Of a DNA stretch of 64,000 nucleotides, positions 1-64,000 are shown in pieces. Each line of letters starts with the position of its first letter. The stretch's first letter is position 1. The position numbers and the translations under genes are program-made. Source of the stretch: Auriscalpium vulgare (Eukaryota; Basidiomycota; Agaricomycetes; Russulales; Auriscalpiaceae); NCBI GenBank assembly GCA_019915015.1, contig JAHBBC010000025.1, positions 549,096 through 613,095 of the forward strand. The letters are read 5' to 3'. The notes beneath the pieces were generated by a model that saw only the letters and a program-made list of their open reading frames with translations, was not told where the DNA came from and ran no database searches.

Positions 1-405
1 ATAGTGTCTCAAGACTATTATTTATGTATATATTTGATTATGTAACCAGAAACCCCCTCAGAGCGGAATCGTACTGCCGCGCTACGCGCCGGCCCACTCC
101 CAGCAAGTCCGAGAAATATCAGTCGATGGAGTTGCAGCTGTGAGGATGGTCAGGGTTTTTCTGACTTGAGTGGAGATGTGGGTGCCCATGAATAACCACG
201 TCTCCCTGCCTCATCCCGGGGCAGGCAGGCTCAACCGCATTCTCCATGGCCCATCTCTCGCAGGAGAGTCTAGGATCTGAAGAAAGCCTCAGGGCATTCT
301 TTATGAACCCAGGCTGAAGTATACGAAGTTAGTGCGCAACCTGACGAGTCTCACAGGGACTGCACCCTTTGCCTCATAGACGACTGGAAGTGGGCCGGGC
401 GACTG
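1..405. other. Intergenic, nothing recognised
   Basis: No open frame with splice-consistent coding signal, no RNA gene and no repeat were recognised here. It is the 3' flank of the minus-strand RING-type gene that follows. Confidence 0.5.
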
Positions 406-1381
406 CTATATCGAGAGGCAGCGAGCAAAGAGGAGTAGCTGATACACGGGATAGATACAGCACGTAAAGTAGGGTATTAAAATACACCGATGTAAGTATA
501 CATGACGGTAGCTGAGCGCAGAGGTGGTAGACCGATCGCGAGGTTGACGGTCAGGCTCGCAGTCGCTTGGGCTGATATACGGCCTCCTTGTTAGAGTCTG
601 AAGCATTAACGAGGCGCAAAATGTAAAACTAGCCTTGCTGGGGTTCGTCAAGTCTTCGATTGCAACCCGTTTTTGGCTCTTGGGCCGCATGGACGCAATC
701 ACGGTCTTGCGTTCGGTTGGGGCATGAATTGCATCCTGCGACTGTAAAGGGATTAAATGCGGGCAGACGAGCGCAAACACCTGATGCTTACCGACTTGCT
801 CCGCAGCAGGCGTCCCTGCTCAGCTTCATCGCTGATCTGTTTTTGCAGCCGGCTGATTTCCAAGCGAAGCAGTCTGGCGTCCTTGCGAGCGTCTCTGATG
901 CGAGCCCGAGTAGCGCGAATGGAGTCCCCCTGCCTGTCGAGTTCACAGTAAGACGCGGCGATTGAGGTACGTAGACGATGGCAGGCGTCGCGATGGGTTT
1001 TGATAGCCTTCTTGCTGCGTGGAGGTCAAGACGGCATGTGAGCGATGCGAGACTGCTAGATGAGACCAGCGATGGCGTACCAGGCAATGGCCGGGGCCGT
1101 TGCACCGTCCATCTCGGTCGTGGGGAGCACCACGAAGCGGTCTCTCCAGGTGATGACATATGACTTTCCCTCGTTCCGCCCTGGTATGACACAGCGTAGT
1201 GGGCATATAGCCTTGTCCGCGATCAGGCGTTCGGAGCACGGCGAGCACACGATATGACCTGAGACGACGTCAGACAAAGGGTGGCACGCCGCCGGGAGGA
1301 TCTGGACTCACCGCAGCGCAGGTAGCAAGGAATCATCGGACTGACGAAATGGCCCCAGCATATCAAGCACTTGGGATGCAT
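406..1381 (-). CDS. RING-finger protein with coiled-coil region
   Basis: Four exons join in frame: 1381-1312, 1258-1081, 1014-792 and 741-406 (807 nt, 268 aa). Exons 1 and 2 create a C3HC4-like RING: CLIC near residues 5-8, a Cys in YLRC, GHIVCSPC, then CPLRC. A RING usually binds two zinc ions and recruits E2 enzymes, so a ubiquitin-ligase role is inferred. Exon 3 encodes an Arg/Glu/Leu-rich segment (LEISRLQKQI) likely to form a coiled coil, an arrangement common in basidiomycete RING proteins. The first ATG lies directly before the RING. The last ~60 residues look less protein-like, so an additional intron or an earlier stop is possible. It is divergent from the gene at 2181. Confidence 0.6.
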
Positions 1382-2180
1382 GCTTAGACAGCGGAGGTGA
1401 TGTAGCCTCTGGGGCTCGCATCGGCCGCGACATTAAATAGGCCCAGGACCACAGACAAAGAGTCGCCACTCTGCGAAATTGCCACGACGAGCCGATGCAT
1501 GATGTCGCCGTCGTCTACATAGCAGCTCTGTGAGGACAGAGAAAGAAAGCAAGGCGCGTGCCAGGCGCGTGCCAGGCGCTCGGATGCCATAAGCGCCGCC
1601 TGAGAGCCGCCGGCGCCTTTTGGTCTCGCCATTCACCCTCATTCATCCGTTCGACGGACTGTAGCCGCATCGCTCAGCACACCTCCAATCGCCATTGTTC
1701 AGCTCATGTATCCAGCGCTCCAAGAGGTTCACTGGCACCCCATGCAGCCCCGTCTGGTCCTTGCTGGCGCGATGATGTTTCCCGGCGTGAGTCTTTTATC
1801 CTCTTGGATCGATGATCTGATCAGTCCTTGCTATGTCATTCGGCTAGATTTGCGTCTGCACTATTCTCCAGGCAGGCACCCGGACGTACTGGCAATGCGA
1901 CACTCGAACGTTTCGTTTCCTGTGCCCTCTTGCTCTGTCATTCGCTCTATTGACCTTGTTTTATAAGTCTAATGGCCGCTGGGGTTCTTTTGTGCCGCCT
2001 GGGTGTCTTTATAACCCCCAGGCTCGCCTTGCCACCCCGCCGTGTTCTCACCTGCCCATTTTTTTGGGCTCTCGAACTCTGCCTTTCGGCGGTATGTGTG
2101 CTTCCAACCACCACTTTGATCGTGCTTTAAGCTCATGCGCAGTGGCCTCAGAGCGGTGAGATCCGGTCCTCGGGCACACG
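1382..2180. promoter_or_regulatory. Intergenic region between divergent genes
   Basis: About 800 bp separate the start of the minus-strand RING gene from the plus-strand tail-anchored gene, so it must hold both promoters. A TATA-like TTTATAA occurs near 2008, about 170 bp upstream of the ATG at 2181. A 10-bp direct repeat (gccaggcgcg) lies near 1559-1578. No convincing gene was seen. Confidence 0.35.
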
Positions 2181-2904
2181 ATGGATAGCGAGACTGTCCC
2201 GGACGAAAGTGAGTGTTCGAGACTTGAATTCATCGCCAATGCTCAGTCAAACACACAGAGACATCCCCGATCGATACTACCGAGCCTGCCCCTCCACATG
2301 TCGGTGGCGCATCGTCGGCGTGGACGTCGAGCGCCGGAGGCGGAGGCGCCCACCAGTGGTATCGCGTCGAGAGACCTGACAACGACGACGACGACGAACG
2401 TGACTCCTTCGAGGTCGATACAGAGGGCGACGTGGAGATGATTGACGCCTGGATGTCGGCAGCTTTTGCTACGATGGTGAGGAAAGCTCTTGACGCCCGT
2501 CCATCGCTCTGCTTCTCATGACTCGCAAGCAGCCAGATGAGGCACCTGTCGGGGACCAGCAGAGCGGTGATGGCGGGTCTGAGCGCTCTCAGGGTGATGT
2601 TGAAATGGCCGATGGTAGGCCGACAGCTCCTTCCGGCGCGTCGGAGGATTTGACGTCTCGGGTGAGTTCTCCCTCGCCAGGGTTCGCTGCTGACTGATCC
2701 ACGTCCCGCAAGGAGAGGCCGTCCGACGTGCGGATTACCGGAGCATTGCGCGACCTTGAGAATGCCCTTCTTCAGGTCGGGCAGCTGCCTAGGCCTCGCG
2801 CCTCCGGCGGTCTGTCGACGCGCGAGGTTCTCCTCGTCGGGCTTTTTCTGCTCGTCTCACTGTCGCTGCTATTCTCGATTTTGATCCTCCTGCGGACCGG
2901 TTAA
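2181..2904 (+). CDS. Tail-anchored membrane protein, paralog of 27523-28694
   Basis: Four exons (2181-2208, 2259-2476, 2530-2661, 2713-2904) splice in frame to 570 nt, 189 aa. The protein is acidic and low-complexity (a DDDDE run, then VEMID and VEMAD) and ends with one hydrophobic helix followed by LLRTG. No signal peptide is seen, so a tail-anchored topology with the N-terminus in the cytosol is inferred. The last exon matches the last exon of the gene at 27523-28694 in length (192 versus 189 nt), phase and layout: a short helical DL-rich segment, a proline-containing linker, then the membrane helix. I do not recognise a named family. Function is unknown. Confidence 0.6.
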
Positions 2905-3889
2905 GAGGGGCATGGAGGCTATTGCAGGGGCTAGATCATCGCTGACTGAAAGAGGCATGGCATTGACATCGAGTAACATCCACATAATATCTATTATCAC
3001 CTAGTTGACTCTAAACCCATTATCACCTAGTCGACTCCAAACCCATTATGTCTCAAACCAGCTCAGGATCTCAGTCAACCATTTTATTGGAGATAAGTAG
3101 TCATAGCCTGGTATGCTCACAGTTGATCTGGGCATACTTGGAGAGCAAATGAATGTCCAGCGACGCGAATACCTTGTGAGGCTGGTTTGGTAACATACCA
3201 ACGAGTATTATTATTTGACATATAAAGGCCTTCTTGCCACTTGTACTTAGTCCTTCGTCCTTCCACAACCGTCCTCCCTGATATACTTCGGCTCTCATAG
3301 GCAATGCCAGCAGTGTTGTCGCCATGGGGTTTCACCCGTCGCGCGCGCATGTGTCTTTGAGTACCTTTGTATACACTCATGGCGACACTGTGCGTATTGC
3401 TACTAGAAGTTCTGGGAGTGAATCTTGCTGTGGAATAAAGGCGTACTGACCGCCACCATGTGCCCCAGACTCGCGTTGTCGAGGCCCCGACGCGAAGGCA
3501 TTGACGTGCAGCTCGAGTGCACCCTGCTCTTGGAAAGAGAGACACCATGTCTGTGGTGGAGGATGAGGGCGTGTGGCGCAGCGCAAGAATGACGATCCGC
3601 CAGTGAGCCTGGCATGCCTCCCCGCCATCTCGCGCGCGGTGTTGCACAGGCAGTCCTCCGGGTCAATCGTACTGGAGTCGACCAGAAGGGGTGTGCATGG
3701 CGTATTCTGAGCGCAAGCGCGAGTTCGTTTGGGAGAGGTGCACAGCTCCGTATACATCTCAATCTGCAAACACGCTGAACAATGTTCTCTCCAGATCCTC
3801 ACCAGCATCCTCGAGAGGAGAGACCACACCGGCAAGTTGCTTCTCGCGCCTCCGCGTGATGAGCAGTTGCCCGCATTAATCAACATCAA
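2905..3889. other. Intergenic; open frames not convincing
   Basis: Several minus-strand frames of 100-170 codons overlap in this interval, but none has a clear domain or splice chain. They may be the 3' untranslated part or a decayed tail of the coding-like region at 3890-5184. Confidence 0.3.
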
Positions 3890-5184
3890 TCATTCTTCAT
3901 TCTGTACAGCAGTAATATTCTTGAATGTCTCAGCGCCGACGCATCGTTGAAGCTCCTCCTGTTGGGTCGATTTGTCAACAACCGCCATGTCTCCAGCGTG
4001 AGCACGCACCTCTTCAAGCCTCCACTCAGCCTGATCTTCCCTTCTACTCTCATCCCCGAGGTGTATCGTCTCCTCGCGCTCACGATGTGCACCGCGCATT
4101 TCCTCTAGCACGTCTGACACGCTGCGCGCGCTTGCGTCATCTGGCAGCATGTTCTGCGCGCTGCGCAGGTCCGACCAACTCGTGATGCGGAACTGCATGC
4201 CCTTGAGCGGGCGCCGGTAATTGAACTCGCTCACGCGCCGGCTGTAGTCCGACAGGTTCACTGTCGAGCTCTCCGAGGTTGGCAGCGGGACGCCAAGCAG
4301 TGGTCGATGGGGGGCGCGCATCGCTGCGCGAGAGCTTGAGGAGAGCTTGATGCAGAGCATCAGGCAGCATGCAGTGGAATGGGATGACGCCGTGGGTGGT
4401 GACAATGCGGGATGGTGGTACGGCGCGCGAGCGTGACGGCGGCGGCTGACAGTGTGTCGGCGACATGCGTCACTTCGGCGGGGCTGGGCCACGTCGTGCG
4501 CGGGGGTCGGTAGGGGTGCATCGGTGTCGCGTACGAGTCATGGTGGGAGTGTGTGATGGAGGGTGCGTGCGAGTGGTGCTCGTGACGGCGGCGGAGGGCG
4601 GGTAGCAGCGCGCTAGCTTGATGGGTCGGCGTCATGCGTGGCCTTTCGCTGCGCAAAAGATGGGCCGGTGGTTGGCGCGCATTGCTGCGGAGCGTCGGAG
4701 CACGCATATGTGTTCGACCATAAGGAGGGAAGGCAGGTGTGGTAGCTAAGAAGACAAAACTGCGCGATGAGTAACGTGCTCAGACATGAGCTGGCATACA
4801 TACGCACCTGGTGGTTGACCAGAAGACCTCTAGGCCACAGCTCGCTCACGGCGGCGCTGAAGCAAGTAAGGGACGAGTCGGTTGCCGGCGCGGCGATGAA
4901 TGTCGCGGGCGTGAGTCTTTTCATGCTGCCAAGGTGCGTTAATGCTGTCCCGTTGCTGCTCGAGGGCATTGCTTACCGCTGAGCCAGGAGACGGCGTAGT
5001 GGCCATGCGGCTGGTCGGACACGTTCTGCGGAAACCTAAAGGGCGGTGAGGGAGCGAGGGTGAGGAGACCAGCGAGCAGAAATGGGAGAGCGCAAGGAGA
5101 GACAGGGTCAGGCAGAGAGGACAGGAGAAATAGTGAGACAGGAGACGGCAAAACGGGCCGGAATGGATATCCCCATCGAGGCAA
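3890..5184 (-). CDS. Coding-like region, unknown protein, structure unresolved
   Basis: A minus-strand frame ending at 3890 contains a stretch that reads like real protein (LLGVPLPTSES, then YSRRVSEFNYRRPLKGMQF, then a Glu/Arg-rich tail). Upstream, 4969-4808 gives another plausible exon ending at LLVNHQ before a GTGCGT donor, and 5184-4980 starts with a hydrophobic Pro-rich leader. I could not join these into one unbroken chain, so the number of exons and the start are open. No family was recognised. It could equally be a decayed gene. Confidence 0.3.
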
Positions 5185-5349
5185 AAGCGACGTTTTCGAG
5201 CCAGGAAAAGCCTCGGTCTCTAGTCGAGACCAGGCGGCCTAGGGACTAGGGACTTTTGGCGCCAGATGGCTCTCAGTCAGCCAATCAAATCGTTGTCTCG
5301 GACTTTTATATGGGGCCTAGTTGCTTTCTAGGATGGATAAGTTACGCGG

Positions 5350-5760
5350 GCGCCCTCACCTTCTATTCATCCTTCCCACCAGCGATGATGACCCACTCGA
5401 CGCCAGCCCCGCGACGAGTAGCAGTCGAGACGATGCCACGACGTCTATGACATGGTCGTATAAGCCTGAAAGCCCTCGTGGCGAGCAGGTAGAGCGGCGT
5501 GTCAATACTACTGGCGGAATCGAGACTGTCTGCCCTGCCAGTGGCTCGTACCGGCGGACTCGAGACAGCAAATTCGCGACCTTCCTGGCGACTCCAAGTC
5601 CTGGCCGCCCTTTTCCCGACCTACACCTGTACTTTCTGTCCATTTTTCAAGCGCAGCTCGTGAATATAGACGGTCCGCGGCTTTCTATCAACATAGTGGT
5701 GCTCGTCTCTGACTTTTGGATCCAGGCATTTCCCCGTGTTTCGACGCCTTAGACTCGAGA
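5350..5760. repeat. Dispersed repeat, copy 1 of 3
   Basis: This segment shares long similar runs with 28900-29090 (first half) and 29760-30050 (mainly second half), for example around CCCACCAGCGATGATGACCC and ACCGGCGGACTCGAGAC. No long open frame is conserved among copies. It may be a fragment of an old transposable element. Confidence 0.6.
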
Positions 5761-6513
5761 CTGCGAGACGCGCCCTCGACAATCTGGAGCCATCGGAGAA
5801 CTGGGACGACGACTTCAAGCACAAGACCGATTCCCCCGTTCGACCAGCGCGTGGGCGGCCTACGCAGACGCCCTCCAAGCGAAGCCAGCTCCTGTGAGAC
5901 GGCGAACTGTGACGATGAGTTTGAGGAGTCGGGGAATGCGGTCGTGGGCGCGGAGGCGGCGTGGGGTTCGTCTGACTCGGACTTGGAGACGGGCTGGGTT
6001 TTGTGGACCAGGAGGAGGACAAGACCTTTGCCGCTCGCGTAGGGCCGCCATCTCTCCCTCCCCCTTCATCTAGTTAGGAGTCCGGTCCATCTGGTATCGA
6101 AAGACTTTTACATCGGCCCTCTGTCGACATTTCCTCTCTCGCTACACCTTCCACGACTACCCATCGATCATCTCCCAGGACATCGCCCGGCTCGCCGCAG
6201 TCAGCTTCGCTCCGACGATCGACTCACCTGCCTTCCCCACCTTTCCAGCGTGGCTGTGCCGTGACGAAATTCTCTGGGTTACTTGAAGATACTGGCACGC
6301 ATCCAGTCAAGCCCGGATCGGGAAGAGGCATTTGACGTGCTGCGGGAGTAGCAACAGCAGCAGCAGCAGAAGCAGCAGGGCCTTCCCCCGTCGGCATCTA
6401 CACTTCGACCAGCCCCCTCTAGCACAACGAAATTGCTGGGCAGGTTACTCCCCGAGCAGCTCATGTCTGGGTAAATCTGATCTGCTATATCGACGCGCGG
6501 ATAGTTCACAGGA
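5761..6513. other. No gene recognised; CAG-repeat patch
   Basis: The interval lies just before the EDC4-like remnant and may contain unrecognisable upstream parts of it. A short CAG/CAGAAG run lies near 6353-6378. Nothing else could be supported. Confidence 0.35.
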
Positions 6514-8705
6514 ATGCGCCAAAGTCAAACTGCGGGTCCTTCGCCGCCCTATTCTTCTCCCGACTTCTCGCAGGAACACGAGACGAGCTCTTACTACGAA
6601 CCGGAGATCGTGACGCTGCAGCAGCCCCGGCCAGATGACTTCCAGAGCCCTATCACCGTTCCCGTCCATCCAACAGGCAGGCAACTGGCTCTGTCCGAGT
6701 TCATGTCTCCGCTAGCGGCGTCAATCTCCTCTTCCAATCCGACTAATATGGTTATCGCGCCTTCGCAAGCCTCGGACAACAACGAGGGCACCTGGTCGGC
6801 CGTCATCGAACCCAAGCGGAATGTGGTCGACAACCTCAGTGAGCAGCTCACCCGGGTGCAGCCGCCTCAGACATCGGCGCAGATTGCTTCTCCTGTCGAT
6901 ATGAATGGTGACGAAACTCCAGTCGGCGAAACTACCCATCCAGAGTGCAGTCCAGGCCTCTTACTCCGAAGTCCCAGCACCCTCTCCTCGCAGCTCGCCT
7001 CCGAAAATACCAGCCCATCCACCAGCCCGTGGCGCAGTTGCCACGCCTCCTGCAGTCAGCCGTCTCAGGAGGTTGAGTACGACGCCTCGGGCGAGGAGGA
7101 CCGTCCGGCTGAGCCATGTGGACGAGGGAAAGGCAAGATCGTTGGCTGGACGGAGAGGGAGGAAAAGACCGTCAAGGTGTCTGAGGGCGACGGGCAGAGT
7201 GACGTCGTGATGCCCAAGGAGACCAAGAAAATGGAGGAGAATCTGTACAGTCGTATTGGGCGTCTCGCTGAAAAAGAGCTGGGCAAGCAACGTGAGTTTT
7301 ATTTGCACCTTCTGATATCGAGCTCTGTCACCTAATCCACCTCCAGACCAACGTCTCGAAGATGTCAGGGTCGGCGCAGGCTGCTGATTTCGCGCGTCAA
7401 GAGAAGATTCTCAAGCTGATCACCACTGGATTGACAAAGAACACGACTCGCGTTGTTGAGATGGCCTTCAAATCCGAGGTGCAGAACTTGGTACTCCCGG
7501 CTCTGGAGATCATCTCCAAAACCAAGGTGAAGGCAGCGCTGAACAAATAAATCGGGGACTAGGCGAGATTGTGAACTAGGAGAGCTTCTGTTCCACGGAT
7601 ATTGCCGTCCACTTTACTCAGTCGCCCTTCAAATTGCAGACCCTTCCCAACGATAGTGAAGGCTCCTACTCCGCCCTGAGATCTCCGGTCACGTTGTCCG
7701 GACGTTCTCCTCCGCATGCATCACATCTGTCATCGAGCGCCACGTCAAGGAGGCTATCACCGAGGACCATTCCGCGTACACCCTCTTGGCAGAGCGAGGC
7801 GCTTCGCGGCCAGCAGGTGAGAGATTCTTCTCGTTTGCCGTCACATGCGATTAATTCTTCCCCCAGCCTGTCATCCGCGACCAGTCTGTGTGGTCACTCG
7901 GCGACCAGATCAAGTATCTGAGCTTGAATGCCAGCGTTGCTGCCTCGCAGGCAAGGCACTCACCCTCTGCCTTCGGATCCGGTGCCGGCATGCCCTTTTA
8001 TCAACAGCAGTACCGTCAAGTTGGCCAGTCTGGTGGCACTCCTCCGCAGATCCACGGCCCGCCTCCCCCTCAGCAGCAACAACTCCTTTCTCCTCAATTC
8101 AATGTGCACGGGCCTTGGTTCCGGTCGGGCATTCCTGCTCCGCAAGTCTCCCACCATGCCCTTCCTCCGCCAGCTGCTCCTGTCCATCATCCTCCCCCTG
8201 CGCAGACGGAGAGTGGGACGACGCCTATCTTGCTGTGCTCGGCACGCAAGACCTGCGCCAGCTCTGGGAGCCGTTGGCTTGGTCCAATCCCGAACTTATC
8301 ATGCCCTTGAACGGACCTCCTCCGCTGTCGCAGGCTGTCATCCTGATGCTCGTACACCGTGCGCGTTCTTTTGCGTGCTTGTTAGCTGCGACAACACTGA
8401 TGCCTGTGTTCTAGCTCGCTGCTGCAATCGAGGAGAGGGCTCTAGTCGATGAATCTTCCAAGTCTTCCATCTGGTGGCTGCAGCGCGCCGCCGTTGCCCA
8501 CTTACTTCTACTGAGTTCACCATGGCTGACGGATACAACAGTACCCTATCATCTCCCCTTACGTCGCGCGCGTTCTCCCCAATGTCCAGTCGATGTGTTG
8601 AACACGACGAAGCAGCGCATCGCAATCCTCTCCGGTGGATTGCAGGTGCTGGAGACTGCCCGTATGGTCTCGGACATCCAAGGCGTCCCGAGCCCACTCA
8701 ACTAA
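6514..8705 (+). pseudogene. EDC4/Ge-1-like decapping scaffold, 3' remnant, frameshifted
   Basis: The conceptual protein follows the middle and C-terminal parts of the basidiomycete EDC4 (Ge-1/Varicose) homologue. There is an SPITVPVHPTGRQL stretch, an acidic linker, a helical segment (KKMEENLYSRIGRLAEKELG), then QEKILKLITTGLTKNTTRVV and VQNLVLPALEII, and a C-terminal region with YLAVLGTQDLRQL and MPLNGPPPLSQAVI ending SDIQGVPSPLN at 8703. Intact family members also carry an N-terminal WD40 part, which I do not see. The frame is broken repeatedly: near 7367, at a stop after 7549, between QTLPND and the LLLRPEISGHVVRTF segment, near 8215, and again after 8340. It is best read as a decayed duplicate. 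The intact gene would be elsewhere. Confidence 0.75.
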
Positions 8706-11343
8706 GAAAATGCTCCAAGTCAATCTCGCTCTTCATTTCCATCGGTTAGTTGGACAGATCAGTGACAGAGCAGTAGCGTTTTCATGATATGCTGGAGCGC
8801 GTCGAGCGCCATGTACGCTGGTCTCATGCCAGAACCTGGCTCTCCGCCCATACTTGTGTGCCCAGGCCACCTGCATGCCACGAACCGCCCCTTTATGACT
8901 GCTGGGCTTTGCCAGAGGCTCACGGCGTTTTTGATCTTGTGTACAGTTGAAAGTGAGTAGTCTGTGCGACTTATGTACTGACAGTTGTTCTTCGCCACAG
9001 AACTCAAGGAACTTCAGTCAATACACCAGTCATTCGTTCAAGAAGCCCAGGGCTACGTCGTGGACAGCTCGTCTCCTCCCCGGCCCTCTTCAGCATACCG
9101 CGTCCACGCTCGCGCGCCCGTTCCAATAACAGCCCGGGCCCAGTCCCCGCCCACCCACAAAATCAATTCGCGGCAAGTTTCACATTCTGCGGGTCCGTCG
9201 AGTGTCGGGGCAGCCGGAAGAGCGGCGAGCGTGCGATCACACTCGTCGGCGACGAACCTGCGCCGCCACTGTCGCAAGTAGTGGGTTGGATCTGGGCAGC
9301 AGGCTCGCGGCGAAGGCGCTCTTGATGCTCCTAATGTATCACGCAGTTCACGCTTGTTTTTCCGTCGGTACTGATATCGCTAATGTTAACGTTGCTCTTC
9401 ATGCCCTCTGCCTCGCATCTACTCTATGCGGTACTTGGTGACTCACCTTCCCTCACTCTGGCCCCCGCGTCGCCCAGCGCTCTAGAAAACCCTTCGCCCG
9501 CACCTTTGCCCATCAAGCCCCTCGGGGTCCGGCGTTGAGCCCGGCCTCTCGGCACCCCCGATCCCGCCCCGCTGATTTAGATCCCGCCCTCGCGCTCCCA
9601 TAGTGCGCTCCCGCCCGCCATTCACGCCCGCCGCTCCTTACGTTTGCTTCGCCGTGCACACACATCTCACATATTGCAAGCATACGGTCTCTTCCGGGGG
9701 TGGACACTCAAGTGCATGACATTGACAACGGACCCGCCCGCCCCATTGTAGGGTTCGAGGCGCACGGCTCGGCGGGCAGGCTCAGTTCGCGACGCGTCCG
9801 CCCGAAACACTCGGAGAAGGCTCGTCGGCGCGCTACGGCCTCTGACACTGCTGGCCAGGGATGGTCTTGTCCTCTCCCTAGGGCCCCGGGTCCTTCGTTC
9901 CCTACATATGTACTCATAATTCGTCCCTGTTATGGATTCCCCAGTGTTTGGGTGCCCCACATCCTCTCCCATGTCATATCATTGAGTAGTTGACAGCACT
10001 TACAATAAATGGCTAGCGTCTTGCATAATGATGTCTGATGCCACGGCTAACTAAGGTCGCATGGCCTCTGAGCGATCGCTATGCGGACCTGTGCCTACAA
10101 ACTGCAAAAGTTATGTAGCACTAGTAGCCTTCCTGGCGCACCTGGTTCCTAAACTCGTGGTTCCTCGTCTGATCTTCAATGAGTAAGCAGGGGCTGTAAT
10201 TTAAATCATGCAGTACCCAGGACAGTGCATTATCTAGAGAGTAGTGTTATAAAGGACAGTAACTAACTCTGTAAAATCCAGTCCAATCACGGTGGGTACA
10301 TCTGAATGGCGCCTACCACACAATGCGAATAGGTTCGCCAATGTGGAAGACAGACGGCAGTCTGCATAGTTTAAGACAATACGGATCTTGACTACATGTC
10401 GGCTGATGGCTGGCTGTCGACTCAACGAGGCGTGCGTTTTTGCCCCCACGCCTTTCTGAACGCCTTGATGAAACCGGAATCCTTACTCGCCAGGTCGCAT
10501 TACGAATCCACATATCAGGTAGAGCCAGACTCGCTGCACCCGACACAATCCATGGTCGTTCAAGTGTCTGCCGAAAGGGCGAACTCGATGTCTAACTCCA
10601 TATCAGATGTTACGCTGATGGAAATCAGACTGAAACTCATCAGCGAAAGCGGGTGCGAAAAAAATTGGCAAATGCGCACTCTTGCTCGCCAGGTCGGCGT
10701 GCACAAATGGGAAACGTTCTGAGTCGTCAGTGACAGAGGGGAAAGGGATCCGTGCAGCGGAGAAGCCGCGTACTGAACCGACTAGGGGGTGAATAAGCGT
10801 TCAGAACAGTGACTTAATTGGCATACTTACCTTGAAGGATGTGGCGCAGAACATATTTGGCGATCGTGCAGGGGGTCTCGCAGACTCGGCAGCAAGATTG
10901 GATTGGGCAGTCGTCGGTGGTCCGCCAAAATAATCTTCTGAGACCATGAGATTGCTCGTCTGCGTTAGTGTTCGTGGCGTTGTGAATACAGGAAGTACTT
11001 ACAGTCTCCAATGATGAAGTGGATGGATGATTCGCACGCCGAGCAAGTCGCTCGAAAAACCTGTTCTGGGAAGAGGCCGGGTCAAGCCATGTCTTGCCAT
11101 CCGAGGTGAGTGACAGCTTGGGAGTGGGACGCGTTCATAACCATGGAGGTGATCTGGCTGGACAAGCGGGCCCGAGGACGGCGAATGGAGTGTGTCAATG
11201 AAGCTTGAAGGAGTGCAGCTGGCTACCGACGTTTTGAGTGTGTGCACACAAAGCGGTCGTATCGGGGCTGGTAAAGACGCCGATGCTTGCTCGTCAACAT
11301 CGACCGTCAGCTCGATTTCTCTCCTATTATCTTATTTGTGAGG
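8706..11343. other. Long gene-poor stretch
   Basis: No splice-consistent gene was recognised. A plus-strand frame at 10396-10719 (108 codons) is open, but it lacks any domain and neighbouring exons. CT-rich DNA occurs at 9480-9640. Confidence 0.4.
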
Positions 11344-12385
11344 CTAATTGGCACAGCAGGGACGATAATCGCAAGGAAGAGGGCTATCATAGGACTCCAA
11401 GGGAATATCGTGATGATGATCGGTAGGATCGACCCACCCTGGCCGCTGCGACGCATGTTCCACAACATGACGAATGGATCGGAAGCAACCCTGCATGCGG
11501 TAGAGAAAGCAGCAAAAGCTGGCCGCATCAGGGAATCGCAGGTGGAACAGCGGACATCTGTCAAACGACGACGTGGCCCTTTCCAATGTGTTGCAGGACC
11601 AGCTGAACGTCCAATCATTGAGGTATGACATATCCTGCGGGGCCCAGTCAGTTACTAGCAATGAAGGCGAGAGTCGTGAAGCTCACCTTTCCCACAGGCA
11701 TGACAGGATGGAAGCCGCCTTTGTCGATGTAACCTCTCCACAGTCGGTTGTCGGCAAGGGACGTCTCGATATTTGCCTCGATATTAAGGCGCCCTGGTCA
11801 TAGATCAATCATCGAATCAAGGAACCGCACACGTACTCACAGTTTCCGGTCTCGGCGTGACGAGCGAAGTATGTCAAGTCTACCTCCACGGGCTGCCAAT
11901 CTAATAAGACGACAGAGTGTCCCTGGCCCGTGATGGAGAACTCCGCGGTGCCGCAATAAAAATGCGTTGTCAGTTTGTACCAAGGGCAATGGCAGCCGTG
12001 CCCGTCCTGGGACCCATCGGCAGAGGGCTGGGCGCTGTCTGGTGCACTGTCAAAGTCCAGAGCTGTGATGGCTGGTCGCGTGCGACTTGGTCGTTGGCTA
12101 TGTGAAGGGTCCAGGATGAGGCCAGCAAGGTCCTGGCCATCAAAGCAAACGCCGATGGTGAGTTCAAAACCTGTCTGAGACAGATCATGCGTGAGGCCTA
12201 CCTCGTATGCGCCAAAGCGAACGAGATCTGGATCTGAGGACCCGTCGGTGGAAGGGTCGAGAGAGGAGTTGGATAGTTCAGCGAGCGCTCCGAGTCCAAC
12301 GTCGTTGGCAGTCGCCTGTGGGGTATCAAGGCCGTTGGCTCGATGTGCGTGGTAGGCTGTAAGAGGCACGACGCACCTGAGTCAT
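11344..12385 (-). CDS. Unknown Cys/His-containing protein, paralog A
   Basis: Five exons (12385-12377, 12315-12202, 12132-11841, 11793-11687, 11634-11344) give 813 nt, 270 aa, beginning with a 9-nt exon encoding MTQ. A second copy at 18277-19318 has the same five-exon layout, the same MTQ exon and the same stop position (CAN then stop). The conserved core includes FSITG, AETGNW/DTETGNW, LWRG, MPVG and CPLFHLRFPDAASF. Intron 2 (12133-12201) could be read through in frame in this copy, but not in the paralog, which supports the splice. No named family was recognised. Substitutions between copies fall mostly at third codon positions, suggesting selection on protein. Confidence 0.65.
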
Positions 12386-12425
12386 CGAGGCAGCAACTGG
12401 GTCGTGCCCTCGACAGGGACGGTCG

Positions 12426-12432
12426 TTTTATA
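12426..12432 (-). promoter_or_regulatory. TATA box of paralog A
   Basis: TATAAAA on the minus strand lies about 41 bp upstream of the ATG at 12385. The paralog at 19318 has a TATATAAA-type box at nearly the same spacing, and both share a CACCCAGTT/GACCCAGTT leader. Confidence 0.6.
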
Positions 12433-12975
12433 CAAGGGAGATTGGGCCTGCGAAGCCCTTTGAGTTGCCCAACGCGCCGCTTCGACGAATAGCTGTCTTC
12501 ATCCTTCATGCTTTGTCGTCTTGACGTCCTGAAAAAGCAGACTCAGAGTGCGAGTCAGCGCCACCCAGTTACATCCTTACCTCATGGGCTGTCGTGTCGA
12601 CGCGACTAACATTACAAGGGCGCTGGCGCTCGACCTCACAAAACAACATCATCTGTACTCGTCGTAGTCGGATCTCGGTTGCACTATTGAGTACTTCTTT
12701 GCCGATATTGCCGATAGTGCCTGGCCTCATTTGTCGTTGCATTGTCCTGATTCACTCCGGTATGCCCTTGCTTTGTTGCGCGCCCACATAAAGTGCCATG
12801 GGGCATTTCGAGGACTTCACTCGTCTCCATTCGCCATGAAAGAGAAGTCCTACATAGGCGGCCTGCGCCGCATCCATCGCGGTGAGCGCCACCCGTACCG
12901 GCGTGTCGTATTAGGGGAACAAGATGTCCGTATAGTTCAGTCTTTGCCGCATCTCACTACTGACTTCCGTTGCAG
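12433..12975. other. Promoter region and possible 5' exons of the next gene
   Basis: It contains the upstream DNA of paralog A. Possible early exons of the plus-strand gene at 12976 also lie here, for example a short segment ending at the GTGAGC near 12882. I could not fix the true start. Confidence 0.3.
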
Positions 12976-14299
12976 GAGGTTCTCATTCCTCTTGAAGTCT
13001 TTCCCCTTCTTCTTGCGCCCGAGGATTTGTGTTTGGACGTGAGGGCGGCCAGAAACCTTGTACCTGCCGATGGCGAAGGACGTGGACGTGGACGGGGACG
13101 GGGACGGGGACGTGGACGTGGACGTGGCCGGGGACATGATGATGGCGTGTATCATGGTACGACTGTTCACACCTCCCGTTAGCTTGCGATGCTCAAATTC
13201 CGTTCGTCTCGCAGAGTCTATCAGAGTACCTCAAGATAGACGACGTGATCGCTCTCGTGCCCGGGCTCCCTCGATCGACGATTGCGACGCCCTCAGCGAT
13301 CATATTGAAGCCTCCCCGCCGCCAGCTTCTACGGTTGACATAGCGCGGCGCACCCCTAATTCCGTTCGTCTCGCAGAGTCTATCAGAGTACGTCAAGACA
13401 GACGACGTGATTGCTCTCGTGGCCAGTCGCCGTCGTCGAGCGACAACTGCGACGCCAACAGCGAGCATACGCATATCGAAGCCTCTTCGCCGCCAGCTTC
13501 TCCTGTTGCTCATCACGACATCGCCCCTCCTCTGGCGGCGCCTTCAGGGTCAATGCTGGACCTCCCGCGGCTTTCTTCCCCCCCACTTCCTGCCTCGTCC
13601 ACCCCCCCTACATCTTGCCTCAGCCCTCCTTTGTCACATGCCCCTGCATCGATCAGACGCTCCACCCTCTCTGCGCCATGCGCCAGCCCTCCTTTGCCAC
13701 GCGCCCATCGACGGCTCATATTCCGCCGAATAACCACTGAAGCCCCTACGTTGGATGAATCGTGCGCTGGTACGGAGGATCCTAAACCCTTGGATCTCCC
13801 TTGGACTGGCTCAAACCCTGAATCTGACACCATACCAACCTCCAACGTAGACCCCACCATGCCGAACCGTGGCTCTGCCGCCTCTCTGTCTCCCCATCGG
13901 CCTCCAGACAGCTCTCGGCCGAAGCGGTTTGAACTCAAAATACGAGGAGAGCCTTTCATCACGCGCTGGTACAAATCCAAGGGGGAGGTGAAGATATCTC
14001 ATCCGCCTGACGTTTCCCATGTTGTGTTGGGTGATATATTCATCCATAGCGTTGAAGACACTGCTATTCCGCAGGTTTGGCACTGGAGTGAAGCCGGTCG
14101 CTGGGAAGAGGCTGTGGATGGGCAGGTGCATCCGAACTCAGCGCTATCCGGCCACCGTTTGTATATCCGCCCTGATGGAGCGCCACGCTGGGTCACTCGC
14201 AAGACAGTCACAACTTATCGAGGGCGGGAGCGAAAAGGTATGCACAATGTCTGCCACCACGACGCCATGCCGCGTACTGACACAACACGTCGGTACTAG
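12976..14299 (+). CDS. Unknown protein with RG-rich tract and internal duplication, 5' incomplete
   Basis: An exon at 12976-13156 encodes PLEVFPLLLAPEDL followed by an RG-repeat tract from a GGACGG/GGACGT hexamer array (about 13079-13135). It splices into 13215 and then stays open to 14299. A 162-bp unit is duplicated in tandem and in frame, so the Arg-rich segment beginning ESIRV and ending SPPPAS occurs twice. The C-terminal ~110 residues (RFELKIRGEPFITRWY, then VWHWSEAGRWEEAV) look like a folded domain that I cannot name. An optional last intron (GTATGC to TACTAG) would change the final residues to KGALN. The start codon was not resolved. Confidence 0.5.
13079..13135. repeat. Hexanucleotide array GGACGK
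   Basis: About nine GGACGG/GGACGT units in a row encode the RG tract of the overlapping gene on the plus strand. Confidence 0.8.
13196..13506. repeat. 162-bp tandem duplication spanning an intron-exon junction
   Basis: The block from ATTCCGTTCGTCTCGCAGAG through CCGCCAGCTTCT is present twice, with the second copy offset by 162 bp. The first copy carries the 3' end of an intron. In the second, the same intron tail is read as coding. 162 is a multiple of three, so the frame is kept. Confidence 0.75.
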
Positions 14300-15402
14300 G
14301 GGCACTGAATTAGTATTACTAGTGATAGCGATCGTCTCAGCTCGCGCGGCCATAGTCTACACAACCCCCTACTTTCGTCCTCGCACGTCATTAACTAGCC
14401 TGTGATTAATTATACTACTATCTTGTACTTTGAGGGCGGAGAGTTCGAAGCCAGCCATGTAGGCCCAATGGAATGAAAAGCAGGACACGATATGCGTACT
14501 AGACTAAATATACACACATGTGCCCGCTCATGCCGCCTGTCGAGCGTCGCTGTGATCCTCATGGGATTGCTTGGGCAAAGAGTGGTGAGCGAGACGAAGA
14601 CAAGGAAGGACATGCACGCGCCAGATCAAAGGTGCGACAGTTCCCCAGTGTTGCCCTGTTTCTAATGGTGTCGCTGTGCGGACAGAGACGTCAGCGAGAC
14701 AAAGACAACGACAGAGCGCGACTTGCCTGAGCATCGCGGCCCTGTGCGTGGGCTCCACAGCGTGCTGGACGCCTGCGCGCAACCTTGCCGACGTTGGCGC
14801 AACCGGCCACCAATGCGCTAGCCACCCGAACTTCAGCTTCATCCGCCGGCCGCCGGGCGCGCTCCACGCTGATATGCTATTTCTCAACCGTCCTGCCTTC
14901 TCTGCGCAGCGTGCAAAGCTCCTCAAAGATGCCGCGTGGCCCCTGCTTGCAGAACTTGCGCCCGAGCGTATGCGAGGTCAGCGGAACCTGCCACTATCGC
15001 CACTATCGCAGCGCCGCCGCGCGGCCTCTCAACGACGGAGGGAGCTTTTGGAGCAGGTGGGAGGGGAGTTGGTGACCACGCGAGGGACGCGACGTCGTCG
15101 ACGAGCTGTAGGCAGCGCGGTCAGCCCAAGCTTGAGTTGTAGAAACCAAACTCACCTCGCCGCCGATGCGTCCCTGCGCATCTTCGAAAAGCATCGTGCT
15201 TTCAGTTTGCGGGTGAAGCGTGCTGAGCCACGCTTGGAGATCGTTTTTGAAGACAGCGCATGCGAGGACGCGAGTAATTCAGTGAAGCCGACGAGCCGTT
15301 AAATAGGAAGGGGCAAAAAGCATCCTTGGCTCACGTCAAGAAAGCCACCCTCCGAGGCGTGGAGCGTGGAGGCGTTGAGCGGTGTTGATACTTAATAGGG
15401 GT

Positions 15403-15430
15403 GATAGGATAGGATAGGATAGGATTAGAT
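15403..15430. repeat. Pentanucleotide microsatellite (GATAG)n
   Basis: Five consecutive copies of a GATAG/GGATA unit end in a degenerate copy. Confidence 0.85.
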
Positions 15431-16679
15431 AACAACGGGCCGCAGGGGTCCCATCGAGGCATACATAGCGGGGGCCCGTGCCACGTAGACGGCGCTGTAT
15501 ATACAAAAACATACTAAATCTACGAGGTCTTGAATGCTTCGCAAGCATCGTAGGGGTCGAGATCGGCAGAGGGTGGTTAGGGCTGGTTAGGGGTGCGGTT
15601 AGAACACTCAACGAAGGAAGTGGGAACTCGACTTCGTAAGCGGCCTCTTCTCCTCTCTTCTCCAACTCTCCTCCCACACACTCACATGTACCTTCCCCCT
15701 GGCGTCGACAGCCCCGTGGTCTGCGGTTAAGCTTCGTTTTGATCTGGCGCCTGCCCACCGCTTTCACTCATCATACGATCGTCAACATCGACAAGGTCTG
15801 CGCGGGTGTCCGAGGGACACCCGGGGCGATCGCTGTAGTGACTTCGTCCCATGGACGGCCCAGCGTGCAAGATCTGTTGCAGCGGACTCTCCCGGAGCGC
15901 ACCACGTCTCGGCAGCAAGACGGATGGATAGATAAAAAGGGACGAGGGGTGAGGAGCGGTGAAGAGACGTGACGAGGACACGAGGAAAGAATCGGCGGGG
16001 GTCGGGGTACGTTCTTATTCGTCGTCCCACTTCCTTGCTCATATCTTGTACTTACTCCGTCCTCGCAGGACGCGCAGCAACCCCAGATGCGGCCCAAATC
16101 TGCGCAGGGATGGGTATCAAGATCGCGCATATAGACTCGAGTGATCAAATCGACGCGCCGCAGCCACTCACGGTACATACGTACTCTTCCGCCGTCTTTC
16201 TTATTTCTTTCACTTTTACTTATCTACTTGCCGTTCAGAATCTACGCGCGTGAGCACTTCCCCGACACCCTGTACACGTCATCCAGTCACCCCAGAGGAG
16301 CTGGACGGTTCGCCCACGCGCCGTCACGCATGGGAGCATGGCCAAGCGCTACATCACGGCGTGGACACTGCCGAGCTTAAGGCGATTTCGCCGTCGTCTG
16401 CACGCCGCCGTGTCGCAGGGACAACGTCTTTAACTTTCAAGAACGCGCCGCGCGGCACTCGGAAACCACTAGGCGAGCTAGGTGCCCTCTGCGGACGACT
16501 GCCCTGGACGGCGCGCTACTCAGTACGTACATGTCAACCATCTTTCTTATGTCTTTAACTTCCATCTACATTTTTGTTTAGTATGGACACACGCGCTATG
16601 CCCTGCCATGGACGACACTCACGACCGCCGCGCCGTATCGACGCCGACGGGCGAGGATGCCATGGCGGTTGCCCGCTAG

Positions 16680-16960
16680 GACCGGGCGCGATGGCGGTGA
16701 CGGCGTCGAGGAGGACCGGGCGGCATGACGGGCGACGGTGGTGACAGGCGACGGGTGTGGTGTGGGGGAGGGAGAGCCGCCAGGACCGGGAGGGACGGCG
16801 GGAGACGGTGGTGAGGGCGATGGGCGCGGCGTGGGCCAGGGGGCACCGCCAGGACCAGACGAGATGCCGCCAGGACCGAGCGGCGGGTGGGGGGCAGCTG
16901 GGGTGGCTTTCGTGCCCCCTGTTTGCCTGCGCTGCGCCATGGGTGCCGCCAGGACCAGGC
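16680..16960. repeat. GC-rich degenerate minisatellite
   Basis: The motif CCGCCAGGACC and close variants recur four or more times with GGCGACGG-type spacers. Open frames across it are proline- or glycine-rich artefacts of the repeat. Confidence 0.6.
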
Positions 16961-18276
16961 GGCCAATACCGAAAGGGCCGATCGGTCCGGCGGGGTACTG
17001 AAGTCCCTCCGCTCGGCGAGCGACGATGCAGCCGAGCGCACAGGCCGGTTCAGATTCAAGATGCTCGTAGACGCAGGACATCACAAGGAAATCGTTTGGC
17101 GCGCTTCGAAGGTACCGTCTCTCAAAAACTGCTCAGTCATTACTCCGACGCCACGCTACTTTTGTTGCAGCTTTGGTGGATGTCTGATTTTCGCAGTGTC
17201 GGTGCTCAGGCTGTTGATCCGATACACTGGCACGGCGTACGCGGCCCGGTGAGTAAACTCTGACTCAGATGTGCTCGCTGATTGAGCGCGTCCGTGCAGA
17301 GCACCGTGGCTGCACCGGCAGGACGGTCGTGTTTACAATGACCTGATGCCTCCAGCGGAAGTTCTCGACGAGATTCCGCTTCTGGTGTTGTGAATTGGGC
17401 AACGACCTGTGAGCGACGGTCTCTCCTCCGTCGCACGTTCCAATGCCATGTATCCAGGGCATGCTTGCGTCTGACAACTGGGACAAGTCAGCTTCTATCT
17501 AGCAACTACGGCATTGGCTGATGCATTGCATCGTGTGACGAGTCGATCTTGATTGGCCCCGCTTGCTTTCGAGGAGTGTAGATGGAGCAGGCGTCCGGGG
17601 AGAGCAGCTGGCAGGGGAAGAGTTTTATGGGGTCTTTGTTGTGGACGGACAGCTGAAGTGACAACAGGACAGAGGACGACAAGCGTTCCGGCTTTGTATC
17701 GTCGTCGCCAGTCTAATCTACGGCGTCAGGTGAAAGCAAGCGATCTCTGACATTATCATTATATATACGGCCGGTGGTCGAGCCCTGCCTCTAGTTATAC
17801 TTATTGTCATCTGAGCTTAGACCTCGAAACGCGCCCTAGAGGCCGTAACCTTGCTCCGATGCAGGATCGCTGAGGCTCACTGACCTCGGTGCGCAGTAGG
17901 TGGTGCTTGAGCGCGCAAATAGAAGCAAATGTACACAAACAAGACCATATATCCATTGTGCCTGGAACAATTATGACCGGGGAGAGACCTTGGCGAGCAA
18001 GGTAATGTTGCGACAGGTGCCATATATGAACGCCTCTCGCTGCTCACATGCGCGCAATGAATTTACTTATCACTGAGCCTCGCCCGTTATTCGTGCGTCG
18101 AACCAGCGGGCTCCGGCTTGACAGATAGAAGAGTGTGCGATTTGGTCAAGACGACCAGTCGAGGAACCATATGAGTATGAACAAGTGCTTATAGTACTCA
18201 GCCTATCATTCTTCATGCTAACTCCCAAGCCAAATGGTTCGCATATTGTTTGGATTTCCGTCCTGTTCCTAGGAAG

Positions 18277-19318
18277 CTAATTGGCACAATGGGTACGATA
18301 ACCAAGAGGAGGGCGGTCCAGTGAATCCCAGGGAAGGTCGTGATGATGACCGCTGGGATCGACCCACCCCGGCCGTTGAGACGCATGTTTTACAACATGG
18401 CGGATGACTCGGAAGCAGGCCTGCATGCGATAGAGAAAGCAGGAAAAGCTAGCCGCGTCAGGGAACCGCAGGTGGAAGAGCGGGCATATGTCAAAGGAGG
18501 ACCCTCGTGGTGCATTGCAGGACCAGCTGAATGTCCATTCGTCGAGGTATGCCATGTCCTACCGAAGTGTCAGATACGAGCGATAGAAGTGAGAAATGTA
18601 ATGACGACGCTCACCTCCCCGACAGGCATGACAGCATGAAAGTCACCTTGGTCGATGAAGCCTCGCCACAGTTGGCCGTAAGCAGAGGACTTATCAATGG
18701 CAAGGAACCCTGCTCGTCGTTCAAACACAGATCGAGAAGGAGTCGCACAAGCACTCACAGTTTCCGGTCTCGGTGTCGCGATTGAAGTCCGTCAAAACTA
18801 CCGTTACGGCCTGCCAACCCGATAAAATGGTGGAGCGCTCCCCGCCCGTAATGGAGAACTCTGCGGTATGGCAAGAAAAGTGTGCTGTCGCTCTGCGCCA
18901 GCCGTCGCAACGGCAGCTGCCCCGATCATGGGAGCACAGCTGGAGGTGGTCTGGCACAGCATTGGAGTCCGGGGCTCCGATGGCTTGTCGCGTGGGGGTT
19001 GGCCATTCGACGCGTGAGGGGTGCAAGGTGCCGGTGCCGGTGAGGTTCTGGCCATCAAAAACAATTGAGTTCAAACCCGTATGAGAGACAGGTGGTAGAC
19101 GCCCACCTCACACTGCACGGTGGAAGGCAGAGCAGGGACACGGAGCCTGACTGCGCTTTCCATGGATGACTTCGACGAATCGTTGCATGAAAGATCGAAA
19201 GAGGAATCAGAGAGTTCAGCAGGCGGTTCGGGATCAGCGTCTGGAGTCGGCTGTGGGACAGGAGGCTGTTGGCTGGATGCGTAGGTGGAAGTAAGCACGA
19301 ACGACTCACCTGTGTCAT
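18277..19318 (-). CDS. Unknown Cys/His-containing protein, paralog B
   Basis: Five exons (19318-19310, 19265-19107, 19047-18759, 18709-18615, 18558-18277) give 834 nt, 277 aa. Exon order, phases, the 9-nt MTQ exon and the terminal CAN stop all match paralog A at 11344-12385. Without removal of the 59-bp intron 2 (19048-19106) the frame meets a stop, so this copy fixes the splice model for both. Conserved blocks include FSITGGE, DTETGNW, LWRGFIDQGDF, MPVGE and CPLFHLRFPDAASF. Several Cys and His residues are shared, compatible with metal binding, but no family was recognised. Both copies appear intact, so the duplication is probably not recent decay. Confidence 0.65.
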
Positions 19319-19357
19319 TTCAGCGGGAACTGGGTGGTGCTGTTGGCAGCGACGGCC

Positions 19358-19367
19358 TTTATATAAA
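19358..19367 (-). promoter_or_regulatory. TATA box of paralog B
   Basis: TTTATATAAA lies about 40 bp upstream of the ATG at 19318, the same distance as in paralog A. Confidence 0.6.
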
Positions 19368-19863
19368 CTGGCAGGGAAGGGAGACTGAGCCGTGAAATTG
19401 CTTGTACGCGCCTAGAGGCCAGCCTAACATAGCAGGGAGCCGGACGCCTCGCATGTGTATGTCTTGTATTGTGTGCGATGGCTTGGACTGGCTTGATCGT
19501 CCTTGCTTTGTCTGAAGCGCTGTCCTCGGAATAAAGCAAAGTGCTGGCGCTTGGAGCCAGCGCCACCCAGCTTGACAATGGAACGCGTCGAACGCACCGC
19601 CATGATGATGCAAACATCACTCAGCCAGTCGTGGAAGATGGTGAAGTATGTTGCTTTATCATGATGCTTTTTCAAACAAACGACCTGCCATGAGCTCGAG
19701 CAGTCGGCGCTACGACTGCGCTACGGGGAGCCGCGTCTGCATGACAAAGCAAAACTGCATACTTGAAGCGCTTTGTAGTGTCTGCACCGTGACAAAACAA
19801 CGCTAAGCAACGTACTACGTCCCTGCTCTCGTCTTGACAATCTGGAGTCCAACCTCACGACCT

Positions 19864-19873
19864 CTATATATAC
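19864..19873 (+). promoter_or_regulatory. TATA-like box upstream of the gene at 20016
   Basis: CTATATATAC lies about 145 bp upstream of the chosen start. An ATG at 19881 opens a short frame (MSDGTTAFDFSFSQPEAC) before a GTGAGT, which could be an upstream open frame or a 5' exon. I could not splice it into the main frame. Confidence 0.35.
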
Positions 19874-20015
19874 GGCCAGAATGAGCGATGGAACGACGGC
19901 GTTTGATTTTTCGTTCTCGCAGCCAGAAGCTTGTGGTGAGTCCCTCCCTCGCATAATGGTGCATCCTGAGGCTACGTCCTCTCCAGTGACTCGTCGTCTC
20001 ATCCTCTGATACTGC

Positions 20016-21766
20016 ATGGCCGAAGCACATGTAAGTGTCCTTGCGCCCCACAACATGTCTGTTTGCGAGCTCACATGGGTCAGAATGCTGCGGGCAATGT
20101 CTCTGTCGAAGATGGTGACGTGCAGATGACCGAGGAGAGTGACTCGACAGAAGCATCCAGCGACGAAGAGGAAGGAGAATGGGACGTGAACATGGACCCA
20201 CGTCCGGACGCGGTGATGATGGACGCTGACGACTACGATTCGAAGCAGGAGGAGACGGGCGGACGTCCGGACGTGGTTATGGAGGACGCCGATGAAGGCC
20301 TGGGCGGCTACACAGCTGAGGTGAGCGCGGTCCGATGCACAAAACAGCTGTGCCCATACTGACCGCTCCGGTAGGCTAGTGGTGCTGAAGGGTCGTGCCC
20401 TCGAGTAAGCCCCTCCGCCGCTCAGGCAGGGCCAGCGCCGACCCCTGCCTCCTCTGATGGTCCGCGTGGACCTCCGCACGCACCCCGGCGTGCACCCCCG
20501 GTGAGTTTGTTAGCCGAAAGCGCTCGAATTGTATGACGAGCGAAGCCGTGTGTAGACCATGGGCGTGACCAAGGATGACATCGTTGGCATCCATTTGAGA
20601 CTCGACAAGAGCGACAAGACGCTCGACGAAGTCGCCAGCGCCATGCGTGCCTTCGCGTCCCGCGGTCGTGCAGAACAAGGGAAGACATCGGGGTCCCATG
20701 CGAAGGGAAGCTCGCAGCAGACGCACTCGGCACGGGACAACGGGCACGGTGATGATGATGATGGTGATGAGAGCTCTGGCGAGGCCCATCCTTTCAAGAA
20801 GGCTGGGCTCCCCAAACGCCGCTCTCGCCAGATTAAACAGTTGCACGTGAGAGATTGCTCTCGTTGCCACCGTGGTGGCTGCCCCTGACTCGCATCCCAG
20901 GACAAAATCCGCGAGCATACGCTGAGTCTGATGCGGCGAGACGACAAAACGTCACCGTTCAAGGAAGGGAAAGGGATCGCGTCCATCAAAGAGGTCGAAG
21001 ACTATGTCGGTCCCCGTGCCAGGGAGCCATGCTGCACCGTCGAGGACTTCAAGATCGATATTCGGGGGCCGAACAACTCTGCGTGGAACAAGTCTGCGGC
21101 GCGCGTCTTCGCTCGTGACTTTATCAAGCAAGCGACGCATAAAGTCACTGATCTGCACGCGCTCGAGGAGGCATTCAAGACCCACATGTCGAGCCTCCGG
21201 CGAGAGTACCGTAAGCGAAAAATGGACAAGAGCGCTGCTGCAAAAGGTAAACGTGACGCCGCCCGTGAAGGCAGGAAGCGATTGGTTCGTCTCTGGCTTC
21301 CTCTGCTTGATTGTGCGGGAGCGGCTTGCTGAACCGAGTGCTGCTCCAGATCTTCGAGCGACGTCTTCGCGCAGCTAAGAAGTTCGACGACCTCCGGCCA
21401 CACGAGGATATGCTTTCCCGCCTCATGCCAGCGGGTATGAGCAGTGACGAATCCGACGGCGAGGATCCATACGCCATCTTTGTGAAACCGTGGAGGAGCC
21501 AGTCGGTCACAGCTTGGCTGCGAACATTCGAACGCATAGATCAGATAGCACAAGAGAGAAACGTCGGCCGGAGCAAGAGGGGGAACAAGCCACGCCTCCG
21601 ACGACAGTCAAACAGGGTCAGCACGTCGCCACCCGTGCGCCGCCTGCCGGTCACGGCCTATGACGAGAAATGGTTGGCTTCGCTGGACCAGTTCGACCTC
21701 GAAATGCTCGATCCTCAGATGGACGAGAGCTATGATTTCAGGCACTCGGACCACGTGAATACGTAA
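20016..21766 (+). CDS. Unknown 489-aa basidiomycete protein
   Basis: Six exons (20016-20030, 20084-20320, 20375-20500, 20556-20846, 20901-21284, 21350-21766) all meet at phase 0 and give 1470 nt. The N-terminus is acidic with two related PDAVMMDADD/PDVVMEDADE units. The middle has a DIVGIHLRLDKSDKTLDEVA helix and a basic KKAGLPKRRSRQIK patch that could be a nuclear signal. The C-terminal half (NKSAARVFARDFIK, YRKRKMDKSA, MSSDESDGEDP, then WLRTFERIDQIA) resembles a widespread Agaricomycete family of unknown function that I know only as hypothetical proteins. It is intact. No catalytic motif was seen, so a structural or nucleic-acid-binding role is only a guess. Confidence 0.7.
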
Positions 21767-21840
21767 GCTCCAGTCTCAAGTGTAGTGCAGCCCCCTGCTC
21801 ACCAATTTCTAGACTTCTTTCGACGCCGAAGCCCACGGGC

Positions 21841-22525
21841 CAGCGCACTCAACAGAAGTACCCCAAGCGGAACGGCGGGTACTACAGCTGAAGGCGTGAC
21901 GACCGTAAATGTATGTTTTGGACGCCAGGGTTGGTCGACGGCTTACCCTACTAGGGCACGGCTGTCTTCGCAGGCGATGTGACATCACCCCCCAATATTT
22001 CCTGACGGCTCTCAGTACTTACACACTTCAAGTTTCTCTCTCCATACATGTGATGGGCATGGACATTACGGTACACTTAGCTCGCAGACTCTCCCATCCG
22101 CAAATTCGTACGGGTTTCGCCTCCCATCCGTACGATACACGTGGTCATTCGGACTTGGCTACGTACCATTGCTCCTGTTGTCCGTTGTGGCGTTCAATGC
22201 TAGTTAGTCTGGTTGCTTGTTCTTGAATCCTTCCCGCTCGCTTTGCGCTTGATCGCCCGCCGCGGGCCAGCGCACGTGGTCACTACAGCTGAAGGATAGA
22301 CGACTGTGTTGGACGCCAGTGTTGGTAGCACAGCTGTCTTCGCAGGCGACATGACATCGACCCCCAAGTGTTTCCTGACGACTCTCAGTGCACCTCAAAT
22401 TTCTATCACAGCTCACGGACTCTGACTTCGCTTCCCATCCGTACGATACACGTCGTCATCCAGACTTGGCTACGTACTTTTGCTCCCATTGTTCCCCCGG
22501 CGCGTTCCAACGCCAGTAAGCTCGA
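21841..22525. repeat. Diverged tandem duplication
   Basis: A block starting CAGCGCAC at 21841 recurs from about 22268. Both contain CTACAGCTGAAGG, GGACGCCAG, GCTGTCTTCGCAGG, ATTTCCTGACG/GTTTCCTGACG, ATCCGTACGATACACGT and TTGGCTACGTAC in the same order. The spacing differs by small indels. No frame is conserved. The interval 21767-22844 otherwise holds no gene. Confidence 0.65.
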
Positions 22526-22844
22526 CTCGCGCTTGATCACCCCGTTAAAGTTCTGTATAGTAGGACAGTTTGTTCATGTGTACGGATGGGAAGGATAGTT
22601 AGATCTAGGACATGCAACGCCGTAACCTGAGCAAGATTGCGACCCTATATCTGAGTCCTCTCCAGTCATCAACTCACATTGTCATTGTCCGTCTCTTCTC
22701 CGCTGTCCCTAGGTACATCTCTTCTCCGCCGTCCCTAGGTAGACCGGTGACCGTCTGGCTGACGACTTGTGAGGGTTGAGAGGCGTCGTCAGACAACACT
22801 TCTGCCCAAGTGTCGCCGAGACAGAGTGGTTACGAGTATAGTCC

Positions 22845-23283
22845 CTAGGCATCAACCGTGTGCGCATCATCTGCAGGGAATGCAACAGAGCCTTTGAGCT
22901 AGCAGACAGTCAGCGTCTCTTCCCGAAGCATCGTAGCAACTCTTACTTTATCCAACGGAAGAACATGAACGCATTGTGCCTCGATTTTTGACAGGCTCAT
23001 CTCGGTCTTCGCAAAATGGCAGTGAATATCCTCGAGCGTGAAGATCTCGAGGTCTTTCTTGTACTTGTTGTGATGTAGGCGACCCATATTGAATTCAGGA
23101 GGATACTGTCGGTAGGGATCGTATTGAGCATCCGCGGCTGACAGCTCCACGAGGACCTGAACAGCAACGAAAGTCTTCTCGACGAGGACTTTGTTCGCCT
23201 TTGAAAATGAACACAGTCACGTGACTTCGTTTGACTGCCAGCAAAGCACCCTTGGGCGACATAGGAGAAGGTGGGCATGTCAT
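22845..23283 (-). CDS. Small unknown protein of an Agaricomycete family
   Basis: Three exons (23283-23221, 23156-22947, 22898-22845) join at phase 0 to 327 nt, 108 aa. The core VELSAADAQYDP, FTLEDIHCHFAKTEMS and QCVHVLPLDK resembles a family of small basidiomycete proteins of unknown function. The frame is open upstream of the chosen ATG to about 23341 (YVVPLWSPCIIH), and related proteins have a similar segment. An upstream exon with the true start is therefore likely but was not found. Confidence 0.5.
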
Positions 23284-23577
23284 AGGGCTGGTGTGGATGA
23301 TACAAGGTGACCATAAGGGAACAACATAGTCAGCTATCTGAGAGGCTGAAGTGGTAGAAAGCGGAAAACTCACCTGTTGATCAAATTTTGTGCGATGTGT
23401 TTATGTGGGAGACAGTGGGTAAGAACCGGTGGATGAGACCATCAATATTTGTCTGACCATGCCAGGAGGCTACGTATACACGCAAGCCCCATTATTCCTG
23501 GTGGGTTTACGACAGAGGGAAGAGGTAAGAAGGAGCAAGTGCCAGGTGAGAAAGTGGCCAACTCCGTGGGAACTTAA

Positions 23578-23652
23578 GCCGTCAATTTCCACCGTCAATT
23601 TCCGCCGTCAATTTCCGCCATCATTTCCCGCCGTCAATTAACCCGCCGTCAA
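23578..23652. repeat. 12-bp tandem repeat CCGTCAATTTCC/G
   Basis: About six imperfect copies of CCGTCAATTTCCG run head to tail, with variation in the centre. Confidence 0.8.
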
Positions 23653-26459
23653 CGTACTGGCACAGTGTCGGCACGCAAAGCCGAGTTGATGCAGATATTG
23701 AGATTTTCGGCAGCAAGCCGAGAGCACGCTTCCACTTGAAGCGGAAACACGCGCCTGTGCGGCCGCCACTTGAGTGACATCCGCCGTCTTCCTGCATCTC
23801 CCTGCTGGACCCGCTCTGTTATGTGAATGGAAAGCTAAGAGAACCCTACCGGTCAGCACATCGTCTCTGGAAGCATGTCGCGGACACTGAGAGTAGCTTT
23901 CTCATGCAGCATGGGAAGCCGGGACTGGAGTCCACAAGAACAGGTGGAGGTGCCTTGCCTGCAAGGACAACATATGGCGGGAGCTTCGACATGCCTCGCG
24001 ACACGAGACAGGCAAATCCCATCAGGAAGCTGCTGCCTTTATGATCTCGGAAGCGGCGCAAATTTCAGCGTCACAGTCAGGCCACCAGCGGGACTTAGTC
24101 TCGGGTCCTCTCAGTGAGCTTCTGTGGGACCTTCACTCTGAGTATCTACAACTACTAAATACTTCCGCTGAAATAGTTCTCTTGCCCTGCTAATACGAGT
24201 CTCGGCGTGGGTCGTCAATCTTGAGTGCGAGCGAATGAGTCACGTGGCTATGTTCGACAGTGTTCGACTTGCGCCCGCGGCGGACGGCGGACGCACCCTG
24301 ACCTGACCCGAACCATATCACCACCCTTTCCCATTCCTCCCATTCGCAGCCTCAACATTCTTTCTTGCAACAGTTCTGAAGATTCCTCGAGGTTCAACAC
24401 CTTCCTTGAGCACGCCCAGTCTCGACTTCGGTGCAGACGAATACCAGGTTCGCGCTCATTTTCAGCCGAGGTGTGTGATTTCTTGCAATGCTGCAGCCCT
24501 CCCGCCCTGCCCCTCTATGTGATTTGCACTGCGTGCAAGTGTCACGGCGGCCTGTGGCTTGTCAATATATGGCAAGGCCAGGTTGCTCCGACACATATAC
24601 ACGTATGCGTCTGGTCCTGTACAGCATTGATTGTCTGTGGCCGACGCTATCAAGAACTCTTGGGGTTACACACCTGCACCTTCATCCCGTGGTGTCAGCA
24701 TGTGTGTAGCCTTTGTGTTCATTCAGTTACTAGTCCCTGTCGAAGCAATTTACACGAGATACGTGTGTGCTGTGGCCTCGCTGTCATTTTCATTTACCCG
24801 TGGTCTTGATTTCGTCCCCTTGCGCTGTGTACACCCCGACACTCTGTCTGCCTTCGTGCATGATCGTTTGATGATCGTTCTCGCTGATGCCTCTCTCTCG
24901 CAGTCACTTCAGCCCGTAGTCCGGTCCGCCATTCGTCCCGCCCCCAGCACCGGCACGTCACGGCTTCGCATGGTGTCAACAGTTGCATTGGGATGGACAC
25001 ACATCTCGCACGAGGGAGGTACCACCAGCTCGCATACCCGCGATGTATTAGGATATTCGTAGCACTAGCAATATTATTGAAGCCAAATCATAATACACAA
25101 ATGGACCAGAATCTAGGACTGGTGTGAACCAATCATACGCCGCCTGGCCAGGCAACACGCATCTTGAGCCGAGAATCCCGCATCAGCTTTGCGCTGAGAT
25201 GTCTCCGCGTGAAGCCGATCTGGCGAAATTTCGGCCGCACGCAGAGGCGCCACTTTTGCAATGACGCGGATATCAATCGGCTGTGTGCCAGGCATGGATA
25301 TTGGATAAAGCTAGGCTCGTTCCCAGCCGGTCCCACGTGATCCCGTGCCCTAATATTGGGGCCACGGTACGTGGGACCGGCTGGGCTCACTCGTCGCGTC
25401 TTTCAGTGGGCCCCGCCAAATCAATCGGCCTCATATGCTCAAAAAAAAGTCCTTAAGTTGGTATATAGAAAAGCGTTTTTAGAGCATTTAGAACATATTT
25501 GAGTATATAGATTTTTTCGTGTTCAGGCTGAACTGAGGGTCACTCGACTCGTTCATACGCACGTGTCACTCACTTCCCATGTCCGTTCAAACTTCACACT
25601 AAACAACCGTCGATCCACCTCTTGCAACGACGGGGCCGGGCTTTATTGGCTCCTTATGTAAGCACAATGACTGCGAGCGGCTGGGGACGAGTCTAGTGAT
25701 ACACTTCTTGAGTTGTATGCTATCAAATGGATGGTACCTGAATACATGCCATATACCTACATACATACCATACGAGCCTCATCGTAAACGCGGGATCTCG
25801 TCAGCTTCGCAGGATTCTGACAAGGAAGCCTGAATTGGTATATGATAAATACATGCCCGGCCGCTGCTGACAACCGCCGAGTCCTCAGACGCTGTATAGC
25901 CTTGAGCCATATATCCTATCGACCTCACTATGCTTCATGATATCCCACGCCGAAAATCACTGAGCGTGACAACAGGCTACCGCATTTTCACGCATCGCTC
26001 AGCTGCGGCCTAAAGACCAACTATATGCGGACGGCGAGGTCAAGAAACCGATACCGGGCCAGGCGCCATGCCATTCAATCATCTACACAGCAGATTAATT
26101 GCTACAAGTACACTAAAAGTCGTCAGGAACATCATGCAGGGATTGGCATCACGAAGAGCCGGCATGTCAATCGACTGCCTTCCAAACAGATATTTGAATT
26201 ATACAACGAGCGCTCGGAGGCAGCGGGCGCTGTTAAGTGCTGTCAGGAGCCGACGGATGGAAAGAGTCCGATGAGACTAACCAGTTAACCATCGAACGGA
26301 GAGACCTGGGGCGATACATACGGAGAGAAAGGCTGGGGAGATACGTGGGGGAATGCCAGGGGCGATATGTAGGGGAATGCCTCGGGCGTATGGGCCGGCA
26401 CGGGCTCATGGTGGCCGACGGCGGACAAGCGGGTCGGGAGGCAATACGGAAACCGCTGG
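23653..26459. other. Gene-poor stretch
   Basis: Open frames at 24225-25062 on the plus strand have no recognisable domain and no consistent splice chain. AT-rich DNA lies at 25430-26020. The strong palindrome inside is annotated separately. Confidence 0.4.
25322..25385. repeat. 64-nt near-palindrome with TAATATT loop
   Basis: Arms 25322-25338 and 25369-25385 are exact 17-bp inverted repeats. The interior pairs further (CCGTG with CACGG, CCC with GGG), leaving TAATATT at the tip. This could be the terminus of a miniature element or a cruciform-forming site. No coding sequence for a replication protein is next to it. Confidence 0.8.
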
Positions 26460-27025
26460 TCATGCCTGCGCCTGGCGGCCTCCTCGAGAAACCTGACGAT
26501 TGAAAAGGAGGAAATGGGCAAAGGAAGTGAGGGCCGCGACGGGGGTACGTACGCGGTAACGGCCCGGAGAGCCAATCCGTTCAACGACTGCGGCATGTTC
26601 GCGACAAACTGCGTGGCCGTATGCTGCATCACGACGAGTGACCCGTGCCACGGCATGTCCGGAAACAGCTGCTCCAAGGCAACGTTGACGGGCAGGGAGG
26701 TGTCATACTGGAAGCACAGCAGGAAGAAAAGGACGTCGCCACCGTCGTCCTCTGCGCTGACGATGCAGTCGTGCACGATGTAGCGTGACCCCATGGCCGC
26801 CTCCACGCATGGAAAGCGAGGACGATGGACAGAGTTACCGGACGGGTTCACGGTGTAGATAGAGACCGAGGTGGGTCTCACGGAGAAGCCTTTGAACATC
26901 AAGGCAGCCAGCGACAAAGGACGGAGCTAGAGGGAGCCACGACAGAGTCAGCGCGCTGGGGAAAGGACTAATGGGGGCGAGAGACGTACGTTGTCCGTGG
27001 GGGACTCGATGCGAAGGAAGGGCAT
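26460..27025 (-). CDS. Small unknown protein of an Agaricomycete family
   Basis: Exons 27025-26990, 26926-26549 and 26492-26460 give 447 nt, 148 aa, starting MPFLRIESPTDN. The core (VSIYTVNPSGNSV, AMGSRYIVHDC, FFLLCFQYDTSLPVN, WHGSLVVMQH, VANMPQSLNGLAL) resembles a basidiomycete family of small hypothetical proteins often found in multiple copies. If intron 2 (26493-26548) is retained, the frame continues to 26285. The spliced end (SRGGRQAQA) fits the family length better. No catalytic motif or signal peptide was seen. Confidence 0.55.
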
Positions 27026-27522
27026 GGCTGAAGACTCATGGTCAAGACTGCAGGCTTTAAAGGCGCAGAGACGTCGAGTCGACGGGCGAAGCGCTTGCTG
27101 TCTGAGACATGAATCGTCCTGGGGATGCCCCAGCCCTTGAATTGTCTGTAGCGACAACAATTGACCAGCTGAATAGCCCTTGAGTTGTCTGTAGCGACAT
27201 CGTGGGTTTTTCTTGCTTTGTCTCGATGTGCTCGGGATAACGGAAGGATAGGCGAACAGGCGCCTGAGCCACACACTGGCAGCCAACTGCCTCATGTGAA
27301 CGACGCGCGGCGTCACCTCTCTGTCTCTATCTCAAACATATGATGCTCAAACCCTCTGACTCTTGCTTTATGCGCCGCTTCAGGCCTCTAATCACTGCTG
27401 GGGCTCTCTTGTGTTCCAAGTCGCTGTATAAGTCGCGGTCTAGCGCGAACGGTGAGCCCCGTCTCCCCAGTACGACGCCGTGTTGACTAGCTCTTCGGTT
27501 CACTTTGCCACCACTCCTTCAA
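27026..27522. promoter_or_regulatory. Intergenic region between divergent genes
   Basis: It lies between the minus-strand gene starting at 27025 and the plus-strand gene starting at 27523. A near-exact direct repeat of about 28 bp (ATTGTCTGTAGCGACAACAA against GTTGTCTGTAGCGACATCGT) lies at 27138-27160 and 27184-27206. A TATA-like GTATAAG occurs near 27424. Confidence 0.4.
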
Positions 27523-28694
27523 ATGGCCGTCCTTTTCCCCATCAAGACTGAGGATGACTTGAAGCCGTCACGCCACGGCGAGATTGCTGCATACAGAAGT
27601 AGGCCGAATCCAGTCTGTGCTCGGCCAACTTTTACTGACAACGAGACGCCTCCAGGGCATCGAACGCTGCGCCTTCATCTGATCAGTTTGAAGCTGAGCT
27701 ATCCAAAGCCCACCCTTGCCTGGCGCACCGCGCGTCGGCGTATCATACACCAGGGTGAGCACCTCCTACTCCGTCTATCGTCCCCATATAGCTCACGTAT
27801 GCTCCCCGAGACGCTTCAGATCCGCATATATCTGAACCTGACGCCCCACACGATAGCTCAACCTCTGTCTCAGGGAAGGACCCCATTGTGGTCTTCGAAG
27901 TCGCTGCCGACAGCGGCCACCAGGACGTGAGCACGCCCGCGCAGGCACCCACGTGTGTCGCCGAACGCCCTGATGGGTCCCATGCTCCTGGGGATGGCCC
28001 TCAGGTCCCGCCGCCCGTTGTGGCTTCGGAGTTCGTCTATGGTGATCCCTTGGTGCGTACTTACCCGCCGTCCTGAAGCCTCTAGAAGCCTGATGATTAT
28101 TGCCCTCAACCAGCTCGACGCTCGATACGGTGTCGCTCCGATGGCGTCGACGTCAGAGTGAGCGACTCGTGGGTGTCAGAACTTTTCGGGAAGGAGGAGC
28201 CTGAGGTGAGCCAATGTTGCATCGCATCCCTCCACGCCTTAATCAAGACACACAGACCGCCGAGGAAAAAATGTCGGCGTGGAAATCTGACTATGTCGAC
28301 GAAGGTGTGGTGCCCATGGAGGAGGAGGCGTCGACGACGGAATGTGAATCGCCTATCGAGGAACGGACCACAGCAGAGACGATAGTCGACCCGACCCACG
28401 TTGCGGACAAGCGCAAGAAGTGCAAGACGTGCCTAGACGCGGACAGAGCACCTCGGGTGAGTGATTCGTGTCTTCTAGGTGGCATCAGGCTCATTATTTC
28501 TACAGGCGACAATATCAGATCTCCAGGAAGCCGTGCATGGTTTGCAGAGGGCAGTTCTCGATGTGCGGCGGCTGCCACCTCCAGAAGCGAGAATCCAGCG
28601 GATCTCTGCAAGTGAATCGTGTCTTGTCGCCATGTTTCTGTTGGTTCTCCTTTTACTGTCGTTCGCCATTCTGATATTGGTTCGAGAGCGTTAG
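27523..28694 (+). CDS. Tail-anchored membrane protein, paralog of 2181-2904
   Basis: The start MAVLFPIKTEDDLKPS and the last two exons are clear: 28256-28456 (acidic, with a CKTC pair) and 28506-28694 (helix, proline linker, then a hydrophobic segment ending ILVRER). The final exon parallels that of the gene at 2181-2904. The N-terminal half needs several small exons around 27646-27754, 27810-28060 and 28113-28205. Alternative donors and acceptors are both frame-compatible there, so the exact chain is open. The predicted topology is a cytosolic acidic domain with a single C-terminal membrane anchor. Function is unknown. Confidence 0.5.
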
Positions 28695-28899
28695 TCGTGT
28701 ATACCTGCATGTCTATCGGATCGCTTTTGCTGCTGGATTACTCGATGCCACACTGTACTCTAGAACAGCATACAACTTAGGATATTGCTACACCTTGGAT
28801 CCGTGTCATTTGTCTGTCGCGCGCACGACTGTTCACACTTCTAGATTTGTTTGTACTACAAGGCGCTGAATGACAATTGAACAAGTCACGCCGCGCCGG

Positions 28900-29090
28900 C
28901 GCCTCACGTTCTTTTATTTCCTTCCCACCAGCGATGATGACCCAGCCGTTCGTCGCCCGCCCCCGCGCCGAGCAGCAGTCGAGACGATTCCACGAAGTCT
29001 CTGACATCGTCGTATAAGCCTGGAAGCCCTCGTGGCAAGCAGGTAGAGCGGCGTGTTAGTAGCACTGGCGGAATCGAGACTGTCTGCACC
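28900..29090. repeat. Dispersed repeat, copy 2 of 3
   Basis: Similar to the first half of 5350-5760, including CCCACCAGCGATGATGACCC and GGCGGAATCGAGACTGTCTG. Confidence 0.6.
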
Positions 29091-29759
29091 GGTGGCGACG
29101 TCTCTCCCGTGCAAGCCTGTGCAATCCCCCACCGTCGTCATAGCTGCGAGCGGTGCACAAATACGCTGCAGAACTCTCCTCGAGACTTGACTCTTGACCG
29201 AGACGTCCCTGGCCGCCCTCTGACGAGGTCCGATTCAGGTGTGTTTCGTTTCCATACTACCCAAAAGCGATAATAATATGTTACCCTCTCGCGGATTGTG
29301 TCCGCCAGCTGTTCATTCACACAACCACCTTTCTGGGCACTTTCCACGCCCACTCCGCGTACGCGACTGCTCCCAGGGGCACCATGTGGTATGATCCTGC
29401 CTCTGATGTGCTAATTCCATTGCTCATAAGTCCGGAAGCAGGTGAGGCAGATGAATGCCGCCGCTGTCGGGTCGGCAACACCCTACGGCAGTATCTGAAC
29501 ACCTTGCTCCCATCGTCGACATGGCTGCAAATTTTGGGCCTCGGCAAACAACAAGGGCAGGTTGCGGGACGTTGTTTCGACGAGTCGAAGGCGAGGCATT
29601 TCGGGCGCGAGGGCAAAGTCTCAAGGCGACGGCCGGGGAGTTTTGAATAGACCGTGGAATTGTTGCTATTGGTTTGCTAAATTGTTTGCTGAGTGCAATC
29701 AAGGGGCTTTCGTAAGTACGCGCATTTTCTGAAGTTCAACCGTTGTGATCCCAGTCGTT

Positions 29760-30050
29760 CTTCTCTAGCCCCGCGATGAGCAGCAGTCGAGACGCTGCCC
29801 ATGGTCCATGACACGGATTCATAAATCTGGAAACCTATATGGCGACTGGACCTTTCAGTACCGGCGGACTCGAGACTGCAAAATCGCAAACCTGCTGGCA
29901 ACTCCCGACCTACACCTGTATTTCTGCCCTTTTTCAAGTGGAGCTTGCGCGGCATAGGCCGTTCGTGGATCTTTATCAACGTAGTCTGGTGCCCGTATCT
30001 GACTTTTTGATCCAGGCGCTTCTCCATGTTGGAGACGAGTGCAGACTTGG
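29760..30050. repeat. Dispersed repeat, copy 3 of 3
   Basis: Similar to 5410-5760, strongest in its second half (ACCGGCGGACTCGAGAC, CGACCTACACCTGTA, TTTTTGATCCAGGC). The interval 28695-30804 otherwise holds no supported gene. A short minus-strand start (MIAQFFVHR before a GTAAGT at about 30651) was seen but not extended. Confidence 0.55.
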
Positions 30051-30804
30051 TGAGCACGCTCGCTGATGTACAAGCTCAACGGATGGAAGACCGACAGGGA
30101 GGGCGCCCGAGCGCATTCGCGACGCCTGCCCACGCAGTGATGAAGCATGGCGAGTAAGTCTCTGGATCAGCGCGGAGACTGTGCGCGCGGAAGGTTGCAG
30201 GGATCCACGGCGGCGCGGGGCGAGACGCGCGAGTCAAGAATTTGCGAGCAGGGTGCGGGTTTTGGAGACGCCGTGCGACGCGGCGGCAAGGGCGGGGATT
30301 TAAGCCACCAGCCGCCGTTATGTACCCGCGGTGACGAAGGGGCGCGTCCGTGGACGTGGTGGTCATCACACCCCGCGCAGCTCTATTCAACATGAGCTGG
30401 ATGAGCGCGCCCTGGTTGCGCAGTACACGTCCGGTGCATCGCCCACGACGCAGCGGACACATTTTTACATCATACTGGCGCAACCGTCGGCGTCGCCGCG
30501 CCGTGACGGCTTCGAGGACGCGTTCGCCCTGGGATCCACCGCGGTTGGCCAACGGTGCGTGGTTCTGATTCTTCAGGGGGCAGATGCTGATTCGAGAATA
30601 GTGAAATTTGTAGTTATATGCAAGCGCAATGAGATAGAATGGTGAACTTACCTCGGTGCACGAAGAATTGCGCAATCATCAGCGTGAGACGTCTTAGGTC
30701 GGCGGCGCAGCAACAGCGTGTTTGGCCGCCTGAGATTCTATATAAACGACGGTGAGCACTCAACTATGAAGAACTTATAGGAACATATCCCTCAAACACA
30801 GTCG

Positions 30805-31730
30805 CTAGCAGAACAAGATACATTTTGGGTCCCTCGCCACACACCGATCAAGAAACGTACACATGAAACCGCACCCGCTCCCCGCTGCCCGCGCCCCGAA
30901 GCCCTTCTGCTGCTTCCTCATCTGGCCGTCGCCCGCTGCTGTCCAGCCCCGCCCTGCCCAGCCATCTGCCCCAACTCCGCGGCCATTGCCTGGCGTATTC
31001 GCATGTCCCTCGTGGCCCTCCTGGTGCCACCATCCTGCCCTCGCCCCACTCCCATCGTGTCGACCCCCCGGCGCAATGGGGCACCACACGAAGATCGCGG
31101 TGAGGAAAGAATGCACCCTGGTGCCAAAGGTGCTCTTGGTCATGCGCGCCGGGCCATACGCCTGGAATACGCCATACACCCTAAACTCGCCGTGCTGACT
31201 GAATGCCCCGCGCTCGCCGCCGTGCTGACCATATGCACCGTGCCCGCGACGATCGCTGTGTTGTGCGTGCCCCCCGAGCCTCCCCGCCGCCGTCTTGAGG
31301 CCGTGCGCGCCGTAGTCGCCGTGGTCGAGGTGTCGCGCATGGCTCCCTCCCCTTCCTCCATCGCCTCGAGCGCGTCATGCGCGTTGTGGTCACGGTGTCT
31401 CGTGTTGCCCTCGACCCTCCCGGTTGCGGTGTCGAGGCCGTGCGCGCCGTAGTCGACGTGGTCGGGCGTCGCTCGTGACCCCCGACCCTCCTCGCCGCGG
31501 TCTCGAGGCCGTGCGCGCCTGCCTCCACAACCCCAAGCTCCTGCTCCCTGTGCGCAACCTCTCATCCGTCTCGCGCGCCCTGCCCGGGTTGACGTATTCT
31601 TCTCTGTGCAGTTGTAGAGTTGCATCGTAAGGGGTTGGCGGGTCGCCGCTCGGTGGCGCTAGGTAGTCGAATAGTATGTAGTTATTGTTGACGGTGTTCA
31701 CCTGATGATGGTTGTTGGTCAACATGTTCT
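30805..31730 (-). CDS. Unknown protein with Tyr/Gly/His repeats, structure unresolved
   Basis: The C-terminal frame ending at 30805 contains YGAYGQHG-like repeats, then RVYGVFQAYGPARMTKSTFG and a hydrophobic VHSFLTAIFVWCP segment, which looks like real coding. Upstream, a frame from 31725 (starting MLTNNHHQVNTV) leads into a minisatellite at 31280-31520. There GCGCACGGCCTCRA recurs about four times and the frames shift, so I could not join the parts. It may be a gene with repeat-containing exons or a decayed copy. Confidence 0.35.
31280..31520. repeat. GC-rich minisatellite
   Basis: Units containing GCGCACGGCCTC and GAGGCTCG/GAGGGTCG (minus strand) recur about four times with spacers of roughly 60-100 bp. 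Confidence 0.55.
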
Positions 31731-32325
31731 ACGACGATGTTGTGAGTGCCGTCTAAATCTGAAGAAGAGGAGGGAACTGACGCGATATGCGGTGGTAGAA
31801 GTGGAGCTGGAGTCCGTGCGCGGAGCTGGTACTTCTTGGTCGCGTCGCGTGTTGACTTCAGCTCTCACGCCTCCTCGTCCTCCTCACCCTCCTCACAGCC
31901 TTCTGCGAATGACGTGGAATCCAAGCGGTTGGCGGCCAAGAGGCAAGCTCACCCAGGATACCGCGACATCCTTGATACCGCCCGCTTTGTCCTCGAAGGA
32001 ATGCCGGCGCACTCTTTTCCAGAACTTCCTCTTGCACATCGGCCGCGTTCGTCCTCAGCCGGACGAAGACAGACACCAACGACGCCACGCCTGTCGACGA
32101 GGGGAAGCTGCAAGAGGACTGTGTCTGGGGTACGTCTTTCTAATCCATACATCTGGCGCGTCTGACTGTCGCCCACCGTATAGCTAGCTATTCAACTCTT
32201 CTCGTTCATCACGACCAACTGAGCCTCGCAAGCTCCTGGCGGACTTCTCCCCCCTCAGCAGCGGCTCAGCAACGACCTCCACGCCCGGGGGTGCCGCATG
32301 CGCCCCGCCCTCACCGTCAGCACCC
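31731..32325 (+). other. Left flank of the transposon, coding-like
   Basis: A plus-strand frame reads KRLAAKRQAHPGYRDILDTA and on to about 32120. After a GTACGT...TAG intron-like gap it reads PTEPRKLLADFSPLSS up to the transposon edge. No complete gene could be built. It may be the 5' part of a gene interrupted by the insertion, but the frame does not join cleanly to the right flank. Confidence 0.25.
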
Positions 32326-32352
32326 CATCAGGAAAAATCTTTTCCTACATAG
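32326..32352 (+). repeat. Left terminal inverted repeat
   Basis: Begins CATCAGGAAA and continues to CCTACATAG. It pairs imperfectly with 44345-44373. Confidence 0.75.
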
Positions 32353-32668
32353 CTCCAGCACAAATATGTGTAGGCTATAGTGCATGAAGGCCTATCTATG
32401 TAGTGCCACTATGTCAACATCTGCAATGTGTACTATGCAGCCTCCACAGCCCACTATGGTAGTCCTATAGAGCAGCATAAGTTTGCTACAGCAGCTACAC
32501 AGCCCACATACTCTGCTACATGAGCTATGTTATCTACACAGCCAACATACTCTGCTATGTATACTACAACCCCCTACAGAGTCCAGCTGATACTTAGATA
32601 TCACAGCCCTTTGTGACCCTCAGAAATAAGATGGACAGTACAGCAAATATATTTGATTGACCAAGCTG
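32353..32668. promoter_or_regulatory. Left subterminal motif array
   Basis: AT-rich DNA carries many copies of short related words: CTATGTAGT, GCTACA, CTACACAGC and GCCAACATA. The same words appear in the opposite orientation in the right subterminal zone (for example TGTTGGCTAC). In CACTA elements such arrays bind transposase. That role is inferred here. Confidence 0.6.
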
Positions 32669-35600
32669 CTACCAAATAGATTGAAATGAATGCTGATCTG
32701 CATAGTTATTCAACAAAAATGTGTCACATCGATCAAGCACATTTGAAGACTTCCAAGCTCTATCTGCATGAGCTCCAAACCTAGGGATCAGATGACATCC
32801 ACGACGAACGGACTCTACCTCGATAACAGACGAGACCAATCCTTTTCCATTTGACTTCTTGCTCTTGGAAATTTTGAACATATCGGTATCGCCGTCCTTT
32901 TCTGTGGGCCTTGAGAACCATTCGACAAACACCAGATGGCCTGGAGGATCGACGCCCTTGGATTTGAATAGCTCTTCGTTGACGGACCACGGTAGCTTGA
33001 ATATGACTCGCAGACGGCCGATGCGCTGGCCTACTGTATTGTTAGCGCGTCATTGCTGCCACGTTGATCACGTTATGCTCACCTTTTACCCCCGTTCGCT
33101 CGACCACGCTATCGTCCTCATCGATGATGACAGTGTCGAATCTCCCGGGGTTATCTCCTGTCGGTGGCTTGGCTGTCACAGTGTTGGTTGTGTCGGCAAG
33201 CTCGTCAAGCTGCAGATTTGGAAGGACGAATTTGATCTTGTGCCAGACGTCCACTGAGTTGAATAGCAGGGGCAGTGCGTGATCGCTCCGCCTGGGGCGA
33301 TCACCGATGTGTTCGCTGAGAAAGGCTTGCAAGGCAGGGATGAAATCCCGCGCACCATACGCCTGTTCGAGCTGGACGAAGGGCACCGATGCGACAGCGG
33401 GTGTTTTGGCCAGTTTGATGCGACCATCAGTTTTGGATGCCGTCGTATATAGGGATGGGGTGGCCGCGGCTGTATTTGATGTCGATGCAGCAGATGGGAA
33501 AGACAATGAGGGTGCTACCCGAGCACGTCGTGCCGTCTTGGACTGGCGCTCTCCAGATCGCCACGCTATTTGCGCAGCCAGCGCAACCACCTTCTCCTTG
33601 CGTTCCAGCCAGAGTATCATCTGGTCGAGGTACTCCCGCTTGTTTGAAGCCCGATAAGCTACCTTTGCGAAGTCAATGTGCAGGCGCTCCGTCGTTTCTG
33701 TGTCGCAATTGTCTGTCGTGCCTATCGCGCAGATCGAAGGAATATAGTGCTGCAGGGACTCCAGCTTGGGGATGTCGAAGCCGTCGCCTATCGTGTGTGC
33801 CAGAATCAGTAAAGGGATACTTGATAGCATAGAGAGCAACGCACCCGCGCCCACTCTGGCGGACGTCTTCAGGAATATTTTCTTGTTTCTGTGGAACAGG
33901 TCCAGGGCGTCTCGCAAGTACCCGATGGTTTGCCCGGTGTGACTGCGATAGCGGGCAATGTAGAGGAAGTCGAGCAGGCCACGCGCCGCGCGAATTGCCC
34001 CCGCAGGCGCCTTCCCCAACAAACACCCCAAGATCTGCTTGCAGATCTCTTTATGCTCACCACCGGTGACGCGCGAGAGTCCGCTGATCCCGTTCAGGAA
34101 CCTGCGTATGCCGTGTGCCTCAGGAAGCCTTCGAAACCGGGCGTCGAGCTCGGCCTCGCCCATCAGGTTGGAGAGCCAGCCCAGCAGATGCTTGATCATG
34201 CCTTGGTAAAGCTGGTGCAGGATGTCGGGGGTGATCGTGTCGTGTATGTTGCAGTGAGGAAGGTTGGCCCAGAAAGGATGGGTGACGTTGATGAGACCAG
34301 CCTCCTTCAGCATATCCTCTTGCTTCGCGGCTGTGGGCTCATTCGCAGCGCGTCGGATAATGCGAATGGTTGACCCTTGCTGCCGCGCTGGCGATCCATG
34401 TTTATGGTCGCCAAAGCCACCGCGACGCAGCTCGCACTTTGGGCATCGACTGCCCCGGGTGCATGCAACGAGGGCCTGCTCTGGAAAGTCGGCCACATAG
34501 CAGGCAAGGATGGGGAAGCAGAGTCGGATGGCTCCATCGCCCCCGACGAGCTGAACCCCCGTTCGGCCGGCGGCCTCCAGGCTCTGCACAATCATCTTCA
34601 TTGCCGCGTGGTAGATCCTTGCGCGAACTGTGCTTGCGACGATCTTGGAGAGGTGGCTGAGGTCGGGTGTAGGGAGGTAGCCAACGAGCATGTGGGCGTG
34701 ATTCGAAGGCTTGCGACGGACGTCCTTGTCAATGTTGCCAATGGTGAGGTACAGCGGATATGCCGAGCCATCACCACTGAAGTTTGTCAGCAGCGTCTTG
34801 TCTGAGCTGAAGACCACCGGAACCACAGTCGCGCCGCCCGGGAGCTTCGCCTGATTGATACAATTAGTTATGGGCCGGGATGAAATGCGCCAAGGACGCA
34901 CCTGCGTCTCATGCCACCAGTCGCCCGTACACATCTCGTTGTACAGCCTCTCCTCCTCCTCGCGAGTCGCGCCTGAATACTCCCGCCGAGGTGCGTATGA
35001 CATGCTGTCCACGAACGCGACGTTGCCATAGAGTGAGCGGATGCATTCAAGCGGGTCCCGATATACCAGGGAATAGGCCTCGTCGTCTTCGCCAATTTTC
35101 AGCTCCGTCTTGTGCCATTTTGCAGGGGCGGGAATGCTATCAATGAGCTGATTCAATGAGCGAGAATCCTTGTAGGAGAGTTCAAGTCGCTCATGGACCT
35201 GGTGCATAGGATTTCAGACAAGAGCAAAGGAGAAGAGATGATGTGACGCACCCCGTCGATGTCGAGGAGTTTTGAAAACGCGGTTTGCGTCGGGCCCTGG
35301 CTTTTAGCCCACTTTGCCACCTCCCAGTCCAAGCGGCTGCGGAAGGGATGGTAGGGATTGGCGTTGGCATCTGCAGCTGCCACGCGTCTTCGATACTCGT
35401 CCTCCTTCTTGGCATCGACAGAGAGCACTCGACCCGCTCCAGGATACACGTCCACAACAGCTGGCTCTGTCTCGAGATCGTCCTCAGCCTGCGCTCGCTG
35501 AGAGGCACTGGATGAGCCGGGCTGAGTCGGAGTTGGGGATGGGGTTCGAGGAGGGGATGGTGGTGAGGCAGGGCGACTGCTAGCCCCGGTGTTGTCGAAG

Positions 35601-35809
35601 TCGTCAAGTTCTTGAAAGACATTGCTATCGTCTTCCTGCTCGGGGTCCGACTCGCCATCGCTTGGATCCATGTAATCAACCTGCCTTGACGCAGGCAGAC
35701 TCTGTAGCTCGTTGACCATCCAATTGCACTGTTTTGACTGCTTGACATGGCTTTTGCGAGCCCCGCTGCTACCAAAACTAGCCCCGCAGCTTTTGCATGG
35801 AAAGATCAT
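32669..35809 (-). CDS. Plavaka-family transposase, 994 aa, intact
   Basis: Four exons (35809-35252, 35198-34902, 34850-33083, 33030-32669) total 2985 nt with no internal stop. Residues 5-28 form a Cys-Cys-His-Cys finger (PCKSC...H...C). An acidic Ser/Pro linker follows. The RNase H-like core includes PVVFSSDKTLL with LTIGNIDKDVRRKP, the GGDGAIRLCFPILACYVAD block with a CPKC zinc pair, HDTITPDILHQLYQGMIKH, and ETTERLHIDFAKVAYRASN. The C-terminus (VFVEWFSRP, HLIPRFG, NVLDRCDTFLLNNYADQHSF) is the usual Plavaka ending. It should cut at the element ends and insert them elsewhere. Intactness suggests recent activity. Confidence 0.9.
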
Positions 35810-36022
35810 AACGGAAACAAAGTGTAGGAATGACGGAAAGCGTAGGAGGCAGCAAGTAGTGCGTCGCGGGCTCGGCGACGCGGCCCGTCTCTGTTTGGTG
35901 TCTCAGGCAAAAAGTATCGTATCCCATCTTGCTCGACAAAGCGTTGGCCGTTCCATTTTGCAATTTGGGGTATAAACTAAATAGCAGGTAGCTAATTGAT
36001 ATGCACTGCGCTCGCCCTATCC

Positions 36023-37875
36023 CTATGCACAGGATCCAGCTGGTGACTCGGAGGCCTCGTTGTTGACATTCGAGCCCTCCTGTGCATCTGACGAAGGCCC
36101 ACCATCGGAAGACGAACCCTGCACAAACTCCGGCAGCTCGCCGCTCCAGGTGGGCAAATAAGCCGCAGCGGTGTCCCAGCTGGTTGAAGCAGCGGCGTCA
36201 AACGATTCCGCGAGGGAGCGATCCTCCTTCCGCATAGTCTTCTCGGTGCGACAGCCGTAGACCTGCCATCGCATCAGGGCCCCAGCACACCATTGCGTCA
36301 TGGACTGCCGAGTTTCGCCAGGCTGGATAGCCACGTTGCTGTGGGTTATGAGGGCGGAAGGGATGAGGATGGTGGAGCCGGGCGGAAACTCGATAACCAG
36401 CGCCAGGTCCCACAGCACAAGGTGTCCTCCGAGATGGTAGTCAAAGTCGCCGAGTGCGGTCACAGCGCACCAGCCATACGGCACGTTTTGGGAGTCGCGG
36501 TGAGGGACGGTGAGTGCGCGCGGCCCAAAGTTGAATGTGACTGCGGGAAAGATGCTGTTGACGAAGGGCTTCCTCAGGAATGGCTGGTGAGCCACAACGT
36601 CGTCGAGCGCCCCCGCGCAGCGCTCAAAAGCGCTGTTGGAGAAGGTGTGGTAGACGCCTGGCATGGGCAAAATTAGCTATGTGGAAGACAAGATGGCGAC
36701 CAAACGACGCACCGCTGCCCAGCCCTGCGAGCCTCCGCACCCCTTCGTGGCTCAAAAGCCTCTGCGCTGCTGCCGCCTGCTCGCTGTTGTCGTACGAGAT
36801 GTTATAAGGCATCTGTGGAATAAATGAGCCCAGCAATGCCACAAGAGTAGATTGCGCACGCACCTTTGGTCCTCCGCCGTGCATGTAGCCTGCAGACAGC
36901 AAGGGGTACCGCCCGCGGGTGTGTGCTTGCTGTCCCGGGGAGAAGGGGCAGGCCTTGGCGACATCCTGCATCTCTGCGCTCACAGACTGGGGGACGCTCT
37001 CCCAAGATGCATCGCGGCGGGGCGGGGCAGCTAGTTGTGCCAGCACGCGGCCCTTTCTATCCAAGACGGACTCGCAATGGCTACAGCAAGGGGATATCAG
37101 CGCACTGGGCTCGCCGAGCTCACTATGCACGCACCTGCCGTCCCATTTTTTGACTTGAAAGCGGAGGTCGTCCACAAATGTTGCTAGTGGGATCTCCTTG
37201 CTTAGCCATGGCTTCTTCTTGTTGACGAACGGTTCAGCGGAGGGATGAACGCCCCGTTGCACAATATGAGCTCCGCGTGCCACTGGAAAGTTGAGGGCGT
37301 TATACGGAGTGGACAGAGTGGGCTGCTTCTTGAACGCCTCCTGAATTCGAGGAGTGACAGGCGGCAGCCCGTGCGGAGCGTCAGCCGCCGCCTTGCGCCG
37401 TTTGTTGAGGCGGCGGATTCGATCGCGGGCATGCTGGGTGCGCTCTCCCGGCCATCGTTCTGCAGGGGAAGGGCGAGGCAGGGCTCGGGGTGCATGGTTG
37501 TCGGGGGCTGGAGGCTGCTGAGGGCAGGAAGCGCCGCTGGCGGGTGCGTGGGCGGGCGGCGCGCTGGCATGAGCGCCTTGCTGGCCTTGCTTGAACGAAG
37601 GGGAAGGGGGCCTGGCGGGTGCATTCGCAGGCAATGGAGCAGCATCTTGCTGTTCTTGCTGGAGAGCAGCGTTGAAGTCATCCATGGATGCCCGCAGGGC
37701 AGCTTCCAGGTCGAAGTCGGCCTCCGAGTATGCAGCGAGTGCATCCTTGAGCAGGCTGCGGGCGTACGGCGAATACCGCTTCTGAGAGCGGAGCTACGGG
37801 CAGACATGAGCAGACAGTCAGCGCGGGAATACAAATGCATCGATCAGTGCTCACCGTTTTGAAGAGCGGAGGCAT
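36023..37875 (-). CDS. TET/JBP-like 2OG-Fe(II) dioxygenase, 543 aa
   Basis: Five exons (37875-37855, 37793-37135, 37080-36864, 36812-36713, 36657-36023) give 1632 nt. The N-terminal third is Pro/Ala-rich with a basic RIRRLNKRRKAA patch. The catalytic domain fills the C-terminal part. VPHRD near residues 384-387 supplies the iron-binding His-x-Asp, ITHSNVAI near 438 the distal His, and GETRQSM near 449 the Arg that should hold 2-oxoglutarate. All key residues are present, so the enzyme is predicted active on methylated cytosine in DNA or RNA. Fungal members of this family are known to travel with DNA transposons. The first exon encodes only MPPLFKT. Confidence 0.85.
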
Positions 37876-37990
37876 GGCACGCCAGCTGGCACAAGCGGTA
37901 GAAAGCATGAGTGTGCTGTCAAGCAGGCGCACAATAGAAGACTCACCAGGATAGGATCGGAGGCACTGACTGCTATTGCACCAAGCTAGG

Positions 37991-38228
37991 AATGAGGCTC
38001 GTCAGCATTGGGAACAGCGAGGAGGCCTTTGCATCGAGAGGAGCCGGGAGCGATTCCGTGCAAGACGCGCGGGCAAATGAAGAAGCTCACCGAATAGGCA
38101 AATCAAGTGACGCGCAAAGAAGCTGGCAATAAGGCTCGTCAGCATTGGGAACACTGAGGGTGCCTTTGCATCGAGAGGAGCCGGGAGCGATTCCGTGCAA
38201 GACGCGCAGGCAAATGAAGAAGCTCACC
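37991..38228. repeat. Two ~101-bp direct repeats, 137-bp period
   Basis: Copies at 37991-38091 and 38128-38228 share GGCTCGTCAGCATTGGGAAC and most of the following ~75 bp (CTTTGCATCGAGAGGAGCCG...). They lie just upstream of the TET-like gene, between it and the next minus-strand gene. Confidence 0.8.
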
Positions 38229-38544
38229 AAAAGCTCGCAGGGAAGCAAAGCGACGCGCTAAACGCAACAAGCAAGGCGTGCAACGCGTCGAATTTGCGGC
38301 GGGAGGGCTCCAACTGTGGTGGGAGGCGGCGAAGAAAGAGAGTGTGCGGCGGCGGCGAAGAAAGAGAGTGTGGCGGGCGCGGACTTTGCGTTCAACGCAT
38401 CAAACGTCAACTTGGGCGCTTGGTGACCATGTTGCCCTGAGATCTCTGCACCCGCGTTGACGATTCAAAGACAAGTAATTCAAGCATTGTTATCTACACA
38501 GAGTCGCAAAAGTGCCTAGCTATGAGGGCCGCTTCCCCCGCTCC

Positions 38545-39442
38545 TCAGACCCCCCTCGGATTGCGGACCCTGCGACCAGCCCGCTTTTTGACGGGGGACG
38601 CACGCGCAGCGTTCGCTTGCGACGGCGGCAGATGGGCGTCGCTAGATTGGATTGCATTAGTGAATTCCTAAGCAAACGCACGGCACTTACCTGGCGCTAG
38701 ACTCGCCGCCGTCAAAGTTAGGCTGTTCCGAGAAATCCACGTAGATCCCGGGCGGGAGCCCCAACCTGGCCACCTCGCTGTCCGACAAGCCGTGCACCCC
38801 CATCTGCGCCATCTGCGACATCGTGAGCAACATCATGCTGGGGTCGTCGTCAAGAGGGATGTCGCTGTCGTGCCCCGAATTGTCGTGCTCCGAGGCTTCT
38901 GCTTTGTCTGACTCTTGGCCCTCATGGTGCGCCTGCAATCCAGGGGAGTCGGCACGATCGACGTCTATGGGAGAGTGCCCAGGGCTGGCGACTCGCAGAG
39001 ACGGCGGGGCGCAGTGGATGATGGGAGCCGGGGCGTTCACGATAGGTTGGCCCAGCAGCGCAGGGCTGCCGCTGGCGGCAGGAGGAGGGTCTGCAGCAGG
39101 AGCGAGTGTGTGGCGGCTGGAGGTGATTTCGCGCACTTCAGTGGGCATAGCACGCATGGCGGGTTGGCCATCGCGCGCGGGCGCGGGGTTGGGACCATCG
39201 TGAGGAATCGAAAGGAATCTGATGTGCTACAAGCAGCAACGACGTCTATCAGCGAGAGCTCGTGGATGCTAAGAAGCTGCAAGGACGCACCGTGCCCGCT
39301 CCCAAGTCTGCCGGCCTAAAAACGACGTCCACCGTGCCGTGTCCTGCAACGACAACATTCACGTCTTGCAAGGTATCCTGTAGAGCGCCGATCAGCAGTC
39401 GCAACAACGGCGCTGAGGTCAATAGCTTACCCCAGTTGCCAT
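38545..39442 (-). CDS. Unknown transposon cargo protein, 243 aa, acidic middle and basic tail
   Basis: Four exons (39442-39431, 39377-39291, 39226-38691, 38641-38545) give 732 nt. The first exon is only 12 nt and encodes MATG. The N-terminus (VNVVVAGHGTVDVVFRPADL) looks folded. A Pro/Ala-rich linker is followed by an acidic zone (HDSDIPLDDDPSMMLL), GVHGLSDSEVARLGLPPGIY, and a last exon ending in the basic run KKRAGRRVRN. If the strong GTAAGT donor at 38690 is ignored, the frame stops three residues later. Using it adds the basic tail in frame. No family was recognised. DNA binding or regulation of the transposase is only a suggestion. Confidence 0.55.
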
Positions 39443-39969
39443 TGTGCACGAACGCGCTGATTGAAGAGGTGTGGGAGAGGTGAGGAAGCTGGGGAGGGTG
39501 AGCCGAGGTGCTGCGCCTCTTATCTGATTCTTGCGCAGTGTCGCGTGTTTGCTCGCTGCCCTGCCTGCAGCCTGCCTGCTGGCTGCCTCGTGCGCCTCGT
39601 GCTCAGTAAATCAGCACAATGCTCACCGTCTTCCGCAGCAAAGTCGCTGGTAGCGCAAACAGAGAGCCCAGTATACAGTACTTACAATGTTAGATTGTCT
39701 CGCGTCGTCGGCGCGCTCTCTCATCGCTGCCGGCTCTCTCATCGCCGCCCGCTCCCTCAGCTCCGCGTTACCTCAGAGTCCCCAGCGCCTCGTTGAACCT
39801 TAGCTCTCTAAGGGGGCAGGTCCATTACTTATTCTATTTCTAGGGCCCTGTACTTAAGACGCAGCAACGGAGACCGCTTCTTGCTGCCCCCTGCCCCCCA
39901 TCCCCCATCATCGCTTTGCATCCCAACCCTTGAGTCCCATCCGCCCATCTGCGTGTCGTCGACAGCACA

Positions 39970-40540
39970 ATGCATTCGCAATCGCGGGTTCTCTTCTATA
40001 TGACGGTGCCTGGTTCTGGGCGTTTCGTACGTCGCCGATCTCTGTCGATCACGGCGCGCGCTGACTTAACCCCGATACTTATCGCTCAAGGTCGTGCACC
40101 TCGACATCGACAAGTCGGGGGCCTTATGCTTTACGACTATCTCGCCGAATGCCTGGCCTCCCGAGATTGTTGAAGACCTGGCCACCAACCGTGCGACCTT
40201 CCACTCCGCCACAGCAGAGATAGCGCGCATGCTCGCAACTGTCCCCAAGATGCTGCCGCCCAACTCCGACAGCGCTCAAGGATACCAGGACCATTTCAAG
40301 ATCAATGTGCGAGCCACCGCGGATGCGGATGGGAATATCGAATTCAGTCTGGAAGAGGGCGGCCTGGAGGGCTTGAAGTTTGGGTACGTTCTCGTCCTGC
40401 ACGGTGAGCCAGCACTACTGACTGGAACACTGCATCATAGTTCGAATTACGAAGTGGGTTTGGATGCGGTGGGAAGGCTGCAGCTGAAGGTTGTTCAGCA
40501 GCCGCAGATGGGGGCAGAGTGCGACCAAGATTCTCTCTGA
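39970..40540 (+). CDS. Unknown transposon cargo protein, tandem paralog 1, 149 aa
   Basis: Exons 39970-40026, 40091-40383 and 40441-40540 give 450 nt. The protein reads VLFYMTVPGSGRF, then VVHLDIDKSGALCFTTISPNAW, a helical middle, FKINVRATADADGNIEFSLE, and SNYEVGLDAVGRLQLKV. The alternation of short hydrophobic strands suggests a beta-rich fold. The next gene shares the pattern with the same two intron positions (after GRF/GQF and after FG/LG), so the two arose by duplication. No signal peptide or known motif was seen. Confidence 0.65.
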
Positions 40541-40660
40541 CTCGCACTCCTTTGCTCATCTGCATCTAGAGCCCCAACCCCGCATCTGGCACGTCGTCAT
40601 CTCTCCCCTTACCCCGCCACCACCGCAGACCGCTTGGGGGCACCGCGAGTCACCGTTACC

Positions 40661-41221
40661 CAGGCTCAAGTAATCTTCTACGCAACGATACCTCGATCAG
40701 GTCAATTTGTACGTCGGCGGTCCCATTGATAACTGAGCAGCCTGCTTATGCCTTGCACCGCTTCAGGTGGCTCATCTTGATCTGCATGCGTCCGGGGTTC
40801 TCGCATTCACTACAATTGGACCAACATCCTGGGCGCGACCAGTCATCCAAGGCCCCACCCGCGTCTGTGCTCCGACAGGCCAGCCTAAAATCCGCGGCGG
40901 GTCCATTGCCGCCGAGGTTTTGGAGATCCTCACAGCCATTCCGACCACGCTCAAAAAGCTGTCAAGCACTTCAGGCCCCCAGCAGTTGACGATCAAGTTC
41001 CAGGTCACAACGGACGCGGCCGGGCAGCTGAAGTGGGCTGTCGACAAGGGCGACCGTCTTAGTGGGCTTGTTCTTGGGTAACTTGTGCCTTGAGTTGTGA
41101 ACACGAACACGCCGCATCTAATCTTACTTTGAATTACAGCCCCCGCTATCGAGTCGAATTGAACTGCGTGGGACGCCCCCAGCTGATGGACATCAATGAG
41201 GAGGAGTCCTCCGAGGAGTGA
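40661..41221 (+). CDS. Unknown transposon cargo protein, tandem paralog 2, start unresolved
   Basis: Exons from about 40661 to 40708, 40767-41077 and 41140-41221 give QVIFYATIPRSGQF, then VAHLDLHASGVLAFTTIGPTSW, PQQLTIKFQVTTDAAGQLKW and PRYRVELNCVGRPQLMDI, ending in an acidic EEESSEE tail. Intron positions match paralog 1. No in-frame ATG was found directly before the first exon, so a small upstream exon is likely. Both copies are open. Confidence 0.55.
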
Positions 41222-41600
41222 TAGAGACGTAGGTGCGTGCATGCTGACGCCTCCCAGTCGTCTTCTGCTCCTGTGTACTAACTCAGTGCACACTAGCTCC
41301 TTCATCAACGCTCCATGTCGGTTCTCTCAGCTGCGTTGGCCCGAGGTGAAAAAATTCTGTGTTATCGTACGTGCGTGTTTCTTGGTGCCATTTTGGTCAC
41401 AGGTCTCCTCAAAGGCAGTCGGAGGATGCAAGTGATTGCTGTCTGTACGTAGTATGTAATCTGAATCGCTGGTCTTGAATGTGACCGTTACCCGACCTGT
41501 CATATTTACCTGCCGCGAGCCCGCTTGGCCTCCGCTTCGTCCGCCCCTTCTCTCTCCCGTGCCACGTCAAGCCGTCCTTCACCCTGCGCCTACATGCGCC

Positions 41601-43608
41601 ATGGCTCGCAACCCTGCGCCTGCACGCGCCATGAACACTCGTAGCAACCAGCAACCGCCGTCGCCGAGCGGCAGGGTTGATGTCAGCCGGCTGGACGAAG
41701 CGACACTCAGGAATCTGTTGGCGAAGGCTCAAAAGGCGGCCAAGGCAGCCAAAAAAAACGTACGTCGTTGCTTGCATGTCCCGCCAAGCCCATCTTCAAC
41801 TGCAACGTTAGAACGCCAGCAAGATCGGCTGCAGGACGAACAGGAATCGAACGAGGCCGAGGCAGCATTTCAGGCGGCAGAAGCTCAAGAGGAAGACGAC
41901 GACGAGGATGCTGACGCAGATATGCCTGAAAGCATGGAGCAGCGCGACGCTCAGGCAGATATAGGCGAGGATGACTTTAGCGTCGTTGAGGACGAGGAAT
42001 ACCGGGCGCGTCGCAAGAGGAAGGAATATTGTAAGCCGTTCTCGCTGGTACGCTGTGTTGAATATTGACCAGTAGGTAGCGGGCTCAGAGCACTCAGGAG
42101 ACAACGAGGAGGAAGCTGCCGAGCAACCCTCGCGCCAGGCCGCCAGCAAGAAGGCGAGGAAGGACCCTCTGCCGCGCGACGCTAGGATTCCTGAGGTCAG
42201 TCATACTTGCCAGCAGCCCAGTATGCCCTTAACTTGTTCCGTAGATCCGCTTCAGCACCCCAAAGCCGGTCGCCAGCAAGCTTCCCGCGCGCCTCAAGAA
42301 CAAGAGCAACTCATCGCATTCGCTCAGCCCATCGGGCAACGTCAACCTGCCGCCGTCGTCCAGCCCACCGCGCACATCCAGCCCTGGTCCGATGTCAACG
42401 CCGTCAACGCCGCCTCGCGCAAGCCGCCAGCAAGCTTCGAAGGAAGTGCCCTTCACGCCATACGATCCAGCACGCGCTGCTCGGGCGCTGCAGAAAAAGC
42501 AGTCACCGGCAACGAAAGGCCTCCTCAGGGTCGCAAACATTCACATGAGGATCAAGGTCGCCAACGAGCAAGGCTTTCCCGAGGACGCAGAGACGGTGCA
42601 GATGAGTAAGGCTAGCTACCTCGAGGCCTGTCGGGAGCTCTCAGCGCCACGTCGGCGGGCGCGCTTTGATAAGGACCAGCTGTATCGGGAAACAATGCTG
42701 TCCATAGTGCGAGTTTTTCTCTCCTTTTCACCTCGCTGTCCAACGCTGTCTCCCTCTAGATCGGCCAGCGCACCTGGCAGCTTCGTGGGCAGGTCAAGAC
42801 GAAGGCGCAAAGTTTGGTTCCCTCGCACTACCGCCTCATCCAGGTCGACGCCAAGTACGACGCGCAGGATGCTGTGCAGCAGCTGTTGAAGAAGAGTTTG
42901 TTTCACTTTCGGAATCTCGACCAGGTGCGGCCCTGATTGTTCCACCATCCCATGCTCTGCTGAAGCTACAGCCCAGCGACGTGGGCCATTTGGAAACACC
43001 ATCATCCCCGCCCTATTCGCAGCGCAGTGGCTTGCTAACAGCAAGGCCGATGCAGCTGGTCTTTATTCCGCACGCTTCAACCCAGTGTCGTTGAATCTCA
43101 TTGCACTCCTGGTGACATCCGTGCGTTGTCTTCATCATGCGCTTTGTGTCGTTAGGCTTCTCTCACCGTCTATCTGGCAGATTGAATGCGCTCTGTGCGA
43201 CTGGAAGACCGGGGTCAAAACCACCAAGGGCAACGAATTCAACCACGACAGCTACCAGACCGTATACATCCGACATCTCACGTCTCTCGAGAAGTTCAAG
43301 AAGATGCAGCCAGGTGCACTGGCGTCATTACAGCGACGCATATGGTCGGAGGCCCTGTACGTCTTCCGTTGATTTGACTGCCGCTTACTGAACGGCTGGG
43401 CAGGACCATCTCGGGGCTGAGCACCACCGTTGGGTTGCAGACCAACGCGGACTTAGACTCTGATGATGACTTCCTAGACGACGGGACCGCGCCACGCGTG
43501 ACTGAAGATGGGTTGGAGTATGTCAAGGACTCGTCCGATCATGGTGCCAGCCAGCCCCCGGTTCCCAACGCAGAGGCTGGCCCATCAAATATGCCTCGAT
43601 CATCCTAA
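41601..43608 (+). CDS. DUF6532-family protein, 545 aa
   Basis: Eight exons (41601-41759, 41820-42030, 42080-42195, 42245-42706, 42760-42924, 42977-43120, 43181-43356, 43404-43608) total 1638 nt. The N-terminus has a short helix (LDEATLRNLLAKAQKAA), an acidic stretch (EEDDDEDADAD) and a Ser/Pro-rich linker. The C-terminal half carries the DUF6532 pattern: FGNTIIPALFAAQWLANSK, NPVSLNLIALLVTSIECAL, then YQTVYIRHLTSLEKF. That domain is common in Agaricomycetes and has no known activity. Three acceptors had to be placed downstream of the first AG to keep frame, which the coding pattern supports. Its position inside the inverted repeats makes it cargo. Confidence 0.75.
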
Positions 43609-43859
43609 GATAGAGCGTCCATTCGTCGATCCTCCAAGTCTGTCCCTCTTCCTCAGGTAGCTTTTTGCCTGACTAATTCTTCAATGTTCCAGATACATTC
43701 ACTACGTGCTTCCTATTTCATTAAGTGATCTCTCGTCCATTAATATTCCCTATATTGTCGCATATCCAGGCTATCCTTCCATCATTTGATATCCCAGTCT
43801 TTTCTCTTTCTCCAGCCAAGTAGTACAGGTACAGGCTCATTATGATAGACTCAATGCCA
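43609..43859. other. 3' flank of the DUF6532 gene within the element
   Basis: AT-rich, pyrimidine-rich non-coding DNA with no repeat or gene recognised. Confidence 0.4.
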
Positions 43860-44344
43860 GATGGTTTTAATGTCTATTGCATTTGGATGATCATATTGAA
43901 TGGTCCTATGCTAGTGCCCTAGGCTGTATGGTCAACAGAGCTTCTGGTGCAAGCATTATAGCTTGTGCTGCCAAGATAGTGAACATAGCTGTTAGCAAGT
44001 GCATGTGTAGCCACTGGTGCATACACAGCCTACTGTGTGCACATAGCATAGTAAAGCAGCAACACTGCATATGTCTACTATGGTGGCATCGTAGCCAACA
44101 CCTCCTACACTGAATATGATGGCACAGGTGGCAATGCAGTCAATCCATGCTGTGTTGGCTACAGTTGACTACAGTGACTACTGTAGCACCACAGATGGCA
44201 GGCTGCGCTATGTAGTGGTGGTAGCACAATGTAGCATGGTCTGTGCACTATATAGCGCTGTGTAGTGGGGAGGGGTGGCTACATAGGACCACATAGAACT
44301 TGACCTTCCTATATTACTATATGTGCTATGCAGGTGTCATAGAT
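43860..44344. promoter_or_regulatory. Right subterminal motif array
   Basis: Short words such as TGTGTAG, CTGTAGC, GTAGTGG and TGTTGGCTAC recur many times in mostly one orientation, mirroring the left array. Long purine/pyrimidine alternation gives the zone its AT-rich look. Confidence 0.6.
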
Positions 44345-44373
44345 CTACATAGGATGGGTAAAATTTCCTGATG
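44345..44373 (-). repeat. Right terminal inverted repeat
   Basis: Reads CTACATAGG...TTTCCTGATG toward the right edge, the imperfect complement of 32326-32352. Confidence 0.75.
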
Positions 44374-44853
44374 CCCTGCGCTGCACCTCCCCGCGCCCGC
44401 CAGCGTCCCGCTAGCCTCGATCGCCAACATACCCTCACCTGCGCCCCGCGCACAGCGCCGCCAGACGCCCATCTCGTATCTCCCGCCCGGCAGCCCGCTC
44501 TCATGGGCGCCCGGCCGCAGCGCGCATCTACTTATCTCGTCGCCGCTGAAGCAGACCGAGAGCTCTGAAAGAGGCGAGAGAACGGCCGGTGGAGCCCGCA
44601 GTGCTCACACTTGCGGAGAAGTGAGCCTTCCTCACCTCACCTCAATTTTGTACGTGCTGACTGGCGCCCACAGGCCGCAAATCTCCTGCAGTTCATCGTG
44701 CAGAAGGATTCGCGCTGCCTCGACCTGTGCTCGGAGCTCGCCGTGCACGAGGCGAAGCTGCGCGACCTCAAGCTCAAATGGGAGCGCATCGTGCAGCGCG
44801 AGTTCGGGTGCACCGCCTCCGTCGTCTGCCTATTGCTCAAGTACTGTTTTTAA
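44374..44853 (+). pseudogene. DUF4048-like gene fragment, decayed
   Basis: Directly right of the transposon one plus frame reads VPLASIANIPSPAPRAQRRQ and on to LISSPLKQTES. Another continues ALKEARERPVEPAVLTLAEK. After an intron-like gap comes AANLLQFIVQKDSRCLDLCS with LKLKWERIVQREFG. This matches my memory of the DUF4048-type region in basidiomycete proteins. The pieces are in different frames. At 44619-44622 the exon-intron junction has one G fewer than the coding frame needs, and a stop follows soon after WERIVQREFG. So it is a broken gene, perhaps the one the transposon entered. Confidence 0.45.
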
Positions 44854-45747
44854 AACCAGATTGCGCACCCCGCGCTCGGACGCGCACCCCTCGCCCACCG
44901 TCATCCCAACGCCCGTCATCGCCGCCGCGTGCCACTCATACCGATCCCGTTCGCACACCTTGCCACCTCGTCGGTCCGCGCACGACTCGTCCCTGTCCAC
45001 AGGAGCTGGAGAGCCTGATAGCTCCGGATCCCCTACTTGTGCGACTCATCTTATGCCATCGCTTCCTCTCCGGTCTGCATACTCAGGCCCAGACCATTCT
45101 CCGCCACCTGCACTTGTCGCCTCGGACCCGCGATGATGGCGAAGGACGGACGAAACAGCGCCGCCTCCATCTGTGCCGTTCTGCGCACCGTGGAGCTGGC
45201 GATGCTGGGGTGCGAGAGGAAGAGAGGGGGGCGCATCCACTCGCCAAACCGCGGTGCGATGTCCTGTCAGCGGGAAGCGAAGACGTAAGGCACGCTGACT
45301 TCCGAATGCATGGGGCCCGTGCTGCGCGTGGGGGCGCGCGTTGGTCTCCCGGCCTCACTCCATCTCCAGGCTCTTCCTCCCAGCACAGATTCACACAGAC
45401 GCGCGGCGCAAGATGTCGACATTCCATGTCAGCGGGTCGTAATCGGCGGATAGACCAGGAGACAACACCTTTCTTGTCGCAGCGTTCAGCGTGATGATAG
45501 GAACTTCGAGAGACCTCCGGCGGCGCGCATCTCATCTGCCCCACAAGACACCCCATCCCCACGCACCCAGCTCTGAGATCCAACCTCTCATCCACCGTCA
45601 TCAGCTCGTTCGACGTTTCAAGATTAAAATGTGTTCCAGCAGTGCGCACCATGTCGTATCCGAGAATATCGTGTTGTTCACGCTCAGGACCACACCGCGC
45701 TGAACACGTTCCATCGCTTCCTGAACGAAGGTGCGCCCTTTTAGCAG

Positions 45748-45808
45748 TTTGTGTGCTCGACCGGGCTGACGCTTGGCGAAGATGTTGCGTTGATTATATG
45801 GCCGTCTT
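45748..45808. repeat. 61-bp direct repeat, copy 1
   Basis: Identical to 46276-46336 except for one base. It contains GTGTGCTCGACCGGGCTGAC. In one frame it reads CSTGLTLGEDVALI. Confidence 0.85.
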
Positions 45809-46275
45809 TACGTGCAATGTAAGCTCTTGGAGGATTTGACACCGGCGTGGCCGAGGCATATCTAATTCGCGATCGATGGATTTGTTTGCACCATCATGTC
45901 CACCCTCGACGTGGGGAACACCGATGTGCTTTGAATGTCTCAGCTCAGCGCGGGACATGCGGAGCATTTGCCCCCCAACTTACCCAAACAACCCGCCGCA
46001 GGTCCGCGCCGCGTTATAGTCCCGTCATCAACAGCAACTGCAATCGCGACGACCTCATCAAAACATACGTGCGTGCCCGTCTCTGCTCGTCCGCTCGAGC
46101 ACCACGGTCACATTTGCGGACCTTGCCAAGCCCTACGACGAACACATACGAATCATATCAGGCGCCTTCCTATCATTCGCAGTCCCATTCACAATCTAAG
46201 ACCTCGGGCGACGTGCTCACGCCTCCAATTTCGTCCCCCTACACGCCGCTCACTGCGCCTCCTACCACGGCCTAC

Positions 46276-46336
46276 TTTGTGTGCTCGACCGGGCTGACGC
46301 TTGGCGAAGATGTTGCGTTGATTATGTGGCCGTCTT
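46276..46336. repeat. 61-bp direct repeat, copy 2
   Basis: Second copy of 45748-45808, 528 bp downstream in the same orientation. Confidence 0.85.
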
Positions 46337-46472
46337 GAGTGTTGAGCGCTGAGCGTCGACTGTCAACTGTTTAAGCGTCGACTGTCAACTGTTTACTGCT
46401 GACAATTGAGCGTAAACCGCTAGCTGTTGACTGTTGACTGTGAATGTTGACTGTTAGCAGTCAACTGTTATG
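46337..46472. repeat. Degenerate GTTGACTG/GTCAACTG repeats
   Basis: Short units such as GCGTCGACTGTCAACTGTTT (twice) and TGTTGACTG (three or more) fill this stretch. Confidence 0.7.
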
Positions 46473-47220
46473 ATATGCTCCGTAGGATTAATCAATAGCC
46501 CACTTATATCACCTTTAAAATGTGTGACAGATATGATTTTCATTGTGCTAGGTCAGCACATGCAAATCACATACAAAAGAAGTCGGCTAGGTACAATGCA
46601 AGGCACAATCGGATTGAAATCAGCTTATGACTAAGTGACATGCTGTAAAGACATTCCAGATGTGTTTCAAAAAATGACCCTCAAACTCATTTGCGAGCAC
46701 ATTTTGATTAATCAAGCAATGTGCCGGCCCAAAATATGCAGTGCTTATCCTAATTGAGCTTATCTTGTGTTATCATTACGTTAGGCCAACTTATTCTTAA
46801 TCTGTTTCTCTTATGTTGTACAGACATATGCTGAATCACAATTTGTATAAGCCAGGGCAACATAACTCGAGGAATATCTTTTGTTCATACAAAATGTTCC
46901 GGTGCAGAATATCTGCAGGATATCCAATTCCTATATTAAATCACATACTAGATGTGTTTACGATGTCTCGGTCACTCAAAAGGAATTCATATATAAGTTA
47001 TGAATTACGATAAATTTACACTTCCTCGCCCATCATATTGGTTCATGCCCCCAGTGAATCTCGGTCCGCCTGCTTTACATTGGATTCGACAGCTAACTGC
47101 CACGTTCAATAACATGCTACAGCTGGGTCACAAACATACTTATGTCCCTTGGCATGGAGATCGGGTTGTGATTACGCTTCCATTTATCGATATATGTGCA
47201 TGCCGATTTCAAATATAGAG
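46473..47220. other. AT-rich island
   Basis: This block is clearly richer in A and T than its neighbours, with abrupt edges. It has only short open frames (the longest is near 47000-47215). It may be an old inserted sequence. Confidence 0.5.
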
Positions 47221-47538
47221 GGCAGTAACACGGGTCATAGTAGCCGCGGGACCGCCGCAAGATAGGCAGGCCCCGTACTGTACCTGCCCTGCAAAGACTT
47301 TTGCGCAGTGTCGACGGGGATGAGCAGTCAACGGTGTCGCTTCAATCGTTCAGATATAAAATCAAATAGAAAATATTGCCAAGGTATACAAAGACCGCGC
47401 GACCCAAGATGAAGCAAAGACAGCGGTCCGTCCGGTGCAGAGAACAGACTAATATAGGACGAGATTACGCCGCATGGAATGTTGAGCAATACCCGTCAGA
47501 TCCAATCTACGTGTCGCAACCTCTACCAGTCACAAAAG

Positions 47539-48585
47539 TCAGCATGCCATAGCAAGAGCACCAAAGACAGGACGAACCGGGCACTCCTCCAAGTCCTCGT
47601 AGATAGAGAAATCCACTTTACAGTCCCGGCACATGTCCTCAAGAACAACAAGTGTTGCCGGGGGCGGGCGGCACGTCACCGTGAACAGGCGCAGGTCTGG
47701 GAGCGCACGCAGCGCTGCGATCATATTTCCCGCGTCGGCGCGGGGCTCGGTGACGCGGCAATGGTACCCGACGTGGCGCAAGAGCGGCGGGAGCGTGACG
47801 GGCTCGACGGGCTGCCGGCCAAACGCGAGGCTCTTGAGCCGCGCGAGCTGCGCGAGGACGTCGGGCGGCGGCAGGCCCTCCGCGAGCACGAGCACGCGGA
47901 GCTGCAGGAGAGCTCCGGCTTGGGCCAGCTGGTGCCACACCCCATGCGCGTGTGCAGGTGCGAGCGCGAGCTCGAGGCGGCGGACGGTGGAAAGGTCGTT
48001 CGTTGTGTCCAGGGGCGCGGAGAGCGACAGCGATTCCAGGCCCTCGGGGACGGGGACGCGCGCGTAGTCTCCGTACGGCAGCGCGTGCACTTCGAGTGCA
48101 CGCACGCTGGGCCACAGCCGCGCGAGGCGCCTTGTGAACGCGGGCGTGCAGGAGAGGCTGAGGAGCTCGGGGCACAGGGCGAGCGCCTGCATGCGCGCCA
48201 GTAGCGCGTCTGTCCACCACTCCCGGTTTGGGTCTGGGAGCCCGCTGGGCGAGCTCGTGTCGATGCTGATGGCCTTCACGCACTTGCACAGCTTGAGCAG
48301 CAGCAACTCGGGGATGAAGGCCATGTAGGGATGTGGTTGGAGATGCAGGCTAATGGAGAGTACATGATCGGCGAGGCGGGGGCTGGTTGTCAGGGAGCGG
48401 AGAAGGCGAGGGAGGACGGTCCTGCTGTTGGCCACACGGCGGAAGAGGAGTCGCTGTGCGAGGGGCCTCCACGCGCGGCAGACGAGAGCGCAAGCGCGGA
48501 GGGTGGTGGTGTCAATCGTGGTGTGTCGAGAAAGCTGGTACACCAAATCGATGAGGATGACATGGACGTCGTAGGGGAGGGCCAC
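47539..48585 (-). CDS. F-box/LRR-type protein, GTG at the expected start
   Basis: An uninterrupted frame of 348 codons reads ALPYDVHVILIDLVYQLSRH, LRACALVCRAWRPLAQRLLF, then leucine-rich repeats-like segments. It is a paralog of the genes at 59488 and 61719, where the N-terminus is MSLPYDVHVAIIDWVY. F-box proteins serve as substrate adaptors of SCF ubiquitin ligases. At the place of the expected ATG this copy has GTG, and no in-frame ATG lies between it and the upstream stop. It may use an unseen first exon or have lost its start. The body of the gene is intact. Confidence 0.65.
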   Translation of the reverse strand: MALPYDVHVILIDLVYQLSRHTTIDTTTLRACALVCRAWRPLAQRLLFRRVANSRTVLPRLLRSLTTSPRLADHVLSISLHLQPHPYMAFIPELLLLKLCKCVKAISIDTSSPSGLPDPNREWWTDALLARMQALALCPELLSLSCTPAFTRRLARLWPSVRALEVHALPYGDYARVPVPEGLESLSLSAPLDTTNDLSTVRRLELALAPAHAHGVWHQLAQAGALLQLRVLVLAEGLPPPDVLAQLARLKSLAFGRQPVEPVTLPPLLRHVGYHCRVTEPRADAGNMIAALRALPDLRLFTVTCRPPPATLVVLEDMCRDCKVDFSIYEDLEECPVRPVFGALAMAC

Positions 48586-49184
48586 TGTGGCCGCGCTGCA
48601 AACGATGAGATCGATGATGGCTCGCCAAAATGACCAGACGGGGGCTCACGTGGGTGGCATCATGGCGGGGTGCACGGGGATCGCTCTCAGCACTCAGACG
48701 TAGATGCCGTAGGTGTAGACGTTGAGTTCTGTGTAGGCGATGCGTTGGTGAGCATGGGCGTGTTATAACTGGGTTTCGGACATTGTTCATCATGTGGACA
48801 AAGCCAGCCTTCGTGGGAATATTGTATCCTTTCGGCATTTGTTTGTCGACGTCGACGATGAAAAAGAGGCGTCGAGAGCGCTGTGGGAAGTGAAGGGTGT
48901 GGGCGGACTATGGGCGTTGTGACGAACCGACTTGCTTGGACCCAAGATCAGTTGCCGGCGCAGGGTGTACATAAGAAAATTGGCCGGGCCGGGACGGCCC
49001 GGGAGCGCTTAAGCGTCGTCTCGAGTTGCTCAGTGAAGTCGGCCCTGCGCATAATCGCACGCTGTCTGAGTCGTCGGACAGCCAGTGGAATAAGTGGAAC
49101 GTGTTAGGTATGCTCTATTATATACAATACTGCAATATGATACAAGCCTGAGGACAGAAACCGACCGCGCTATACACCCGACTT
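48586..49184. other. Intergenic
   Basis: 5' region of the F-box gene and 3' region of the transporter. No gene supported. Confidence 0.4.
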
Positions 49185-51361
49185 CTACTCGTGCTCGACC
49201 TTCAACGTCGAATCCCCGTCCACCGAATGGTGCTTCTCCTTCCGCCCGAAGTCCTCATCCACCATCGTATGCAGGGTGTAGTGCTTCATGAACAGACTGG
49301 AGATAATCCCAACACCGGTGACGCCCGCGAGCACCTCCCACACGACGCGCAGGGCATCCGCGAACGCCTTGCGCACCTCGCTCTTGAGCGGCTCCGGGAG
49401 CGTCGGGATGCTCGGAATCGCAGCGAACGCGAGGTCCGCGCCCTGCGGGAACTTGGCGAGGTACGCCGGCGGCAGGTTGTGCTTGAGCTGATTTTGCAGG
49501 ACGGCGCCTCCGAGGGTCACGCCCCACACCTATGTCCGTCGTCGTCAGCGAGAACGGTAAGATGGGAGCGAGAGAGAGGACGCACGAGGGCGAAGTTGCG
49601 GAGGAACGTGAAGAACGCGAGCGCAGGTGTGCTCTGCTTCACGTCCGTCGCGCCCATCACAGGGAAGTACGCGGCGATGTACACGATGCCGATGCCGATG
49701 CCCGCGAGAATCTGGTACCCCAGCGCGCTCCCGCGCGACGAGTCCGCGCCGAGCGTGCACAGCAGGGCGACGCCGACAATCATGAACACCCACCCGACCC
49801 ACATGAACGGCCGGTAGCGCTGCGTCTTCTGGATGAGCACGCCCGTGATGACGGACATCGGGCTGATCGTGTACGAGAGCGCGAAGCTGTCGACGCCCGC
49901 CGCGATCGGGCTCGCCTCCTTGCATGCCTGGAAGTACACGGGCACCCAGTACGCGATGGTCGCGAGCACGATGCCCATGAGGAAGTTTTGCGTGTAGCCG
50001 CTGAACGCGGTGCGCTCGGGCGGGACCATCAGCGCGGTCTGGGCGCCACAGACAAATGAGCGGGGAGATGCGCACACTGATGAGAGATCGACGTACCACG
50101 CCCTCGGGAACAAACTTCATCTCGTACACAACGAACGCTGCGAGCCCGATCAGGCCGAGAATGAGCGGCACGAGCACGCGCGCGGACTGCCACGAATATA
50201 CGACACCGCCCCATGTGAGCGCAATGACCACTGACGTCGTCGAGGACGTGATGAGCATATTTCCGCTGCGCCACCAACATTCAATATCAAGGCGATATGC
50301 GAATGGGAAAATCACGTACACCCAGTCCATGCTGCGTAGCTTGTCGCGCAGCGCGCCGCCGGGGGTGCGCAGGCGTAGGAAGACGATCACGAGTATAGCG
50401 TCGATGCCGCAAATCGGGAGGTTGAGGTCTGCGGAAACGAACAGTGCGCTGTTTAGCATTGGAAATCCTTATTCGGCGCGCTGGCGGATACGTACAGAAC
50501 AGCCAGCGCCTGCGTGGCATATTGCATCAGAATAGAGCTCCGAGAGTATATGAAAATACGGTCCGCACCATTGTCCGTGCTCAGCTAGGGCACCGCCGAT
50601 GAGAGGCCCGGTACCACCGCCTATCGCCCATGCCCTGCGAGTAGAGATCATCATGCCTATGAGCGGCGGTACGGCGGGCAAACAGAGGTGGCTGCTTACA
50701 GCGCCATGAGTCCGTTATAGCTGCCTCGCTCCCGCAACGGGATCATGTCTGCAATGATGATCTGGGACATAGACGTAAGCGCGCCCGCTCCAAGACCCTG
50801 AAACGCTGCACCGAGACAGCGCGTGAGCGGATGCCAAAGTCGGAATGTATGATGGAAAACGTACTGCGCCCAACGATGAGCATGTTCATGGTGTGTGCGG
50901 CGCCAGCGACTGCGCTGCCCAGGGCAAAGAGCGCGAGCGCGACGAGCATAACGGGCCGGCGGCCGAGAATCTGCAGCCTATGAGCAGGGCTCAACGAGCA
51001 GAAGACCGCAACGTACCTGCGAGATACCGCCTGTGAACGGAAGCAGCGCAGAAGACCCCAGTGTATACGCCGACCCCACCCACACAAACTGCCCACCGCC
51101 CAGCTCATCAACGATAACCGGGAGTGCAGTGCCTATTGACGTCTGTTCGAAACGGGTCGGGTGAGGTTGGTGCAGAGAAAGAGACAATACGTGACGCACG
51201 AATTCAACAGCTGTAAGGAGCGTGGCGATAAAGCATGCGAGAAGGATGGCCCAGAAGCCCAAGTCGCGACGGAACGGCACGCTCGCGGACACGCGGCTCT
51301 CGCGTTTAGCATCTGCGACGGCCTGCTCGTTGACGAGCGTTTCCACCTGCCCTGCTTCCAT
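49185..51361 (-). CDS. MFS transporter, DHA2-like (14 TM)
   Basis: The chain begins MEAGQVETLVNEQAV and runs through about nine or ten exons. Visible features are TM1 (FWAILLACFIATLLTAVEF), TSIGTALPVIVDEL, the LGRRPVM loop, GLGAGALTSMSQIIIADMIP with RERG, and motif C (AIGGGTGPLIGGALA). TM segments continue to a cytosolic tail ending STLKVEHE. A 14-nt exon at 50496-50509 is needed to give GQWRWLFYLNLPICGI, a family signature. Members export drugs or small molecules by proton antiport across the plasma or vacuolar membrane. The substrate cannot be told from sequence. Confidence 0.88.
50496..50509 (-). other. 14-nt micro-exon of the MFS gene
   Basis: GCGCTGGCTGTTCT (minus strand) is flanked by CAG and GTACGT. 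Joined to ...CAATG and ACCTCAACCTC it restores the reading GQWRWLFYLNLP. Skipping it loses the frame. Confidence 0.8.
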
Positions 51362-54046
51362 GTCTTCTTCAAGGCTTCGTGAACAAGTTGTTTTCGTGGG
51401 CGGAATAAGAGAGCGTCAGGATGATGGTTGGGAGGAGGGTGGGGCGAATGCGCTCTGCAGGTATCCGCACATGTGCGGAGTTGCGATGCGGTGGTCTAAT
51501 ACAAAGAGCACATCAGCGCGCCTGTTTTCTGCCATGTGAATACATAAAGGATACCTCGTCAACGAGATAGCCGAGTGCCCCAACCCCAACTCGCCTCAGT
51601 CTGGCGAAACCATTAATTCTCGGCGGCAGTAAGGATCAGAGAAGCGGAGGCGCGCCCGCCCAGCACGGTGGCTGCCTGTCAGAGACTAACGCCACTCCGC
51701 GGGCGCGCCGGAGAGTTCCTTGGCCGCCTCGGTCTGTCCAATAACTAGAGTCCATTGAGGTCCATCAGTCGCTGGGATATTGAAAGTGATATGAGGCCGC
51801 TGTCACAGGAGCCGAGACTGATAACGCGTTACAGCAGCGAATATAAAGAGTGTGAACAGACTCACACATGATCATCGTGTCGATAAGGACTGACGATGGT
51901 GCTCTCTGGTGCTCTCCAGCGAGGTCGCAAAGATACGGGTTTGGATTTGCGCGACAAGCAACGAATGTCCCGAAACGCCGACAAGCGCCCTTTACCGACA
52001 AGCGCCAATCTCACGTCCATTCTTCACGTCGCACGGTTCCGACACCTTTCCGTTGCCATCCTATCAATGGGTCCCTGCACACTTCCGCCGGCACCCTATT
52101 GAACGGGTATATGTGTCGTTTACCTTTAGGCTAAGCTAAGGCTTGTGGACTCGGACGGCTGTTGGCTAAATTCGGGTCGTCCGAGCGTAGCTTGTTACCG
52201 GACTGTCATCGCGCGAGCTGGCTTGAGGCCTGCCTTGTCTGGCGTGATGTAAGTGTTGAACAAGATGCCAGACAACGTACATACCGCTTTGCCTGGGCGG
52301 CTAGGCCCGTACAACGACCGCCGGGCCGGCCATTCCGCTGCGATGCTGTCAATGCCAATCCTGCGCCACCACTGATCCTGCTGATAGGGCGCCTTAGGGC
52401 GCCCACCACCTTGAAACTTTGCAGCTGAGGTGAAGCTTGAAGCCGCAGGAGGCGCGTTTAGAGACACTAGGCTGACGGCCTACGCACCATCGAACATTCA
52501 AACGTCGAGACATAGCGAGACATTTCGCCAAGCCGACGAGCCAGAAGCATGCTTCATCTCCGTGTGCCAACAAGCGCGCTGATGAAGACGGGGGAGACAT
52601 CGCCGACACCGACGGACCACCCGACGGGATGCTCGTGATTGCGCCCGATTCTGTGTCCAAGGATATGAGTCGGAGATCTGGGACGAGCAGCAGCGGAAGG
52701 GGCGTACGGATGTGAGCAGCCTTCGAGAAGAAACATGACAGTCACGAGCCGGTCTTCTTCCGAGGATACGATTGTCTTGGGGTGTGGGGTAACCCGCAGT
52801 CCCGGCGCTACTCGCTGTATGAAGGTCGCGCGTCAGCTCAGCAGCCGTCTTCGTCGGGGACAAGCACGTCACAGACCGCATCTCATCGACATCGGTGATG
52901 GGGTGGCTCAGAGCAGTTTCACGAGCAACACATCGAGCGGGTGAGCGCTGTGTAGGTATGGCCTGGACGGGCCTGTCTTGGGAGAGGCAGACGGCAGGTG
53001 ATGCTGAAAGGCTCGTGCATTGCCGGCGTCGCAGAACCGGTCGCGATCGTGGTTTGGAGGCATATGAGAGGACAGCTTTGAGGCGCAATCTGTCATCCTG
53101 AAGTAGAGATGTTTGGAATGAATGAGGCCTTGAGGCCCAGGCAAGACACGGAGAGCATCAGCTGCAGCGGCGTGAACTTTGGCTGTTCGCTCACCCTACT
53201 GAGGAGGCAGATGGACGAGAGAAGCGAGGGCGGATGCAGAACCCTCGGAGGAAGTCTCTGGAGGTGTGCACAGTAGGACAGGCGTGAGTGAGCCCTCCGC
53301 GAGCGCATGCTGTAACAGCTAGATCGTCTGAGGGGCTCTGAGAACAGAGACGTGGATTTTTGGGCACGTGAGGAGGAGCGACGAGCCCACAAAGCAAAGG
53401 CATCGGTTCTGCATATGACACCAATAATTATTTTTTCTTTCAAATCCCACAACAGGTGGGCGCCGGTGGGCAGTAACGCGCGTATATGCATACATACGTC
53501 ATAAACAATTGCTCGCGTATGGTCGTATCGCCTCAGCTTTGCCGGGGGGTATTGGAGATTTGGCCCAGGAGCGGAAGGAGAACAGTTGAGAGGAAGTAGT
53601 ACGTGGAGCTGGCGATGAGAGCAGAAGCGTGGGCGGTCGTAGGGTCCATGCAGGAAACTTTTCACGGCGTTAGAGAGCAATACGAAGAGAGGCTGGCGGC
53701 GCACCGTACAGCATCCCCAGTCCCGAAATCATCCCTCATTATCCGACAGGATGTGTGAGAGAAGTTGCGTTCTATGCGAGCCGACCACGTTGCGACTCGA
53801 CGAATGAATTGCGCTGAATCACGGAGCAGAAGGTCATTTAGTGGAAAGATACCGACAAAATAGAGTGCAGACGGGTCCAATATAGGGCAAGAGGAACGAG
53901 GAAAGCAGATGAAGACTCGAGCGACGGGGGTTGGCGAAGAGTTGTTACTCAGTGTTTGTGACCGCGTCGACCGCCTGTGGGAAAGCAAGCGGCCTCTCTG
54001 CCGACTCGCAGCCAGTCTGTAGCCGCTGCTCGCAAGCGCGTCGTCC
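51362..54046. other. Gene-poor stretch
   Basis: It contains the transporter promoter and overlapping frames on both strands at 52160-53700. None has a domain, and their codon pattern is unconvincing. Confidence 0.4.
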
Positions 54047-54274
54047 ATGTCGAAAACCCCGTTCTACCTCGCGTCGGTCCAGCGCAGGTCGTGTCGGTCG
54101 CTCGCGCGGCCGCCAATGGCAACAATGGCAACATGGGAGAGCGAGTCAAAAACGTTCGTCCGGCCCGCCAGGCGCCTGCTGACCGTCACGGTGCCCGCCG
54201 CCAACGACGACCCCCTTTCAACCCTCAGCGATATCGTAGCTCTCCCCCCGCCACTCTTGAAGCGACGTCCAGCC

Positions 54275-55816
54275 ATGTCGCAATGGATGAACGTCACTTT
54301 TCTCGGCACCTGCTCGGGCGGCGGGCCCTCAGACACGCGCAACTGCTCCAGCCTCGTGCTCGACGTCGTCGGCGATGGCTCGCTCTGGAGTGCGTCCATC
54401 CATTCCATCTCATTTCCTTCACATCCTGCCCCCCTCCCTCACTCTGAGCATACACTTCGATGCTGACCCGACTCTAGTGGTCGACTGCGCCGAAGGCACC
54501 CTCCGCCAATTTGCACAACAGCCCGCCCCACGACAGAACCAGCGCCCGCTGAAAGTCGGCAAAGTGACGCACGTCTTCATCACTCACATGCACGGTGCGC
54601 CGTACCCCACGCCGAGCGAGCGCCGAGTCTGATGGCGGGAATGGGGGTAGCGGACCACATCATGGGGCTGGTGACGTTCCTGCGGAACGTGTTGGGGATC
54701 CCGCCAGAGCCCTTTGTGCCCTCCACCGAGCCGGTGCGCACCACCAATCTATCACGACACCATCATGTTGCTGATCGTGCGTTTTGCAGCCAACAGTGAA
54801 CATCTACGGCCCCTCGGGCTTGCGCCTCTTCCTCCGCTCAAACCTCCAACTTACGCGCACGCGCACTGCCGACCGCTACGCCGTACACGAGCTCTTAACC
54901 CGTGAAAATGATCTGTGTACCGGAGAGCGGCACTCCAGCGAGGCCGAAGGGCGGGACATTGTCTGCGGCGAGGACGGACTCTGGCGGGACGTCGTGGTGG
55001 GGCGCAGCTTGCGCGGGCCGGGGGAGGTTCACGTCCAGGCAGGGCCCATCGAACACCGAGGTGCGTTCCTTCCACTCTCCGAGCACATCCGCCAAGCTCA
55101 CATGAACTAATCACAGACCCATGCATCGGATACGTCTTCCACGAGCCCAAACACGCATCCGCCCCGCGCAAAATCGTCGTGCTCGGCGACACGTCCTCGC
55201 CCGCCGCCCTCACGCCGTTGATCTGGGAGACCCCAGGACGCGTCGCGCTGCTCGTGCATGAGGCGACCGACGCGCACATCCCCGCGGTCGTCGACGCGGC
55301 GCTCGCCAGGCGCCGCTCCGAGGCGCTCGTGCAGGGCAAGGTCGACGCGAAGGGCCACTCGACGCCCGCGATGGCGGGCCGCTGGGCGGGCGAGTGGGGT
55401 GCACAGCGGCTTGTGCTGAACCACATCGGCGCGCGGTGGGTCCATATCATTCTTGCTTTGGTATCCCGGAGAATCTGACGCGCAGTGGTTGCAGGTTCCC
55501 CGCGCCCATTTACACGTCGCCTGCGGGCAAGAAGTATCGCACCGCGATCCTCGACGAGCTCGCGCACCAGGCGACCGATGCGTGGCGCGCCACCGCAAAG
55601 AAGCTCAACAAGCCTGTGAGCCTGTTCGCGCCGCCCACGGGGCTGGTGAGCGAGCGTGAGCAAGAGGCGATCGTCGCGACCGACTTCCTTACGGTGTCGA
55701 TATCCCCGAGCGGCCAGCCTGAGGGCACGGAGTCACGCTGGAGGCCGGGGACGAGCACGCCTGCCCGCGACCGTGACAGTGGACGGGAATATTCGCAGCG
55801 GAGGCGGGAGGGGTGA
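54275..55816 (+). CDS. tRNase Z (RNase Z), short form
   Basis: Six exons (54275-54389, 54478-54594, 54651-54733, 54790-55060, 55117-55435, 55495-55816) total 1227 nt, 408 aa. It is a metallo-beta-lactamase fold enzyme that removes 3' trailers from tRNA precursors. MNVTFLGTCSGGGPSDTRNCSS opens the domain. VDCAEGTLRQF and THMHADHIMGL (the HxHxDH zinc motif, built across an intron) follow. VVLGDTSSP with LLVHEATDA and LNHIGARF supply the later metal and catalytic elements. The frame is open upstream to an ATG at 54047, adding 76 residues rich in Arg and Ser. That longer start could give a mitochondrial leader, while the shorter start fits the core exactly. Confidence 0.9.
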
Positions 55817-55989
55817 AGTGCTATTTTGGGAGGCGATTCATGTTCATGTCTAGGACCGTGAGTGTAACTTCACTACTTGTAATTTCCTATTTGCAACGTC
55901 GCGGCACCGTAATTTGATTTGTTATTTGCCATCTGCACGAGGGCTTTTCGCACAAGAGCGGAATCCCAGCCGAACCGGACATCTCATTC

Positions 55990-57834
55990 TCACACTGCCT
56001 CGTTACTTGCCTCTGCCATCCTCTGATTCCTCGCCCTCTCGCGCGCGCCCTCATCCCACGTCACCCGCGTCCCAGGCAGCGCCTCGCGCGCGTGCGCTAC
56101 CCATGCGCCGTCGACATCGCACTGTGCTACGTCGAGCTCCTGCAGGCACCACCCCGCCTTCGCGATCTTTTGCGGCAGCCGCCACATCGCCCCTTGGGCC
56201 CCGGCCGCGATGCGCACGTCATTAAGGACTAGGACCGCGAGCGAGGGGAGGACGGGCAGGACCCCGATCGTGCTGAGCGCGTCGACAGCCTTGCGTGCCA
56301 CGGTGAGGCGCCGCAGCCCGGGCAAGTCCGGCCACTGCACGGGGAGCACGTTGTCGAGGACCAGCTCTTGCAGATACGCAGACGCGAAGGCACCCAGGGT
56401 GTCCAACTTCCCAAAGCCGAGCATGTTCAGGATTAGCGTTTCGTCAGCCGCCGTTTGCCCGTCCTTGTTCGCGATGATGATGAGATCGTAGATTTCCTCG
56501 AAAAATCGTATGGAATCTAGTGACCACGCTTTCTTGATGCGAACACTGGTGACGGCATTGTGCGGGGGGGCCGTAGAGTCGGTGTGCCAGTGGACGGATT
56601 CGAGCGCGACGCGGAACATGACGTCCAAATCCCAGTTGTTACCTCGGAAGGGGGCCAGAAAGGTGTAGGCAGCGACGGCCTCCGCCGGTAGCGACAGGTG
56701 GGAAATAAGCATCATGACGGTTTGGGGGGAGCCCTGGAGTGCTAGAAATTGCATTTTATTAAGGGCAACTACGCGGGACTGTGCGGTGGCCGCATGCTCC
56801 TCGGCGTCCGGGGCGGGTTGTGGAGAGGTTTCATTGAGCATTATATCGAGCGTTTGTAGTTCGCGCATGCGCTCCAGACCATCGAGCAAGTTGTCAACAG
56901 GATAGTGATTGAAGGTGTAGTCGTTTACGACTTTCAGGTAGGTGAGGTGTGCGAATACCGGAATCGTCCACGGCATGGATGCTGCGCCAGTCGACGAAAA
57001 CCGGAGGAGCCGTAGGTTGGGCGCATTTCCTCCCAGAAAGTTGGCTGGCAGCGGCCCGAAATTGGAGACAACCAAAGTGAGCAAATACAGAAGTGGTGCG
57101 TCCATGGTCAGTGTACGCACGGCGGCATCGCTTGCGCCGTCGATGTGTGCGGCCAGAACTCTCGTCCGATGCATATTTTGGGCCACGAACGCGACCTGCC
57201 AGGATGTCAGGGGTGGGAGGCCCGGATAGGCATCGTGGCAATCATCTAAGTCGAGATAAAGAGACACGTCCTGTGCCCGCGCCGCAAATGTTTTCACCCA
57301 TTCGGGCCCCAAGGCGAGGGGTATATCGGCCCACAGAGACGGTTGGTTGACGGCGACGTCCCGCCAGCCCTGGCAGACATGTGTCACTGCAACCCACCCC
57401 GCATGGGATCTCGTTTCCTTGTCGCCATCTCCCGATCGGCCGCGGCCGCGCAAATCCATCGCAGGATCGATTTTTGAGACGAAGCTGAAGATCTTACGGA
57501 GGATCTCGTTGGGAAGACGAGCGATGGGGATATGGGCATTGTGCTGCTGGTGAAGCCCAAGCAGCGCTCTGTTCATGACTTCCTCTCCAACAGCATACGC
57601 AGCGCGAAGCTCCTGCTTTGCGTCCTCTATAGCGTCTTCCTCTGCCCTGAGCCGTTGGCAGTACGCGGCCCTTGCATCGATGAGAGCGCGCTGTGCCGCC
57701 GCGATGCTGTCGAGATTCGTGTAGTTGGTGCTTGAGGGAAAGTCGGGGACCTTTTCAAGCTGGGCGATCCTGGATCGCGCAGCTTCAAGCCAGATCGTGT
57801 CCTCGCTGCTCGAGGTGTCAGCAGACTTCTGCAT
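55990..57834 (-). CDS. F-box protein, 614 aa, single exon
   Basis: One uninterrupted frame starts MQKSADTSSSEDTIWLEAAR. A heptad-like coiled coil (about residues 15-90) precedes the F-box (IARLPNEILRKIFSFVSKID, then VAVTHVCQGWRDVAVNQPSL). The rest is leucine-rich and likely forms a curved repeat domain. This layout is typical of the large Agaricomycete F-box family. It should link a substrate to Skp1-Cullin. No break was seen. It is convergent with the tRNase Z gene 170 bp away. Confidence 0.85.
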   Translation of the reverse strand: MQKSADTSSSEDTIWLEAARSRIAQLEKVPDFPSSTNYTNLDSIAAAQRALIDARAAYCQRLRAEEDAIEDAKQELRAAYAVGEEVMNRALLGLHQQHNAHIPIARLPNEILRKIFSFVSKIDPAMDLRGRGRSGDGDKETRSHAGWVAVTHVCQGWRDVAVNQPSLWADIPLALGPEWVKTFAARAQDVSLYLDLDDCHDAYPGLPPLTSWQVAFVAQNMHRTRVLAAHIDGASDAAVRTLTMDAPLLYLLTLVVSNFGPLPANFLGGNAPNLRLLRFSSTGAASMPWTIPVFAHLTYLKVVNDYTFNHYPVDNLLDGLERMRELQTLDIMLNETSPQPAPDAEEHAATAQSRVVALNKMQFLALQGSPQTVMMLISHLSLPAEAVAAYTFLAPFRGNNWDLDVMFRVALESVHWHTDSTAPPHNAVTSVRIKKAWSLDSIRFFEEIYDLIIIANKDGQTAADETLILNMLGFGKLDTLGAFASAYLQELVLDNVLPVQWPDLPGLRRLTVARKAVDALSTIGVLPVLPSLAVLVLNDVRIAAGAQGAMWRLPQKIAKAGWCLQELDVAQCDVDGAWVAHAREALPGTRVTWDEGARERARNQRMAEASNEAV

Positions 57835-58068
57835 CTAGGCGGGGGATTTAGGTACCTCTCGCTGACAGGTATGAGGACGGGTTTCATGGCGATTGGTTTC
57901 GAGACTGAGTCGAATCCTCGAGTGGACGCGAGCTGAGATGGAGGATGACAGCGACCGTGGTGAGCGGCCCCGCGAGCCCAACTCACAATCGGACCCGTGA
58001 CCAGACCAATTCCAATCAGCATTCGACAACATTACGACAACATACCGAAAGTGGCAGAAGCATTTGCC

Positions 58069-58544
58069 TCACAACCCTCCGCAGTTTCCAACCAGAATTT
58101 GACCAGAATGAATTTCGGACACCGAGAGAGCTCGCCCTCCAACAAGACAATCGTGATCACCCCTGGAGTTCCACGGAGACGCAGTAGTGTAGCCAAAAAT
58201 GTATTGTTTCAATAGACATCGGCTGCAGGCCAATCCCAAAATATTGAGCGCGACAGTGAACACACTCGCCAGCTGCACGCACCCCAACGCGCGCACGAGT
58301 CGTTTGCTCATCTCGCCCAGCACCTCATGCGCCGGCGCCTGCTTGATACTACCTGGGCAAATACAGACAGGGTAAGCTCTCTGTAAACAAAAAGAAACTC
58401 CAGACAATGCACGCACCCTCCATCTATCGGATCCGCCTCCTCTGCAGCGCGCCTGTCACGCAGAGACCCCGCTGTGTGGCCCTCCAGCAAATGCGTCGCC
58501 ACGTGGTTTGCAAACAGTACCGCGCGTAGTAGTTTGTCGGCCAT
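58069..58544 (-). CDS. Small two-exon protein of unknown function
   Basis: Exons 58544-58417 and 58348-58069 give 408 nt, 135 aa: MADKLLRAVLFANHVATHLL, then HEVLGEMSKRLVRALGCVQL with a hydrophobic VFTVALNILGLACSRCLL stretch. The frame remains open upstream to about 58606 (HAFLRAADDPSAKQPAEYGF), so the true start may lie in an earlier exon. No family was recognised. A single membrane helix is possible. Confidence 0.45.
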
Positions 58545-58619
58545 GCGATCAAATCCATATTCGGCCGGCTGCTTGGCCGACGGGTCGTCTGCGGCTCGGA
58601 GAAATGCATGAGAGTGTCA

Positions 58620-59487
58620 CTGCGGGCAACGACCAGCGTGCGTCACGACACAATCGCGGACGAGCCTGCATAGTGGCACGCGTAAGAGGATGTTGGGTGC
58701 ATGTAAAGAGAGTTATGCGTACGTGCACGGCCTGGCGCCATCGTCAAACACGTCGTGTTGGGATCGCGCCTCGTCTGTGGCTCTTATATTACCTGGCCGT
58801 AGTCGACGAAACAGTGAAGGGTGAAGGGCATTGAAGTGCTGGTCCTGAGCTTGAACGTCGAGGCCTAAGGATGTGACGGAGGGGAAAGAAAGGCTTGGAC
58901 TCACTGAGCCGTAAAATGTTGGCAACACCAATATCAACACCGGGCCGGCTCTCCGAGACCCCGATGAATTGCCGCTGACCCGGGCGACAACTTCTTCACC
59001 AGCCTCCTATATCCTTCTAACAACTGACTTTCAGTCCGACATCGTACGAAGATATTATACCCATCCGACAGATCTATAAAGTAGTCAACACCGAGGTTTC
59101 AAACTCTGTCCAGCTCGTCATGTACGTTCCTTGTACGTGTCGACTTTGTGTCGACTCCTCGGGCGCCCAGACACGTCGTACGCCTCGTCACAGCATCCTC
59201 GGCATTACAAAACTGCATCTACGCAGGTCTTCGGAGCCGAACATAACTTAGCCTCAATATCTCTCTTGTTCGGGCGTCTGATGCCGAGAAGACCGACTCA
59301 ATACCGCCTGCCCTAAATCATCGGGCTGTGCAATACTTAGGCTGATGGTAGTAGCGATGCCCTCGCCTTGCTGCCCGCTGCCCAACCACGACGAGCGCGC
59401 ACTATCAAATCTCAGAGCTACACTCTCTTCGGGTACGTTTTCTGCGGTAGTTCGATACAGGCATCTTACACCTTAAGTTCAGACACG
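58620..59487. other. Intergenic
   Basis: No gene supported. It includes the upstream region of the decayed F-box copy at 59488. Confidence 0.4.
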
Positions 59488-60570
59488 ATGTCTCTCCCAT
59501 ATGATGTCCATGTCGCCATCATCGACTGGGTCTATCGTGGCTCACAGCACGCAGCAATCGACCACCGCACACTCTCTGCGTGCTCGCTCGTATGCAAGGC
59601 ATGGACGGCGCCTGCCCAGCGGCTCATCTTCCGCCGTACCTGGACACGCCACCCCATCGTAAACTTCGTCAAACTCGACCGGCTCCTCCCCACGCTGAAA
59701 GCAAATCCGCTTCTCGGGACATACGTGCGGAGCATCTGCATCGTGATTGACGTTGATGGGGATTTCTCCGTGGCCCCAGACTACCTGTCCCTCCTCGCGC
59801 TCTGTCCGGGCGTGACCGCCCTCTCCGCCCTCGTCATCGGCGTATCGTCCCTCCTTCGACGTCTTGCTGGAGCAGCTGCGCGCGATGCACCTTCCTCTCA
59901 CCTACCTGCGGATGAACGGCGGACGAAGCATTGTTTCACAATTTGCCAGCCTCTGGCCCGGCCTGCAGTGCCTCGACGTGCTCGGCCGGACCGGACCCGA
60001 TGTTCCTGCGGTTGGCCCTCCCATGCAGTTGACGATCCCACGCAGCGCCAGGTTGGACTGTTCCAAAATGGAGAATGCGTGGGTACTGGAAGACGCCGAT
60101 GTGTCCGTGCTGCGTGAGCTCGAATTGGCATGCGCTCGATGGGACAATCCCAACACACGGGCGCTCGACAATCTCACATCGCTCGTCCTCGATGGCCCGC
60201 TGCCTCCGCAGTCTATCCTCGACCGCTGCACACGCCTGGAGCAGCTTGTGTTCGCCGAGGACCCCGTGATCCCGGTCGTGCTGCCGCGCACCCTCCGATA
60301 TGTGGGATACCACGAGGTGTCGACACGCGACAGGCTCACGGCGACGTCGATCTGCGGTATGTGGCAGACGCCCTGCAGCCGCTGCCGATACTGAGCCTGG
60401 TGTCCGCGACGGGGAGTCTTCTACGCTGTCCTTGGCGCTGTTGAGGACCAAGTGCAAAGAGCTGGGGGTCGAGTTTGTGCTATACGATGATCGGCGTATG
60501 TTTCGGGTGAGTCAGGACAAAATCATATGCCTTCGATGGACGCTCTGACCTTTCTTCTAGCGCATGTCGA
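59488..60570 (+). pseudogene. F-box paralog, frameshifted
   Basis: It starts MSLPYDVHVAIIDWVYRGSQ with the F-box-like LSACSLVCKAWTAPAQRLIF. The frame changes near 59845 (into VLLEQLRAMHLPLTYLRMNG), again near 60330 (into GDVDLRYVADALQPLP) and again near 60412 (into LSLALLRTKCKELGVEF). At least three shifts make this a decayed copy of the family seen at 47539 and 61719. Confidence 0.75.
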
Positions 60571-61718
60571 ATGTGGATTGGATTTAGGGTGGGGTTTGAA
60601 TACGCTCCCCCGCGAAGACTACGCACAGCATCCTGTTCGCGTACTTTGGGGTGGCCTACTGTATCACCTATAACAAGCGCGTCTGGGAATGGTACACATG
60701 GTACCGTAACGTCTGTTCTGAGTCGTGCAAAATGGCGGTGCTGCGTGAGTTGGTCATCTGCGGTGCGTGACCGCGTTTCAGACTAAGAGCACCGGGTTCG
60801 TGCACTACCGCCGCGAAAAGTACTCACTGCTGACAGGTCCTTCTTGTTTCCCATTTCGCCCGTCCCCCGACACATCCAGCTCCATCGTCGACGCACACCG
60901 TAATCCCCGAATATCAACATTTGTGTCATCTCACAAATTATACCCCGCGCGCGCGATAGGTAACTTGGCTTTGTCGACTTGTCGCCCATTGGCTTGCTGA
61001 TGATCACGGAGTCGAACTAGGCCCGCTCCAGTCACGCAGAGTGTTGCGCAAAGTTCGGTTCGGCCTGGTACACGAAGACCCGCGGCATCGGAGATGTCGG
61101 GGTAGGCGAGAACCAAGGTCCTGCAAGGCAGTGCAAGCTCGTGAAGTACACTTTTAGGCTCAAAGGCCCAGACGCACGGGAGCTGGCGAAGGCCATACGC
61201 GGGCCCGAACACCGCAGCCAGTGCCAGTCACTACCCCGCTCGCCATTTTACGCCATTTTGGTATCCAAACTCACCTTGTCCCTGCTCATCGGTTCCACAT
61301 CGTGAGGCGTACTGAAGGTTGCAGGTGGATGTCGCGGGAGAGTGCCAGCAACTCATTTGCATCCGCGCAAGCCATCCGGACCTGCAGGATACACCATATG
61401 ACTCTCTCAGCACGAACCTATGCCGGGCTTGAGCGGCGAGTGCGGTAACGGTAACATATGCACTCCATCCTATCCTATATAGAAACATCCGGAGCTAATC
61501 GGCTAACAAAAGTTGAAACCGCAGCGAAGTCGCGGCTAATGCGCTTGACGTGGATCTTAATTAGCCACGACCTCCCTCATTATGTGCTTCTGAGTGTCAG
61601 CCTCATCCCTGGTGACCTGTGCGCTCCCTCATATTGCCCTCTCATACTGCAGTACAGTAACCGCCTGCGCGCGGAACTCGACTCCTTCCTCACGTCCCGT
61701 CGCGTCCTTTCCCAGCCT
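60571..61718. other. Intergenic
   Basis: A minus-strand frame at 60931-61212 (YGLRQLPCVWAFEPKSVLHE) is open but lacks neighbours or a domain. Nothing else supported. Confidence 0.35.
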
Positions 61719-62964
61719 ATGTCGTTACCATTCACACCGCGTTCTATCATCCACGTGCCGACGAGACTCGCCCTCGCGCTTCTTCACTCGCGCCGGTTGA
61801 AGTCCGCGCAGCCGCCCGTCCCATATGACATCCAGATGAAGATCATCGACTGGGTATACCTCTATTTCCAGCACGGCTTGGTCGATTTCCGCACGCTCCG
61901 GGCGTGTTCCCTCGTCTGTAAAGCCTGGACAAGACCTTCCCAGCGATTCCTCTTCCGGAAAACTCCCACCATAATTAACCCTCCCTTTGACCGGCTCCTT
62001 TCCGTCATGCGCACAAACCCACTTCTCAATACATACGTGCGCAAAGTCAGCCTGTCCATATACAACGACCCCGAACTCCTCGCTACCAAGGTCCCAGACT
62101 TCCTCTCCATCCTTGCGCTCTGTCCGCACGTCACCATTCTCCAAATCTCCATCGATGACGATTGCGATCTGTCCTTGTTACACGGCGTCGTGGTTGGACT
62201 GCGTGCGCTGGATCTACGGCTTCCATGCCTGCACGTTCAAGGCGTCCTCGGGGCCATTGCTCCTTTCATCCGTCTCTGGCCCGACCTGCAGAGCCTCGAA
62301 TTTCTCTGTCCGGACGACGCCAAGTTCGATCAAGCCGTCCCTCCCGTGCAGCTGAAGTCCTACAAAGGCTCAGAATGTCCCTCCACGACGACACGATCGC
62401 ATACGCCGATTGGATGCTACGGGGATCCGATTTATCCGGACTGCGCGAGCTGCACCTGCTCTACGGTTATGCTCCTGTGCGCCCTCATGGTCTGCACGCG
62501 CTGGCCTCCGCACTCGGCGGTCTCACGATATTGAAGGTCACCGGCGCCCCTCCCCCGCAGCACGTCCTCGACCGCTGCGCGCAGCTCGAGACGCTCATTT
62601 TCTCGGAGTGGCTGGACGGAGCGCTCACGCTGCCGCGGACTCTCCACCATGTCGGCTACCATGCAGAGATGAGGACGCACGCACGCGTGTCTGTGCGAAA
62701 TCTAGTGCATGCTCTGCGTGCGCTGCAGGCGCTGCGCTTGGTGACGGTAACACGGGACACGCCTTCTCCAGTCTGTGATGTGCTCCTGCACGAATGTCAA
62801 TATATGCGTGTCGAATTTGCGGTCTACCACTGGAGCACTTTTAGCGTGAGTGAAAGCGCTGTTAAGTACGCTCAAAACTCTATACTGAATCATCCGCAGA
62901 CTATCTCGGAGGCGCATTTGATTTAGGCCTCACCGAGATCCACTCCACAGACGCTCAACTTGAA
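61719..62964 (+). pseudogene. F-box paralog with one frameshift
   Basis: It starts MSLPFTPRSIIHVPTRLALA. VPYDIQMKIIDWVYLYFQHG and LRACSLVCKAWTRPSQRFLF align with the paralogs. The frame holds to about 62370 (PPVQLKSYKGSE), then continues one frame over from LRMSLHDDTIAYADWMLRGS to VEFAVYHWSTFS and a GTGAGT donor near 62848. A final exon near 62901 is likely. One shift may be a true lesion or a base error. Confidence 0.65.
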
Positions 62965-64000
62965 GGTATGTGGACTTGATCTTCGCTCTAGTGGCAAGCT
63001 GACGCAAAGAAAACACAGGCATACGTTTTTCATGACTCGTCCACGACCTGCGTCCACGCGATACGAGTGGCGACCGCGGCGGGAAGTTGGCCCTAGCGAA
63101 GCTCTACGGCTCGTGTGGGTCTGATCATCAAATGTCAGAGGCGGAGGTGACAGTCCTAGATATCACACGCGTCACGAACGAGATAGCGTTAAATTGACGA
63201 AAGGACACCGTTTTATTCATACAAAAACTTCTCTATATAGGACGCCGTGATGCATTTGTCCGTACAGCCGCCACCGACCCCATGTAGCTGATGATTCACG
63301 GTACACCCTGCAGACGCGGATGGTTGAGATGCATGCGCGCGGGGGAAGGCTGAGACGTACTTTGCATCGTATGCGTTGCTGATACACCCACGCTCCCGGG
63401 CCCTATTGCTATACCAGTCATGGGCATCCGAGGCGTCGTTCAGGCCCGTACAGTGCCTGCAGCTGGGCGGGTGCTCGGCCGAGAGGACTCGACGGTGTCC
63501 ACGTAGTGCACACAGGCGCAGATGCGGCCGTCGCGCTGCGTTTTGCGTGTCACATACTGGTGCGCAAGTCGTATGTGATGGTAGCCTCGCTGCGCCGGTG
63601 ATTCCTTGCTCCACAAGAATAACGCAGATTGCGTTTCGGAGCGTTGGGGGCGAGGCTGCGCGCGAGCCTGGACGATGGCAGATGGATGTTCAATCTATGC
63701 GAAGGAAGTGGCGCGCCGTGGATCCAAGGTCTACTTATATGAGCTTGCGGGCGTCGGGTGCGGGTAGGAAACGAGCATCGAGGAGAGTTGAGTATCGAGA
63801 GAGATGCGCTGTTGCAGTGTTGAGCTAAGATCTATGCACTGGAAGCTAGCCGGAGCGTGTCGCTAAGGTTGGGGTTTCGTCTTCCGTCCGAAGGGCTGTC
63901 CACCCTCCAGAGTCCAGGATGCTAGTCTCTACCGCAACTTCAGGGCTGCCCTCGAGTCGCGCAATGTGACGGAAGTTTTTTTTTTTTGGGGGGGGGGGGG
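62965..64000. other. Right end of the window, no gene
   Basis: No domain was found. The last ~35 bases are a run of T followed by a run of G. Confidence 0.45.

Follow-up and report, generated by a model that had tools for sequence, protein, structure and literature searches.

A mobile PlavakaB-type transposon of Auriscalpium vulgare with a TET/JBP-like gene, a DUF6532 gene and CpG-poor ends

Architecture, boundaries and copies of the element

The window (the whole 64,000-nucleotide stretch of Auriscalpium vulgare DNA analysed here) contains, at 32326-44373, a mobile, multi-copy transposon with precise ends; the genome has four nearly identical copies of it, at no fewer than three sites. Its features, and the further copies, are as follows.

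32323..32325, no strand: target duplication, left copy, CCC (2 bp when compared with an uninterrupted paralogous target)
32326..44373, no strand: whole element, 12,048 bp, whose ends recur in the three further copies listed below
32326..32335, + strand: left TIR, CATCAGGAAA
32326..32668, no strand: left noncoding end containing recurrent motifs of the CTACATAG type, 0 CpG against 15.3 expected
32669..35809, - strand: Plavaka transposase, predicted 1012 aa (exons 35809-35252, 35198-33083, 33033-32669), with PF18759 and DUF6830
36023..37908, - strand: TET/JBP-like dioxygenase, predicted 572 aa (exons 37908-37855, 37793-36864, 36812-36713, 36657-36023)
38545..39157, - strand: acidic/basic ORF, predicted 187 aa, coding unsupported
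39970..41221, + strand: single gene, six exons, for a 319-aa protein of two related beta-rich domains
41601..43608, + strand: DUF6532 gene of eight exons, protein predicted at 545 aa, inferred Plavaka partner
43609..44373, no strand: right noncoding end, 9 CpG (38.0 expected)
44364..44373, - strand: right TIR, reading CATCAGGAAA on the - strand
44374..44376, no strand: target duplication, right copy, CCC
C26:544675-565599: further copy, shared terminal 60 bases
C25:410660-431582: further copy, shared terminal 60 bases
C8:126878-138426: further copy, shared terminal 60 bases

The termini of the element read 5'-CATCAGGAAA..TTTCCTGATG-3'; identity between the TIRs covers 10 bases, beyond which the left and right ends are dissimilar. 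These CATCA..TGATG termini are of the PlavakaB type, and an EnSpm/CACTA identity, which needs 5'-CAC..GTG-3' termini, was rejected. The first and last 60 bases of the element are found again at the ends of the three further copies, and homology among the window, C26 and C8 copies ends at the termini, with one extra chance base between C26 and C8. The flanking triplets are CCC/CCC for the window copy and AGA/AGA for the C26 copy, whilst the C8 flanks have only 2 bases (AC) in common; each of these three copies thus has a target duplication of the 2 or 3 bp characteristic of PlavakaB. The C25:410k copy has none, its flanking triplets being mismatched (AGA/CCC), with the left flank of the C26 copy and the right flank of the window copy. 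At C26:465781-466082 there is an uninterrupted paralogous version of the target, CACCCCTG; provided that its C-run is true, the window duplication is 2 bp (CC) rather than 3. A sequence-only reading of this DNA had proposed a candidate target duplication.

The C25:410k copy has hybrid flanks, and some sequence close to the end of contig C25 recurs in inverted form at C25:396869-398371; this could suggest that the extra copies arose by duplication in the assembly and not by transposition. However, the window, C26 and C8 copies differ in both flanks, each with its own short target duplication, and the uninterrupted target sequence is itself present in the genome; such an origin is highly improbable. 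The boundaries enclose all listed genes in each of the four copies, of which that on C8 has lost 499 bp from the beta gene and shows a 1-bp gap in the TET exon. The sequence-only reading had described a complete-looking Plavaka element with matched ends, and the recurrence of the termini in three copies, with homology stopping there, bears this out. It had also held that the lack of a second copy, or boundaries in related genomes that exclude some of the cargo, would speak against it; in this genome neither was seen, and the additional copies have the same gene order and identical boundaries.

Predicted genes of the element

The transposase matches the PF18759 Plavaka transposase domain with an E-value of 9.3e-107 (357 bits, against a cut-off of 26.3), and its CPKC (438) and HCNIH (501) motifs correspond to the C(2)C and H(3-4)H motifs that the consulted part of a 2025 survey gives for Plavaka transposases (Kojima 2025, PMC12730594). 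Its length, put previously at an unbroken 994 aa, is 1012 aa in a spliced model resting on two inferred introns. As judged from sequence, the transposase, the ends and the target duplication fit published PlavakaB. The predicted transposase, DUF6532 and TET-like genes show purifying selection in the past, with dN/dS of about 0.12-0.16 for the transposase against its C17/C38 relatives and about 0.15-0.20 for the TET-like gene against the same relatives; overall, TET-like codons stand at about 0.15-0.25, over near-saturated dS.

The TET-like protein has HxD at residues 414/416, a second histidine at 467 and an arginine at 478. Among 8000 candidates scored, at least 158 proteins are homologous to it at E<=0.001, and a TET-like protein of A. 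vulgare stands at 67%; H414, D416, H467 and R478 are invariant in 30 aligned sequences, giving a 2-His-1-carboxylate triad and a conserved arginine which presumably binds 2OG. The Tet_JBP Pfam model scores the window protein at 12 bits (E 0.13), under the cut-off of 34.9, and matches 20 of 46 homologs at E<=0.01 (best 5.4e-7). Searches against solved-structure sequences returned no TET enzyme at E<=10. The homologs and the triad support the earlier placement of a TET/JBP-like gene on a Plavaka element, as a prediction with a Pfam score below cut-off. TET-like genes at least 50% identical to that of the window have a Plavaka transposase within 12 kb in 26 of 41 cases and a KDZ transposase in at least 3 of 41; for less similar genes Plavaka is nearby in 3/30 and KDZ in at least 17/30.

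The DUF6532 protein matches PF20149 (E 7.6e-46), with no useful match in sequence searches of solved structures. Within this genome, 34 of 48 DUF6532 loci lie no more than 10 kb from a Plavaka locus, where about 1.5 would be expected under uniform placement, and in 30 of these 34 pairs the two genes are on opposite strands. Three TIR-bounded elements contain both genes and give no match with any of the 46 TET-like queries:

C2:1350188-1356667: minimal Plavaka + DUF6532 element, TET-less, normal-CpG ends
C2:2698783-2705265: minimal Plavaka + DUF6532 element, TET-less, normal-CpG ends
C13:516747-525174: minimal Plavaka + DUF6532 element, TET-less, normal-CpG ends

These minimal elements belong to the same TIR family and have the two genes on opposite strands, as in the window element, from which they differ in size (6.5-8.4 kb), in the absence of a TET-like match and in the normal CpG content of their ends. 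Since DUF6532 adjoins Plavaka across the genome, also in TET-less elements, it looks like a partner and not like the special, captured cargo for which it had been taken; it is probably a core partner of the transposase. Such a role would account for an unassigned Pfam family, which has about 48 loci here, and would enlarge the Plavaka machinery.

The two beta-rich paralogs that had been read as separate genes are one gene, since a 328-aa A. vulgare protein aligns with the fused model over 99% (65% identity) and a copy on C4 preserves all five intron positions; the element therefore has five predicted genes, not six. The C4 copy (C4:377163-379117) is a candidate host donor. In the surrounding 18 kb, none of the window's transposase, TET-like and DUF6532 proteins has a significant match, and near 370.2-370.5 kb there are weak matches by 13 of 46 TET-like homologs (best E 1.7e-5); the window gene has less identity to the C4 copy (53-59% by exon) than to the A. 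vulgare protein (65%). Nothing useful for the beta protein came from sequence searches of solved structures; the gene may be an added component of the element. The acidic/basic ORF, also proposed earlier as a gene, is unsupported as coding sequence, its sole match being a 99% identical 156-aa protein. What stands of the sequence-only interpretation is thus a Plavaka element with a TET/JBP-like gene and a repeated gene order, without its gene count, its DUF6532 cargo or its acidic/basic gene.

CpG content of the ends and its interpretation

CpG is scarce at both ends of the element and normal in its interior, with 162 CpG against 161.9 expected (o/e 1.0) in intergenic DNA and 59 against 64.0 (o/e 0.92) in introns; passive CpG loss throughout the noncoding DNA of the element was rejected on these counts. 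With a threshold of o/e < 0.3 in 300-bp windows (expected >= 5), set after seeing the ends of the window element, the segments below threshold are the two end regions alone, both in the window and in the stretches retrieved for C17 and C38:180k. These two diverged TET-carrying relatives, in which the right TIR alone was recognised, are likewise CpG-depleted at their ends, and all three TIR-bounded TET-less elements lack the depletion. Neither the depleted ends nor the CpG-biased differences between copies described below featured in the sequence-only reading.

Among 16 classified pairs, depletion accompanies 9 of 10 TET-linked and 1 of 6 TET-less pairs (Fisher p 0.008, which is post hoc because the threshold was chosen after the window's ends were seen). 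The exceptions are C8:1498033, TET-linked without strong depletion (minimum o/e 0.45), and C2:320507, classed as TET-less and depleted (minimum o/e 0.24). The latter, C45 and C4:6961, three of the six TET-less pairs, are so classed only because a search in which 76 of 182 candidates were scored showed no TET-like gene on the contig or less than 40 kb away. C57 (minimum o/e 0.17) was excluded as unclassifiable, its TET-like gene lying 20.7 kb from its Plavaka. At the TET-linked C10:525614 there is depletion on one side and none on the other, which was scanned to 534.4 kb without its end being located; elsewhere, 2 of 4 pieces in the C11 flank and 2 of 15 at C4 are CpG-poor. The stricter comparison of the window, C17 and C38:180k with the three TIR-bounded TET-less elements gives 3/3 versus 0/3 (p 0.10). 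As these TET-less elements (C13, C2a and C2b) group as one clade when 11 transposases are placed in a midpoint-rooted tree, the correlation, and with it the depletion, may go back to a single evolutionary event.

The reading towards which we lean is of an autonomous PlavakaB cut-and-paste transposon with DUF6532 as partner, a TET-like anti-silencing factor and methylation-proof ends. DUF6532, divergently transcribed, and the transposase would together make up a two-protein mobilisation module; the ends, the expected binding place of such proteins, have lost nearly all CpG, so that, as we propose, host CpG methylation could not mask them. That the ends are methylation-proof sites is somewhat less likely than not. 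The TET-like enzyme would oxidise 5-methylcytosine on the element and counteract silencing, a role which we favour modestly on sequence grounds. A passenger gene with no part in the life of the element is quite unlikely: the same genome has Plavaka elements without it, one family of which (C2:2698783 with its C11 relatives) is multi-copy, and the TET exon of the C8 copy has its 1-bp gap, but the gene's low dN/dS and the repeated pairing of the same genes across diverged elements argue against a passenger.

Two other accounts of the ends bear on this reading. The TET-carrying clade might simply have inherited CpG-poor, motif-rich ends, unrelated to TET or methylation, which is possible, if doubtful. 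In the tree the TET-less clade is indeed separate from the TET carriers, the right ends of the window and C38 elements still align (63% identity over 241 columns) and the repeated end motifs contain no CpG; yet GpC is not depleted, the enriched motifs differ among the window, C17 and C38b, and depletion is retained across transposases 42-62% identical to that of the window, so that something may maintain it. Alternatively, the element's own enzyme, recruited to the ends by the transposase or DUF6532, could oxidise 5-methylcytosine there, the oxidised or methylated cytosines decaying to T, so that CpG would be lost at ends only and in TET carriers only. The association with TET-linked pairs is consistent with this, as is an excess of TG+CA at the window's ends (76 against 49.9 expected in the left 404 bp, with CpG 0 against 16.7; 125 against 76.3 in the right 614 bp, with CpG 3 against 31.3), although TA and GC are likewise in excess and the TG+CA excess may stem from the repeated CTACATAG-like motifs. 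Recent changes point the same way in kind but not in place. The window, C26 and C8 copies differ by 12 substitutions, all transitions, of which 9 are CpG versus TpG/CpA changes (contexts read by eye; binomial p 4.6e-6 against 14.7% of bases in CpG), a methylation-type spectrum that also supports the favoured reading; 8 of these 9 fall within the interior, which has most of the CpGs and in which CpG is still normal. A footprint of the enzyme is an unlikely source of the depletion.

Returning to the favoured reading, we advance only tentatively the broader proposal that TET-carrying transposon lineages have CpG-free ends, as methylation-proof sites or as an enzyme footprint, and that the TET-like, transposase and DUF6532 proteins work together in Plavaka. 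If true, sequence alone would record where a transposon-borne TET or host methylation acts and DUF6532 would gain a function; the element is relevant to the ways in which mobile DNA might evade silencing. For the function of transposon-borne TET, the sequence offers testable signs, namely the methylation-type spectrum between copies and the CpG loss confined to the two ends, with the TET-less elements of the same genome as controls.

Relation to known systems

Plant En/Spm (CACTA) is a two-protein system (TnpD and TnpA) with repeated subterminal motifs and a link to methylation. By analogy, the window element may resemble it in all three respects; its ends are CATCA rather than CACTA, and the likeness of DUF6532 to TnpA is one of analogy. 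The literature searched yielded no report linking TnpA with demethylation and subterminal sequence, nor any of CpG depletion in basidiomycete transposons.

TET+ PlavakaB transposons have been described in Agaricus bisporus and Gymnopus confluens (Kojima 2025, PMC12730594), and resemble the window element in the Plavaka transposase, CATCA..TGATG termini, 2-3 bp duplications and a TET/JBP gene. TET on Plavaka is therefore not new, although the enzyme type differs: the published Plavaka-borne TET, in the text examined, is of the PE type (HxE), whereas here the enzyme is HxD, a type not found on Plavaka in the literature searched, PMC12730594 in part. A PE-type assignment was rejected, as the catalytic residue is D in 45 of 46 aligned homologs, N in one and E in none. 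According to the survey, a 2014 paper implies that Plavaka and TET are associated in four additional fungi, among which the type seen here may occur. In the portions of PMC12730594 examined, transposon-borne TET function is described as without experimental validation, and neither DUF6532 nor CpG-poor ends were found mentioned.

The same portions report Russulales TET+ elements only of Kyakuja (KDZ) (PMC12730594). TET+ Kyakuja, with AG-type TETs, relatives of CcTET, likewise carries an HxD TET-like gene on an Agaricomycetes DNA transposon, but has another transposase family. An AG-type assignment was rejected as well, since the G/S and D at positions 3 and 9 after the catalytic D in that type are N and C in all 46 window homologs (ungapped spacing; CcTET not in the alignment). 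Distant TET-like genes in the present genome often adjoin KDZ transposases.

Copies, boundaries and insertion sites of the element

The Plavaka element is bounded at window positions 32326–44373, with CATCAGGAAA at its 5′ start and TTTCCTGATG at its 3′ terminus, and it is mobile. Its 51.6 Mb genome (contigs denoted C2, C4 and so on, the window lying on C25) contains four near-identical copies, i.e. the window copy, C26:544675–565599, C25:410660–431582 and C8:126878–138426, located with DNA queries from the left end, the transposase start and the right end; these answer the check, proposed from a sequence-only reading, of whether further copies with the same gene order exist. Identity among the copies is 99.9–100% over the aligned stretches, and the right-end and transposase-start queries also matched C38 and C17, with greater divergence. 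Both flanks are dissimilar among the window, C26 and C8 copies, which therefore represent at least three insertions. Two of the four copies (C26 and C25:410660) are longer because of a nested 8.87-kb LTR retroelement with 1,157-bp terminal repeats, adjoining the TET-like stop codon just downstream (insertion point at window 36008–36012). The C8 copy has 499 bp deleted within the beta-rich gene; a G run in its TET-like exon is shorter by one base.

With the two flanks of the window copy joined into one query, an uninterrupted counterpart (query bases 200–500, spanning the junction at 250) is found at C26:465781–466082 (100%) and C13:297261–297562 (99%), thus the element jumped into sequence that is itself repeated; the matching begins approximately 50 bases left of the insertion. 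The C-run at C26:465781–466082 implies that the target duplication of the window copy would be 2 bp. The C25:410660 copy combines the left-hand flank seen at the C26 copy with the right-hand flank seen at the window copy; its target triplets do not match each other (AGA/CCC), and the segment 62300–63800 of the window recurs inverted at C25:396869–398371. This arrangement could reflect an inversion between copies of the element, a difference between haplotypes or a join made during assembly.

The TET-like gene and the other genes of the element

Gene models were built by hand from open frames and GT–AG introns, with no RNA. The predicted TET-like protein (572 aa) matches 158 proteins at E≤0.001 (8000 candidates scored), the best among the matches listed being from Auriscalpium vulgare (67%), with others including Artomyces pyxidatus (44–47%); these matches point to a host within or close to Auriscalpiaceae. 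The Tet_JBP profile matches it weakly (E 0.13) and matches 20 of 46 homologs at E≤0.01, and a few homologs bear a UniRef name with JBP1/TET oxygenase; when the protein and two profiles were searched against the sequences of solved structures, no TET was found. H414, D416, H467 and R478 are invariant across 30 sequences, and the residues given for Kyakuja TETs in the accessible portions of a 2025 survey of TET-carrying transposons (PMC12730594) are absent from the homologs, as judged by ungapped spacing. TET-like genes ≥50% identical to that of the window lie within 12 kb of Plavaka at 26/41 loci and of KDZ at 3/41; in this genome, Plavaka is thus the main vehicle of one TET lineage. For loci below 50% identity the counts are 3/30 and 17/30, respectively (KDZ neighbourhoods resting on at least 108 KDZ loci), a second TET–transposon partnership in the same genome.

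The accessible portions of PMC12730594 establish TET on PlavakaB, the terminal sequences and the target duplication as already known. Relative to the accessible literature an HxD-type TET on Plavaka is new, as are a Russulales-like host and the two-domain beta-rich gene. A 2014 PNAS paper named these transposons and, according to the same portions, implied that Plavaka and TET are associated in Serpula, Fomitopsis, Trametes and Puccinia; Plavaka TETs of the HxD type may therefore have been published there. Passages of PMC11244446 describe Amoebidium gene clusters with Plavaka on their flanks; those of PMC8889193 report oxidised 5mC in Laccaria and Coprinopsis and do not name Plavaka.

The predicted transposase (1012 aa) matches Plavaka PF18759 (E 9.3e-107) and DUF6830. 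The C17 and C38 relatives contain transposase, TET-like and DUF6532 genes, with the TET-like gene in the opposite orientation to that of the window element. The genes are retained: dN/dS against these relatives is about 0.15–0.20 (TET), 0.10–0.16 (DUF6532) and 0.12–0.16 (transposase), and 0.19–0.25 (TET) and 0.20–0.23 (transposase) against C5 and C10, which are more distant. dS is close to saturated and the comparison is restricted to codons that align locally, which pulls the values down. At C17, inverted 14-base matches (903743–904307 and 910772–911336) occupy mirrored positions either side of the transposase, whose C-terminal exon lies approximately 3.7 kb from the remainder.

What had been read as a beta-rich paralog pair is a single gene encoding a 319-aa protein of two related halves (36% identity between them). 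Of 3731 candidates sharing words with it, drawn from a database of 5.8 billion sequences, a single protein matches at E≤1, an A. vulgare sequence of 328 aa (65% identity over 99%). A second two-domain gene, at C4:377163–379117, has 72% DNA identity to it that extends into the upstream sequence, shares all five introns, has only 3-fold exon indels and an open frame, and gives a dN/dS of 0.42. The 18 kb around it contain no significant match to the window transposase, TET-like or DUF6532 proteins; weak matches to other TET-like proteins occur near 370.2–370.5 kb. The C17 and C38 relatives yielded no match to the beta-rich or acidic/basic proteins, therefore the beta-rich gene either joined the window lineage later or was lost in these relatives. 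The proposed acidic/basic protein gene, with one match (99% identical) lacking a source name, is not counted as established.

DUF6532 as a putative Plavaka partner

The predicted DUF6532 protein (545 aa; PF20149, E 7.6e-46) has a homopolymer in its first exon one A shorter in the window copy than in the C26 and C8 copies, therefore its exact N-terminal reading in the window is uncertain. The genome contains at least 78 Plavaka, 48 DUF6532 and 71 TET-like loci (matches collapsed by hand; lower bounds, with 123/125, 87/87 and 76/182 candidates scored, respectively). DUF6532 lies ≤10 kb from Plavaka at 34 of the 48 loci, on the opposite strand in 30 of these 34. Uniform placement would give approximately 1.5, a lenient null given the clustering of transposons. 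Of the other 14 loci, two are on contigs where Plavaka has no match. Three TIR-bounded elements hold both genes within 6.5–8.4 kb, and 46 TET-like queries gave zero matches to them.

TET-less Plavaka elements with DUF6532
C2:1350188–1356667, Plavaka + DUF6532, CATCAGGAAA-type ends, 2-bp duplications
C2:2698783–2705265, Plavaka + DUF6532, CATCAGGAAA-type ends, 2-bp duplications
C13:516747–525174, Plavaka + DUF6532, CATCAGGAAA-type ends, 2-bp duplications

From this placement, we infer that DUF6532, earlier assigned to the cargo set, is a resident Plavaka partner, the pair being likened to En/Spm, which has two proteins. This role is new relative to the accessible literature, where a single paper names DUF6532, in a domain list.

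CpG-poor ends and CpG transitions

All 12 substitutions among the window, C26 and C8 copies are transitions, and nine exchange CpG for TpG or CpA (contexts read by eye; p 4.6e-6 against 14.7% of bases lying in CpG), one of them, at 44163, inside the CpG-poor right end. Such a spectrum is the expected mark of cytosine methylation on the element.

Exactly two segments of the 64-kb window have an observed/expected CpG below 0.3 (300-bp scale), and these are the two ends of the element: the left noncoding end contains no CpG at all (15.3 expected) and the right contains 9 (38.0 expected), with 162 vs 161.9 expected in its interior intergenic DNA and no depletion of GpC. The C17 and C38:180k stretches each contain only two such segments, located where the two ends should be (right TIRs recognisable, left TIRs not). 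CTACATAG occurs five times, each time inside the ends.

In the working that we consider most likely, the transposase and DUF6532 protein would recognise the motif-rich ends and mobilise the element, the host would methylate its CpG, and the TET-like enzyme would oxidise these methyl marks such that the element's genes stay expressed, whilst ends without CpG would be unmaskable; the mobility, boundaries, gene retention, CpG-type mutations and CpG-poor ends are observed, and the binding, the methylation itself, TET activity, and silencing with its relief are steps that we infer. CpG-poor ends in TET carriers are new relative to the accessible literature, and the accessible portions of PMC12730594 mention neither them nor DUF6532.

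No segment below 0.3 occurs in the three TIR-bounded TET-less elements. Over the 1.2 kb that follow DUF6532, such depletion was found for 9/10 TET-linked pairs vs 1/6 pairs without a nearby TET-like gene (post hoc Fisher p 0.008; termini of the further pairs mostly not identified, and an unclassified C57 pair left out), the exceptions being C8:1498033 (TET-linked, 0.45) and C2:320507 (without, 0.24); on its other side, the C10 element shows no depletion as far as 534.4 kb. CpG-poor pieces elsewhere number 2/4 in the C11 flank, 2/15 at C4, 0/41 in the window outside the element, 0/7 in the two C2 flanks and 0/7 in the nested LTR element. In a midpoint-rooted transposase tree (n=11) the three TET-less elements form one clade, so the CpG-poor ends may have had a single origin.
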